64,000 nucleotides of DNA, taken from NCBI GenBank assembly GCA_021292105.1, contig CM037865.1, positions 20,254,928 to 20,318,927 of the forward strand, given 5' to 3'. Below the pieces are notes generated by a model that made no database searches, was not told where the DNA came from, and was given only the letters and a program-made list of their open reading frames with translations. This stretch comes from Anadara kagoshimensis (taxonomy: Eukaryota; Mollusca; Bivalvia; Arcoida; Arcidae). Below are positions 1 to 64,000 of the stretch, piece by piece. Position 1 is the first letter of the stretch. Each line of letters begins with the position of its first letter. Made by a program: the position numbers and the translations under genes.

Positions 1-264
1 TCTTGGTATTGTGTTAATCAATGCCATTACACATGGTATATTATTATTCTTATTAATAAGGCCGAGTTTATGTTAAATTATTACTTACACTCACATACGT
101 CTATATTAGTATCATTGACTAGGTACAATGTGCATAATCTTCTGATATATTTATTAATTATTTACAGATTACAACGCCTTCCAAGTAATGCATAAATATA
201 CGATAAGCCTGTATTTTCGGTTAATAGAGTGAACCGATAAAAATATAACATGGTTTTATTGTTT

Positions 265-395
265 GGGATATTATACAATAATTGCCCGCTAGGTATGTGG
301 AAATCCAGAATTGTCACCCGACAGAAAAAATGAAGGGTGACAATTCTGGATGTCCACATACCTAGAGGGCAATTATCATTTTATTATACCGAAAC
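265..395. mobile_element. Palindromic MITE, short form
   Basis: Inverted arms beginning near ATAATTGCCC and including CTAGGTATGTGG and AGAATTGTCACCC meet around a very short centre (about 322-330). The allelic copy at 14,358-14,530 has the same arms but a longer centre, so this one has probably lost its interior. No transposase is encoded. The superfamily cannot be assigned because the target duplication is unclear. Confidence 0.75.
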
Positions 396-1385
396 AAAAA
401 TTACCATGTAAATAGACGCAAACAATATCTTAATTTAAAATAAGTTCAATGCTGCCAGTTTACACTTTCAACCATCCCGAGAAGGGGGGGCTCATACTTT
501 AGATTCCGCAGAATCTAGGTTTACCTCTCTTTCCGTTTCCATCAAATACATTTGCAGTATTTTCACTGAAGCTTGGGTGCCCCATTTTGTGTTTTCTGAA
601 TCTTTGTCATACATAATTAATAACAAGCCCGCTTCCGACGAACTGCAAAAAACGACTGGCCGCCATTGTTATTGTTTACCAAATGACAACACAGTTCTGT
701 TGTACGAGTTGTTTTCCTTGTACCGGGTTATCACCGGGTGATAATAGTATTATCACATGGTTGTGAGAGGTTATCACATGGCTGTTAGAGGTTGTCACAC
801 ACGCTGACAGTGATTCTGTGGGAAATATCTCATTTATTACATGTCATGTGATCGGAAAACATTCAATGAAAAGTGTTTCAACATATGTGAAGTATAATAA
901 ACAAGATTATATAATCAATGCATACATACAATTTGCTTCTTTGAATTTATAGTGAGTCATAATGCAATAATAAAAACAAATTCTGAAAAACTTTGACCTG
1001 CTCGCAATACGTTTATAAAAAGAATCAATTATCTTAATACATGTTAAAATCCAACAACTTGAAGGTCGGTTAACTATAAGGGGGTAAGGTAGAAATAGTG
1101 TTCAATAATGTAACTCAAACATAATAAATATCATATTTAAGATAAAAAATCTTTCATACATATATTTTATAATACTTAAACCATTTTTACACGAGTTATG
1201 ATTGATAAATAAAGTCGCAATAAGGTAAAAAAACATTTTGTCTTAGGTGCTTTTGATATATCAAAGTTAATTACCATTTATGTAAAAAATGTAAATTTAT
1301 TACAATATCGTACATGTTCTTTTAAATCCGACAAAAAACTTAAAATAAATCGTAAACCTATTATCGATTTTGTTCCATTTCATGT

Positions 1386-1387
<2 letters not shown>

Positions 1388-1446
<59 letters not shown>
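1388..1446. repeat. (TG)n microsatellite
   Basis: Uninterrupted TG dinucleotide array of about 58 bp. The corresponding place in copy B (about 21,290) lacks it, so it expanded in copy A or was lost in copy B. Frames through it are artefacts of the repeat. Confidence 0.95.
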
Positions 1447-1447
<1 letters not shown>

Positions 1448-1539
1448 CTCAATTGCACTGTATCAAGATAAAGAAGTGTGTAGGACTGATAATGGAAGGG
1501 TTCAGGTTTTTTTTTTATTCCACGGCATTTTTGTTTGTT

Positions 1540-1715
1540 TTATCACAAATTTAACGGTGACACTGACAAATACCTACTGTCGCATTTATTACCAAACCTG
1601 TTTACATTTTGGAGCACTAGAAGCAATAAATGTCCTCGTCAGTAGTGTTTATATACTTATTTGCAAGTACAACATTTACGTAAATGATTTAGAGGCAATT
1701 ACATATTTTTATTTG
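1540..1715 (+). repeat. Exon-like module (GCACTAG type), copy A
   Basis: A stretch around GCACTAGAAGCAATAAATG, followed by TCCTCGTCAGTAGTG and a segment ending near GATTTAGAGGCAATTAC. It recurs at 21,380-21,545 and 24,450-24,610, and in shorter form near 8,037, 9,633, 26,686 and 28,118. The 9,633 and 28,118 copies are preceded by a pyrimidine-rich run and ACAG, like a 3' splice site. No protein family is recognised; it may be a repeat family or remnants of duplicated exons. Confidence 0.5.
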
Positions 1716-2180
1716 TTTTAGTAACCGCTATCGAAAACATTATTTAGCTTTGATACCAAGTATTAATTGCCGTTAAGATAGAATCAAATATTATTTTATA
1801 CCTCTTCGGGGAACCCGTACAGGTGATGAGGGATGGGTATCGTTAACAGAACTAGTTAATCGCCAGTTTACAAAACACAGGAGCACTTGAAGGATAACAT
1901 CTAACTCAGGAGTACCTGAGTTAGACAATTTGCAGATCGCTTGCATAGTACCGATAGTCTACTACGGGTATTCGGGTTTACTTACGTATTAAAGCTGACT
2001 GCCGCGGTATAAGACAATTATTATTAAGATCAATATACTCGTTTAATATATATGTGCGTTATATTCTGCGATAAGGGGAAATATTTACTTTCCCTTCCAG
2101 GAACATTGTTTGCTTACGTACGTTTTCAAAGCATAGCTTATAAAATATGTTTTTTTCTGGGCAATATATTGAGCAGTCAT

Positions 2181-2184
<4 letters not shown>

Positions 2185-2247
<63 letters not shown>
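2185..2247. repeat. (CT)n microsatellite
   Basis: CT array of about 62 bp at the same place as the array at 22,020-22,080 in copy B, so it predates the segmental duplication. Confidence 0.95.
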
Positions 2248-2251
<4 letters not shown>

Positions 2252-2404
2252 CCTATGTTATCTATTAAAATTAGGTAAGTTGTTTGGCTGATTCGTTGAA
2301 AACCTTCATCTCAAAAATCTTTGAGCCAATAGAAAACACATCTATTGTGGAAGATAGCTAGGTATAGTATATTGCATTTAGATGTCAGATACCTTGGTAT
2401 TTAG

Positions 2405-2890
2405 CAAAGTTTGCAATGTATATTATTATTCTTATTAATAAGGCCGAGTTTATGTTATATTATTACTTGCACTCACATACGTCTTCATTAGTATCATTGA
2501 CTAGGTACAATGTGCATAATCTTCTGAGATATTAATTATTTATTTACAGATTACAACGCCTTCCAAGTAATGCATTAATACACAATAAACCTGTATTTTT
2601 GGTAAATAGCGTGAATCATATTTCTATAACATGTTTTTATTGTTTTTGGAAATACAAGGTTATATAATAAGCATACATAAAATGTGCTTCTAGTAATTTG
2701 ATAGTGAGTCATATAGTGCAATGATAAAACAAATTTTAAAAAACTTTGACCCACTTGCAATACGTAAATCATACAAAACAATTACCTTTATACATTTGCT
2801 AAAAACCAACAACTTGAAGGTCGGTCAACTTTAAGGGGGTAATGTTGAAATAGGGTTCAATAATGTAACTCAAAACAATACTTAAACAAT
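2405..2890 (+). repeat. Internal repeat of the unit start
   Basis: This stretch repeats the beginning of the same unit (about 40-250 plus 890-1,110): the AATAAGGCCGAGTTTATG start, the block around CAACGCCTTCCAAGTAATGC and the end CTTGAAGGTCGG. The MITE and its flank seen in the first copy are absent. The same secondary copy exists in copy B at 22,253-22,680, so duplication inside the unit came before duplication of the unit. Confidence 0.8.
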
Positions 2891-3159
2891 TTTACAGGAC
2901 CTATAATTAATAAGAACATTTTGTGAAGAAGTACAATCATAATTATGTGCAGTTTTTTAGGTGGGTGTATTACGTTTGTGTAAAGATCAAAAGTTTTAAT
3001 TTTTTATCAATAAGATTTTATTGTTATTAGTTTTAAAAACGAATCTTACGTACTTTAACGAGGAAAACTCCGTCATACATCGTTATCCGTTATATACGTG
3101 TAAGTTAAATATCTAGGTAGGTACTTTCTTTATTTCAATTTGAAGAAAAACGGTAGAAA

Positions 3160-3960
3160 ATATATTGCACTTTGGCTATTTTAGTGATTTTTCTATTTTT
3201 AGTCTGGCTGGTAATCTTAGATATTTTAAAGGGCCTTGTAAAAATAATTATCATACCTAGGGACCTTTCGTACCAAATTTTGTTTCGATTGGCCCGGTGG
3301 TTTCTTAATTGGCTAACAATCTGACCTTATTTGCATAATATGTTAAAATTAAGTTTATGAAAAATGACTCAGAAACACCCGTTGTATGTGTAAAATTGTC
3401 AGATATCTACTATCTGTATTTTAAATTTTAACAAAATCAATAGAAACCCACTAACCCATTATGACCATTTTAGTTAATGTCCTACTTATACGATGTCGCC
3501 TTGTAAAAAATTTGCTTTAGCCTAGGAACATTCGACACCAAATTTGGTTTCAATTTGTTGTGATGAGTATATTCAAAGAATAAGCAAAAATGACAATTTA
3601 TTGATTTTGCTATTTATAATTACGACGGTTATCTTGAATATTAAAAAGAGCCTTGTACAAACTAAGATAAACAATACCTAGATAACTTTCACTCCAAATT
3701 TGGTTTTAATTAGCCCCATGGATTCCGAAGAATTGTTTTTGCTAAAAATTGGACTTCAATTGCATAATTCGCACAGACGCATGGGCACACGTTTTACAAT
3801 GATATATGTTAACTACTAAATACTAAACCCTAAGCATAACTCGATCAATGGATGCTTTTTTCAGAAAATCCCTTGTCACATTTCTCCAGTGGATTCAAAG
3901 GAAATGATAAACAGTTACACACAACGGGGCGGCGAATACACGTGCGCTTAGCCATACCTT
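3160..3960 (+). repeat. Diverged tandem modules of roughly 300 bp
   Basis: Successive blocks share a core resembling CATTTTAGTGATTTTGCTAT, then a part with ACCAAATTTGGTTTCAATT and a phrase on the theme of CCCAGTGGTTTC. Related blocks occur at 13,300-14,040 and, in copy B, at 22,950-23,790. The pattern is an interspersed tandem-module repeat. No coding frame survives. Confidence 0.65.
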
Positions 3961-4094
3961 AAGCCAGTTGAGCAAATGACGTTTAAATAGTACCAATCGA
4001 ACGTAGGAGATTATTTATAAATCACATGGCTTATGACATTAAATATCTAGTAACATTATGTCGCTGATAAGTATTACACATTAAAATTTAAAAT

Positions 4095-4096
<2 letters not shown>

Positions 4097-4143
<47 letters not shown>
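4097..4143. repeat. (CT)n microsatellite
   Basis: CT array of about 46 bp. In copy B the equivalent point (about 23,806) keeps only a few CT units before the two copies stop matching. Confidence 0.95.
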
Positions 4144-4147
<4 letters not shown>

Positions 4148-4667
4148 TTATTTGTATTAGAAATAATCATTATGCACCAGGTCTATTATTAAAAATATCA
4201 AATTTACGTTTAATGTTACTAACTATAAATCTAGTACCAATATCATTAAGAACAAAGTACAATGTAAACGTCAAAGACAAAACATTCCAATATATTAGCT
4301 ATCTGTTCACAGAATCTACAGCCTTCCACGTAAGTGTTAGTATACCAAAAGTCTGCATTTTCAGAAATTTACGTGACTCGTTATTTTTATCACATGATTT
4401 TATTGTAGGACATATAATTATGTACTTAATGTATTTGATAACTTTTATACTCGGAATATATACTGTACCAAGTAATGCGGTTACAATTTGAAAATAGAGT
4501 TACTTACAAAACATAAATAAAAACTTAAAAAAATTATCTTTATAGATTTGTTACATAAAACAACTTAAATGTCGGTTAAGGTATCAATAATGTTCGTAAA
4601 TGTAACTTAAACTAGTCAGTTCTTCCTTTGACATTCCTGTTTATGTGACATTTAAGATTTTTTCAAT

Positions 4668-4959
4668 ACATGTACTTGGCTACTTGAAATTTGAGTAAAT
4701 CTAAAATTTAAAATTAAAATATTTGATAAAAAACTTTTATTATACTGAAGCAAGTTTTATACCACTTAGTTCATCTGCAAAATTATGAACTTTTATATAG
4801 ACAAATTATCCAAATTCATTTTATAGAAGTGTAAAGTTGTCATGTGCAGGATGTTAAATGGTTTTGCTATGTTTTTGTAACGTACATTTTTTTTAATTTT
4901 AATTCAATGAGATTTTATTATCCCAAATCCAGTGTGTGTGTGCGTGTGAATGTGTGTGA

Positions 4960-5000
<41 letters not shown>

Positions 5001-5330
5001 CGAATACATGTACTTGGCTACTTGAAATTTGAGTAAATCTAAAATTTAAAATTAAAATATTTGATAAAAAACTTTTATTATACTGAAACAAGTTTTATAC
5101 CACTTAGTTTATCTGCAAAATTATGAACTTTTATAAAGACAAATTATCCAAATTCATTTTATAGAAGTGTAAAGTTGTCATGTGCAGGATGTTAAATGGT
5201 TTTGCTATGTTTTTGTAACGTACATTTTTTTTAATTTTAATTATCAATGAGATTTTATTATCCCAAATCCCGTGTGTGTGTGCGTGTGAATGTGTGTGTG
5301 TGTGTGTGTGTGTTCGAAGATTACTCAATA
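4668..5330 (+). repeat. Tandem duplication of about 337 bp, each copy ending in (TG)n
   Basis: The block starting at 4,668 (TACATGTACTTGGCTACTTG) is repeated almost identically from 5,005. Each copy ends in a TG-rich array (4,931-5,000 and 5,272-5,313). The high identity suggests a recent event, possibly unequal exchange between the TG arrays. It lies in the part of copy A with no match in copy B. Confidence 0.85.
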
Positions 5331-5724
5331 ATCCATGTAATACCGTCATACAATAAAAATCGTATTGAATGAGTGTGACGTCATAAAAGCATACAAGTCA
5401 TTCCAGAGTAACGTCACACGATTGACCTAGTTCACAGATGTTTGTTTCATTTGACACTGTTTGTTGATTCTAATTTAAGCTGATACTTTTGTACTTTTCT
5501 TCTAAAAAGAAGATACATTGTATTTAAATTAAAAATGTTTGTTTTGTTTTTGTATCCTGCGGACAGACTATTGTTTACTTATAATATTTCAGCAGGATTA
5601 CTTTTGACGCATGTACACAGTTACGTGAACTTGTTGTGTTTCGGTCAATCAGCTGTTTTCTTATAATAAGAAGACAAGTTTTAAATCTACGAAAAACCTG
5701 TTTTTATTGGATTATGTAATAAAT

Positions 5725-5870
5725 AGAATCTTGCATTCGTGTTTATGCAATATTGAATTTATTAAACTCGTTGAATAAAGTTTTATGCAACTCGCCAAAG
5801 CTCGTTGCATAAAAATTATTCAACTCGTTTAATAAATTCAATATTACATAAACACTCATGCAAGATCCTA
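5725..5870. mobile_element. Long perfect-style palindrome, foldback MITE
   Basis: Two arms of about 70 bases (5,725-5,795 and 5,802-5,870) are inverted copies with few mismatches, separated by a few bases around 5,798. The arms include AATCTTGCAT / ATGCAAGATC and TTGAATTTATTAAACTCG. It sits at the point where copies A and B resume similarity (5,873 vs 24,711). It is absent from copy B, consistent with insertion into copy A. Confidence 0.75.
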
Positions 5871-6285
5871 CGCGTTGGTTTAAGAATTAAATAGAAAACG
5901 CTTCAGTAAAGTCCCTTACTCATTTTTGTTTGATTTTGTTCATTTCTATTGAGCGAGGACATTAAAAAGAATTTTATTAAAAATTTAAACTTATTCGCAA
6001 GCGTAAATTGTAATATAATTGTTCATTTTAAAGTAAGTCTATTATTCAGCTAAAAATTTTGACAAAATAGTGTTAACCTGCCGTCGTCGTCCAATTGCTA
6101 TTGTTCATAAAGAGGATTGGTTGGGTTTTGGACAGTGCTATTGTATCTGGTTTTTGTAGTCGATTTACGGATCACAGCAGTCTTAGTCGCTGGCTCAGTG
6201 ATTACAGTTTACTTGATAAATATTTCATAAACTAACCGTAATAGCTTTTTTCATTAGGCCATCAATTTTGACGCGGTTTTTTACC

Positions 6286-6990
6286 GTATAACTGGAAATT
6301 GTTGCGGTGTTAATTTTTGCGATTTTATTAAAATATACCTATGTAAAATCGCATTTTTAATTTTCGCGGTTGAATGACTGCAAATATAATAAAACCGATG
6401 AGGCTGCCGATTATTATTTTTTTATATGATTAGTTGATGAGTATGAGTCTCTTAAAGTTGTCACGTGTAACATAATACCCGTCAGCAAAGGAGTAAATAC
6501 CTGGTTACCTGTTACAAACTTTAATCAAGTCTTCCATGTAACATCTCGCGTGTGTTTTGTTTGTTTAATGATTGAAGCCATTCCTGATTCATTATTCATT
6601 GATATACGGTGATCGTCCATAATTACCGGTACCTATGTTTATATGTTGAAGAAAGCTCCGCCATAACAAACACTAATTATATATTCCTATGTCAGAAGTC
6701 ATACGGCGCTTTCGTATCTGTCGGTTTTGAGTAAAAAGTGCCAGGATTCGACAACCGCTTCTTAGGATATTAATAAAATTAATTAAAATTTAATTTATTT
6801 GCAATTCAAACGACATGGTTAGATTTCAAACGTAACAAAATAATGAATACGAATAGTCTTTCACAAAAGTTCAAACTACTGGAGGCCGTTCTAGTTATTG
6901 ACCAATACTCTCGAATGCAAAAACCCATTCTTTTTTTGCGATTTTATTTTTCGCTATTTGATTTTCATAGCGAAAATTGTATTGTAAAAA
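6286..6990. mobile_element. Inverted-repeat element with ACCGTATAACTGGAAATT arms, decayed copy A
   Basis: The left arm at 6,286 matches the inverted right arm that is still intact in copy B (25,127-25,578: ACCGTATAACTGGAAATT at left, its reverse complement at 25,560-25,577). In copy A the right arm has been shortened and about 284 bp (6,479-6,762) is present that copy B lacks. No coding capacity is seen. Confidence 0.5.
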
Positions 6991-7109
6991 TACGGTATTG
7001 TGGTATTAGAACATTTTGCAATGCAAATTTTAACCAAACAAATTTTGTTACAGGTATGTTTAACAAACATTATTTTTGTAAAACTGCCTCTTGAGAGCAA
7101 AATACCTCC

Positions 7110-7320
7110 GCTTTTACATATAGATGAGTTTAATGTTTTTCTGCGACCTTGATTTTTCCGATATAGCCTAGTCTCAAGGTCATAACACATCTTTTGACCA
7201 TGTAGATCTTTCATGTGAAGTTTTATGACAGTCGTCTAAAGCAGTCATTGAGATATGACCGGGCATGACTTTACACTTACAGACAGACGGATGGACAGAC
7301 CGATACGTTAAAACTAGTTT
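7110..7320 (+). repeat. Interspersed repeat ending in GACAGACGG-type track
   Basis: A stretch containing GTGAAGTTTTATGACAGT, a block around GAGATAT-ACC-GG-ACGA-TTTACAC and a cagacagacgg-like tail. It recurs at 10,200-10,400, 25,690-25,870 and 28,690-28,880. It looks like a dispersed non-coding repeat. Confidence 0.6.
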
Positions 7321-10300
7321 CTTGGGGTATGATTTAATTCCATCAATCCATTGATTACATTTTTATAAGGTTACATAGTCCCGCTCAGGACAAGTTATGT
7401 TTATCAAAATTTCAAACACTATTTGTTAATATGTATCTATTCACCAATGCATTGTAAATGACATAAGGTTATCAAAGCAAAATGAAACTTTAATTAATAG
7501 GTCTTAAATTGATTTAGATATCATAAAAGATTTTAAATAAATAAATTCCAAATGATGACTATTTATATGTTATTTGTTATTCATAGTTAGATAACAAAAA
7601 ACTAATAGATATACATTCAAACATGTTTAATAACTTTAGTGCAGATATTTCATATTCATGTTCTTTATTAAATTATAGTCGTCATCACAAGATTAGTGGT
7701 ATCCAACACAAACATACCAGTCCATGTCTATCAGTTTTAAATTATGACTTCCTCGAGGCACTATCTTAAACTTGTTATGACATAATTTCAAAATTTATCC
7801 CAAGAGATAACCGCGAAAATAGTTTGATAGACTTTTAACACCGCACCTATTTTGTACAGTTTAGGCTTAGAGAAAAAATTGTAACGTAAAAAAGGTTCTG
7901 TATCATATTTAGACTAGTACCTCACCTATGACGCCCACGAAATATGAATACGAAACCATAACAAACGTGATTACTTCGACTTTCTTATTGTCAACTGACC
8001 TTTTCTATTACATTTTATATCAGTTTTATATTTACAGACTAGACGGCCGGCCGTTTCGGAATACAATTTAAAGAAACTTTATATAACGAAACAACCTGTA
8101 TAGCATTCTGGCGTTGGTATCAAGTTCTATGATGTCCCTGTATCCATTACCAGGAATATATTTGAAATTCCATAGTTCCATGGCCCTTTCATTCTCAATT
8201 TTGATGACAAACGTATGCGGGTGTACCTAGCTAAACTTATAATGATTACCCTTCCGGAGAAGCCCGTCTCACTTACCTGGTGGAAATTAACGTTTTATCT
8301 TAATTTGTCAGTTTGTCAGATTTTACTTTACTTCGGTACTAAGATTTTGGACAATGGACATGAATTAGTTATTTGTTTTTGATTGCAATCTTTAAAACGG
8401 ATGAAATGATATCCTTTTTTCAATAGAATATTTATTAATATTATTGAGATATATATCTGCGGTTCAGGTCTTCACAATACAAAATATTACGTGATTTACA
8501 ATCTCAAATAAAACTCTCGCCTGTATTAACATTGGACATATTAATATTAACAGTTAAAAAGATGAGTTGTAATAATTGTTTAAAGTACTTACCTTTTCCG
8601 ATGCGTCTATTACCGATAACATTTACTAAATAAACTGAGCATGATATGCTCTTATATATACATATATATGTTCTTGGAATCTACCGCTTTCCATGTAATG
8701 CATAAATTAAAGATAATTCTACATTTCTCTGAAAATTGGATATCAACCTTGAACCTGATTTCAATACGTCGAAAACAAATATTTCAGTAATAGTTATACA
8801 TTTAACTTTGAAACAGGAAGTTAACTTAGTTTGCCTTTATATTTAGACGTATAACTTTAAATAACACTCACGAAGCTATACATTTGAAGCTATATGACAA
8901 CTGTCCGTTTGTTTTCTATGCAACAATAAACCTTCCTTCTGTCTGCTTGTAGTGTAATTGTTTCAATGTTAACATGCTTTTGTTATGACTTTTGTTTTCT
9001 GTTTCTACCACGTGAACTTTATGCAGTGAAGAAAGTGCGGAATATTGCAATCTTATGATTTGAAGACCAGCACTAAATTTCATGGTCATCCTTACACTCT
9101 TACACTATTGTTGATAACGAATATAACCACACCCGTCTATGTCAATGAGAATGGTGTATTTAAAAAATATACTGATTATATATCATGTCCTGTAGTTCCA
9201 CGTTCGCTTCATTCTCAATTTGTTACCAGCTAGACAAGAGTTACTTGCTTGAAGCAGCTGGAGTTATTTTCCTTGTGTTAGTTCACGTGTTGAACTTAAT
9301 TTGCCATTTGCCAAAGTATTTGCTTTGCTTTTGGAAATAAACCGGGTTGCTTGTGGTTTAAATTATTGTCATAACTGATTTTATACTATTTACTTCACAA
9401 ATCTAAGCAAAATATTTTAAGTTTCTAATGTCAAAAATAAAAATAAAATGTACTTTGATTCTATAAGTTCGGAAATGAAAGGTTTGTTGTAAGTATATTT
9501 ATGTTAATAACAAATATGCCACATGTACATACATATCAACAGATCAATAATAACAAAAAGTACTCGGACACATGTTTGCTATGTTTGTTTTGTATAACAT
9601 AATTACATATTATATCAGTTTTAATTTTACAGCACTAGACGGCCGTTTCAGAATACAATTCCTCATCAGTAGTGCTTGGACCAAAATTATGAAACCAAAC
9701 TAATTTAAAGATGTTGAAAAGCTACCCAAAGGACCAAAATATGTGTTACCAATATAAGCTAAGAAAATAATTTGCATGAGGGAGTATACCTTACATTTTG
9801 AGAATTTTCAAATTTTAACTTGCAGGAAATTTAGACAATTATAGTATATTTCTTACAATAATACGAAATTATTGCCTTCTGAGTTGGTATATTAGATGAA
9901 AGATACAATGTACATAAATACATTGTAAAAATAGAATTAAGTCAAAGCTCATATAAATAATTATTCTAGTGTTCAACTAGGCAAGTTGATAAAAAAAATT
10001 ATTAAACCTTAATTTGCCAGTTTTCATTTTTTATTTAATTTTGAGATTGTGATTTGGACATGGATTTGTGTGATTTATTTTTAATACTATTGTATTCTTA
10101 TGCATTCTAACCATGAATATACATATTAATGTTGTCTCGGCTTTGAACATAAATTATTTACTCTATCGTATGAGACATTTTAAGTTTTTTAAAACAATGT
10201 TTTACATTGACTTAAACTTAAACTGTCTTTTGAAAGCCAAATACATCCTGACCCCTAAATTTATTTTTTTTCTGTACACCTTTAGACCATGAAGATTATT

Positions 10301-11099
10301 CATGTGAAGTTTTATGACAGTGGTTCAAAGCAACTATGAGATATTACCTGGACACGATTTTACACGGACAGATAGACAGACATGGCGATTTCTATATATC
10401 CCCCTGACAATTGTTTGCAGAAATATAAATATAGTGTGTTCAGATATATAGTACGCTTCATATCAGTGGTCAATCTGTTATTATATGGATCAAGGACATG
10501 CCTTAAGAAAATATATCTAGACGCATAATACGTTCTTGTTTTGACTCAATATAAATGTTGTGCTGATTTAGATTAATATCTATATTCACGCCTAACCAAT
10601 AACAATTGGCACTCAGACATAGTTAGAATTGTAATCCGATCCGTAAGTTTACACATGAATGATATTCTAGTAATCATTTAAATACCTGTGACCACAACTT
10701 TACATTATTACATCATTCGCCGTCAGGCAATTTGGACTGGCTATTATTTTATTTATACTATAAAAGACGGGTGACATTTCTTATATTTACAGTCTTCAAT
10801 TTAAAAAAAACTAAATACAAAATACTTTGTTTGTATTTTAAATCATTCAATTCTTATTTTGCCTCTACAGGCACTGTCAGAAAAATGGCAGCGCCCACAA
10901 CCATGTCGGAATCACAATTCAAAAGCATAAACGATAACAAAAAATAGTTCTTCAACTCATCATAAGTTTTATCTATACTACTTCGGGAAAATCAAAATTT
11001 CATGATAAAAAAGCACGTCTATTTTGATTAACTGTTAAACATGACAACATTCCTCATTGTATTTAACGTAAGATTTTTCCTTTTTGATAGTAATGTTTT

Positions 11100-13100
11100 C
11101 TAACGCTATGATTTGACGTAACAAGTAAATGAGGTATTTACATGATGATGTCAATTATTATCTATAACACTATAACATACAATTGCTCAAAATGTGTTAT
11201 AGAAGGAGTAACAATTACAATTGTAAACGTATTATTATATTTACAATACGAATGTATTTCTCTTCGATGAACTATGCAGAAGCAATTGTATTTCTATTCC
11301 CTTTGACATACAATTGGGGTCATGACCCTTGATGCGTATGCATTTTCCCACAGGATGACGCTATGTGATTGTCTTTTGATTATGACGTCACTTAAGTTCA
11401 AGTGTACGCTGATCTCGCAGATACATGAGCAGGTATAGAAGAAAAAGTACCAAGAGTTGGAGCAAATATAAGTACAAAATATTCATTCAAAGAAAGAATT
11501 GTAAACATGAGAAATGAAATTTATGCTCATTTAGTCCCAGAGCTCATACAGGTTTATTTGACTTGCATTTGCCAAAAGGTCTGAAACTTGTAGCTGAAAG
11601 GCGATTATCAGTAAAATATGAAAATGCGTTTCTTGCAAAATTCGGTCTGGACATTTTTTGTAAATTCCTGTTTTTAAAGCACTTATATAAACACTTAATA
11701 GCAATAGATGCCCATAAAATGTGGTGTCACTCTAAAGGTTATTAATAAATCAATGTTACATGATAAAATATTTTTTTTCTAAATATGACGTCACTATATA
11801 AAAATATGATGCAATGTTAATTTAAAATTAAAAATAGTGAAAAGCAATCAGATACAAATTTTTCCGGTTAACATATTGTATGTGTTGTCATTAATTTTTG
11901 TTTTAAAATAATTATATACCCTCTGCTATTGATATTCTATAACCTTGATGAGTAATTATCTGAGGATTATAATATTTTCTATCACAGAAAACATGTACCC
12001 ATTTCTACCGGAGGGTTAATTTTTAGGGTAGGGAAACACTATCATGATTTAACCTCATAACTTATATATTACTAGTATCCCATCACGTGTGGTATCACAT
12101 TGATAATATTTTATTATACTATCCTATTATGCATCAACTTTTTCGTTCATCGAAGTTGGCACGCGCCAAACTATCTTGCATTACCTCTTGAAATATCGTG
12201 ATCAGAATGCCATTTCTTAATTATTATGGGAGAACAGAACTTTATTTTTTGTTGACTTGACCAAATTAAAACTCGACCCGATACAAAGAATTGTATATAA
12301 GCACTGTGCACATGATTTTTTTCTAACATCTACGACTAGATTTTTTAGAAAAGAATAAAAACAACACATGTAAAGAAATATTTACCACAGAAAGATGCTG
12401 ATCTATGTCATGACATATGTTCTGTAGTAATGACGTCATTTTTACAATGTTTACATTTGACAAATCTGAGACACAATGTCACAACAAGGTGACAGAAATT
12501 TTGACCTTTTAGGTTCGCTCAGAGCGATGTACAGGATATCGATTTCAGGTATCTTCCGAAGGACCCCTAAATTTCTTTTCTAAATGCTAGACAAGAATAG
12601 TCGCTGTCTATTTTCAAGTCTTTTTTCAGACTCCGTCAATCAGATAAAAAATTGTCGTTGCTTATTATGTGGGAGGTCATTGCCAGATCAGTCTAAAGTA
12701 GTAGCAATTGTTCTTTTGTCAATTTGTCAAGCACTTATGAGTTAGAAATAAAAGTCTCAAACCCCTAGATGAATTCATTTTAGAAATAACTTGTTTGTTG
12801 TGGTTTTTCATTGCTAAGCTATTTATGATAGAATTGTCCCTTCCAAAATCTTGTTTATATCACCGTAAACCACAACAAATTTAAAGTTGTTTCTTAAGTG
12901 TATTTACAATGTTATTTATTATTTTTTCATCTTAGAATTTACAAAAGAACAATCATTTAATATTAGAAATAATTGTTTTCATTTCTTATCCACTGGTTTT
13001 GTCGGTAAATGGAAAAACCCAATTTAACACAGTCTTCAGCGACGTCATTCTATCACTTCAACGAATTAAGCCCCGCCTCAATGACGTCACAATAGAACTC
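11100..13100. promoter_or_regulatory. Cluster of perfect TGACGTCA (CRE-type) palindromes, copy A
   Basis: Perfect 8-bp palindromes at 11,383-11,390, 11,786-11,793, 12,431-12,438 and 13,082-13,089, plus a CGACGTCA near 13,040. Five occur in the matching part of copy B. TGACGTCA is the classical CREB/ATF binding site. Whether it acts as a regulatory element here is inference; no gene lies close by. Confidence 0.35.
12500..12640 (-). mobile_element. SINE fragment, minus orientation, copy A
   Basis: The stretch with TCGCTCAGAGCGATGTACAG and a later CTTTTCTAAATGCT resembles the middle of the minus-strand SINE at 45,001-45,310. The equivalent in copy B is at 31,375-31,520. The tRNA-like head is not preserved. 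Confidence 0.45.
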
Positions 13101-13155
13101 AAACCAAAATTAGACTTGACAAGAGATTGACAGGTGATGCTAACTGAAATGCAAT

Positions 13156-14042
13156 ATTTAGACTTGTACCTCAACTATGACGCCCACGACAAACTACATA
13201 CGAAACTGTATTACAAACGTGATAACTTCGACTTTTTTATTGTCAACTGACTTTTTCTATGTAACAATATACATGTATATTTAGTAATTTAAAGTAAAGA
13301 AGGTCATCTTCGGTATGTATGGGGTCGCCATGTACAAGCTTTAATTTACTCTACAACGGGACTTACACATCAAATTTCGATTCAATTGACCCAGTGTTTT
13401 CTGAGGAGAATACTTTCAAAGAATCAAAGAAGCATCTTACCTCATATGTATAATTTGCTAAAATTAGGTAAATTATTATTTTTTTGGAAAACACGTTTTA
13501 TATGTAACATGGTCAGTAGTCTACTGTCAATATTATAAATTTGAAGATAATCGTTAGAATATTGACTGCAAAATGACCATTTTAGTGATTTTGCTGTTTT
13601 TAGTACCGGAGGTCGTCTTGGATATAGTACGTGATTGCCTGGTACAACCCAAGCTGTGGACTTTCTACACCAAATTTGCCTTCAATCGTCCAAATTGTTT
13701 CAGAGGAGTATATCAAAGATTCCCTATGGCATAAACCCAGCTGGCAATAGACATTTAAGGTAAAATTACTAAATGCTATACCTTATTTGCATAGTTCGTG
13801 AAAATCGGACCAATTGATAATTTCTCAGAAACGCCACTTTGTATATCTTCCAATTTTCTCAATGGTGTCAGAGATGATTAACGTTTACAAACTATGGGGC
13901 GAATGCACCATCCTTTGTCATGTCACAAGTCATCTGAGCCAATAATGGCTTTTAAATGTTAAGGATCTTACAGAATATTTTAAATCATATTACGTGGAAG
14001 TAAACTGATGCTACTGACACGAGCACAAATCACAAATTGAAA

Positions 14043-14044
<2 letters not shown>
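13156..14044. repeat. Spacer between copies A and B
   Basis: 13,156-13,260 repeats sequence found inside the unit at about 7,905-8,010 (ATTTAGACT.GTACCTCA..TATGACGCCCACGA). 13,300-14,044 holds further members of the roughly 300-bp modules at 3,160-3,960. No gene is seen. The spacer suggests repeated rounds of duplication rather than one clean event. Confidence 0.6.

Positions 14045-14101
<57 letters not shown>
14045..14101. repeat. (CT)n microsatellite at the start of copy B
   Basis: CT array of about 56 bp directly before the first base of copy B similarity. The window's first bases correspond to the sequence immediately after this array, so copy A is probably preceded by one too. It may have been the substrate for the exchange that made the duplication. 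Confidence 0.9.
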
Positions 14102-14104
<3 letters not shown>

Positions 14105-14357
14105 TATTGTGTTAATAAATACCATTACACATGGTATATTATTATTCTTATTAATAAGGCCGAGTTTATCTTATAGTATTACTTACACTCACATACGTCT
14201 TTATTAGTATCATTGACTAGGTACAATGTGCATAATCTTCTGATATATTGATTATTTATTTACAGATTACAACGCCTTCCAAGTAATGCATACGATAAGC
14301 CTGTATTTTCGGAAAATAGCGTGAACCGATAAAAAAATAACATGGTTTTATTGTTTG

Positions 14358-14530
14358 GGATATTATACAATAATTGCCCGCTAGGTATGTGGACATCCAG
14401 AATTGTCACCCGACAGAAAAGTTGTCACCCGAGGGCAGCGCCCGAGGGTGGAAACCCTTCTGAAGGGTGACAATTCTGGATGTCCACATACCTAGAGGAC
14501 AATTATTATTTTATTATACCGAAACAAAAC
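14358..14530. mobile_element. Palindromic MITE, longer form
   Basis: Same family and site as 265-395. Arms of about 40 bases (CTAGGTATGTGGACATCCAG at the left, its reverse complement ending at 14,504) enclose a centre of about 40 bp, itself partly symmetric (GTCACCCGAGGG / CCCGAGGGTG). Its presence at the same position in both copies shows that insertion came before the segmental duplication. Confidence 0.8.
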
Positions 14531-14616
14531 TTACCATGTAAATTGACGCAAACAATATCTAAATTTTAAATTAAATTCAATGCTGCCAGTTTACACTTTC
14601 AACCATCCCGAGAAGG

Positions 14617-14635
14617 GGGGCGGGGGGGGGGGGGC
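14617..14635. repeat. G homopolymer-like run
   Basis: G-rich run broken by one C. Copy A has only a short G run at the same place (about 484-490), so this tract has expanded or contracted since duplication. Confidence 0.8.
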
Positions 14636-15203
14636 TCATACTTTAGATTCCGCAGAATCTAGGTTTACCTCTCTTTTTGTTTCCATCAAATACATTTCCA
14701 GTATTTTGGGTGACCATTTTTGTGTTTTCTGCATCTTTGTCAAACATAATTAATAACAAGCCCGCTTCCGACGAACTGCAAAAAACGACTGGCTGCCATT
14801 GTTATTGTTTACCAAATGACAACACAGTTCTGTTGTACGAGTTGTTTCCCTTGTACCGGGTTATCACCGGGTGAGAATAGTATTATCACATGGTTGTGAG
14901 AGGTTATCACATGGCTGTGAGAGGTTGTCACACGCTGACACTGATTTTGTGGGAAATATCTCATTTATTACATGTCATGTGATCGGAAAACATTCAATGA
15001 AAAGTTTTTTAACATATGTGAGGTATAATAAACAAGATTATATAATCAATGCATACATAAAATTTGCTTCTTTGAATTTATAGTGAGTCATAATGCAATG
15101 ATAAAACAAATTCTGAAAAAAACTTTGACCTGCTCGCAATACGTTAATAAAAAGAACCAATTACCTTTATACATTTGTTAAAAACCAACAACTTGAAGGT
15201 CGG

Positions 15204-15641
15204 GAAAAGGTAGAAATTCCAAAAGCAGAAGATCTTTTTACAGAAGATAATTCCAGTAAAAATGAATTGGATATTGTGTCATCAACTCCAAAGATAGAGG
15301 ATGAAAATCATTTCATTGCTCATGCAGTCCAAGTTTCATCACATGTTGAAGCGCGTAATGCTGTGAAACAAATTCTTAAGATACCCCATGTTGCAAAAGC
15401 ATCTCATAACATTCTGGCTTACGTGTTCAATGATATGAATGGTGATTCTTATGAAGGCTTAGATGATAATGGAGAGTATGGTGCTGCACGACAAATTCTA
15501 AAAATGATGAATTACAATAATATCACTAATACCCTTGTAATTGTATCCAGGTGGAACCCTCTATGTCGGAAATTAGGCCCGAAGCGCTTCAAAATAATGA
15601 TAGAAAGTGCCCTAGAAGCTGCTAGTAATCTGCGTGTGTAA
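15204..15641 (+). pseudogene. IMPACT / UPF0029 (YigZ-type) domain fragment, 5'-truncated
   Basis: An open frame runs from the insertion boundary to a stop at 15,639-15,641, with no convincing ATG: the coding part appears to begin mid-protein with an acidic linker. From about 15,306 it matches the IMPACT N-terminal domain of YigZ/IMPACT proteins. Visible signatures are HFIAHAVQVSSHVEARNAVK, SHNILAYVF, an acidic turn then GEYGAARQIL, and VIVSRW followed by LGPKRFKIMIESAL. The tyrosine-glycine-glycine usually found after SRW is replaced here by NPL. In animals IMPACT proteins bind GCN1 and restrain GCN2 signalling; that role is family knowledge, not shown here. No introns interrupt the 145 codons, and it lies inside the LINE target-site duplication. 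This suggests a retrocopied, 5'-truncated piece rather than a resident gene exon. A diverged LINE-encoded domain is the alternative. Confidence 0.75.
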
Positions 15642-16224
15642 CAATTGGAACTCTATTTGAACTTTTTATGTTTTTTTTCACTTAAAATTTTATATATGTA
15701 TTACGTTCTATAGTCAGATATATAGTCAAAACTGTAATAGGATACGTAAATAAGAGAATTTTAGAAATAATCTTTAAATAGTCAAATCCCTGGTGGCATA
15801 ATTATTTTGTCATCTCTTCCAGTTTTCACTCTATATCTGTTCTTGTTATAGTTTTCAAAACTTTGAAAAAATGATTTAGTATGATTTTTTTTATTATATG
15901 ATCCAAAATTTAAAAAATACATGATCCTGCAAATTCTATAATTTTTGTCAAAAAATTGGTATGCCAAAGGTCTTTTATGTACCAAACTGCAATTATGGTC
16001 TCACGACGATCGTTTGCCAGAGTGTTTGTAAACACCGGTAGGTCTATTTTAAGAAATGGGTATTATAATCAGTGTTATAGTGTGCATGTATTCGCGCAGT
16101 AATGCTTTTCAATCCTCAATCACCCTTATTTGTGACCCCTATTTCCATATATAGACTCTTCCGTGTTTATAGGTATGTCTTCAGTCCATCCAGTCAACTT
16201 ACTGAGCTACTATACGATAACGGA
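15642..16224. other. Spacer between IMPACT fragment and LINE leader
   Basis: AT-rich, no open frame of note. There is no obvious poly(A) that would mark the end of a copied IMPACT mRNA. It may be the 3' UTR of that transcript, the start of the LINE leader, or both. The junction cannot be placed by eye. Confidence 0.4.
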
Positions 16225-16550
16225 CACAGTTGTTGATTTTTAAAATTACCGAACCATAACTACACACCTCTGCTATATACACCAGTGTTCGGAAACACGA
16301 TTATCGATTTTAATTGTATGAACTCAGTCAGTGTAAATGTAGTCGTTCTTCTCTCTATCGTTAAACAACCGTATACGAATGTACACATAGCACGGTTATT
16401 AATTTTTGAAATCACTGAACCATTACACACTAGGACTATATACACAAGTGTTCGGAAACACGATTATCGATTTTTATCGAACGATCTCAGCGGTTAGTGT
16501 AAATGTAGTCGTTCTTCTCTCTATCATTAACCAACCCTATACAAAAGTAC
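16225..16550 (+). promoter_or_regulatory. Tandem repeat in LINE 5' leader (two units of about 165 bp)
   Basis: GTGTTCGGAAACACGATTAT occurs at about 16,284 and again at about 16,449. It is followed each time by GTGTAAATGTAGTCGTTCTT and preceded by an AC-GAACCAT-AC-ACAC stretch. Tandem monomers upstream of ORF2 are typical of internal LINE promoters. Promoter activity is inference from position. Confidence 0.6.
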
Positions 16551-16906
16551 CGTGTTTTTGCGGTCAGTCTATGTGTAATTGATTTTCTGTAATAAAAAAC
16601 GCTTAATAGCTAAATTGCTATTACTGAAAAGACACTATAAATGTATATAGGATCTTATACCCAAAGTAGCAGCTGCAGGCGAACCAGCAAAAAATCTTGT
16701 ATTGTTTTATAAGTCCCCTCCCGTATTATGTCATATCTGTCCCCGTGTTTGTCTCTGTTTTTGTCTTGTATTATTGTCTATTTCTTATACTTTAGTGTTC
16801 TAAAAGCTTGGCATAGTGAGTGTATATTAATGAAATGTAGTACATATTGTTATATATCAAATTGTTATGTTTATATAGACACGAATGTTAAAAAAATATA
16901 TTTAAA

Positions 16907-17707
16907 TGAGTAAGAATCAAAATTCAATCCGTGTATTGTCGGCAAACGTGCGAGGTTTAGGTCAATTCAAAAACGAACAGACGTTTTCGAATATCTTAAG
17001 TCAAAAAAATGTCACATATACTGTTTACAAGATGTTCACTTTACGAGAGAAAGGAAAATAACATAAAATTGCAGTGGGACGGACAAGTAGTATTTAATTC
17101 TTACACGAATAATTCTAGAGGCGTCTGTATTCTTTTTGATAATAACTTTGAATATATATTGCATAAAGAAAAGAAAGATAATGATGGTAACTTTCTGGCT
17201 CTTGATATTACTATTGAAAATAAAAAAGTAACATTAATAACGATATATGGTCCTAACTCTGACAAACCAAAATTCTTTGAACAACTGGAGAATACCATTA
17301 CTGATTTTAAAAATGAATCATATATTATCTGTGGAGATTTTAATATTGTTCAAGATGCTGAACTTGATACATATAATTACAGTTCTATAAATAACCCTAA
17401 AGCAAGAGGAAAATTGCTAGAAATACGACACAACCTTAACCTTGTTGATCCATTTAGACAATTATTTCCAGACAAAAAGAGATATACTTGGAGAAAGAGC
17501 AACCCCATTAAACAAGCTAGACTCGATTACTTTTTAATTTCTGAAAATTTATGTCAAATGTTGCAGATGTTCAGATAAATCCAGGATATCGATCTGATCA
17601 TTCTATGATAATATTAAATGTCCAGTTAAACGAATTTGTTAAAGGGAGGGGCTCTGGAAATTTAACTCCACTCTATAAAGTGATAAAGACTATGTCTCTA
17701 AAGTAAA
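16907..17707 (+). pseudogene. LINE ORF2, AP-endonuclease domain, frameshifted
   Basis: The likely ORF2 start is the ATG at 16,907. Reading across several frame changes gives the landmarks of an APE-type endonuclease: SANVRGLG near 16,945, LQDVHFT near 17,025, VTLITIYGPNSD near 17,230, CGDFN near 17,330, RLDYFLIS near 17,520 and YRSDHS near 17,587. The order and set match L1/Tx1-clade LINEs. This domain nicks the target to start reverse transcription. At least three frameshifts (about 16,960-16,985, 17,040-17,060, 17,545) break the frame, so no functional protein is expected. No ORF1 is seen between the leader and this ORF. Confidence 0.85.
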
Positions 17708-18343
17708 GTCATGTATTACAAATGTTAAAAAGCAATATGCAGTACCAGTTTATGAATTAGACAACATTGAAAGTATTGATAATAATGATATACAATTTTC
17801 TATTTCTGATCAACTATTTTTGGAAACTTTGATGATGGAAATTAGAGGTAAAACTATTTCATTTTCGTCATTTAAAAAGAACCAAAAACTTAAACAAGAA
17901 AACACTCTTATCAAAGAAATTGAAGTGTTAGAAAATAAAACAGATAATACCCACACCGACCTTGAAATTCTTGAAACTAAACATACCGAACTTGAAAACT
18001 TAAGAAAAGAAAAAATAAAAGGACAAATAATAAGATCTAAATCCTCTCTTGTTGAAGACAATGAAAAACCTTCAAAATATTTTTTAAATTTAGAATCTCG
18101 AAACTTTGTTAATAAGACAATTACCAGACTTCAAAAAGATAATGGAGAAATAATTAGAAATCAAAAAGAAATTTTAAATGAAATAAAAAACTTTTATCTA
18201 GAACTGTATTCCGAAAAAGAGGTAGAATCTTTAGATTTAGAAAATGTTTGACAATTTTGATATTCCGAAACTAACTAATAATGAATCAAGTAAATTAGAA
18301 TGCAAAAATTAGCCTATCTGAAGCTCTTGCTGTATTAAAAAAC
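17708..18343 (+). pseudogene. LINE ORF2, linker between endonuclease and RT, frameshifted
   Basis: After a frame change near 17,690 the reading continues through a Lys/Glu-rich, probably coiled-coil stretch (17,820-18,251; e.g. EIEVLENKTDNTHTDLEI). It then shifts near 18,249 and again near 18,312. The last part, with ISLSEALAVLKNMKNNKSPG read across the shift, leads into the RT. The region is as expected for the L1-type linker and RT-0 motif, with at least two more lesions. Confidence 0.75.
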
Positions 18344-20704
18344 ATGAAAAACAACAAAAGCCCAGGTACTGATGGATTTACTGCTGAATTTTTTAAGTTT
18401 TTCTGGTCTGATTTGGGCATTTTCATAGTTAGATCAATTAACGACGCTTATGAGAAGGGAGAATTGTCTGTAACACAAAAACAAGGAATTATTACCTGCA
18501 TTCCTAAGGGCGACAAACCAAGACAGTTTATGCAAAACTGGAGACCAATAAGTCTTTTAAATGTTATTTACAAGATTGCGTCTGGTTGTATAGCCTCAAG
18601 AATTAAAAATATATTACCTTTAATTATTTCTGAAGATCAAACTGGTTTTCTAAGCGGTAGATATATAGGTGAAAATATAAGAATTGTATATGATATAATG
18701 CAATATACGGAATCGAAAAATATTCCAGGCATGTTTATATTAATTGACTTTTTTAAAGCATTCGATAGCGTTTCGTGGGACTTTATATTCAATGTTTTGA
18801 ATTTCTTTAAGTTTGGAGAATCTATAAAGAAATGGGTTAAACTCTTCTTTACCAATATTTCATCCGCAATTAATCAAAATAATATCTTATCTGATTTTTT
18901 TATATTGAAAAGAGGTTGTAGACAAGGGGATCCTATTTCCAGTTATTTATTTTTATTATGTGCTGAAATTTTATCCTTACTAGTGAAACATAATAAATCC
19001 ATTAGCGGAATTGTTATTGATGACACAGAACTTAAACTATCGCAGTTTGCCGACGACACTACCTTAATTTTAGATGGTTCAAAAACAGCCTTCGATGAAG
19101 CTATGAACGTTATTGAATTTTTTGGAAAAATTTCGGGTCTTAATATAAATGTCTCAAAAACGAGAGTAATTTGGATTGGTAAAAAAAAGTTTTGTGGGGA
19201 AACATTTAACCACCGGCTTAAATTAAACTGGAATCAAACAAGTTTTAATGTACTAGGAATAGAATTTTCAACTGATCTTGATCAAATAGTAAAAATTAAT
19301 TTTGAGAAAAAAATTGAACAAATAAAGTCAATTTTGCACTCCTGGTCAAGCAGGTATCTTACGCCATTAGGAAGAATAACAATACTTAAGACGTTGATAA
19401 TATCGAAATTGAACTATCTTTTTATATCACTTCCAAACCCACCCCCTCAAATGTTGGATAAACTGAATAGCATGTTTTATGAATTTGTTTGGAATTCAAA
19501 AAATGATAGGATTAATAGAAATGTACTTATTCAAAAATATTTCAGCGGTGGTTTAAAAATGATTCATTTACAAAAGTTTATAGAATCACTAAAAATAACT
19601 TGGATTAGAAGAACTTTAAAAAATAATGGAAAATATAGAACAATATTTTACACCATTGTTAAAAATCCGAAAAGTATATACACACAAGGCAAAACAGCCT
19701 GTATTGATATATCCAAAAAAATAAGTAACGAATTTTGGAAGCATGTTTTATGTTCCTTTGCAAACTTACAAAATGTCCATAACTGCAAAACATTAAATGA
19801 TTTCCAAACATCGTGCATTTGGAACAATCACTTGATAAAAGTTGGAGGGAAAGAAATAAATTATAAACATTGGCAATGTAAGGGTATTTTATTTATTCGG
19901 GATCTTTTAACTGAGAATGGATTTATAACATATGATCAATTTATACAAACATTTACTGTAAAAACAAATACTTTAGAATTTTTTGGGGTGATAAATGCAA
20001 TTAAGGAATATTTGTCAAACCTTGATATCAAACTCAGACCTCATGTGATACAGTACCCATTTATTCCATTTCATATAAGAATTTTGCTAAAATCATCAAA
20101 AGGTTGTAAAGATATGTATACTGTTTTAACTCAGAATACAACAAAACCCAAAAGTCAAGCTAAGTGGTTAAATATATTTAACAATTTAGATACACAGTGG
20201 CATTATTTATACTCTATTCCCTTTTATACTACTAAAAATACCAAGTTGTTATGGTTTCAGTTTAGAATTAATCACAACATTTTGGCAACAAATCGATATT
20301 TAAAGAAAATTGGGGTAAAAAATAATGATAAATGCACTTTTTGTAATAACGCGGAAGAAACAATTATACACTTGTTCTGGGAGTGTCAAATGGTTCACCA
20401 TTTCTGGGATAGAATACAAAACTGGGTCTCCATAAAAATGAAAAAATCGCTTGATCTTAGTGCAAAAACGGCTTTATTTGGTCTTTTTAACTTCAGTGAA
20501 AAATGTAAGCCAGTCAATTTTTTATTATTGCTGGTGAGATACTACATATACACATGTAGAGTTAAAAATAGAAAATTAAACTTATTTATGATGCAAAATA
20601 TTATCCTTCAAAACTTTCAATGCGAAAAATTGATATATATAGGTAATAACAAAATAGATATCTTTACAGAAAACTGGGAGATATGGTTTGATTTATTTGA
20701 ATAA
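18344..20704 (+). CDS. LINE ORF2, reverse transcriptase and C-terminal zinc-finger block
   Basis: A 786-codon open block with the full non-LTR RT series. KNNKSPGTDGF starts it, then IPKGDKPRQFMQNWRPISLLN, FLSGRYIGENIR, LIDFFKAFDSVSWDF, RGCRQGDPISSYLF, and the catalytic FADD box at 19,046-19,060 (Phe in place of the usual Tyr before ADD), followed by SGLNINVSKT. The thumb region includes LTPLGRITILKTLIISKLNY. Near the C-terminus is a zf-RVT-type finger, C-x2-C-x7-H-x4-C (about 20,335-20,390). The intact block implies fairly recent insertion or slow decay, but it is cut off from its endonuclease by upstream frameshifts. L1/Tx1 is the best clade guess; phylogeny is needed to settle it. Confidence 0.93.
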   Translation: MKNNKSPGTDGFTAEFFKFFWSDLGIFIVRSINDAYEKGELSVTQKQGIITCIPKGDKPRQFMQNWRPISLLNVIYKIASGCIASRIKNILPLIISEDQTGFLSGRYIGENIRIVYDIMQYTESKNIPGMFILIDFFKAFDSVSWDFIFNVLNFFKFGESIKKWVKLFFTNISSAINQNNILSDFFILKRGCRQGDPISSYLFLLCAEILSLLVKHNKSISGIVIDDTELKLSQFADDTTLILDGSKTAFDEAMNVIEFFGKISGLNINVSKTRVIWIGKKKFCGETFNHRLKLNWNQTSFNVLGIEFSTDLDQIVKINFEKKIEQIKSILHSWSSRYLTPLGRITILKTLIISKLNYLFISLPNPPPQMLDKLNSMFYEFVWNSKNDRINRNVLIQKYFSGGLKMIHLQKFIESLKITWIRRTLKNNGKYRTIFYTIVKNPKSIYTQGKTACIDISKKISNEFWKHVLCSFANLQNVHNCKTLNDFQTSCIWNNHLIKVGGKEINYKHWQCKGILFIRDLLTENGFITYDQFIQTFTVKTNTLEFFGVINAIKEYLSNLDIKLRPHVIQYPFIPFHIRILLKSSKGCKDMYTVLTQNTTKPKSQAKWLNIFNNLDTQWHYLYSIPFYTTKNTKLLWFQFRINHNILATNRYLKKIGVKNNDKCTFCNNAEETIIHLFWECQMVHHFWDRIQNWVSIKMKKSLDLSAKTALFGLFNFSEKCKPVNFLLLLVRYYIYTCRVKNRKLNLFMMQNIILQNFQCEKLIYIGNNKIDIFTENWEIWFDLFE

Positions 20705-21164
20705 TCCAAAATAAAAATGTTGTGAATCATACTAGCTTATATAATAACATCCGCAATGTCCACGCTTAGTAGTTATATTTTATATGCACACGAGTATACC
20801 GTACATACACAACTATATCCATATAGATATACATATAATAAAAGTATAAATTATGTCAATATTAAATATTATATATCAAATTATATAAAGTACTTACTTT
20901 TGAACACTTCCACTAAATATATTCCATTTAAGTTACACGTGTCTGTTTATACACGCATGATTAACCTTTAACAGGTATAACTACTGAACTTGGACATTCA
21001 CGATGTATAACTGTCTTACGTACTGTTATTATTGAATGATCACGGTGTATAACCATTGTTGCTGTCTATTGATATGTATATATACATGTATTATATTTGT
21101 AAAATTATAAAATTTATCATTATATACCTTATTATGCCAATAAACATAAACATTATAAAAAAAA
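20705..21164 (+). other. LINE 3' UTR and poly(A)
   Basis: AT-rich tail after the ORF2 stop, with AATAAA at 21,139-21,144 and a terminal run of about ten A directly before the target-site duplication. Confidence 0.75.
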
Positions 21165-21379
21165 AACTTGAAGGTCGGTCAACTTTAAGGGGGTAAGGTA
21201 GAAATAGGGTTCAATAATGTAACTCAAACATAATAAATATCATATTTAAGATAAAAAACCTTTCATACATAAATTTTGTAATACTTAAACCATGTATGAA
21301 GATAAAGAAGTGCGTACAACTTAGTGGAAGGTTTCAGGTTCTTTTTCATTCCCCGGCATTTTTTGTTTGTTTTATCACA

Positions 21380-21550
21380 AATTTAACAGTGACACTGACA
21401 AATACCTACTGTCGCATTTATTACCAAACCTGTTTACATTTTGGAGCACTAGAAGCAATAAATTTCCTCGTCAGTAGTGTTTATATACTTATTTGCAAGT
21501 ACAATATTTACGTAGATGATTTAGAGGCAATTACATATTTTTATTTGTTT
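21380..21550 (+). repeat. Exon-like module (GCACTAG type), copy B
   Basis: Counterpart of 1,540-1,715. The frame through it is open in both copies, with a few amino-acid differences and no stops. That is weak evidence at this length. Confidence 0.5.
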
Positions 21551-22017
21551 TAATAACCTCTATCGAAAACATTATTTAGCTTTGATACCAAGTATTAATT
21601 GTCGTTGAGATAGAATCAAAAATTATTTTATACCTTTTCGGGGAACCTGTACAGGTGATCAGGGATGGGCATCGTTAACAGAACTAGTTAATCGCCAGTT
21701 TACAAAACACAGGAGCATTTTGAAGGATAGCATCTAACTCAGGAGCACCTGTGTCAGACAATTTGCAGATCGCTTGCATAGTACCGATAGTCTACTACGG
21801 GTATTCGGGTTTACTTACGTATTAAAGCTGACTGCCGCGGTATAAGACAATTATTATTAAGATCAATATACTCGTTTAATATATATGTGCGTTATATTCT
21901 GCGATAAGGGCAAATATTTACTTTCCCTTCCAGGACATTGTTTGCTTACGTACGTTTTCAAAGCATAGCTTATAAAAATATGTTTTTTTCTGGGCAATAT
22001 ATTGAGCAGTCATCAAA

Positions 22018-22019
<2 letters not shown>

Positions 22020-22080
<61 letters not shown>
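22020..22080. repeat. (CT)n microsatellite
   Basis: CT array of about 60 bp allelic to 2,185-2,247. Confidence 0.95.
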
Positions 22081-22084
<4 letters not shown>

Positions 22085-23809
22085 CCTATGTTATCTATTA
22101 AAATTAGGTAAGTTGTTTGGCTGATTCGTTGAAAACCTTCATCTCAAAAATCTTTGAGCCAATAGAAGACACATCTATTGTGGAAGATAACTAGGTATAG
22201 TATATTGCATTTAGATGTCAGGTACCTTGGTATTTAGCAAAGTTTGCAATGTATATTATTATTCTTATTAATAAGGCCGAGTTTATGTTATATTATTACT
22301 TACACTTACATACGTCTTCATTAGTATCATTGACTAGGTACAATGTGCATAATCTTCTGAGATATTGATTATTTATTTACAAATTACAACGCCTTCCAAG
22401 TAATGCATTAATACACGATAAACCTGTATTTTTGGTAAATAGAGTGAATCATATTTCTATAATGCATACATAAAATGTGCTTCTAGTAATTTATAGTGAG
22501 TCATATAATGCAAGGATTAAACAAATTTTAAAAAACTTTGACCCACTTGCAATACAAAACAATTACCGTTATGCATTTGCTAAAAACTAACAAGTTGAAG
22601 GTCGGTCAACTTTAAGGGGGTAATGTTGAAATAGGGTTCAATAATGTAACTCAAAACAATGCTTAAACAATTTTACAGGACTTATAATCAATAAGAACAT
22701 TTTGTGAAGAAGTACAATCATAACTATGTGCAGTTTTTTAGGTGGGTGTATTACGTTTGTGTGAAGATCCAAAAGTTTTAAATTTTTTATCAATAAGATT
22801 TGATTATTATTAGTTTTAAAAATGAATCTTAAGTACTTTAATTTAACGAGGAAACTCCGTCATATACATCTTTATCCGTTATATACGTGTAAGTTAAATA
22901 TCTAGGTAGGTACTTTCTTTATTTCAATTTGAAGAAAAACGGTAGAAAATATATTGCACTATGGCTATTTTAGTGATTTTTCTATTTTTAGTCTGGCTGG
23001 TAATCTTGAATATTTTAAAGCCTTGTAAAAATAATTATCATACCTAGGAACCTTTCGTACCAAATTTTTTTTCGATTGGCCCGGTGGTTTCTTAATTGGC
23101 TAACAATCTGACCTCATTTGCATAATATGTTAAAATTAAGTTTATGAAAAATGACTCAGAAACACCCGTTGTATGTGTAAAATTGTCAGATATCTACTAT
23201 CTGTATTTCAAATTTTAACAAAATCAATAGAAACCCACTAACCCATTATGACCATTTTAGTTAATTTCCTATTTATACGATGTCGCCTTGTAAAAAATTT
23301 GCTTTAGCCTAGGAACATTCGACAACAAATTTGGTTTCAATTTGTTGTGGTGTGTATATTCAAAGTATAAGCAAAAATGACAATTTTATTGATTTTGCTA
23401 TTTATAATACCGACGGTTATCTTGAATATTAAAAAGGGCCATGTACAAACTAAGATAAACCATACCTAGATACCTTTCACTCCAAATTTCGTTTTAATTA
23501 GCCCCATGGATTCCGAAGAATTGTTTTTGCTAAAAATTTGACTTCAATTGCATAATTCGCACAGACGCATGGGCACACGTTTTACAATGATATATGTTAA
23601 CTACTAAATACTATACCTTTAGCATAACTCGATCAATGGATGCTTTTTCAGAAAACCATCTCGTCACATTTCTTCAGTGGATTCAAAGGAAATGATAAAC
23701 AGTTACACACAACGGGGCGGCGAATACACGTGCGCTTAGCCATACCTTAAGCCAGTTGAGCGAATGACGTTTAAATAGTACCAATCGAAATTAAAATTTA
23801 AAATGATCT

Positions 23810-24348
23810 CTCTGTTGGTATAAATAGCAATCACCTATGTTTGGTCATTACAGCCTTGTTTTTGTACCAATTTCCTTAGAATATGTAAACATAGAAAATA
23901 GAACTCTGGGTATTAAACATATGTAACAGGTTTTTTCGTTTCATTTTTAGTTTGCGTAAAATTTTGCAATATGCAAATAAGGTGTATTTATAGCCAATTA
24001 TTCTTTAATATGGTTTTTGATCTATTAAATGATCAAACCACTACACAAAATTTACAACTAGTGGTCAATAAAACATATATGTGTTTCACTTTGTATAGAA
24101 TTCACTGATCTTTCACCATTGCGGGCGATAGTGTTCTCTGACTACCTTATTATTAGTAGTAGTAATAAAAATCTTTGTTCTTGACAATACCTTAAAACGC
24201 ATCTTGTTTTAGGTACTTTGATATATTAATGTTAATCATAATTCAGTTATCGTATGTATATTTAATAAAATATCGTCCAGATTCTTTAAAATCTGGTAAG
24301 AATATAAAAATAGTGTATTATTGATTTTTATTTCCATTTAAAAAGTAA

Positions 24349-24402
<54 letters not shown>

Positions 24403-24710
24403 GTGTGTGTGTGTAAAGCTCATAGTTCCATTCCGTCTCCCGACATTTGTATTATTAATTTAACAAGGACGCTGAACAAAACCTTCTATCACATTTATTA
24501 CTTAACCTGTTTCAATTTTAGAGCACTAGACGAAATAACCGTCCTCATCAGTAGTGCTAATGCGCTTATTTGCCAGTACACGTTCAAGGATTTAGAGGCA
24601 ATTACGTAATTGATTTTGTTTTAGTCACCGGTATCCAAAATTGTTGGTCTAAATTTATTTACGTTTAATCATATTTTCCCTGGCAATAAGAGTTTTGAGA
24701 TAAAACAAAA
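23810..24710. repeat. Copy B-specific segment with (GT)n
   Basis: No match at the corresponding place in copy A. It contains a GT array at 24,351-24,414 and a diverged third member of the exon-like module (24,450-24,610). Its layout, a TG array followed by the module, resembles 1,388-1,715, so it may be an older paralogue of that stretch. No gene is seen. Confidence 0.6.
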
Positions 24711-25126
24711 ACGCGTTGGTTTAAGAATTAAATAGAAAACGCTTCAGTAAAGTCCCTTACTCATTTTCGTTTGATTTTGTTCATTTCTTTTGAGCGAGGA
24801 CATTAAAAAAGAATTTTTATTGAAAATTTAAACTTATTTGCAAGCGTTAATTGTAATATGATTGTTCATTTTAACGTAAGTCTATTATTAAGCTGCAGAT
24901 TTTTGACATAATAGTGTTAATTTGCCGTCGACGTCAAATTGCTATTGTTCATAAAGAGGATTGGGTATTGGATAGTGCTATTGTATCTGGTTTGTTGTAG
25001 TCGATTTACGGATCACAGCAGTCTTAGTCTCTGGCTTAATGATTACAGTTTACTTGATAAATATTTCATAAACTAACCGCAATAGCTTTTTCATTTGGCC
25101 ATCAATTTTGACGCGGTTTTTTTCTA

Positions 25127-25578
25127 CCGTATAACTGGAAATTGTTGCGGTGTTAATTTTTTGCGATTTTATTAAAATATACCTATGTAAAAATCGCATT
25201 TTTAATTTTCGCGATTGAATGACTGAATATAATTAAACCGATGAGGCTGCCGATTATTATTATTATTTTTTTATATGATTAGTTGATGAGTATGAGTCTC
25301 TTAAAGTTGTCACGTGTAACATAATACCGCTTCTTGGGATATTAATAAATTAATTAAAATTTAATTTATTTGCAATTCAAACGACATGGTTAGATTTCAA
25401 ACGTAACAAAATAATGAATACAAATAGTCTTTCACAAAAGTTTAAACAACTGGAGGCCGTTCTAGTTATTGACCAATACTCTCGAATGCAAAAACTCATT
25501 CTTTTTTGCGATTTTATTTTTCGCTATTTGATTTTCATAGCGAAAATTAGATTACCGCGAAAATTTCCAGTTATACGG
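25127..25578. mobile_element. Inverted-repeat element with ACCGTATAACTGGAAATT arms
   Basis: The 18-bp left arm and its exact inverted copy near 25,560-25,577 bound about 450 bp of non-coding sequence with smaller internal inversions (GCGATTTTATT; CGCGATT). Copy A has the same element with a damaged right arm. MITE-like; superfamily unknown. Confidence 0.6.
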
Positions 25579-26566
25579 TATTGTGGTATAAGAACATTTT
25601 GCAATGCTAATTTTAACCAAACAAATTTTGTTACAGGTATTGTTTAACAAACATTATTTTTGTAAATAAAACTAGAACTGTCTCTTGAGAGCAAAATACC
25701 CCCGCTCTAACATATAGAAGGGTTTAATGTTTTTCTGCGACCTTGGTCTTTCCGATATGGCCTTGGTTCAAGGTCATAACACATCTATCTTTGGACTTTT
25801 TGGACAATCTAGATTTTTCTTGTGAAGTTTTATGACAGTCGTCTAAAGCAGCCATTGAGCCGACACGTTGAAACTAGTTTCTTGGGGTATGATTTAATTC
25901 CATCAATCCATTGATCACATTTTTATAAGGTTACATGAATCAGCTACACATCATGTATCTCCAGACTGCTGATCTAATTGTATAGAATACAGAATCTTGG
26001 GATCCATTGATAGTCCCACTCAGGAAAAGTTATGTTTATCAAAATTTCAAACATTATTTGTTAATATGTATCTATTCACGAATGCATTGTAAAAGGCATA
26101 AGGTTATCAAAGCAAAATGAAACTTTGAATAATCCGTCTTAAATTGATTCAGATATAATAAAAGATTTGAAATAAATAAATTCCAAATGATGACTATTTA
26201 TATTTTATTTGTTATTCATAGTTAGATAGCAAAAAACTAAAAGATATACATTCAAACATGTTTAATAACTTTAGTGCAGATATTTCATATTCTTATTCTT
26301 TATCAAAATTATGGTCGCCATCACAATATTGATGGTATCCAACACAAACATACCAGTCCATGTCTATCACTTATAAATTATGACTTCCTCGGGGCACTGT
26401 CTTAAACTTGTTATGACATAATTTTGAAATTTATCCCAAGAGATAACCGCAAAAATAGTTTGATACACTTTTAACACCACACTTATTTTGTACAGTGTAG
26501 GCTAAGTGGAGAATTGTAAAGTAAAAAAGGTTCTGTATCATATTTAGACTTGTACCTCATCTATGA

Positions 26567-26582
26567 CCCCCCCCCCCCCCCC
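26567..26582. repeat. C homopolymer
   Basis: Run of about 16 C where copy A (about 7,930) has only a short C-rich stretch (CGCCCACG). Confidence 0.85.
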
Positions 26583-29500
26583 ACGAAAAACTAAATACGA
26601 AACTATTACAAACGTGATTACTTCGACTTTCTTATTGTCAATTGACCTTTTCAATTACATTTATACCAGTTTTATATTTACAGACTAGACGGCCGGCCGT
26701 TTCAGAATACAATTCCTCATCTATACAATAATATATATATACCTGCTTGTCCTCGTTATGGGGTATTTGTTTCCCAATTAATACGCCATAGTACAGATTG
26801 TTTAAATAAACTTTATACAACGAAACAACCTGTATAGCATTCTGGCGTTGGAATCAAGTTCTATGATGTCCCTGTATCTATGACCAGGAATATATTTTAC
26901 GTTCCATAGTTCCATGGCCCTTTCATTCTCAATTTTGATGAGAAACGTAGGCGGGTGTACCTAGCTAAACTTATAATGATTACCCTTCCGGAAAAACCCG
27001 TCTTACTTACCAGGTAGAAATTCGAGTGTTTATCTTAATCTGTCAGTTTGTCAGATTTTACTTTACTTCGGTATTAATGAACATGGATTGGTTATTTGTT
27101 TTTGATTGCAATCTTTAAAACGGATGAAATGATATCCTTATTTTCAATAGAATATTTATTAATATTATTGAGATATATATCTGCGGTTCAGGTCTTCACA
27201 ATACAAAATATTACGTGATTTACAATCTCAAATAAAACTCTCGCCTGTATTAACATTGGACATATTAATATTAACAGTTAAAAAGATGAGTTGTAATAAT
27301 TGTTTAAAGTACTTACCTTTTCCGATGCGTCTATTACCGATAACATTTACTAAATAAACTGAGCATGATATGCTCTTATATATACATATATATGTTCTTG
27401 GAATCTACCGATTTCCACGTAATGCATAAATTAAAGATAATTCTACATTTCTCTAAAAATCTGATATCAACCTTAAACCTGATTTCAATACGTCGAAAAC
27501 AAATATTTCAGTAATAGTTATACATTTAACTTTGAAACAGGAAGTTAACTTTGTTTGCCTTTATATTTAGACGTATAATTTTAAATAACACTCGCGAAAC
27601 GATACATTTGAAGCTATATGACAACTGTCCGTTCGTTTTCTATGCAACAATAAACCTTCCTTCTGTCTGCTTATAGTGTAATTATTTCAATGTTAACATG
27701 CTATTGTTATGACTTTTGTTTTTTGTTTCTACCACGTGAACTTTATGCAGCGAAGAAAGCGCGGGATATTGCAATCTTATGATTTGAAGACCAGCACAAA
27801 ATTTCATGGTCATCCTTTTGCAAATAAACCGGGTTGTTTGTGGTTTAAATTATTGTCATAACGGATTTTATACTATTTATTTCACAAATCTAAGCAAAAT
27901 ATTTTAACTTTCTAATGTCAGAAATAAAAATAAAATGTACTTTGATTCTATAAGTTCGGAAATAAAAGGTTTGTTGTAAGTGTATTTAATGTTAATAACA
28001 AATATGCCACATGCACATACATATCAACAGATCAATAACAACAAAAAGTACTCGGACACATGTTTGCTATGTTTGTTTTGTATTACATAATTACATATAC
28101 CAGTTTTAATTTTACAGCACTAGACGGCAGTTTCGGAATACAATTCCTTATCAGTAGTGCTTGGACCAATATTATGAAACCAAAACTATTTTGTAGATGT
28201 TGAAAAGCTACCCAAAGGACAAAAATATAGTTTAACAAATTAAGCTAAGGAAATACTTTGCATGAGGGAGTATACCTTAGTTTTTGAGAAATTTCAATTT
28301 TTAACTTGCAGGAAATTTAGACAATTATAGTATTTTTGTGACAATAATACGAAATTCTTGCCTACTGAGTTGGTACAATAGATTAAAGATACAATGTACA
28401 TAAATAAATTGCAAAAATAGAATTCAGTCAAAGCTCATATTAATAATTATTCTAGTGTTCAACTAGGCAAGTTGATAAAAAAGTTATTAAAACTTAATTT
28501 GCCAGTTTTTATTTTTTAATTAACTTTGAGATTGTGATTTGGACATGGATAAGTGTGTTTTATTTTTAATATTATTGTATTCTTATGCATTCTAACCATG
28601 AATATACATATTAATGTTGTCTCGGCTTTAAACATAAATTATTTACTCTATCGGATGAAACATTTTAAGTTTTTTTAAAACAATGTTATCCATTGACTTA
28701 AACTAAAACTGTCTTTTGAAAGCCAAATACATCCTGACCCCTAAATTTATTTTTTTCTGTACACCTTTAGACCATGAAGATTATTCATGTGAAGTTTTAT
28801 GACAGTGGTTCAAAGCAACTATGAGATATTACCTGGACACGATTTTACACGGACAGACAGACAGATAGACAGACATGGCGATTCCTATATATCTCCCTGA
28901 AAATTGTTTGCAGAAGTATAAATATAGTGTGTTCAGATATATAGTACGTTTCATATCAATGATCAATCTGTTATTATGTGGATCAAGAACATGCCTTAAA
29001 AAAATATATCTTGCAAGTAATACGTTCTTGTTTTGACTCGATATAAATGTTGTTGTGCTGATTTAGATTAATATTTATATTCACGCCTAATCAATAACAA
29101 TTGGCACTCAGACATAGTTAGAATTGTATTCCGATCCGTAAGATTACACATGAATGATATACTAGTAATCATTTAAATACCTGTGACCACAACTTTACAT
29201 TTTTACATCATTCGTCGTCATGCAATTTGGACTGGCTATTATTTTATTTATACTATAAAAGAAGGATGACATTTCTTATATTTACAGTCTTCAATTTAAA
29301 AAAAAGCTAAATACGAAATACTTTGTATTTTAAAACATTTAAAACATTTAAAACATTTAACTTTGATTTTGCCCCTTCACCCACCGTCAGAAAAGTGGCA
29401 GCGCCCACAACCATGGTCGAATCACAATTCAGAAGCAAAAACGATAACAAAAAATAGTTCTTCCACTCATCATAAGTTTTATGTATACTACTTCGAGAAA

Positions 29501-30144
29501 ATCAAAATTTCGTGATAAAAAAGCACGTCTACTTTGATTAACTGTTGCACAATATAACATTCCTCATTGTTTTTAAAGTCAAATTTTTCCTTTTGATTGT
29601 AATGTATTCTAACGCCATGATTTGACGTAACAAGTCAATGAAGTATTTACATGATGATGTCAATTATTATCTATAACTTTGTAACATACAATTGCTCAAA
29701 ATGTGTTATAGAAGGAGTAACAATTACAATTGTAAACGTATTATTATTTACAATACGAATGTATTTCTCTTCGATGAACTATGCAGAAGCAATTGTATTT
29801 CTATTCCCTTTGACATACAATTGGGGTCATGACCCTTGATGCGTATGCATTTTTCCACAGGATGACGTTATGTGATTGTCTTTTGATTATGACGTCACTT
29901 AAGTTCAAGTGTACGCTGATCTTGCAGATACATGAACAGGTATAGAAGAAAAAGTACCAAGAGTTGGAGCAAATATAAGCACAAAATATTCATTGAAAGA
30001 AAGAATTGTAAACATAAGAAATGACATTTCCGCATATTTAGTCCCAGAACTCATACAGGTTTATTTAACTTGCATTTGCCAAAAGGTCTGAAGCTTGTTA
30101 TTGAAAGGCGATTATCAGTAAAATATGAAAATGCGTTTCTTGCA

Positions 30145-30800
30145 AAATTCAGTCTGGAAATTTTTCGTAAATTCCAGTTTTAAGAGCACTTGAATGTATT
30201 TGTCAAAAAGATGTATTTAAAGTAGGGGAACTAAATCGTAATTATATGCACATTTAATAGCAATAGATACCCATAACATGTGGTATCATTCTAAAGGTTA
30301 TTAATAATTCAATGTTACATGATAAAATATTTTTCAATATGACGTCACTATATACAAATTGATGCCATGTTAATTTAAAATCAAAAAATAGTGAAAAGCT
30401 ATTTCAATCAGATACAAATTTCTCCGGTTAACCTATTGTGTGTGTTGTCATTAATTTTTGTTTTAAAATAATTATTGTCTGGACATTTTTTGTAAATTCC
30501 TGTTTTAAGAGCACTTGAATGTATTTGTCAAAAACACGTATTTAGGGTAGGGGAACGGAATCGTGATTATATAAACACTTAATAGCAATAGATGCCCATA
30601 AAATGTGGTGTCACTCTAAAGGTTATTGATAAATCAATGTTACATGATAAAATATTTTTCAAAATATGACGTCACTAGATAAAAATATGATACCATGTTA
30701 ATTTAAAATTAAAAATAGTGAAAAGCTATCAGATACAAATTTCTCCGGTTAACATATTGTATGTGTTGTCATTAATTTTTGTTTTAAAATAATTATATAC
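30145..30800 (+). repeat. Local tandem duplication of about 326 bp in copy B
   Basis: The block beginning GTCTGGA.ATTTTT.GTAAATTCC near 30,150 recurs from about 30,477. Both copies contain a CRE-type palindrome and the run AATTTAAAAT-AAAAATAGTG. Copy A has one equivalent (11,640-11,930). The two copies differ noticeably, so the duplication may be old, with one unit lost from copy A. Confidence 0.7.
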
Positions 30801-31374
30801 CCTCTGCTATTGATATTCTATAACCTTGATGAGTAATTATCTGAGGATTATAATATTTTCTATCACAGAAAAGATGTACCCATTTCTACCGCAGGGTTAA
30901 TTTTTAGGGTAGGGAAACACTATCATGATTTAACCTCATAACTTATATATTACTAGTATCCCATCACGTGTGGTATCAAATTGAAGATATTTTAATATAC
31001 TATCCTATTATGCATCAACTTTTCCCTTCATCGAATTTGGCACGCGCCGCACTATCTTGCATTACCTCTTGAAATATCGTGATCAGAATGTCATTTCTTA
31101 ATTATTATGGGAGAACAGAACTTTTTTTTCTTGACTTGACCAAATTAAAACTCGACCCGATACAAAGAATTGTACATAAGCACTGTGCACATGATTTTTA
31201 TCTAACATCTACGACTAGCTTTTTAGAAAAGAATAAAAACAACACATGTAAAAAACATTTACCACAGAAAGATGCTGATCTATGTCATGACATATGTTCT
31301 GTAGTAATGACGTCATTTTACAATGTTTACATTTGACAAATCTAAGACACAATGTCACAACAAGGTGACAGAAA

Positions 31375-31520
31375 TTTTGCCTTTTTAAGTTCGCTCAGAG
31401 CGATGTACAGGATATCGATTTCAGGTATCTTCTGGAGGATTCCCTGACTTTCTTTTCTAAATGCTGAGCACTACGCGAAAGAATAGTCGCTGTCTGTTTT
31501 CAAGTCCTTTTCATGCTCCG
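31375..31520 (-). mobile_element. SINE fragment, minus orientation, copy B
   Basis: Counterpart of 12,500-12,640, with CTTTCTTTTCTAAATGCTGAGCA shared in style with the SINE at 45,001-45,310 (TTTCATTTCTAAATACTAAG). Confidence 0.45.
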
Positions 31521-32035
31521 GCAATCAAGGAAAAATTGTCGTTGCTTATTATGTGAGAGGTCATTGCTAGATCAGTCTAAAGTAATAGCAATTGTTCTTT
31601 TGTCAATTTGTCAAGCACTCATCAGTTAGAAATAAAAGTCGCAAAACCCCTAGATGAATTCATTTTAGAAATAACTTGTTTGTTGTGGTTTTTCATTGCT
31701 AAGCTATTTATGATAGAATTGTCCCTTCCAAAATCTTGTTTATATCACCGTAAACCACAACAAATTGGAAGTTATTTCTTAAGTGTATTTACAATGTTAT
31801 TTATTATTTTTTCTTCTTAGAATTTACAAAAGAACAATCATTTAATATTAGAAATAATTGTTTTCATTTCTTATCCACTGGTTTTGTCGGTAAATGGAAC
31901 AACCCCATTTAACACAGCCTTTTCCGACGTCATTTCATCACTTCAACGCATTTAGCCTCGCCTCAATGACGTCACAATAGAACTCAAACCAAAATTAGAC
32001 AAGAGGTTGACAGGTGATGCTAACTGAAATGTAAT

Positions 32036-32639
32036 GGTTATTCTTGTCAGTAAGTTTATGTAAGAAAAAATCAGCAGATACATTACGTAAACCTGATAAT
32101 TAATGTGTTTAACAAGAAATCATCAGTACTGGAACTTGATAGTGTCAAAATCTCTAGATATACTCAAAATAATGATTTAAAATATTTTTTCAACAATACT
32201 GTTTTGCCCTGACCTTTGACCTTGTAGAAAATGTTTATTTTCAAATTTCCAAAAAATAGCTAAAATAATAGATATAATACAACAACCACATGAACTAATC
32301 AAAATGAATTTACTTAATCGATACTGTCAGTTTCGGTGGATTGGAAGACATGGACGTTTAAGGTTATAAAGTCAGACACGGTCAAACGTCGAGCCATTTT
32401 CAGCTAACACAACAACGATAGTCTTTTAAGAGTTGTCGTTCTTGTACCACTCAATCGATCTGCATAATGACTTTACTCTGGAAGATAGTCCTGCGAAGGG
32501 ACATTAAAATCAAATATTTGTTTGCGTTTCTAAACAAAGCTATTTCGTTCCAACGCAATAGTTTTATGCTCTCTGCAAAAGTATTTTGTTTCCACGCAAG
32601 CGGGACAGGTCAATGTTTTTTGCCTATAGAATGTTCTTA
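32036..32639. other. Single-copy non-coding stretch
   Basis: It lies beyond the end of the segmental duplication. No open frame, repeat or family is recognised. Confidence 0.5.
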
Positions 32640-33053
32640 TTTTTAATTCAGCATCTTATTGAAATCGGCGACAAAGTGACATGAAAAACAATTATACAGA
32701 GTATTCACGCGAAAATTATCGTTTACTCATGCTCAAATGAACAAGCTATAGCCTTGAGACTCTAGAGAAGCCAAATATCACATATTTTTCTCAATAATTA
32801 GTTTCTGAGAAAGTTGTTTCAGTTTTTGCACCCTAGGTCACCTTACCCTAGTTTTGATGGCAATAGCAACGCCACAAACAAATCTGAATTGCACCGGCCC
32901 CTTAATATTTCTGGTCAAGTATGTTTGAAGTCTGTCTAATATTTTCAGAAAAGAAGTTGAAATTACATGTTAACGACGCACACACTCACACGCATGCACA
33001 TAAACCCGCTGCATTACGCCATAAGCTTATATTGGCCTTTGATGAGCTAAAAT
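32640..33053 (-). mobile_element. Helentron-like element fragment (5' part), reversed
   Basis: Read on the minus strand from 33,053, it begins TTTTAGCTCATC and follows the first 350 bp of the plus-strand element at 60,912-62,470. Shared parts are the GTGTG-rich track, CGTCGTTAAC, the AATTTAGATTTGTT-like block, the GGTCAAGGTGACCTAGGG-like block and the GGCTTCTCTAG block. The internal tandem units and the 3' hairpin end are missing. Confidence 0.75.
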
Positions 33054-33444
33054 ATAATGTATACTAAGTTACAAAAATAGGAAATGGTGCACAAGAAATC
33101 AAAGATTTGAAATCAAAAAAGCAATGCGCTGCTCGAACAACATATATTGCGCAGGCAAATCTGTTTTCGCCATTAGTGTATTAGGAGCATATCTGTATGG
33201 TATGAATGAATTTGTTTCTCGAAACTCATGCTAAAATTCTTGGCAAACTCAATATATTTATATTGTATACTTAAAAGGTCAGAAAAATACTTAAATAAGG
33301 CGTTCAGTATTGTTCTAAATAAACATGCGAATAAGAAAAAAAAGACAAACTGATCAGTAAGGAAACAAACAACGTTCAGAAGAGTCGTGAAATTTGTCAT
33401 CAGTCAAAAGTCAGGCAGATTATTTACCAGGCACTTGATGGTAT

Positions 33445-33502
33445 TGTCAAATACCACTTTTTAATTTAATCATAAAATACATTTAAAAAGTGGTATCTGA
33501 CA
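33445..33502. mobile_element. 58-bp palindromic element with GTAT target duplication
   Basis: Starts TGTCAAATACCACTTTTTAA and ends with the near inverse (GGTATCTGACA). It is flanked by GTAT at 33,441-33,444 and 33,503-33,506. A unit of the same length lies at 62,290-62,347 in reverse orientation. It cannot encode anything; it would have to be mobilised in trans. Confidence 0.75.
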
Positions 33503-33506
33503 GTAT

Positions 33507-35002
33507 GAAGAAACAATAATTACATTTTCATCAAGTAATAGGCGGTAGTTTTGATGCTAAATTCACCTGACATCTAAGCGCAACTAGAATCATACATGTT
33601 TTAAAAGCATTACATGTCGTCTAAACACCCCATTTATGACATGAAAACATCTCATGGTTGTGTCACGAGACTGCATACTTTCAAAATCCAAATCGGTGTG
33701 TATTCGGTGTTGAATTCAGCCGAGGTCAATATTTATTTTTCCGGTGAATATGACACCATATACAACCACTAAAATGTCCATAACTGTTTTATTATATAAT
33801 TTAGCCACTGTGGCACTTCGGTTGACAATGTTTTCTCAAACCTGTGACCAGGCAATCTAACTATTTAACCGATGTCAGATTCCCCTGCTTACCCTTGTTG
33901 AGACCGGCAGATCGTACTAAAATCTGACTTTTTTAAATCTGATTCTATGAAAACATAAATGGCATTCTGGACGAGACACAATCAATTATGCCATAACGTC
34001 AAAGTTCTATGAAAATAAATAACAAGCATCCCGAATTAGACATAATCACTTGCGCACACTTATTTGATAACGTTCTATCATTTTACGGTGAACGTCAACA
34101 AAAATCGATGACGTACACCGAATTTGATATTCACCGGAATATCTGTGGTATATCATGCGAGATCCAATGGTTACGTGCTACCTTTTTAGTCAATCATAAA
34201 GATGGAATGTATTAATTATATAATAATATACAATATTATATGTTGGCGACCTGGTTTCAGTGTTTTACTTCAGTGTTCGAAGTACATCATAACGAAGAAT
34301 AATTCAACAAACCCTAGCTGAATATTCGTATATATACTGAGCGTAGATCTATAAAGATACTGTCAAAATACGGCTGAATGTTCTAAAACTGGTTATTCGA
34401 AAAGAATATACGTTTAACTTCGTGTAAGCGTGATCAATCCACAAACTTCGTGAAAGCGTGATCATTTTTTTTAATTTGACAAAATAGACAAATTACAGTA
34501 TGTAATGACATGAGCATAGGCGAACAAAGTATCTGTTTTAATAAAATTCTAATGGATACAGAAAATCCGTGTGTAAAATGTGCTAATTTTGTTGATTAAT
34601 AAATTTAAATTAGCGACAGCAATAAAGTGAAAGCGTGATAAACCCGAATAGTTTGAGCGTTCGACGGTAAGTTGACCTTAGTTTTGTATGATAGGGCATG
34701 GATTTGAAAATATATTGTAGCCTACAGAAGATGTATAAGTGCATTTCGACACTTCGACACTGTTTTGATTAAGTTAGATATTAGGTCTACTTACCGTCAA
34801 AGCGAGCGTTTTCAACTAGAAGCGGGATCAACATAAGTCACGTGATTGTCCCCCGTGCTGACTCACGCTTTATGGGTTACAATTACTCTAATATAAAAAA
34901 AATCACTGTATATATTGCCATCAGATCAAAGTCGACCTTATAATCTAGTATACAGTGTTTACATATTTTCGACCAGTTTAATTATTGTTGTAAATAGGTA
35001 AC
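33507..35002. other. Non-coding, unassigned
   Basis: No gene is recognised. Two features recur within it: ACTTCGTG.AAGCGTGATCA twice near 34,420-34,465, and a short inverted pair around GAGCGTTCGACGGTAAGT (34,656) and ACTTACCGTCAAAGCGAGCG (34,788). The short open frames look random. Confidence 0.45.
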
Positions 35003-35207
35003 TGATCAACAAATTCTGGGCAAAATGTTTTTGTATCCAAGAAGGTAAGTTGAGTAATGGTGTTTAACGTCCCAGTCAGAATATATCACGTATATCGAGA
35101 CGTCGCTAGCTATAGGTGAATGTGCAGAACTTTTCCCGGTACGTTGCGCTGATGGCATTATACTGAAGGGTTCTTTGGCTTGCCTAGCCCACCGTGACAC
35201 GTGTAAT
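35003..35207 (-). mobile_element. SINE, 3' part, minus orientation
   Basis: Contains the conserved SINE tail of this genome (reverse complement of a GGTGACGTCTCGATAT-like block and of GACTGGGACGTTAAAC) and the CACGGTGGGC-AGGCAAGCC block. The head is missing where it meets the gypsy LTR at 35,208. Confidence 0.65.
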
Positions 35208-35422
35208 GTTAAACGACGACTCGAAGACAGCTCAACTTGTAGAACTTATATTGAGAGTCATTACAAAGGTGTGGCCCGGTTAGAACATGGCCGACTAACT
35301 AAAAGCATGGTTATCTAATTAACATAAATGACGTTGTACACATGTATCAGTAAGGGACATAACTCAATGTATTAAAACTAACCTCGTACCTATATATCAT
35401 GTAGCACTATAATATTACAACA
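35208..35422 (-). repeat. Probable 3' LTR of the gypsy element
   Basis: On the minus strand the sequence after the integrase region reads CAAGGGGA, a polypurine tract (35,423-35,430). Then comes TGTTGTAATATTATAGTGC, and it can be followed to GTCGTCGTTTAACA at 35,208, giving TG...CA ends and about 215 bp. No second LTR was found to the right, so the distal boundary is inferred. Confidence 0.5.
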
Positions 35423-35797
35423 TCCCCTTGTTGAAATGTAGTCACTGTAACTAAATGAAAAAGTCGCTCTGTAACTATAAATCAAAGTGTCTCTGAGCAA
35501 TGAAGTACTAAACTTAGAAGCTCTTAATATAATTATTCACTGTGTCCATGTTTACATAAAGTTACACTCATAATGTCCAAAATCATAACTAACATAACAC
35601 TTGTAACTCTGAACTAACACATATTTTGTGTAATTAAACAGAATAGTGTTTTAAACAAAGTAATACAAGAACTGACGGATATGTTACATAGATTCAATAA
35701 CATTGTGTTTAACAACACTGCCTGATTTGGTTACATAGGGTTTATCACATTTTGGTGATGCTGGACAATTGACAACAGGTTGTTGTGATTGTATACC

Positions 35798-36340
35798 TTA
35801 ATTGTCAACCAATGGTTGCTTGATAGCAGCCTGTTCAGCTACTGAAGGCGTTACAGACTCCTGAGCCATAGAAAGTGAATGGTCCAGTTCTGAAGTTTTT
35901 GGCTCAAATTTTTCATTTGTTTTAATAAGATGCCTTCGATTCATTTGTTTTGTACCACCATCAGCAGTCTGAACAGTAAACGACCTATGGTCATTTTCCT
36001 GCAAACAAAAAGCAGGGTTCCATAAATCATTAACACGAACAACATCACCTGTATGAACATTAGGGAGCGGTTTTGAACCTCTATCGTACAGTTTCTTGGT
36101 AGTCTGTTCCTCTTTGAGCATTCGATCACACACGAGTTCATGCTCTATACTTAAAGGTTTTAACGCAGTGTTAGTAACTGGCAATATTGATCTCAATGAC
36201 CGATTCATTAATAACTGCGATGGAGAGTAACCTACTTGTAGCGCAGTTGTACGGTATTCCAGTATACTTATATAAGGATCTCTGCGATCAGAGCGTGCCT
36301 TACTTAGTATTCGTTTTACTGTCTGAACAGTACGTTCTGC
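35798..36340 (-). pseudogene. Gypsy integrase, C-terminal part
   Basis: From about 36,345 downward the minus strand reads PQSNGLAERTVQTVKRIL, which includes the catalytic glutamate region of the integrase core. It continues through YRTTALQVGYSPSQLLMNRS into a basic C-terminal domain with GDVVRVNDLW (35,798-36,208 open). This part normally binds viral-like cDNA ends and tethers to chromatin. It is separated from the N-terminal part by a frameshift. Confidence 0.75.
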
Positions 36341-36347
36341 GAGTCCA

Positions 36348-36707
36348 TTAGATTGGGGATATATAGTGGACTTGATGTAATATGCTCAAAGTTCCATTCG
36401 TTGGCAAAAGCGATGAGCTCGAAAGCATTTCAACTTCAAAGAAGCGACTGTAGTAGTCAACAACGACTATGTATTCACGATTGTTCCATGTGAACAGGTC
36501 GGACGCTACTACTTGCCATGGTAAACGTTGTACTTCGTGTGACATCATAGGCATTTTAGCATTACTATTTTGCCTTTCCAAGCAAGTATTACATTGAGTG
36601 ATGTAATTTGGAATATCGGTAGCGATATTTGGCCAAAACATAACTTCACGTGCACGCTTGATGCATTTCTCGACACCCATGTGTCCATAGTGCAGTTTTT
36701 CAACCAT
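36348..36707 (-). pseudogene. Gypsy integrase, zinc-binding domain and start of core
   Basis: A 119-codon block with an HHCC zinc finger (LHYGHMGVEKC ... CNTC) and the first catalytic aspartate in VVASDLFTW, followed by YIVVVDYYSRFFEVEML. The next stretch is out of frame. The segment that should hold the second catalytic aspartate (the SDNG-type motif) is not found, so about 90-100 bp appears to be deleted. Confidence 0.8.
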
Positions 36708-36830
36708 TGTTGATCGGAGCGGTATCAGGCTTCGAGATCTTTTTAGTATAACACCATTCTCGACAGCGAGTTCGTCACGATAATTGAATTATTCCTTTAA
36801 TATTGCTGGACAATCCTTATAGTTATCTGG

Positions 36831-37973
36831 CTAAACATCGGCTAATACTTGAACTAGAACAGACACTTGCGGATCTCTACGCGTCTCCTCTGCTATTTCT
36901 GCGAACCTCTCATCGCTGAATGGTATGTTTTTCATTACCGTGTGAACGTAAACATTTATTCCCCCGGAGAGCTGATCATCGGAGTCAGTAATAAACTTAC
37001 GAGACAATTTTACGGCAAGCGGAATGTTTTTACCAGATACATGTACATGATAAACATTAAGGTCATATTGCTGCAAATGTAATAACATGCGTTGTAAGCG
37101 GGGAGGTGCTGCACTTAGCGGCTTTCTAACTATTACTTCTAATGGCGTGTGGTCAGTTTGCACATTAACTTTTTTACCATAAAAATAGTGGTGATAACGT
37201 TTGCAACCAAAAAGTATAGCTAGCATTTCTTTCTTAATTTGTGTATATTGCACCTCTGAAGTAGTTAGCGATTTTGACGCGTATGCAATAGGTTTGCCAT
37301 TTTGTACTAAAATCGCACCAATGCCGCATTTTGATGCATCAACTTGCAACGTAACGTCTAAATCCGGATCATAATAAGATAAAATTGGTCCTGGACAGGT
37401 GGTGAATATGTCCTTAATCGCATTCAAAGGATGTTCTTGAGGCGCATCCCATGAAAATTCAACGTATTTGGCAAGGAGTGTCCTTAGTGGACTTGTGAGG
37501 TCGGCTAAGTAAGGAGCGAACTTACAGAGGTACGTAATCATTCCTAGAACAGTTTGCAACTCTGCTCGATTTACTGGAGGTTCCATATCGCGTATTGCAG
37601 CAATTTTTGATGGATCTGGTTTAAGACTATCTGCACTAAGTATATGTCCGAAGTAACGTACTTCTGTTACACCTACATCTAGTTTGTCCTGATTAAATTT
37701 AACGCCTTTCTGACGCGCACGATCAAGAACTCTGCGAAGATTAGTGTCATGCTCTTTAAGGGTCCTGCCATAAACAAGAACATCATCAACTATCGCTTCA
37801 ACTCCATCTAATCCTTCGAAACTTTCATCGATACAGCGTTGGAATTCGTCCTGCGACGATTTGAGACCAAAGGACAGTCTTAAATATCGGTAACGACCTA
37901 GTGGTGTATTGAATGTTGTGAGGAATGACGATTCCTCTGAAAGTTTTATAGCCCAATAACCCCCAACGGGCAT
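36831..37973 (-). pseudogene. Gypsy reverse transcriptase (palm/thumb) and RNase H
   Basis: A 380-codon block. Near its start is TPLGRYRYLRLSFGLKSS, then AIVDDVLVYG (catalytic VDD box) and VRYFGHILSADSLKPDPSK. The RNase H part has TLQVDASKCGIGAILVQNG, KKEMLAILFGCKRYHHYFYG and VQTDHTPLEVI, covering the acidic residues. The linker that usually reads ADALSR reads AVKLSR here. The block is long and clear, but the 5' RT motifs are in another frame (38,027-38,413). Confidence 0.88.
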
Positions 37974-38026
37974 CCAATTTTGTGAAATATTTAGCGTTAG
38001 CTAGCTTAGGTAAAATATCCTCAAAG

Positions 38027-38413
38027 TTACGTGTTGGGTAATGCGGACGTTGTATAGCTCGATTGAGGTTCTGAGGGTCTATACTCGATTGCGGTTTTTT
38101 CTACTACTACAAGTGAACTTACCCACGGGGTCGGTTCGGTAACTTTCGTGATTACGCCTAAGGATTCCATACGCGATAGCTCATCTTTAAGTTTGTCTTT
38201 TAGCGACACTGGAATACGACGCGGAGGGTTTACAACAGGGGGTACGGAAGGGTCAAGTATAATGTTACATTCACCTTGGAACAACCCAATACCATTAAAT
38301 ACATCAGCATAGTTTTCTAATATGACCTGTTTATCTAAGTATTGTTCTGTGACATTTCTTGCTTGTAAAGCATCAACAAACTTAATTACTGAAAAATCTA
38401 AACATGCTTTCAA
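38027..38413 (-). pseudogene. Gypsy reverse transcriptase, N-terminal part
   Basis: Contains PPRRIPVSLKDKLKDELSRM, SLGVITKVTEPTPWVSSLVVV and then loses frame where the RT would continue (KPNGSLRICLDP-type region). It joins 36,831-37,973 after a short degenerate interval. Confidence 0.8.
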
Positions 38414-38415
38414 AC

Positions 38416-38800
38416 CTAGAATAGTTGGCGATTCTGTATCAATGATAAAGAAATCAAGTATACTTGACTTGTTACCAAGGCAACATTGAATTTTACTACT
38501 CCTACTGTTTTCAGTTGGTTACCATCATATGTCGAAAGTTTGTCATTAGCTTTCTGAAGGGGTAATTTCAGTCCCATACTTTGAAATACTTTAAGTGGCA
38601 AAATGTTAACTTGTGACCCAGTATCAAGTTTAAAATTTACATGTTTACTATCGGGACCACAATACAATTTTACAAAAGCTTGATCATTCTTAGTAGCATT
38701 GACAATACTATCAACAGAAATGCAGTCAACAAATATTTCATTTAAAACTAAAGTCATTATCTTCGTCTTTGTCTTTGTCCACCACGTTGACTGAGTGTTG
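38416..38800 (-). pseudogene. Gypsy aspartic protease
   Basis: FKLDTGSQVNILPLKVF (about 38,585-38,635) is the retropepsin active-site motif D-T-G. It is followed by a beta-strand stretch with VVKFNVALVTSQV. Upstream residues read from an alternative frame as MPKQHSVNVVDKD, a usual gag-pol junction style. The open frame extends to 38,880 only because it reads through SINE sequence. Confidence 0.75.
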
Positions 38801-38814
38801 CTTAGGCATGTTAA

Positions 38815-38900
38815 GTTTGGTCTGACCTGCCAGGGGATCGAACCCACGACCTCCCACTTACGGAGCAAGCACTCAAACAACTGAGCTACCGCAGTGGTTC
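38815..38900 (-). mobile_element. tRNA-derived SINE head
   Basis: On the minus strand: GCGGTAGCTCAGTTG (A-box-like) and GGTTCGATCC (B box), with the stem-loop pattern of a tRNA. A real tRNA gene is unlikely because the same head starts other SINEs in the window (62,580, 45,290). Confidence 0.65.
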
Positions 38901-39358
38901 TCCAAGAAGGTAGATAATTCCTTTGAATAACCTTTCACTCCTATTTCATGGAATAGATCCGGGCACGTTATTAACTGTGCCATCAGATTGCGCAATTGTG
39001 GACGGTATATACAGTGGATTATTATTTGCAACATTTATCTGGTCACATACTTCTCTGTTTTGTTAAAATAACTGCTTATATTTTTAACTGCTTTTATTGA
39101 ATACTCTGATGTAGTATACACATTATCATCCCTAAAAATATTTATTTTATTGCATTGTTTGCGAGCCTCGTCTCTGAAAGAAATAGTAAATCCTCAGTAA
39201 ATATTTCGTAATCTTACATGAATTTTACTAATATTTTCTAGTTATCTCTCTTTCGACAAAAAGAAAATATTTCCCCTTCAGATATTTTGCTTCCCGTGTT
39301 ACTAGAAAGTTGTGTCTTGTAAAACGACCATGCCTCAGTGTCACAAACATTCCTTAAC
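38901..39358. other. Non-coding spacer between gypsy and Harbinger elements
   Basis: No gene or repeat family recognised. Confidence 0.5.
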
Positions 39359-40044
39359 TAAAAGCCGGTCACACAGCGCTTTACGGGTTAATCACGACCA
39401 AAACCCGTAAAAAAGTAGTCTCCCGTGAAGCAGACGATGTCGTTCGCGTTGATGTCGAGTTTAAAACGAGCTACCGTGGCCGTGGACGCGGCGAAAATTC
39501 GGAACGGCGTCGGACGCGGCAGAAAGTTTTGAACTGCTCAAAATTGTCCGCGGACAACCACGGGCGGCACACGTGGTAAAGACGTGCAACACACGTGATA
39601 ATCCGTGTTCCGGCAGTGATTAAAACTTTGGGAGAAGCGGTAAGACGCGAAAGTTTAGCGGTCTGTCACGGGCAGAGCATAGTCATCGCCGCGTGTTACG
39701 CGTTGGTATCACAGGAAGATTTGATTATGATCTTTTGTTTCCATTTGTAATTGAATCGTTACTCCATTCACACCACCATCCTCCTCATATCGCTTGTTGA
39801 TACTGTTTAAAATGAGCCGTTTACAAAAATCGAGACTATCTGCTATTTGTTGTTTCAATCCCATTCTAAAAACGATCTATTGCTCGGGTTTATATATACA
39901 GCTCTATTTTTAGAGATGATAGAGCTTATTTTTAACCTTTTTGTCACACCCAATATACCGATACGTCACCGTTCTATTTGATATAGAGTCATAAAACGTT
40001 ACATATGTATATATAACACTCGTCTTTCTCTCATTCCTCCCTCC

Positions 40045-40135
40045 CTCCTCCCGCTGCAAGGGGAAAGGGGCGGGGGTGGCGGGGGGTGGCGGGGCGGGGC
40101 GGGGCGGAGGCGGCGGTGGCGGCGGCGGCAACGTA
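40045..40135. repeat. G-rich low-complexity tract with G-quadruplex potential
   Basis: Many GGGG/GGCGG runs on the plus strand. The minus-strand frames through it give polyproline, which is an artefact of composition. Confidence 0.7.
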
Positions 40136-40239
40136 TTCCGGATATTTTTCTTTTATCATCAACGTATGGTGCTCGTCCGTCTGAATCTAACGACACCTCC
40201 CTCGTCCCTCTAAGTGCAATACATGTACTTAACAAAGTT

Positions 40240-41152
40240 TGAACCATTGGTGTGATCCATCCTATAGTCTAGGTGCTCCCATAATAGGAGGGAAGTACAA
40301 GTGACCCATCATCAAGACGAGGAAATAAATTACTTTTAACCTAAAATAAATTACTTTTAACCATAACTGTCTTATTTCTCTATGGATTTTAATCAATTTT
40401 GCACCCAAATGTTCGTCTCAACGAGACGAATCTATAGATACTACATAGGGTGCCAGGGCCCTAGGTCGATTTCTCCATATAAGACTAGATAGGGAAATTT
40501 TAACATGACGTTTCCCAAAGAGACATTCGTTTCTTCACAATCCTCTTATTTCTAGTCCAATCTTTATAAACAATATATCTGTGTGATCGTAGGAACGAGC
40601 ACTTGTCATGATATCTCAATCCGAGTCTGTGAACGAGTGGTTTGCGTTCTAGACTCCTCTACAGTTACCCGTTTTAAGTCTATGGGAGACTATCTTAATC
40701 GGGTTCGAGCCTTATTTCGCATCACATATCCACCATTTATATACCGACACGTTCGGACGTTCATTCTCTATCGATCTATGACATCGATTTATTGTCTCGC
40801 CAAGCGGTTCGAGCGGTGGGTCCGAATGCGTGAAATTCACTTAACGGGAGATAACTTTTTTCTACCGCGTTCGAGCACCTCATCACCCTGCTCATTCGAT
40901 GCCTCTCCTCGAGACGGACACGACGGTATATCACATTACCTCTTTCGGTCCAGAGATCGAGTTCCAGTACGGTTTAAACCCTCTAACTTCATCAGGGGGG
41001 TCACCTCAGACTTCTGGTACTCTGCTCCGATCCGGTTTTCCCCACCTATTATCAGACCTAAGGATTTCCTTTCGGTTTCCCTACATCCGGGACTCACCCC
41101 TCCGTGACGTCATACCTCGTGATCCTAAGACCTCTTATGTCAGCATTATTTA
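40240..41152. other. Harbinger interior, unassigned
   Basis: It contains a 174-codon plus-strand open frame (40,583-41,107) with no recognised domain. Its base composition differs from the AT-rich flanks (short words such as CGAG and GACG are frequent). It may be intron or remnant of transposon coding sequence, or unrelated cargo. Not called as a gene. Confidence 0.3.
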
Positions 41153-41154
41153 TA

Positions 41155-41904
41155 CAGGTCCAACAAGAAAGTTTGGACACCCCCTTCTATAACCGTTGTA
41201 AAAAAGCAATGTTTATGGTCTTAGTATTTGGTGTTTTGTTAACTAATATTCGTTAAAAGACTATTTTTATATACTACCTAGAATGTTATATAAATGACAT
41301 AGTTGATAAAAGTTTCAATTTTAGTTTTAAGTGAACAGTGAGTGATAAAAAATGAGAACATTATGGAAAAATCCAATTTCTTCAAATATGGACTTAATAA
41401 ATAGAAATATCGGAAACGACTTTAAACGCTTAGTTCAAAGTGATTATTAAGCACTTTCTAAGTAAATTATGTCATTTAATCTGTTTAAATTCCTTTTGTA
41501 TAGAAAATACTAAAATATTTAGAAATAAGGTAAAATTGGATTTTTGATTAGTGTATTTAACGATCAATTATTTTTCGTATAACGTCCATTTCCTACTGCA
41601 AAAAGATGTTTTATAGTATTATTTGACTTAGAAAAAACATTTGTACTTATGTTGTGGAACAGATGCTTTGTTCTCATTGTTTAAAATCATTTTTGCCAAA
41701 AGACACCTGTTTTTTGTGTCTGGAATAATTAAAGGGAGATAACAGAGTCTTTTGCAATTTTATTGTGTCCAAGTTACATCGAATAGATCTAGTGGTATGT
41801 CACATGTAACAAAGTATTAAACAAATCATTGATAAATCATGTCAAAAATTGTGGCTAGCTATGAATCACTTTCATGGGGTGCCCAAACTTTCTTGTTGGA
41901 CCTG
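41155..41904. mobile_element. TA-flanked mariner-type MITE nested in the Harbinger element
   Basis: The 29-bp ends CAGGTCCAACAAGAAAGTTT... and the inverse (...AAACTTTCTTGTTGGACCTG) are near-perfect and flanked by TA on each side (41,153-41,154; 41,905-41,906). 750 bp, AT-rich, no transposase. TA duplication and a CAG start suggest the Tc1/mariner superfamily. Confidence 0.8.
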
Positions 41905-42142
41905 TAGAATGGCGCACCGGGCATCATTTTGGTGGAGATATGACCACCTTACTTACTACTAACCCCGTTAAACGATGTCTCCATCAAATTCTAAATACGG
42001 TTGATCACTGTCTAATCACTTCTATATCACTTCTGATTTGCGGCATATAAATACCGTAACTTTCTGAGACCTCGGCATATGCAGTCTAGATGTCAAGGGG
42101 TGAACATGAACCCTTGAGCAATGCTTTGATGTCCTCATATTC

Positions 42143-42500
42143 ATGCTCCAGTACCAACAGAACCAACTTACACAGGCCCAACATATCCTTGCTGGGCGAA
42201 AAAGAAAAAGGAGGAGGAGGGTGATACGGCACATCTGGGTGCGTGACTGGATTGCGAGGAGACCTCAGTTGGGGCTTTACGACCGTCTCATGGTCGAGCT
42301 GCGTAACGAAGATCCAAAAGCCTTTCAGAACTTTATGAGAATACCACCTGCTATGTACGATGAAATTGTGCAGAGACTGACACCAGTCCTTACATAGGAG
42401 ACCACCAACTGGAGAGCACCCCTTGAACAAGGCCTGAACGTTGCTATCGCCCCGAGGAACCTTGCTTCTGGTCCCAAGTACCACAAATCAGTCCTTTATT
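42143..42500 (+). pseudogene. PIF/Harbinger transposase, N-terminal fragment
   Basis: Codes for a basic stretch (GRKRKRRRRVIRHIW), then WIARRPQLGLYDRLMVELRN, EDPKAFQNFMRIPPAMYDEI and VQRLTPVLT. A TAG at 42,395-42,397 interrupts, after which the same frame continues with TNWRAPLEQGLNVAI and LASGPKYHKS. This is the conserved N-terminal half of HARBI1-type transposases. The DDE catalytic region that should follow is absent; the sequence instead runs into the oppositely oriented MADF gene. It is therefore a truncated, stop-containing relic. The transposase normally needs a Myb-like partner for nuclear import and DNA binding. Confidence 0.85.
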
Positions 42501-44197
42501 CCTTTCCACCACTACTCTATGTGTTCCACATTGATCCCCAGCTCTTGTGCCTTTATCTCCAAGGCAGTCCTCTTCTGATCTTCTGATTGTATTCCTATTC
42601 CTGTGCATACAGAGGTTGTAGTTGCCCTTCAGCCACTCGAGAACGTCCTCCTCTACAGCAGCGTCAAGGCTTCAGTCCTTCTTGGGGACCTTGGCGGCAG
42701 TCTTCTCCTTGTCCTTGCCCTTGCCATGACCACGTCAACGGGCCTTGCCTACAAGCACTGGGTCTTCCTTCCCGTCCTGAGCAGATTTGGGGGAGGAGTA
42801 GGAGGCCTCACTTCTTCCACATGGAGTGTTTCTCCCTCCTCAAGGGCTAGGGCCTGACTTCTCCAAGCTCCACAAATGCCTCAGGGACGACATCAGGGGT
42901 GTCGGCAGAGGTAGTGGTAGCAGTGGTGGTGGCACGAGGGCTTGCAGCAGGGGTGGGAGCAGAGGTAGTGGTAGCAGTGGTGGTGAGACAGGAGGGTGGC
43001 AGCAGAGGTAGCACCCGTACATGACAAAAAAATAAATTTATCTAGTGACATGCTTCTAATTTTCATTTCTACATTGAAATTCTAAATTGAAATTTGAAAG
43101 TAATGTAGCGTCGCCGACGTCGCACTCGCAATGCCCTTCGTATCGGCCTCGGTACAACTCTATCTTTCCTAATGTGTGGTTTTGGTTTCTAAGTCAAATG
43201 GGCAACTCGGGGAATTTGACTTGTCCGAACGGTCTAGTGAGAAGTCGTGAATTCCCCAAGAACAAACACAACCACAATCAAAATAACAAACAATTCTGTA
43301 TATCCTAGTGCGAGTCATTCACGGCCTGTACCCTTGAGAATTCCACAACTGTGCAAACTGATACATTCGACATACAGATTTCACTGTAGTCGTATTTCCC
43401 AGAACTCTTATCCACGAGTTCTTCCTATTGGGAATTCTTTTTAACCGAGTTCTCCTTACCGTTAACTCTTCTATTTCTGTCTCAACTCTGTTTGCTTCTT
43501 ATTTCTTTACTTCTTTATAACTCCTGCAACTTTACACTAGGTCTGCTTCCATACACTCTGCCCTAACTCTGATTTTGGTAACCTTTTATACCCCTGGACC
43601 GGTCAATAATCCTTAAAGGGGTAGAAGGGTCATAACAATTTCTCTTGCTTCACTAACCAAAAAATGTTATAGCATAAAACAGCGCCCGTAATTCATTGAC
43701 TTAAGGGCCTAACCCGAATAACAGATTTATTTCCTGTGATGTCATTTATGACTTGTAAACAAGGCTTTTCCCGTGGAAAACTTACATGCCATTTCCTGTC
43801 TGCTACTGTAACAAAGTGTCTGGTACATTTTATTCATAACTACAACATTCTCCCTAACAGGTAATTAAACTTAAATAAAATATATAAAATAGCCATTTTC
43901 GCCACAGTAACAAAATTTGAAAATGAAAAAAAAACATTAAAATGAATAAACAGGACCTGCATCAGCCTGAGGGTCAGGGTCTGGACTGGCAGCACCAGCA
44001 GGAGGAGCATGGACTTTGACCTGGACTGAGACTGTCACCTTGGCCTGGGGGTCTTGGGAAGCCTCATCCTCAGCTGGGGCCTTGGCCTTGGTCTTCATTG
44101 GCCTCTTCTTGACAGGGTGACCCTTCTTCAGCGAACGAACTTGCGTGGAAGTGTGGACTGCAGAAGATCTGGATCGGCAAATGTGAAGGTCAGCCAA
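42470..44197 (-). pseudogene. Harbinger second protein, MADF/Myb-like, broken
   Basis: Minus strand. The probable N-terminus at 44,197 starts MADLHICRSRSS and is Lys/Pro/Ala-rich (KKGHPVKKRPMKTKAKAP). About 1 kb further, after an unassigned stretch (43,020-43,930) and a Thr/Ala-rich low-complexity part, comes GHGKGKDKEKTAAKVPKKD. The MADF/Myb core follows: DVLEWLKGNYNLC, then, after a frameshift near 42,568, ALEIKAQELGINVEHIE and WWKGIKD, with stops between. This is the DNA-binding partner encoded beside Harbinger transposases. The gene is convergent with the transposase and meets or overlaps it at 42,470-42,510. Confidence 0.65.
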
Positions 44198-44581
44198 CGG
44201 GGCGCTTTTATATGCGCGGCAAGCTGCGCTTCCGACGACGCCGAGCCGCGGTTACCCGTGATTGGACAGTGCTATGGCACTAGAGTGCACGTTTTACGTC
44301 TGCGCTCAACACGTGATCGGTCGCGGTTAGCTGTGGTAACTTGACGCTTTTTCCTCGCGTTCGAACACGTGCGAACCTATTTTTAGCCTTACACGTGGCT
44401 GGACGTGGTTAGCCGTGCTTAGGCAGTGCTTCAGCAGTGGAACAGCCGCCGACGGCCATACCCCGTACAAGCACGGTCAAGCCAAAATTGAACAAAAATT
44501 ACCACTTACAACTACGTCCACCAGATTTTCATAACTTTTGGTACTTGATTAAGACGTGATGTGCTGTGTGACCATCTTTAA

Positions 44582-45000
44582 CCTTAACACTGTTAAATCT
44601 GACATGTTTGAAATCTTAATATTTTTTGCGAATTGCTTATATATTTAGGAATTGAAGATGTCATTTTAGATCACTTCAAGCTTATAACATCTATATTTAG
44701 TTTCGTTAAAATGCACATCCATAGTTTCAACAGAGATTGCCAACATTTTTGAAATTTAATTTCAGGAAGTCTTAGTTTATACTTCGACAAGGTTCTTTAA
44801 TATTCACTTTTGTCTTCTTCCTTATACATGAAGATGCAAATATACATTATACAATGCATTTCCACTCAATTTCATAGTACGAAGTAAACGGAATAATCAC
44901 GTCGCATTCCATGGCTCTGTCATTGCTGATTTTGAATGCATTATTTTAATAGAAACTCAAAATAAGCACATGAAAGCTTAACCACACATTGTAACTGCCT
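44582..45000. other. Non-coding, nothing recognised
   Basis: AT-rich, no open frames or repeats identified. Confidence 0.5.
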
Positions 45001-45314
45001 TAATGGATTGGTTGGTTGATTGAATGGAGTTTTACTTCTAAGTCAATGATATTTAACTTATATCGAGAAGTCATCAGCTATATATAGTTGGAGTGAAATG
45101 CAGTGCGCTCAGGGCAATGTGCATTGATTGTTCTTTAACGTGCCACGCTTGTCGTGACATGGTTAACGTTTTTAAGGTCCCCCGAAAGACCCCGTGACTT
45201 TCATTTCTAAATACTAAGTGTTTGGCGAAAGAAAATTCACTACATATTTTCAAGTGTTCAACCTCTCCAGGGTTCGAACCCACGACATCCCACTTATGGA
45301 GCTAGTTGACGTAG
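45001..45314 (-). mobile_element. tRNA-derived SINE, near full length, minus orientation
   Basis: Head at the right (reverse complement of GGTTCGAACCC at about 45,270), middle with CGTGCCACGCTTGTCGTGACA, and tail at the left with the reverse complement of ACTCCATTCAATCAACCAACC. The tail matches the end of the SINE at 62,572-62,880 (CTCCATTCAATCAATCCA). Confidence 0.75.
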
Positions 45315-45316
45315 TA

Positions 45317-45499
45317 CAGTCGAACCTAAATTAAAAATCACCTCTATATAAGGGCCACCTGCGTGTAAAGGCCAGTCAAATTTTATACAGATTGCTCTTT
45401 ATTCATGTTATTTGGACCTGTATATAAAAGTCACCTACCAAAAAAGCCACCACTTTTACAGGTTCCCTTGAGTGTTCGTTATATAGACAGGTTTGACTG
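45317..45499. mobile_element. TA-flanked MITE, CAGTC(G/A)AACCTG family
   Basis: Ends CAGTCGAACCT and AGGTTTGACTG, flanked by TA (45,315-45,316; 45,500-45,501). The interior has CACCTCTATATAAGGGCCACC and its partner CCTGTATATAAAAGTCACC. Same family as 59,138-59,307 (reverse orientation). 183 bp, non-coding. Confidence 0.8.
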
Positions 45500-45501
45500 T
45501 A

Positions 45502-46727
45502 ATATAAAATTAATTCCTTGGTGGAGAAAATAAGCTAGTGGTATTATGTTAACATTCATGTACATGGAGCAGAGTGGAATAGTAGAGTTTCACGCCACAG
45601 TATATCAAGAGGGTAAGTTTCGATAATAGTGGAGGAAACCAGAGTGCTCGAACCACTGACCTTCGACAAGCAAATATTCTTGAAAGTATTTAAAGACGCT
45701 TGTCTGGAACAAATCCAAGTGTATGCAACATTAGAGAAAAGTTTTACTCGTTTCCTCCAAGTCGGTGAATGGTTTTATATCTGTGAATTCCGAGCATCAT
45801 CTACAAAATCGAATATGAAAATATACAATACCTATGATTAATATCGGCATCCAAGTTAAAGATAATGAACCGACATGTCACGTTGCACAGATACTTTACC
45901 CGACGATGACCTGCACCAAGAAAGACAACTTGATAAGTAGGAATGACCACGAGCCAGAATGGCGACGGCAAGAGTCCAGGCCTCTGCACCAACTTGGAAT
46001 AACTAAATTGTAAAAGCCGTGAGGCATCATCATTGCGACATCTCAGGACAAGGACTGATCATGAACACTAATTATAGATTTGTGATCATTGTAATGAAGG
46101 CTTTTTTTCGAGTGATTTTCAAAGTTTATCGTTTAAGGTTAACGTCATGTACAGCAGTTTTTCCTTGATGACCTTATTTTGTAGATGGGCTATAAACGTA
46201 TCTTGATGACCAATATATTTATATTAATGACCTATATTTTTATCTTGACGATCTACATATTTCTTGTTTTTGTTTATAATATTGATATAATTCATCTGGA
46301 TTTGACAACCATCTGACAACGCAAAAATAAATAGTACGCGAATATGTTAAAACGGCGATTAACTGAAAATTTTCCGATTTACAATATTTCACTTCTTCGT
46401 GTTGATAGACAAAAAACCTTCAGCTAACTTCATTCTGACTCCAGTTCCAGTGAGACCGTGTGAAATAACATTGTTTTAAACACCAGTTAAGATTATTTCA
46501 TTTCGTATTGTATTGCAGCATACGTATTACGCAGAATTACTAAACATATATCATTCCACAACACGAACGAAACAAATCATTATGACGTGGAAATTTGGTC
46601 TAGTAGTTTTTGAAAAAGAGAAGAAAAACTTAAAAATTTTAAACGTTTACATCCGACGGGCGGACAACAAACTGGTGAAGATAAAACAATTTGCTTACAG
46701 ACAACAAGACTAGAATATTTATAGGTT
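45502..46727. other. Non-coding, 3' side of the DUF229 gene
   Basis: No convincing coding sequence. Near 46,140-46,270 a TTGATGACC/TTGACGATC phrase recurs several times in AT-rich sequence. No clear poly(A) signal for the minus-strand gene was identified. Confidence 0.45.
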
Positions 46728-48698
46728 TTACCAAAACGTTTGGTTAGTATATTTCCATTGTTCAGAAAGACCTTTCGAATTCTTCTTACAAACACAAAAA
46801 CCAGTCAAACTCGGCTCGTTTAAAATGCACAACGGCATTCCATATCCATCCAATCTTTTTATCTCTCCAATTAGACGACACTTTGTTAATTGTTCAATTC
46901 TGACAGTTCCTTCAAAATTTGAACCACTAGGCAATGTTGATATCTTCAAATGATAATTCACAATTTTTCCTTGTTTCTTTTCAAGCTTAGAGTCTACATA
47001 AGATTCAACTTTTTCCGCAAAATTTACTTTTCCTAACTTCCACTCTTCACAAATGTTTCCAAACTTTTTAATCTTATTATTCAATTCAGTCAATAGACAC
47101 TGTGAAGCTTTTTGTACATTGGTATCTGTAATGGCAATTTGAGATGGCGTTGTGCATGCACAATACTGAGATGGAATATTGGCGTTCTCGCATGTTCGTT
47201 CTTTCGGAATGTCTCTTAGAAGACTTATACCGTTCCCCTTCTTTGTAATAGCATTCGACATGGGATCAGAATTTATGGCTAATATGTCCAGTAATGTAGT
47301 ATGGATATCGTAAGTGCTGACCAACTTTTCAGCATTGTTTTGTAAATTGTTATACAGTTCCGGGCGGCCATCTTGTATCCACTTAGGTATGTTCATCATC
47401 ACAAACGGCAATCTCTCTTCATATTTACCTATCAATGTCCCTTTGGTCGTTTCATAAGTAGAACCATAGTCACTGAAATATACAACCACAGTGTTCTCCA
47501 ATAGATTTTTGCTCACCATGTCAAAGAGGAACCGGAAATGAACATCGTCATGCACAGACAATCCATTGGGATCCCTTTGTGTCAACTTACTAAGAAACAA
47601 AAATCCAAAATGGCTATTATGACGAAACACCGACAGGAATTCCTCTGTGTATTCAAGTATTCTTTCAATAAAAAGTTTATTTCGAAAGCAATGGTCATGA
47701 TTTAGTTCCCGTTTATTGCTTTCCATGGCTAACATTAAAGGTCTAAGATAAAAATCAGTCGGCTGTGTAAAAAACCCTCGGCGGAAGTGGTTAAACGGTC
47801 CAAATGCCGTGTTATCTTCGGCGTACATTGTCACATATCCAGCTTTAGCGAACTCTTTCCAGATAAGCGGAAGTTTATCTAGAGGGTATCGCTTTTTATT
47901 AATCTCTTCACTAGTACTTCCGGTTAATAATCCGACCAGATTTAGAAATGTACTGTCTTCGATTTTATTATAACCGAAAAATTCAACTGAATTAAATTGA
48001 TTCTTCAAAAAGTTTCTGGTTTTGTTCATATGTCGACGAAAATTCATTCTTGAAACGGCACCGATTCCAACCAGTAAAACATTCAAATGAGCCGGATTTC
48101 TCTCAATATCCAACAACGGCAGTTGTGTTAAATTCCTCATTTTCTCAAAATTGTCCCTGAAAATGAAACTGTAAAAATTTGTGTATAATAACACTTTCTT
48201 TGCAAAACAGCTAACATGAATAAATTCATATTCTGGTTGTATTTCTATATCATACCAAAATTGTTGTATTTTGAAAAGATCGAATCTGATTCTTTTATCG
48301 GAATTTGGTGATCGGTGAAATGGTGTATATTCACAATGTGTGAATTTCGGATATTCAGTCATAACTGCGGTCCAGTTTATCCGTAAAAACCTCCCGTCCT
48401 TTATTATGATTTCCGACTTGTTACTACAATGTAATGACCATCGTTTAAAGTACTTGCTAACAGATGGGTCCATCGGATTTAAATTAGGGATTTTACAAGC
48501 CTTACTATTGATAAGATATGGTCCAAACTGTTTATCAGGTTCTTGATTGGCCAATATCCGGCTGATGTCGAATGAGGACGAGGCTGTGCTGGTCACGTGT
48601 CTGGATACATGCGATTGATTGGTTGCCCAATGAACAAATATAACCATATTTACTCCACTCATGAATAAAAATATTTTCCATTGGTCGAGAATCCTCAT
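46728..48698 (-). CDS. DUF229 / sulfatase-like (alkaline phosphatase superfamily) protein with altered metal site
   Basis: An uninterrupted 656-residue frame. Residues 8-25 form a hydrophobic segment, consistent with a type II membrane or Golgi/secretory anchor; the rest would be lumenal or extracellular. The DUF229 fold is visible from about 206: NVLLVGIGAVSRMNF (206-220), FGYNKIEDSTFLNL (241-254), QPTDFYLRP (312-320), LSKLTQRDPNGLS (369-381), YFSDYGSTYE (407-416), EERLPFVMMNIP (427-438) and YDIHTTLLDIL (463-473), then a Cys-bearing C-terminal domain. Thr250 could be the nucleophile. Several expected metal ligands are changed: Gly213 for Asp, Tyr411 for His, Gln-Arg 374-375 for His-Asp. Function as a hydrolase is therefore doubtful. 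Length is usual for the family. The start is the ATG 21 bases after a probable 5'-UTR acceptor. Confidence 0.9.
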   Translation of the reverse strand: MRILDQWKIFLFMSGVNMVIFVHWATNQSHVSRHVTSTASSSFDISRILANQEPDKQFGPYLINSKACKIPNLNPMDPSVSKYFKRWSLHCSNKSEIIIKDGRFLRINWTAVMTEYPKFTHCEYTPFHRSPNSDKRIRFDLFKIQQFWYDIEIQPEYEFIHVSCFAKKVLLYTNFYSFIFRDNFEKMRNLTQLPLLDIERNPAHLNVLLVGIGAVSRMNFRRHMNKTRNFLKNQFNSVEFFGYNKIEDSTFLNLVGLLTGSTSEEINKKRYPLDKLPLIWKEFAKAGYVTMYAEDNTAFGPFNHFRRGFFTQPTDFYLRPLMLAMESNKRELNHDHCFRNKLFIERILEYTEEFLSVFRHNSHFGFLFLSKLTQRDPNGLSVHDDVHFRFLFDMVSKNLLENTVVVYFSDYGSTYETTKGTLIGKYEERLPFVMMNIPKWIQDGRPELYNNLQNNAEKLVSTYDIHTTLLDILAINSDPMSNAITKKGNGISLLRDIPKERTCENANIPSQYCACTTPSQIAITDTNVQKASQCLLTELNNKIKKFGNICEEWKLGKVNFAEKVESYVDSKLEKKQGKIVNYHLKISTLPSGSNFEGTVRIEQLTKCRLIGEIKRLDGYGMPLCILNEPSLTGFCVCKKNSKGLSEQWKYTNQTFW

Positions 48699-48740
48699 TT
48701 TTAAGTTCAGTAATGTTTTCTAAAATTGAAATAAAATAAG
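48699..48740 (-). other. Probable 3' splice site of a 5'-UTR intron for the DUF229 gene
   Basis: On the minus strand a TTATTTTATTTCAATTTTAG tract ends at 48,720, and the ATG follows 21 bases later. The upstream non-coding exon was not located. Confidence 0.5.
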
Positions 48741-48894
48741 CAAATTTAGTACAATAAATTATATGGTATGGTTAGGGTCCTAGAAACGTAATTAGGTCAA
48801 ATCAATAATGTTTGTCTTAAATACATGTATTTTGTAAATTATTTGTGTTATGGATTATTTTCGAATTATTAGCACGAGAAATCTGTATTAATTA

Positions 48895-49120
48895 GACTGG
48901 ATTGGATTGGAGTAATGGTGTTTTAAACCCAAGTCAAGATTCTTTCACTTATATCGAGGCAGTCAATAAGTTGAAAACAAAACCGCCGATAAATGGAAAG
49001 CAAATTGCCAAACTTTCTCACAGCAGGATCAGTCCGAAAGGGATTCGAAATTAGGTGGTGAAAGGCTCTGTCGGCCATTAGCGTGCCCTTTAAGCCACTC
49101 AGCCGTAGAGGCTCCTATTA
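48895..49120 (-). mobile_element. SINE, minus orientation
   Basis: Tail block ACTTATATCGAGGCAGTCA near 48,950 and a GATTGGATTGGAGTAATGG end at the left, as in other SINEs here. At the right, TTTAAGCCACTCAGCCGTAGAGGC looks like the reverse complement of a different, Ser/Leu-like tRNA head. Confidence 0.6.
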
Positions 49121-50160
49121 AATTTTCCACTGTTGCCTCCAAATTCAAATTGTTTCACATATTTTGAAACATCACCAGTATTACGTGAAATTACAAAACA
49201 ATGGCTTGTGGCACAAAATAAAATACAGTTCGTTTAAATTTTATTCAAAATGAAATGGATTTGGTAAACATTTCAGAACAAATCTTCTACAGCAGTTTCT
49301 TCCATTCCAATAACTAGGATCTCTAGTAGGATCTAACAATCATCTGTAACGGAAACGTCTTTCATTGCCTACAATTCCAACTCAGGTCAGACCGTGATAG
49401 TGTGAGAAGGTTAATTTGTTCGTCAAGGGTTAGGTTCAAGAACTCACCACCTTGATAAGTGAAATATTCTGTACTTATGTCAGTAGAATACCATTCCACC
49501 ACCATCGTCTACACTGCTAAACGGAAAAACATAGGGTCACCGAACGGTTAAAACCAAGGACTAATTTATCTGTCAGGGGTCGAGGGCTCGATCTCCAGGC
49601 GGATTGTCTGGTATATCTCGGTGAAAGAGACACTTTCACATCGCTTCAGTCTAACCACCTGACAAATGATTGAGTACCAGCAGCAAACATGCTTAGTTTA
49701 AAACTTTTAATGAACTATAAAGAGTCAGACCCCACAACAACGAATGAATCCCGTATAATTTTGTCAATAAGCGCACTGCGACCGTCTAATGTATAAGTTT
49801 TAATCAGTGGTATAGCTTTTCCAACTTTCATTGTTTGTCGTAGCTAATCTTGGTAGTGAGTTAAATTAAGTAAAGAAATGGGGCGAGTTGTTCACAGCCC
49901 GATTAGTTTAATCAATTGATTACTAGTAGTCAAAATTTAAATAATGCATAATTTCAAATCTGTTGTGATTTTAATGTTGAAAATGTCGTTAGTGAATAGA
50001 ATATTCACAAATTGAAGCAGATGGCTATAAATCTATGGAATTGATGATATATGATAATTTTTATTGATATTTTAAATATGCTTTAATCATTGATGAAACC
50101 AATCAAGCTTTGAACAACTGGGTCATGTTGTTTGCGCTTCAGTCAAGTCAAGATTAACTC
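49121..50160. other. Repeat debris, no gene
   Basis: A SINE-like fragment (about 49,480-49,680; ACCATTCCACCACC and GGGGTCGAGGGCTCGATCTCC) lies in otherwise unassigned AT-rich sequence. Confidence 0.4.
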
Positions 50161-50340
50161 ATGTCGAGTCGATCAGTTCTGGAATGGTGGATAAAACCTT
50201 TGAAGTGCACGGAGACAACAGTCGAAATTTTACGAAGAACTAGAAAACATTTCTCACACGATCTACCGCGAGTGGTACTCGAACCTTGGCGGCGAGGGGT
50301 GCTTTGAACCACTCGGCCACCGTTCTGGTTACCGCCAATG
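50160..50340 (-). mobile_element. Second SINE family, minus orientation
   Basis: The body begins with GTTCTGGAATGGTGGA and reaches a head read on the minus strand as GGTGGCCGAGTGGTTCAAAG with GGTTCGAGTACCAC, a Ser/Leu-type tRNA head with A and B boxes. Related bodies lie at 53,700-53,975 (minus) and 60,400-60,540 (plus). Confidence 0.6.
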
Positions 50341-50353
50341 CATGGTAGTTATC

Positions 50354-51275
50354 TGTAACTTTATGTCACTATACCACATGCTTATAGAAATTCTTCCAAA
50401 TGTATATAGTTCGACAAAAACAGTGCATGGTAAGTGTACAGGGTGAATGGACAGCATCGCTCCAACTGTATTAATGTACATAGATGTTAAATATCGCCCA
50501 ACAAGGCCTTAATCATGGGTTCATAAATGTTGGCAAAATAATGTATCAATGACCCCGTCTAGATTAATACTGTCTGGTGGCCTATAACAATGTTTTTAGT
50601 AAGGACCGATTCGCGGAAAATAGATCATATTCCGGGATCATACCTGACCCCGGTTTCACAATCATTCCTTAATCAAGATTTCCCTTAACTTAAATCTAGC
50701 AAATTTTGGCAAGTTCTGTTTGGAACTACAAATAAATATTTTTGTCAAAACTAAATGCAGATGTCATAAGCTTGATATAATCTTTAAAATGACACCCTAA
50801 ATTTCCTAATTTTATGTAACTTTATGTCACTATACCACATGCTTATAGAAATTCTTCTAAATGTATATAGTTCGACAAAAACAGTGCATGGTAAGTGTAC
50901 AGGGTGAATGGACAGCATCGCTCCAACTGTATTAATGTACATAGATGTTAAATATCGCCCAACAAGGCCTTAATCATGGGTTCATAAATGTTGGCAAAAT
51001 AATGTATCAATGACCCCGTCTAGATTAATACTGTCTGGTGGCCTATAACAATGTTTTTAGTAAGGACCGATTCGCGGAAAATAGATTATATTCCGGGATC
51101 ATACCTGACCCCGGTTTCACAATCATTCCTTAATCAAGATTTTCCTTAACTTAAATCTAGCAAATTTTGGCAAGTTCTGTTTGGAACTACAAATAAATAT
51201 TTTTGTCAAAACTAAATGCAGATGTCATAAGCTTGATATAATCTTTAAAATGACACCCTAAATTTCCTAATATCT
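50354..51275 (+). repeat. Recent tandem duplication, two units of about 461 bp
   Basis: CTTTATGTCACTATACCACA occurs at about 50,360 and again at about 50,821, and the following 440 bases match with only a handful of differences (e.g. TCTTCC/TCTTCT, GATCATA/GATTATA). Each unit contains the left part of the foldback element at 50,991-51,432. Confidence 0.9.
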
Positions 51276-51432
51276 AAACCGTTAAACAAAATTATAAAGG
51301 TTGTTAATTTGCCAGATTTAAGTGAAGGAAAATCTTAAGTTAAGAAATGATTGTGAAACCGGGGCCTGACTATGTCAAGTAACAGAGTAATTAGACCGGG
51401 TAGATGGGGTCATTGATATATTATTTTGCCAA
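50991..51432. mobile_element. Foldback element with nested inverted repeats
   Basis: Outer arms TTGGCAAAATAATGTATCAA...ACCCC (from 50,991) and the inverse ending TTATTTTGCCAA (51,432). An inner pair, GACCCCGGTTTCACAATCAT (51,107) and its inverse ending at 51,366, encloses AT-rich sequence. The first tandem unit has only the left half of both pairs, so the duplication copied half the element. Confidence 0.75.
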
Positions 51433-51739
51433 ACGGACTAATCGCATTTTCTCCCGTGAAATACCTACATCTATTGCTTACTCTGTTTCGTAATATTCGA
51501 GTCAGTTCATCGAATTTTATAATGTATATTATATCATTACCTGTTGATAACACATAAATTGAGTGCTAATCCTCCTTGTCTTTTTGTTAATTCACGGTGT
51601 GGAATCCGTTCACCGTTTCGTCTAAAATGTGTAACACGTTACATGGGTGTAACAGTAAATTCGTGTCCTCGTGAAAATTGTTCCTACGGAACGTTTTCGT
51701 TAAGATCTAACCACCTTTTATTAGTCTCTTCGGTCTCTA

Positions 51740-52005
51740 TGGTTTTAATGGTAGAGTGTTCATTTCGTATGTTGGAGGTCGTATGTTGGAACCCCGACCG
51801 GGGTCTTACCAAGGTTGGAATGTGGATATCAACTGCTCTTTCGCCAAGCACTCGCCATTTAGATGTCACGGCAGGCATGGCATGTTAAAGAACTTAACCC
51901 TCTCTGTACATTACAATGAGAGCACTGGAAAGGTAAGAATTTCTGCCATTTCGCCTATATCTGGTGACGTCTCGGTATTTGTGAAATATTCTTGACTGGG
52001 AACGG
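51740..52005 (+). mobile_element. tRNA-derived SINE, plus orientation
   Basis: The head is degenerate (TGGTAGAGTGTTCATTTCGT, then GGAGGTCGTATGTTGGAACCCC). It is followed by the shared middle (GTCACGGCAGGCATGGCATGTTAAAGAACTT) and tail (GCCTATATCTGGTGACGTCTCGGTAT; TTCTTGACTGGGA). Confidence 0.75.
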
Positions 52006-52524
52006 TAAAATTTCATTTAAAAAACAATCAATATTAAGTTTGGTCTTTACAAAAATCAATAACCGTAAGCTTAAAAAGAATATGGTTAATTAATGTATAA
52101 TACTTGCCCTGCCATTTAATTCCACTGTTTATTATTTCTACAATTTTCTAGTTTCGGTAAATTAGCTTGAATTTTTCGCAAAGTCTAGAATTGTGGATGA
52201 GACCATTGCATGAGCGTTAATTAATTAGCATATGAAGGCGTGCTTTGGCCCAAAATATTTCATTGTTTCTTTAGGCAGCCGGTTTGATTCTCATGGCCCC
52301 TCATGTAATGAATATTTCTTGAAAATAAAATATTTTGGACGGAAATCGTATCACAACGATTTTGGAAAGCGTATAGTTTATACTGCATGTATGCTATCTC
52401 ACTATTTAAAATCAAAACATAAAATTTCTTACTTAAAGACCAAGTAAAGTTTCTGTCTCCACAAGAAAGTTTATTGAAAAAAGTAGATCCCTTTTTGAGA
52501 TATTTGTAAAGAAACGCCATTTTT

Positions 52525-52552
52525 ATAATAATAATAATAATAATAATAATAA
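52525..52552. repeat. (ATA)n microsatellite
   Basis: Short ATA/AAT trinucleotide array. Confidence 0.9.
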
Positions 52553-52727
52553 CATTTTATTACAAAACGTTTACTGAAAATATAGAGGTATATTATCATG
52601 GAGACAAAAATCTACATGACGTCACTGTTTTTATTATTCCGTTTTGGTTAGATTTTTGTCTTACAATATGCCTCAAATAAATAAAAAGCACGTGCACAAA
52701 ACGTAACTTGAAGTTATTCTGTGATTC

Positions 52728-52966
52728 CACAGGCACTTGGGGTCAGTTTTTTTTTAATTTATTATTTTATCGACCTAACAATGATATATTTTGCTATTTT
52801 ATTATATCTGACAACGTTCTGAACTAAATGCATCAGAAATAAACTGACTTCATTGCACTTTAAAATTTTCTTAATTTTCTCCGTTTAAAAAAGAAGAAAA
52901 TTTTAAAGTCCAATAAAATCAGATTATTTCTGATGCATTAAAAAAACCTGACCCAAAGTACCTGTG
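52728..52966. mobile_element. MITE with CACAGGCACTTGGGGTCAG ends
   Basis: Left end CACAGGCACTTGGGGTCAG and right end CTGACCCAAAGTACCTGTG are inverse. A second inner pair (ATGCATCAGAAATAA / TTATTTCTGATGCAT and ACTTTAAAATTTTCTT / AGAAAATTTTAAAGT) makes almost the whole 239 bp foldable. It lies about 390 bp upstream of the ZNF593-like start codon. Confidence 0.75.
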
Positions 52967-53352
52967 AAAAAATATATCATTTTACTCTGACGGAAATGGA
53001 AACAGATATGATACTCTAAAGGAAAAATTCGGTGTATTAGGATGTTAGGATTAAATCTGCCACTAAATTGATCAGTTAATAATCTATGATTAAAATATGA
53101 ACGAACAGTGTCAGAATTTCACTCAAAATATTTTACTGTTTTAACGTATTGACTGAATAGCATTTATGTCCCAAAGACATATTCTTCATAAAAAAGTTTA
53201 AAATGTTCATTCTAATGATGTATTTCAAGGGAAATAACTCATTCTGAATATGAAAATTTAAGAACTCTTCACTTTTGAAGGAAGCAATCGTATTCTGAAA
53301 GAAAATAGTTGCACGTGTTACATTTTTAGCGAATTTCTGTAATTTTAGAATC

Positions 53353-53563
53353 ATGGGGAGATATGCAAGGAAAAAGCAACACAAAGGTGACAAGCCATTG
53401 AAGGAAAAATACAGAACAAAAAGGAAAACGAAAGATCTAGATCAAATACACGAAGATATGAAACCAAAAAATTCTGATAAACTTTTAGATCAAGAAGTTG
53501 ATTTTGATAAACCTGGTGCAGCTCAGTTTTACTGCTTACATTGTGCGTAGGTATCTTATTCAA

Positions 53564-53612
<49 letters not shown>

Positions 53613-56600
53613 GCCAGAGTAAATTACACCTGAAGTGACAGTTCAGCATATTAATTAAATAGTGTAAACCATCCAACCATCCACCCCATTTAGGCCTATA
53701 TCAGTGCCGTCTGTTCTGAAATGGCGAAAATAGCCGTAGTAGTCGAAGAAAACCATTAACTTGGCAAGGGAACCGACTAACTTCCCACACTAGGATCTGC
53801 AAAAGTAGGATCCAAACTGAGACAATGAGAAGTAACTTGTGTATGCTTTAAACCATTCTGCCAAAGAGACCCCACCCTTTAGAGTGTAACAGGAAAGGGA
53901 AAAAATGCAGGATGCAGGACTCGAACCTATAATCTTCCAAATACTAGCAAGATGCTTTACTAATTGAGCTATTATTTTTAATCGACGACATTTGGCCACC
54001 TGTTGAGTCCAGTCCGCCACATTCCGTCCATCAGGTTCCACTCTGGGACCAACCTGTTGGTCAGCCACTTCCCAAGTCGGACTAGCCCCCAAATGTTAGA
54101 GGAAAGGGAAAAATCCAGTGGCCAAACCAGGACTTGAACTTCCCAATACTATCGGGATGTTCTACCAATTGAGCTAATCAGCAACCTGTCAAGTCTGATC
54201 CGCCACAAGTGAAGTTCTAAAATGTGTATTGAAATCTTGAGTTTTATATGGATTAAAAAACTTACTTTTTCAGGAAATATTTTATAAACAATAAAGCATT
54301 GAAAGATCACTTTAGAAGTAAACCACACAAAAGGAGGTATGTATGATCTTTACAAGGGATTCTATTTGACCCTTGACTCTCTGGGTTCAAAATAACTCTC
54401 ATTGTTTAAGATTAGCAGGGGCAAAGTAGCACATGGCCCCAAGAAATAAATTTGGTCACCTAAATATTACACATTTTATATTTATTGCTATTATATTACA
54501 TCGTTAACTGAGCACCGCCACACCCCACCCCCATCAAAATAATTAAGCTTTACTTTTTTCATAATCTCATATAAATACAACTGGGTCTCCCTGAATGTTA
54601 AGTGGCAAATTCAGCATATAGTACAGTGCTCCAAGTAGGGTTTGAAAACTGGTAGCCACATGGCTAATAATTCAAAAATTTCAGTTGCCATTGAAAATCC
54701 CGATTTTCAGTGGCCAAACTCAAGAAAATTATTTGACATAATGGCGATCGTGTGACAATTTGTAGTCGCAAAATTCGACTTTTGGTCACAAATTTCGAGT
54801 ATTTACTAGGCTACTTGGAGCACTGTATAGTTGTGTATAATAAATCCTAAAAATTGAGTGTCAAATTAGTTTTGAAGAGTCCAAACCATAGACTTAAGGG
54901 TCTAATGGATGTCCTGTATAGTAAATACATGATGTAATAAATAATATAACTGTTCATAAAGGAGAATCTATGGATAGCAAACCAGCTTTTGTTCATTGTT
55001 TTTGTTAACACATGTGTAATCTTATTTTAATTTCATTTGTGTAGTTCTCAGAGTGATTTTGTTTGCTTAAAATTACTACCCAATAAAGATAGTTTCCCCT
55101 TGTGAGAAATGACTAAAATTTCGCAATTAGTATATTAAAATTCCCCAAACCAACAGTGATACACCGAAAATTAAATCTGGTTGTCTTTATGGTAAAAATA
55201 TCAGATAGTATGTGTACCGGAATATAGTGTGTATGCAATGAAGATACTAGCTATTGCCAGCATGTCATAATGCAGTTTGCTAGAAGTTCAATTTTCCCAA
55301 TCTTAAAGGCAGAAGGTAGTTTTCAAAAAGCATAACAAAATCACTGTCTCATTATTATGCACATTATTTTGTAGTCTTAAAAGTGTTGAAATGCTGCTCC
55401 TATTGACAGCTGCGAACTGTGTAGAACAAACATCTAGGAACAAGTGATAGATGTTACCTTTTTTTCATCAAAATTTTCTATAGAGTTACATTATAATGAA
55501 TGTTTTGTCCTGCAGGTGAAACCATGATCAACATTTTCAAGCTTTCATATTGCAATAATTTTAAGGCAGTGGAACTTTAATGAAATTAAATTTTAATTTA
55601 AAACACCAGAGCCTGTTTCTTCAAAGATTAATTAAAACATTGTGTTTCATTTTGATGAAATTCTATTCACTTAAACTCTTCACAAAAGAAATTTGAAATG
55701 TTATATGCTGTATGCATTATGTATGTGCAGGGCTCAAATTAGATTTTGAAACAGGGAGAAGTGACTTCTCCCTCAGCCAAGATTAGGGAGAAGTTTTTCA
55801 AAACAGGGAGGAGTTTTTCCGCCGCGAGTGAAATTTACTTGGCGACGCATGTTCCCAATATGTTTGACTTTAAATGGGAGTATCCCTACAGAAGACTTGA
55901 ATATTACATAAATTGTAATATTACTTATTGAATCCAAATAAATCATAATATAAATTTCTTCATAATTATCTTTTTTTTTTTTGCTATGTGCAGAATTATT
56001 ATATGTATAAGCTCGGTGTAGCAATACTGAAAATAATTTTAAAAAAATATTATACTTAATTTTTCTTTTTTTCTTTTTTTTTTTTTTTATTTTGTTATTT
56101 AAAAGCTATTTAAATTATGCTCTTTTCATTGAAGCAAAATGCATTGATCATATCACATCACTAAATGTCTTGATTTCAATGTAAATGCGAAATACATGTA
56201 CAATTTTTTTTAAAACATTATTTTTATTTTTAAAAAAATAATGTAAAGATTAACAACATATTAAGAAGTAAAACTAATAAATGAAAATAATAAATAATAA
56301 ATTAATTAAAAAATATATGCACCATTATTTTTGAGTTACCCCCCTTGTCAACCAACAAACATGGCTGCTGTGTCTGACTCCCAATATTTAGAGACGATAC
56401 TACTCATTTGCAATCATTCTATCAGAAAATGCTTTTATTTATGGATTCCTTTGTGAAAAGGCAACATTCTTTGAGGGTTTGTTATTTTATTAAATTTTCA
56501 TACAAAAACGATCTACTATTTTGTTCAATAACCCCCCCCCCCCCCGTTTATATACTGCGGTACAGACGTTTTTTATGGCAAATATCCGAGGTTTTTCACC

Positions 56601-57113
56601 AAGATGGCTTTTAATTACATCAGTCAACAGGTTGATGAATCCATGATATGCATGGATGATCTCAGTTTAAGCTAATTATCGGATTAAAACACCTGGATAT
56701 ATCGGGAGTTACCTGTGTTTACCGTTGAATGTGTGTATTACATAGGAGGCGCCTTAGGGGTTAAATACACTTGTCAAAACTTAGGGCGACTAGAACTTCG
56801 CTTTTGGGACAGTTTAGGGCGAAGTTTTTGGAAACAGGGCGAAGATATCGCCCAACTTCGCCCTTATTTTGAGCCCTGATGTGTAGCTCAAACTTGGCTG
56901 CATTTATTTTGTTTGACAGCTCAGTATATAACATTGTCTCTATGTCATCTTTTATTTTTCAGGATAAAAGCACTGTCTATAGAACCTTATACACAAGAAG
57001 AGGCTGATAGAGCAGCAGGAATAGGATCATATGTAGCTCCAAATAAAGTAAAAGTAGAAACCCAGCCAGATAAAGGAGAAACTGACATGCAGCAAGACAA
57101 TGAAGACACTTAA
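53353..57113 (+). CDS. ZNF593: Zinc finger protein 593 / Bud20-like, three coding exons
   Basis: Exons 53,353-53,546, 54,274-54,336 and 56,963-57,113 join to 135 codons plus stop with consistent phases and GT-AG introns. The N-terminus [14 protein letters not shown] is basic and is followed by [14 protein letters not shown], a hallmark of this family. Then comes one C2H2 finger of the JAZ/Bud20 type: Cys61, Cys64, His77, His83 (C-x2-C-x12-H-x5-H), with [21 protein letters not shown]. The C-terminus has [21 protein letters not shown], also strongly conserved. Homologues are small nuclear/nucleolar proteins that shuttle with pre-60S ribosomal subunits (yeast Bud20) or modulate Oct-2 binding (human ZNF593). 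The length is normal. Intron 1 holds a (CT)n array and SINEs; intron 2 holds two MITEs. The ATG is preceded by GAATC and, 4 bases before it, an AG that might be an acceptor. Confidence 0.95.
53564..53608. repeat. (CT)n microsatellite in ZNF593-like intron 1
   Basis: CT array with one phase break, starting 18 bases after the exon 1 donor site. Confidence 0.95.
53700..53975 (-). mobile_element. SINE of the second family, minus orientation, in intron 1
   Basis: Body starting GTTCTGAAATGGCGAAAATAG and including ACACTAGGATCTGC (compare the inverse at 60,430-60,510). Head read on the minus strand: ATAGCTCAATTAGTAAAGCA ... TATAGGTTCGAGTCC. A second tRNA-like head is at 54,110-54,190 in the same orientation (TAGCTCAATTGGTAGAACAT). 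Confidence 0.65.
54274..54336 (+). CDS. ZNF593: ZNF593-like exon 2
   Basis: Acceptor CTTACTTTTTCAG before 54,274 and donor GTATGT at 54,337. The 63-base exon codes the second half of the zinc finger, including both His ligands. Exon 1 ends GC and this exon begins G, giving Ala65 across the junction. Confidence 0.92.
54624..54825. mobile_element. Small hAT-like MITE in intron 2
   Basis: Ends CAGTGCTCCAAGTAG and CTACTTGGAGCACTG, exact inverses of 15 bp. It is flanked by TATAGTA at left and TATAGTT at right, a near-perfect 7-8 bp target duplication. 202 bp, non-coding. Confidence 0.75.
55728..56878. mobile_element. Inverted-repeat element in intron 2, 1,151 bp
   Basis: Starts CAGGGCTCAAATTAG and ends TATTTTGAGCCCTG; both sides carry ATGTG (55,723-55,727; 56,879-56,883). 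Subterminal AGGGAGAAGTTTTT at left and AGGGCGAAGTTTTT at right echo each other. The interior is very AT-rich, with long T/A runs and a C run at 56,531-56,545. No transposase. The ends look hAT-like, but a 5-bp duplication is short for hAT. Confidence 0.7.
56963..57113 (+). CDS. ZNF593: ZNF593-like exon 3
   Basis: Acceptor TTTTATTTTTCAG before 56,963. It completes an Arg codon split AG/G with exon 2, then codes [20 protein letters not shown] and an acidic, less conserved tail to the TAA at 57,111-57,113. Confidence 0.93.
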
Positions 57114-58603
57114 CATTCAACTTCTCTCTGATATTGTTTAGAGCCTAAAAAAGAAATAAATGTGTTTCTGCTAACTAGTGATAGAAATCCGCTGGGTTTT
57201 CATAATTGATGGTTGGACCTGCTCAAGTAACATATAAATTGGAAATATGATAATTGAGATTGCCTGGCTCCTACCTCATGCTGGCTCTATCTTATTTATT
57301 ATTAAGCAGGACATTTAACATTTAATACTGTATATTGTATAATAGGGTCTAACATTAAGTTTCTGCAAAAAGTTTTAGAAAAATTACCGTAGGGTCTGTA
57401 GGTTGGAAATATTTTTTTACATTGACCATAAATTATGGAGAAAGGGTGTTTGTAAATATATTGCTGTAAAAACTTTTGGGTAGGCATATAAATTTAGGGT
57501 TGGTCATGTTATCAGAAACACATTTATTTTGTTTTAGGCCTAGATACATATATATGTGCACAGGCTGTGATAACTGTAAAGCAGAGTTGTAGTTGATGAT
57601 GTTTTAAGTTCAATACTGTGTTGATGACACCCTGATGTAAACACATTAATCTTGATTGAAATACAAAACCCTATTCTATCACTGAAGCCATTACGGGTAT
57701 CTCTGATTAACAATGTACAATCTCATTTTATGTCATACTTTGCTTTATGATTTTCTTTTGATATTGTCATGGCACAGTGTTTCTTTCAAATTAGTTTGCC
57801 TCATCGTAGTTCCATGATATCCCATTGTTAGCATGCGGAAATTTCATGTTTTACAGTATTTGAACTTTACCAATATAAAATGCTGTTTGTGTTGAACAAG
57901 ATAAAAGCTATAATTCTGTTGTCACAATATTGTATTTAAATGAATGTTATAGGCAGTGGAATTTATATCTTGTGCCAACTCTTATCAGTATATGAATTGA
58001 TACATATTAGAAATTGATTTTGGGATAAGGACACAGGAGTTAGATTATTCATTGGTTCACTGGTTCAGATGAGTGCAATTACTTTTGGGATTTATTTAAG
58101 ATCAATCATTTAGTCATTTTAACATAGCAATGAAATTGTTATTATTATTATTGTTGTTGTTGCTTTTTTATGGAAAATATAAAAGAATTGGACGTTTTTG
58201 CACTGCATACCGTAACTCAGTTGTTCCCCTTATACTTCCAGAGTTTGAAAAAATGCTGAATGAGAATTTTAATCACTTGTCATAGTTAATTCTTTTACTG
58301 TACATCAATTTTAAATTGTCTCACAATTGTTTTCTAAATTTCTGAATTCCAAGTGAATTTATTTTTTTACTAGTTACAAGGACACATTGCTAAGAATATT
58401 TGTCTTGTCGGTTGAAGATTGAAGCAAAAATAGCAAAATACCAAATTTATATGATAAATCTGCAAAATGTCCGTTGGGGAAAAACATTTACCAGGGTAAT
58501 CATTCTATATAAAGTCTTATTTTAATATGAAATTTGCATAAGAGTCATCTTAATTCAATGTATAAAGTTATTAGTAAAATGATTGATTATGTCATTGATA
58601 GTC
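57114..58603. other. 3' flank of ZNF593-like gene
   Basis: AATAAA at 57,155-57,160, 42 bases after the stop, is a plausible poly(A) signal. A further AATAAA lies near 59,447. No other gene or recognisable repeat is seen in this stretch. Confidence 0.5.
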
Positions 58604-58605
58604 AC

Positions 58606-59383
58606 AGTAAAACCTGTTAGTGACCACCTCTGTTTAAAGACCACCTCTCTATACAGTAAAACATGCAATATTGACTACCTTTATAAAATGAGCACCTGTC
58701 CTCTACGACCAATGCTTTATGGTCAATTTTCTTTGTATTTCATAAAAAAAATCCAGGGGCTCAAAATTCTCGGGGTCCAAGGTCTAGTACTATTGATTTT
58801 ACTTTGGGACCTTTGATTTTGAAACTAAAAATCCAAAGGACCTGCCATATTTATCAGATTAATAAACTCTTCTATGTATTGTAACATAGTTGCACATGAA
58901 CCTTTAATTGTTGATATTAAACTTTCAAAACTTTATGCCAGACCTGTCAGAATCAAAGACAAAACATCCTAGACCTTCCATTACAAAACATAATTTTGAA
59001 CCTCTGAAAAGAAAATTTGTATAATGTTTTAAAGTTAAAATTTCTTAGGTCCTTTCAGTAGTGGATTAAAAGTCTTCCTGTCCATTAAGATCAGTGTTTT
59101 AAATTTACTTTGCTTCAAATTTCAACCGGACATATTATAGTCAAACCTGTCTATAAAGGCCACCCAAGGGAATCAGTCTGTATGGGCAGGTGACCCTTAT
59201 ATACAGGTTCAGATGATACAAATAAAAAACAATTGGGATACAGTTCTACTGGCCTTAGTAGGCAGGCAGCCCTTATATAGAGGTGGCCTTTAAGGCAGGT
59301 TGGACTGTATCTATATAAAGACCACCTGTTTATATAGCCAGTATTTCTAAGCTTCTTGGTGGTCTTTATATACAGGTTTTATT
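58606..59383. mobile_element. Outer MITE copy with a relative nested inside
   Basis: The left end near AGTAAAACCTGTTAGTGACC and the right end near GGTCTTTATATACAGGTTTT are inverse and belong to the same family as 45,317-45,499. The interior is interrupted by 59,138-59,307. Confidence 0.6.
59138..59307. mobile_element. TA-flanked MITE nested in its own family
   Basis: Ends TAGTCAAACCTGTCTATAAA and the inverse ending GGTTGGACTG, with TA on each side. Its reverse complement aligns with 45,317-45,499 through both the ends and the CCTGTATATAAGGGTCACC interior. Confidence 0.75.
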
Positions 59384-59572
59384 GTTTGTTTTAATATTTG
59401 TTTTCTGTTAAAGATGGTGTAATGTTTTATGAAATATCAATCATTTAATAAACAAAAATGAAAAATTTGACTGACTGGGTTTTAGTCTCTTTGTAAAAGA
59501 AAACTACAAAAGTCGCTTCTGGTGGTATAATCTAGAGTATCAGCTTACCAAGGACAGTGCCTTATGACCAGA

Positions 59573-59778
59573 TACCGTAAACATATTTATTTTCGATGTT
59601 TACTAATTTTTGCTTATTTCATGGTTATTTGTTGTGCACAAAAATTAATACCGAGCGAAAATTATATTATGCTTATTGTGTTATAGTGCATATTTCACAA
59701 ACGTGGAAATTTAAGGATATGTCAAAATATTCTATACCGCGAAAATAAATACATGTGAAAATAAATATGTTTACAGTA
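59573..59778. mobile_element. MITE with TACCGTAAACATATTTATTT ends
   Basis: TACCGTAAACATATTTATTT at left and AAATAAATATGTTTACAGTA at right are inverse. About 206 bp, AT-rich, non-coding. Confidence 0.7.
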
Positions 59779-59879
59779 TTCTGATAGATTTGAATCCCAC
59801 TCTGTTCAGATCATTGCTTGCTCAGGGTGGTTCAAAAGTATGCCATTGCTTTAAAGAATATATAATAAATTAGTGTAAC

Positions 59880-60390
59880 GGGGGCGTCTTTTGGGCTGTA
59901 GTGAAGGATGGTCTGTGCCATTTCAAAAACCATCTTTGATTGATAGAGTTATTTTAGACATACTAGTAATGCAAATTCATTCAGTAGATCTTGAAAAGTA
60001 TGTCTTGATGTAAATATTGACTAGTTGAGACATCTCCAATAAAACTGATCTAGAGCTTAAATTGTTCCTACAGTAAAGCCATGATCTCTGTCAAATATTT
60101 GGATTGATTAACTGTTAACTGTCCAATAACACAATAACAAAAGGTAAGGCAGGTAAATTTGTGCTAGAAAACATTAATTACCTGATCCAACCTGTTCTTT
60201 GGCGAGCACCTGAAAAAGGCATTTGTCTACCTATGTCATATTGAAGTTTTCACCACACTGACTGGTCAAATCAAATCAGATATACTCCATGTTTTGGTCT
60301 GTATTCTTTGTTAAACTCAAAAGTCTTTTTAATATGTTTAGTAATATGGCGAATTTCATTTTTATGTCATTTTCAAACATTTTTCATATG
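59880..60390. other. Non-coding, nothing recognised
   Basis: AT-rich, no open frames or repeat family identified. Confidence 0.45.
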
Positions 60391-60399
60391 ATTTGACTC

Positions 60400-60850
60400 T
60401 TCCATCAGTATTCTCACAGCACTGGTTGTAGTCGTACTTGGGCAGATCCTAGTGTGAAAAGGTTTGTTACTTGGCTTGATTTTCACCGTTTTCCTACACC
60501 ATTCCAGAACCAACAGCCTCCATATAGGTATTATCTAATCCACGGAAATAAGGAAATTGAATACCCGCTACTTTTGTGATTTTACAGTAATTCGTATATT
60601 AGTTCTACATTTAAGTAGCATTTTCATATGTGTTGTTTATAAACATGTTTACTCCAAGTTCATGCATGCGATAGGTCGTGGGTTCGAATCCCGGCCAGTT
60701 AAACATAACATTTAAGGTTTAAAATCTGGCACTCGGTATTAACAGACTATCGACTGGTTCTCCTAGGGTCAATATGTTACACGGAAATGACATGCTAATA
60801 TGCGGCGTATTCACTCTGCACTAGCATCTTAAAGTCGTTCCAAGCGTGCG
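60400..60850 (+). mobile_element. SINE fragments, plus orientation
   Basis: 60,430-60,510 is the inverse of the second-family SINE body at 53,700. 60,670-60,700 holds TCGTGGGTTCGAATCCCGGCC, a B-box-containing tRNA-like stretch, followed by a body with no other copy in this window. Confidence 0.5.
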
Positions 60851-61439
60851 CTAATACAAGGAAGATCACAAAACACTCTGTCACATCTTATGCATACGCC
60901 ATACATGAGTGTTTTTAGCTCACCTGACTGAAAGGTCATGTGAGCTTATGGCATAGCGCAGCGTGTGTGCGTGCGTGTGTGCGTCGTTAACACCTATTTT
61001 CGACATCTCCTCTGAAACTACAAGACAGATTTCAATATAACTTGGTGAGAACTATATATGGACTGGTGCAATTTAGATTTGTTCATGGCATTGCCATGGC
61101 TACCATAAGTAGGTCAAGGTGACCTAGGGGTGCAAAAATCTTAAAAAATCTTCTTCTCCGAAACCAATTATTGGAGAAAGATTCTGATATGATAGTTGGC
61201 TTCTCTAGGGTCTTAAGCCTATAGTTTGTTCATTTTATGAAATTTCGAACAAAAAATAGGATACACGTTTTTGCGTTTAATTTTGAACAAATCGTAAAAT
61301 AGCTTCAAATTGTAATAACTTGATTATTTGACCAGATAATGACATGGGGGTTTCAGTTTTGACATATTCTTGTAATCATCTTTAGAGGTCAAGGTCAATT
61401 GTGAAGGTCATGACCTAATTTTTTTGGCCCCTGATTTTC

Positions 61440-62238
61440 ACGATTATCTGGAAAACTACACACTTTTTGTATAGACATGTACATGTATATTTCATTGTTG
61501 TAGATATTGATATAACAATCATTTTGCTGTATAGAAAAAGTCATGGGTTCAAAGGTCAAGGTCACAGATGCGAAACAATACCAAAATGGTTAATTATCTC
61601 AAAAACTATAAACTTTTTGTACAGGCATGTATATCAGAATGTTGTAGGTATTGATACAACGATTATTTTGATGTTTAGAAAAAGGTCATGGAATCAAAGG
61701 TCAAGGTCACAGATGTGAAACAATACCGAAATGGTTAATTATCTCAAAAACTATTAACTTTTTGTATAGGCATGTATATTAGAATGTTGTAGGTATTGAT
61801 ACAACGATCATTTTGATGTATAGAAAAAGGTCATGGAATCAAAGGTTAAGGTCACAGAAGCGAAACAATACCGAAATGGTTAATTATCTAAAAAAAACTA
61901 TTAACTTTTTGGATAGGCATGTATATTAGAATGTTGTAGTTATTGATACAACAATCATTTTGATGTATAGAAAAAGGTCATGGGTTCAAAGGTCAAGGTC
62001 ACAGATGCGAAACAATCCCTAAATGGTTAATTATCTCAAAAACTATAAAATTTTTGTAGAGGCATGTATATTAGAATGTTGTAGGTATTGATACAACGAT
62101 CATTTTGATGAATAGAAAAAGGTCATGGTTCAAAGGTCAAGGTCACAGATGTGAAACAATACTGAAATGGTTTATTATCTTGAAAACTATTACCTTGTTG
62201 AATAGGCATGTATAATAGAATGTTGTAGGTATTGATAC
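61440..62238 (+). repeat. Tandem array, about six units of 144-147 bp
   Basis: GAAACAATACC-type anchors at 61,572, 61,717, 61,862, 62,009 and 62,153. Each unit contains AGAATGTTGTAGGTATTGAT, a GATGTATAGAAAAAGGTCATG block and TCAAAGGTCAAGGTCACAGA. A more diverged unit precedes them at about 61,440. The last unit is cut by the element at 62,239. Confidence 0.9.
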
Positions 62239-62347
62239 TGTCATATACCATTTTTTTAATTTAATATTATTACATTTTATATTGTCTATTGTCATATACC
62301 ATTTTTGAATGTATTTTATGATTAAATTAAAAAAATGGTATATGACA
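62239..62347. mobile_element. Composite of the 58-bp palindromic element, ATAC target duplication
   Basis: 62,290-62,347 is the 58-bp unit in reverse orientation to 33,445. 62,239-62,289 is a partial second unit. The whole is bounded by TGTCATATACC and GGTATATGACA, and flanked by ATAC at 62,235-62,238 and 62,348-62,351. The interrupted host unit would read GATACAACG without it. Confidence 0.8.
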
Positions 62348-62571
62348 ATACAACGGTCATTATGATGTAAAGAAAAAGTCATTGGGGTTTCAGTATTTAT
62401 GTTTTCTTGAAATCTATCAGCTAGCCATTAATTATCAGGTGAGCGTATCAGGCCCATGGGCCTCTTGTTTAATTAATTTTTTGAGATTAATCAACTTGAA
62501 TTCGTTGTGAATAGCTGAAAAAAATTGCTGGTGTGACATTAAACAACATTCTAGTACAACATCACCAAGTT

Positions 62572-62880
62572 TACTATACCACTACGGCAGCTGAGTTGGT
62601 AGAGTGTTTGTTTTGTATGTGGGAGGCCATAGGTTCGAACCACGGCTGTAGTCTGATAAGACTTGAAAAGGGTAGTGACTAGAAATCAAAGTCATTGGGT
62701 CCTTGGAAAAAACACTAAAACCCAGTGCCTCGTGTCACGTTCAATAACCCTTTCTTCACATTGCCATAACAGAACTGCAAAGGAAAATAAAATCTGAAAC
62801 TTCGCCTATAACTGGTGACGTCTCGATTTAAATGAAATATTCATGACTGGGACCTACAACTCCATTCAATCAATCCAGAT
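62572..62880 (+). mobile_element. tRNA-derived SINE, near full length, plus orientation
   Basis: Head CGGCAGCTGAGTTGGTAGAG with CATAGGTTCGAACCACG (A and B boxes). The middle has CCTCGTGTCACGTTCAATAA. The tail is CGCCTATAACTGGTGACGTC, then TCATGACTGGGACC and CTCCATTCAATCAATCCAG. It is the best-preserved SINE in the window. Confidence 0.8.
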
Positions 62881-63904
62881 TTACTAAACACATACGTGTG
62901 AAGTCACCAAGCGGTGATACATTGTTCAACTTGGTATTATAATCCTCTTGCTGTGGTGTAAAACAAACTGTTATTTTCATATGAGAGGATTATGCATTAA
63001 AACGCACCTTGTTAAAAATTACGAGTGTTAGTTATGTGGTTTAATTTATTTAATTCATGTTTAATTCAGTCCTAAATTAAATCCTAAAAAAAAACCATAT
63101 ACATGACGTGAATAGTGAACCAGTACACCTGGGCCAGGGTAATGTCTCTTCGGTCTTGTTTGAAATGAACTGAACTTGTCCAATATTCATAAACATCAGA
63201 AGTTCATAAAGAACCTTCTTTCTATTGTGGAAAAACGATGTTTTGAACATGGATGCATGGTGATTTAAATTTTAAATTGAATATTGTTAAAATTTGAATA
63301 ATATTTCAACACAGAGAGGGTAACCTAATAAAACAGCATTATTTGACGCGGTTTCTAAACCCTTGGTCGGAAATAAAAAATTCACGCTCGTCACTTGACG
63401 GCTCTGACAGATACACCTTAGATATAAACATGACCGATAAAACATAGTTGACCAATTTAAAGGCGATTATTAAAATAATGAGTTTGTCAGTATACAACGT
63501 GATCTATAATACTCGGTGTGAACGGTATTAAAAACGTTTGAACCGGCGTTTTCCGGAATAGCGACGTTTTGCGAGAAATAAGTTATGAATTCTATATGTA
63601 ATTCAAAAAAAAGTTTCGTATAGTTGTGCAAGTGTATCACGTGATTTGAAACGTTTTTCAAAACTACAGAGAAACCGTATGCGTCGCAATTTCAGGTGCT
63701 CCGAAAAGGTTTTCACACTTAAAATTGCGGCAATAAATATGGTGTAACTTTAAAGCATTTGTGGTTATTCTGATGTCGGTATGCGTAAAAAGACTGAATA
63801 CTTACAATCAAATAATTATTGTGAATTATTTTTTATTATTATGTATTGCAGTTTACAATTAACGTACACGTTATAAAGTAATTTGTTTATTAAAGTTTAC
63901 AAGA
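62881..63904. other. Non-coding, nothing recognised
   Basis: AT-rich sequence with no supported gene, RNA or repeat. Confidence 0.45.
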
Positions 63905-64000
63905 TTAGAATAGAGTAATTGAGCTTTACTCCCGAGTTAATATTCTGTCACTTATATCAAAGCGGTTAGTTCAGAGATGGTAGGGAAACTGGAGTTTAAT
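63905..64000 (-). mobile_element. SINE tail, minus orientation, cut by window end
   Basis: Contains GAGTAATTGAGCTTTACTCC and TCACTTATATCAAAGCGGTTAG, the reverse of the SINE tail seen at 48,895 and 45,001. Confidence 0.5.

Follow-up and report, generated by a model that had tools for sequence, protein, structure and literature searches.

In human L1 elements the spacer between ORF1 and ORF2 measures tens of bases. Extra modules joined to ORF1 are described for LINEs of the Jockey superfamily, where the main text of Metcalfe and Casane (2014, PMC4120745) presents ORF1 types with an added PHD or esterase together with a reticulate evolution of ORF1, and has 0 occurrences of UPF0029 and IMPACT. 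For a fusion of ORF1p with IMPACT we found no description among the open-licence PMC papers searched; the pair may be annotated, undescribed, in UniProt, Repbase or Dfam. In the present study we have analysed a stretch of 64,000 nucleotides from the bivalve Anadara kagoshimensis (contig CM037865.1; hereafter the window), which holds a LINE of the L1 group, and we propose that its ORF1p-IMPACT fusion is very probably a standing architecture of a large and diverse LINE clade in this genome.

Results

Structure of the insertion in the window

The original prediction, made from the letters of the window, described a 14-bp repeat bounding a 5.96-kb insertion, and the analysis agrees: direct repeats AACTTGAAGGTCGG enclose a LINE insert of 5,961 bp (Table 1). 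The repeat occurs elsewhere in the window, exactly at 1056 and 2811 and with one mismatch at 22592, and these further copies fall within the duplicated region; shuffled sequences gave 0.02 matches on average with up to one mismatch allowed. Copy A of the segmental duplication does retain the predicted empty site: there the 14-mer stands without IMPACT or LINE sequence, and after excision of the insert in silico the joined flanks (joined positions 461-1318 against window 331-1184) align to copy A across the junction over 872 bp at 92%. The insert was also rightly seen to be headed by an intron-free, 5'-truncated IMPACT frame (15129-15641; Pfam UPF0029, 66.8 bits, cut-off 27), with ORF2 about 1.3 kb further on (spacer ~1.26 kb, ATG 16906).

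The statements that the sequence after the 5' duplication is not LINE and that no ORF1 is seen have to be given up. Alignment to the full-length copy L009, with which the window copy is 99.4% identical along its length, places the truncation at codon 287 of a 431-codon ORF1; the segment 15204-15641 belongs to the LINE and constitutes the 3' third of ORF1, which went unrecognised because the truncation removed its first two thirds. ORF2 of the window copy is split into separate frames, with Pfam matches to RVT_1 (122.6 bits) and zf-RVT (35.6 bits) in 18299-20704 and weak matches to two endonuclease families in 17000-17578 (23.1 and 22.1 bits, both below the Pfam cut-offs, in a broken copy). The feature is a recently inserted, 5'-truncated copy of an L1-group LINE, and its direct repeats, tail and 5' truncation suggest that it entered by target-primed reverse transcription.

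Table 1. Features of the LINE copy in the window and of its empty target site.
Feature	Position	Strand	Remark
Empty target site, single (copy A, segmental duplication)	1056..1069	+	Joined insert flanks align through
5' target-site duplication AACTTGAAGGTCGG	15190..15203	+	
Truncated ORF1, codons 287-431 of 431, stop included	15204..15641	+	Aligned to full-length L009
UPF0029/IMPACT domain, C-terminus of ORF1p	15309..15614	+	66.8 bits, cut-off 27; 64.4 bits in full ORF1p
ORF1-ORF2 spacer, ~1.26 kb	15642..16905	+	
Two adjacent spacer repeats of ~160 bp, 16225-16384 and 16391-16550, 83% alike	16225..16550	+	Self matches inside the element
ORF2 from its start (ATG 16906) through the endonuclease piece, with broken frame	16906..17578	+	Same start opens the frame in L009, L010, L011 and L012
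ORF2 region linking endonuclease to reverse transcriptase, without Pfam match	17679..18251	+	Homologous in relatives
Reverse transcriptase of ORF2, with the zf-RVT piece at the C-terminus	18299..20704	+	Nearest solved relatives are LINE-1 ORF2p chains
3' untranslated region and A-rich tail	20705..21164	+	
3' target-site duplication AACTTGAAGGTCGG, first bases merging into the A run of the tail	21165..21178	+	

Full-length element and close copies

Two full-length copies of ~6.9 kb, L008 and L009, are 99.6% alike, have different flanks and start at the identical first base. Their direct repeats are AAACATTGAC (L008) and ACCTTTTCAAATCCAT (L009), in both of which the leading A's may be tail, and 2-3 extra bases separate the 5' repeat from the element. 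The full element of ~6.94 kb is formed by a 5' untranslated region of ~124 nt, a 431-aa ORF1, a spacer of ~1.26 kb, ORF2, and a 3' untranslated region of ~460 nt with an A-rich tail. ORF1p runs from a basic N-terminus through a coiled coil and an L1-type RRM and CTD to the C-terminal IMPACT/UPF0029 domain, and ORF2 from an endonuclease through the reverse transcriptase (RT) to zf-RVT; the sole uninterrupted copy seen keeps ORF2 open over 1,267 aa. ORF1 is open in 3 copies and its start codon is retained in 2. As in an L1-group LINE, direct repeats and a tail accompany the window copy, L008 and L009, and 5' truncation is found in the window copy and in L012. L011 has a repeat of 8 bp, which is not long enough to be counted; L010 lies within a tandem array.

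As a consequence of its 5' truncation the window copy makes IMPACT look like a lone capture, and in the window alone the element does open inside a start-less IMPACT frame directly after the direct repeat. The original prediction named two routes by which the domain could have been picked up once, at insertion: template switching of the LINE RT onto a host IMPACT mRNA, and 5' transduction. Both fail against the other copies: where the flanks differ, the segment still occupies the same position within a longer frame, of which it forms codons 287-431 of 431; distant relatives have it too, and L012 is truncated inside IMPACT itself. The segment is not the single occurrence, tied to one insertion, of a processed pseudogene or one-off capture; full-length L008 and L009 refute such an event, to which we give next to no credence. 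The third proposal, a LINE lineage with the domain in the slot of ORF1, is supported, with the correction that the domain is joined to the C-terminal end of an L1-type ORF1p and does not take the place of ORF1. The six copies with a match of at least 86% to 15642-16240 (RT-only matches in the subfamily left out) all carry the segment, C19:54715444 only its last part, and none of them starts at about 15,650-16,200 without IMPACT.

Domains of ORF1p and ORF2

A profile of ORF1p was built from 13 rows, 3 of them N-terminally incomplete and one locally out of frame. Its positions 107-277 match LINE-1 ORF1p (2ykp, E 9e-10), and four distinct L1 ORF1p chain sequences, which we take to be human and mouse, are found at E 9e-10 to 8e-7, as expected of a type II ORF1p. 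Positions 304-419 have their nearest match in the yeast IMPACT homologue YIH1 (6bqi, E 3e-22). In the Pfam scan the full ORF1p reaches 64.4 bits for UPF0029 (cut-off 27); Transposase_22 stays below its cut-off of 22.4, with 18.9 bits in one of ten relatives, and is unlisted for the full ORF1p. The N-terminal RWD domain by which an IMPACT/YIH1 protein would be recognised had no match in the scan of ORF1p up to E 1. On these profile matches the predicted protein is an L1-type ORF1p with an IMPACT domain fused at its C-terminus. The bacterial proteins TTHA1053 and YigZ, presumably both of the Pfam UPF0029 domain, match at E 6e-4 and 0.01, much more weakly than 3e-22; the fused domain looks derived from the eukaryote type. 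A single-sequence structure model of the ORF1 fragment in the window had a mean pLDDT of 47 and was not used.

ORF2 combines an AP-like endonuclease, the piece of which is homologous in relatives, with the RT. Compared with solved structures, the RT scores 196-198 bits against LINE-1 ORF2p chains and 8c8j, an entry named RNA-directed DNA polymerase, and 73-77 bits against R2 chains; among these structures it is nearest to LINE-1 ORF2p and not to R2, a placement that takes L1 and Tx1 together.

Spread of the fusion and linkage to reverse transcriptase

At least 98 match rows genome-wide represent ORF1p relatives at 30-49% identity (97 of 849 candidates scored), a search that leans to IMPACT carriers because the query included IMPACT. 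UPF0029 exceeded the Pfam cut-off in ten of ten relatives scanned, and endonuclease and RT lay downstream of ORF1 in all four regions fetched. UPF0029 followed by RT on the same strand was found in 27 pairs at 25 loci, including 4 of the window's subfamily (chance ~0.03), and no pair stood in the wrong order or strand. These pairs involve 26 of 58 RT rows and 26 of 150 UPF0029 rows (150 of 275 UPF0029 candidates scored). The other 32 RT rows are without a scored upstream UPF0029, one having a scored ORF1 match and 31 neither; the expected 2.7 kb was read for 8 of them and held no ORF1-like match and no frame above 150 aa, which fits 5' truncation. As the candidate lists were scored in part, members of the clade that have a different ORF1 may have been missed.

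Of the 150 UPF0029 rows, 80 can be tied to an ORF1 or RT row that was scored; the remaining 70 touch neither and are mostly not shown to be LINE. One could read these 70 unlinked rows, the open frames in many copies and the host-type nature of UPF0029 as the marks of a host multigene family, composed of a coiled coil, an RRM-like part and IMPACT, which LINEs merely adjoin. Such a family is highly improbable given the homology of the N-terminal part to L1 ORF1p and the fact that order and strand with respect to RT do not vary, and for the window's subfamily it is refuted by the joint insertion between direct repeats. One of the 150 rows is bacterial-looking, the other 149 are not.

The whole-genome search for Transposase_22 (19 candidates, all scored) returned one row, an L1-type ORF1 whose best IMPACT match is not significant (E 0.12), with an endonuclease-like frame downstream (named by eye; against the window endonuclease only E 0.001). 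This row serves as a control, showing that IMPACT is not a default part of an L1-type ORF1. None of the pattern matches in viral (262) or prokaryote contigs (311) was confirmed as a relative. The host IMPACT gene was not located among 20 RWD rows, the nearest scored UPF0029 being 264 kb off (150 of 275 scored; an intron-split domain may be missed). Two short UPF0029 matches on C4, considered as host exons, were rejected as frameshifted LINE ORF1 copies.

Conservation of the IMPACT domain

Twelve of the 22 invariant ORF1p columns fall within IMPACT, a proportion to be taken at face value only downstream of the N-terminal region, as the N-terminally cut rows bar coiled-coil columns from invariance. 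Mean identity is 44% in IMPACT and 43% in the RRM-CTD core, and across 205 pairs identity in the N-terminal part covaries with identity in IMPACT (r 0.83). When subfamilies are compared, synonymous sites approach saturation, and close pairs show few changes; the constraint on amino acids under which, judging from these alignments, the fusion is held therefore rests on retained frames and residues and not on a clean dN/dS. The same figures (invariant columns, conservation equal to that of the core, synonymous near-saturation) make it improbable that IMPACT is a passenger kept by descent without a role in retrotransposition, a reading encouraged by the putative nature of any role in ORF1p and by PMC7140605, according to which the ancient domain reportedly has no known function even in Yih1.

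Discussion

We propose that ORF1p may trimerise and coat the LINE RNA like L1 ORF1p, and that its IMPACT domain would offer an additional surface for contact with a conserved partner, ribosomes or RNA being the likeliest. This contact may aid the formation of the RNP on the translating mRNA, or the translation of ORF2 across the long spacer. A role of the domain in ribosome or RNA contact is advanced tentatively. It is likewise possible, though we would not count it as probable, that a widespread L1-like clade has built the ancient domain of IMPACT into its RNA-coat protein as an element-encoded module of translation control, which would keep or regulate ribosomes on the LINE mRNA or dampen the translational stress response of the host. 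That the domain counters GCN2 translation arrest by interfering with GCN1/GCN2, as IMPACT/YIH1 does, appears unlikely: sections of PMC7140605 and PMC4503747 do describe the inhibition of GCN2 by IMPACT and YIH1 through GCN1, but those of PMC7140605 credit the competition for Gcn1 to the RWD domain, for which ORF1p gave no match up to E 1. The divergent, apparently constrained and RWD-less UPF0029 copies represent a natural data set for finding the partner of the domain, and bear on the open question of LINE RNP formation in cis and ORF2 translation.

With the type II ORF1p of LINE-1 the element shares the match at profile positions 107-277 and the place before an endonuclease-RT ORF2, but it differs by an IMPACT domain of ~105 aa added after the CTD and by a spacer to ORF2 of ~0.9-2.1 kb where measured. 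As in the ORF1 types of the Jockey superfamily, an extra module is joined to an ORF1 of known type, whereas here the domain is another one, is C-terminal and accompanies an L1-like RT. To our knowledge, IMPACT is the first extra module of an ORF1 known from a translation regulator. Bacterial UPF0029 proteins such as YigZ and TTHA1053 have the same Pfam domain but match the profile far less well. Finally, the C-terminal ancient domain of IMPACT/YIH1 is homologous to that of ORF1p, which keeps DDDGE-like and GPxRF-like motifs; unlike in IMPACT/YIH1, no RWD accompanies it among the matches found, and the domain is attached to an ORF1p of the RNA-binding type.

Results

A direct-repeat insertion in the window, with its empty site in copy A (the other half of the segmental duplication), had been proposed from the sequence and is confirmed here. 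The 14-mer AACTTGAAGGTCGG lies at both ends of an insert of 5,961 bp and occurs at 1056-1069 of copy A, uninterrupted and without insert, and the alignment of the joined flanks with copy A crosses the junction (872 bp, 92%). The proposed IMPACT frame at the insert start, followed by a LINE ORF2, is also supported, by a UPF0029 match in the first frame (66.8 bits; cut-off 27) and by a reverse transcriptase (RT) downstream of it within the insert. Because the window copy starts at codon 287 of ORF1, its isolated IMPACT fragment is the 3' third of that reading frame, the remainder having been lost by ordinary 5' truncation.

The genome search covered 1.115 Gb in 36 contigs, with the window placed at C9:20254928-20318927, and gave seven matches to the IMPACT segment, window copy counted. 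At L002, L003, L004 and L006 the match continues into the same downstream LINE sequence as in the window; these loci reach about 940-980 bp further upstream, and this common extra sequence is a single reading frame in three of the four. L007 is cut within the IMPACT segment yet continues into the downstream LINE sequence, and the match of L005 is limited to the first 526 bp. IMPACT is attached in five carriers besides the window copy, and the same six copies are those found with the spacer (15642-16240) at an identity of at least 86%. The full-length copies L008 and L009 are 99.6% identical across a 6,943-bp alignment; they share the start base, differ in their flanks, and both encode an ORF1 of 431 aa. 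L009 is bounded by ACCTTTTCAAATCCAT and L008 by AAACATTGAC, repeats in which the leading A's may be part of the tail and which have 2-3 extra bases after the 5' repeat. L010 begins some 36 bases in and sits in a tandem array where the repeat is unreadable; its ORF1 is open, without the start codon of L008 and L009. In L011 identity is about 97% along most of the copy, ORF1 is broken, and the candidate repeat, of just 8 bp, was not counted. At C13:17848812-17851211 an RT 100% identical to that of the window lies within an open 1,267-aa frame; genome searches with the IMPACT segment, the spacer and ORF1p gave no ORF1 or spacer match there, and the element is probably 5'-truncated.

As judged from profile comparisons, ORF1p is an L1-type protein plus an added IMPACT domain. 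In a single-sequence search only the IMPACT domain was convincing (yeast IMPACT homologue, E 1.2e-7), and a profile built from 13 rows matched the yeast homologue at positions 304-419 (E 3e-22), LINE-1 ORF1p at 107-277 (E 9e-10), and bacterial TTHA1053 and YigZ at 6e-4 and 0.01, respectively. Transposase_22, the Pfam L1 model, is absent from the Pfam matches of the full-length protein P0001 and gave a weak match in one of ten relatives (18.9 bits; cut-off 22.4). Among solved structures the RT is closest to LINE-1 ORF2p chains (about 198 bits, versus 77 for R2), and the element is therefore assigned to the L1 group, with L1 and Tx1 not distinguished.

The genome-wide matches indicate that the ORF1p-IMPACT fusion is general in a large LINE clade. 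The ORF1p query gave 98 rows (97 of 849 candidates scored), a count biased to IMPACT carriers because the query included IMPACT; 80 of them reach residue 415 or later, and among the remaining 18 are several in which the match continues in a different frame. UPF0029 was above cut-off in all ten relatives scanned, drawn from 30 ORF1p loci, and endonuclease and RT lie downstream of ORF1 in four of four distant relatives, with 44-68% identity for the best-matching piece of RT and values as low as about 29% for pieces from the C-terminus. UPF0029 itself gave 150 rows, every one above cut-off (150 of 275 candidates scored), and RT 58 (56 of 7,493), 19 of these being stop-free open frames of 1,249-1,272 aa with 52-55% identity. 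By coordinate linkage, UPF0029 is followed by RT on the same strand in 27 pairs at 25 loci, four belonging to the window's own subfamily, and no pair had another order or strand (chance, about 0.03).

Two other loci were observed. At L040 (1477-3124; C13:27507212 onwards) an ORF1 copy is followed about 0.5 kb downstream by a second IMPACT domain. The best UPF0029 row, L048 (C22:147631-147939), is by eye a YigZ-type, bacterial-looking gene; it lies in sequence of 29% G+C and probably stems from a contaminant or a symbiont included in the assembly.

Several counts stand against universal presence of IMPACT in the clade. No scored UPF0029 match lies upstream of 32 of the 58 RT rows, and neither UPF0029 nor ORF1 is scored upstream of 31. 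For eight of these 32 rows the 2.7 kb upstream was read and showed neither an ORF1-like match nor a frame above 150 aa, which is consistent with 5' truncation. Of the UPF0029 rows, 70/150 touch no scored ORF1 row and no RT row, and one L1-type ORF1 without significant IMPACT match is present in the genome.

The IMPACT domain holds 12 of the 22 invariant ORF1p columns (H354, D363, G366, D374, E377, G379, L385, V400, R402, G411, R414 and F415); coiled-coil columns could not count as invariant because the N-terminus is missing from three rows. Pairwise identity averages 44% for IMPACT (78 pairs), 43% for RRM-CTD (78) and 34% for the coiled coil (45). Synonymous sites are near saturation among the compared rows, and omega is 0.15-0.33 in a few close pairs with few changes (three rows for the N-terminal part, one for IMPACT). 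The identities of the N-terminal part and IMPACT correlate (r 0.83 over 205 non-independent pairs), as would be expected if both travel as one unit. In trees of five elements (ORF1/RT: L018/L044, L020/L047, L026/L045, L043/L046, and L009 ORF1 with the window RT), the RT tree groups L018 with L026 and the ORF1 tree L026 with L043, each with 100% support, and the tree from either data set is rejected by the other data set (AU test, p 0.0007 and 0.00008). This conflict suggests either that ORF2 lineages have exchanged the ORF1-IMPACT cassette or that the L018 locus is nested.

The ORF1-ORF2 spacer measures about 1.26 kb in L009 and about 0.9 kb in L050. For the distant-relative pairs it comes to about 1.1-2.1 kb if ORF2 is taken to extend some 1.4 kb upstream of the RT query. 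Part of the window spacer (about 15992-16171) has 32 further relatives genome-wide (70-79% identity), and each of them is more than 15 kb from any scored match to ORF1, UPF0029 or RT.

Features of the window
Feature	Position	Strand	Remark
Long ORF1-ORF2 spacer	15642-16905
Pol-like frames of Gypsy-like LTR retrotransposon	35798-38518	minus	broken; named by eye
663-aa open frame	46728-48719	minus	candidate; perhaps a host gene
Tandem array	61456-62238		period about 145 bp

Discussion

The architecture, the joint mobility and the presence across subfamilies are shown by these data. In L1, ORF1p forms trimers and coats the element RNA, and target-primed reverse transcription is carried out by ORF2p; an ORF1p trimer here would present three IMPACT domains. 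The LINE domain keeps DDDGE-like and GPxRF-like motifs, and the RWD domain is absent. In the published passages considered, the function of the ancient domain of IMPACT/Yih1 is called unknown and the RWD domain alone is inhibitory when overexpressed (PMC7140605); invariant features common to Yih1 and YigZ are described as clustering on one face. A further published passage speaks against a ribosome contact through the ancient domain in isolation. Our best guess is that the partner would be a conserved component of the translation apparatus or RNA, direct control of GCN2 being less likely. As a speculation, the domain could help translation of ORF2, which is conceivable because a long spacer precedes it.

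Metcalfe and Casane distinguished five types of ORF1 and described PHD and esterase domains as additions (PMC4120745); UPF0029 and IMPACT do not occur in the main text of that paper, nor UPF0029 in two papers on bivalve and gastropod LINEs (PMC10294476, PMC11203168). No paper with LINE ORF1 and IMPACT/UPF0029 together was found in the open-licence literature searched. The IMPACT-fused ORF1p is a variant not found in the literature searched, of a known kind, ORF1 with an added domain, and the domain pair may be present in sequence databases as automatic annotation. Human L1 is without a long ORF1-ORF2 spacer, unlike these LINEs, in which it spans about 0.9-2.1 kb where measured.
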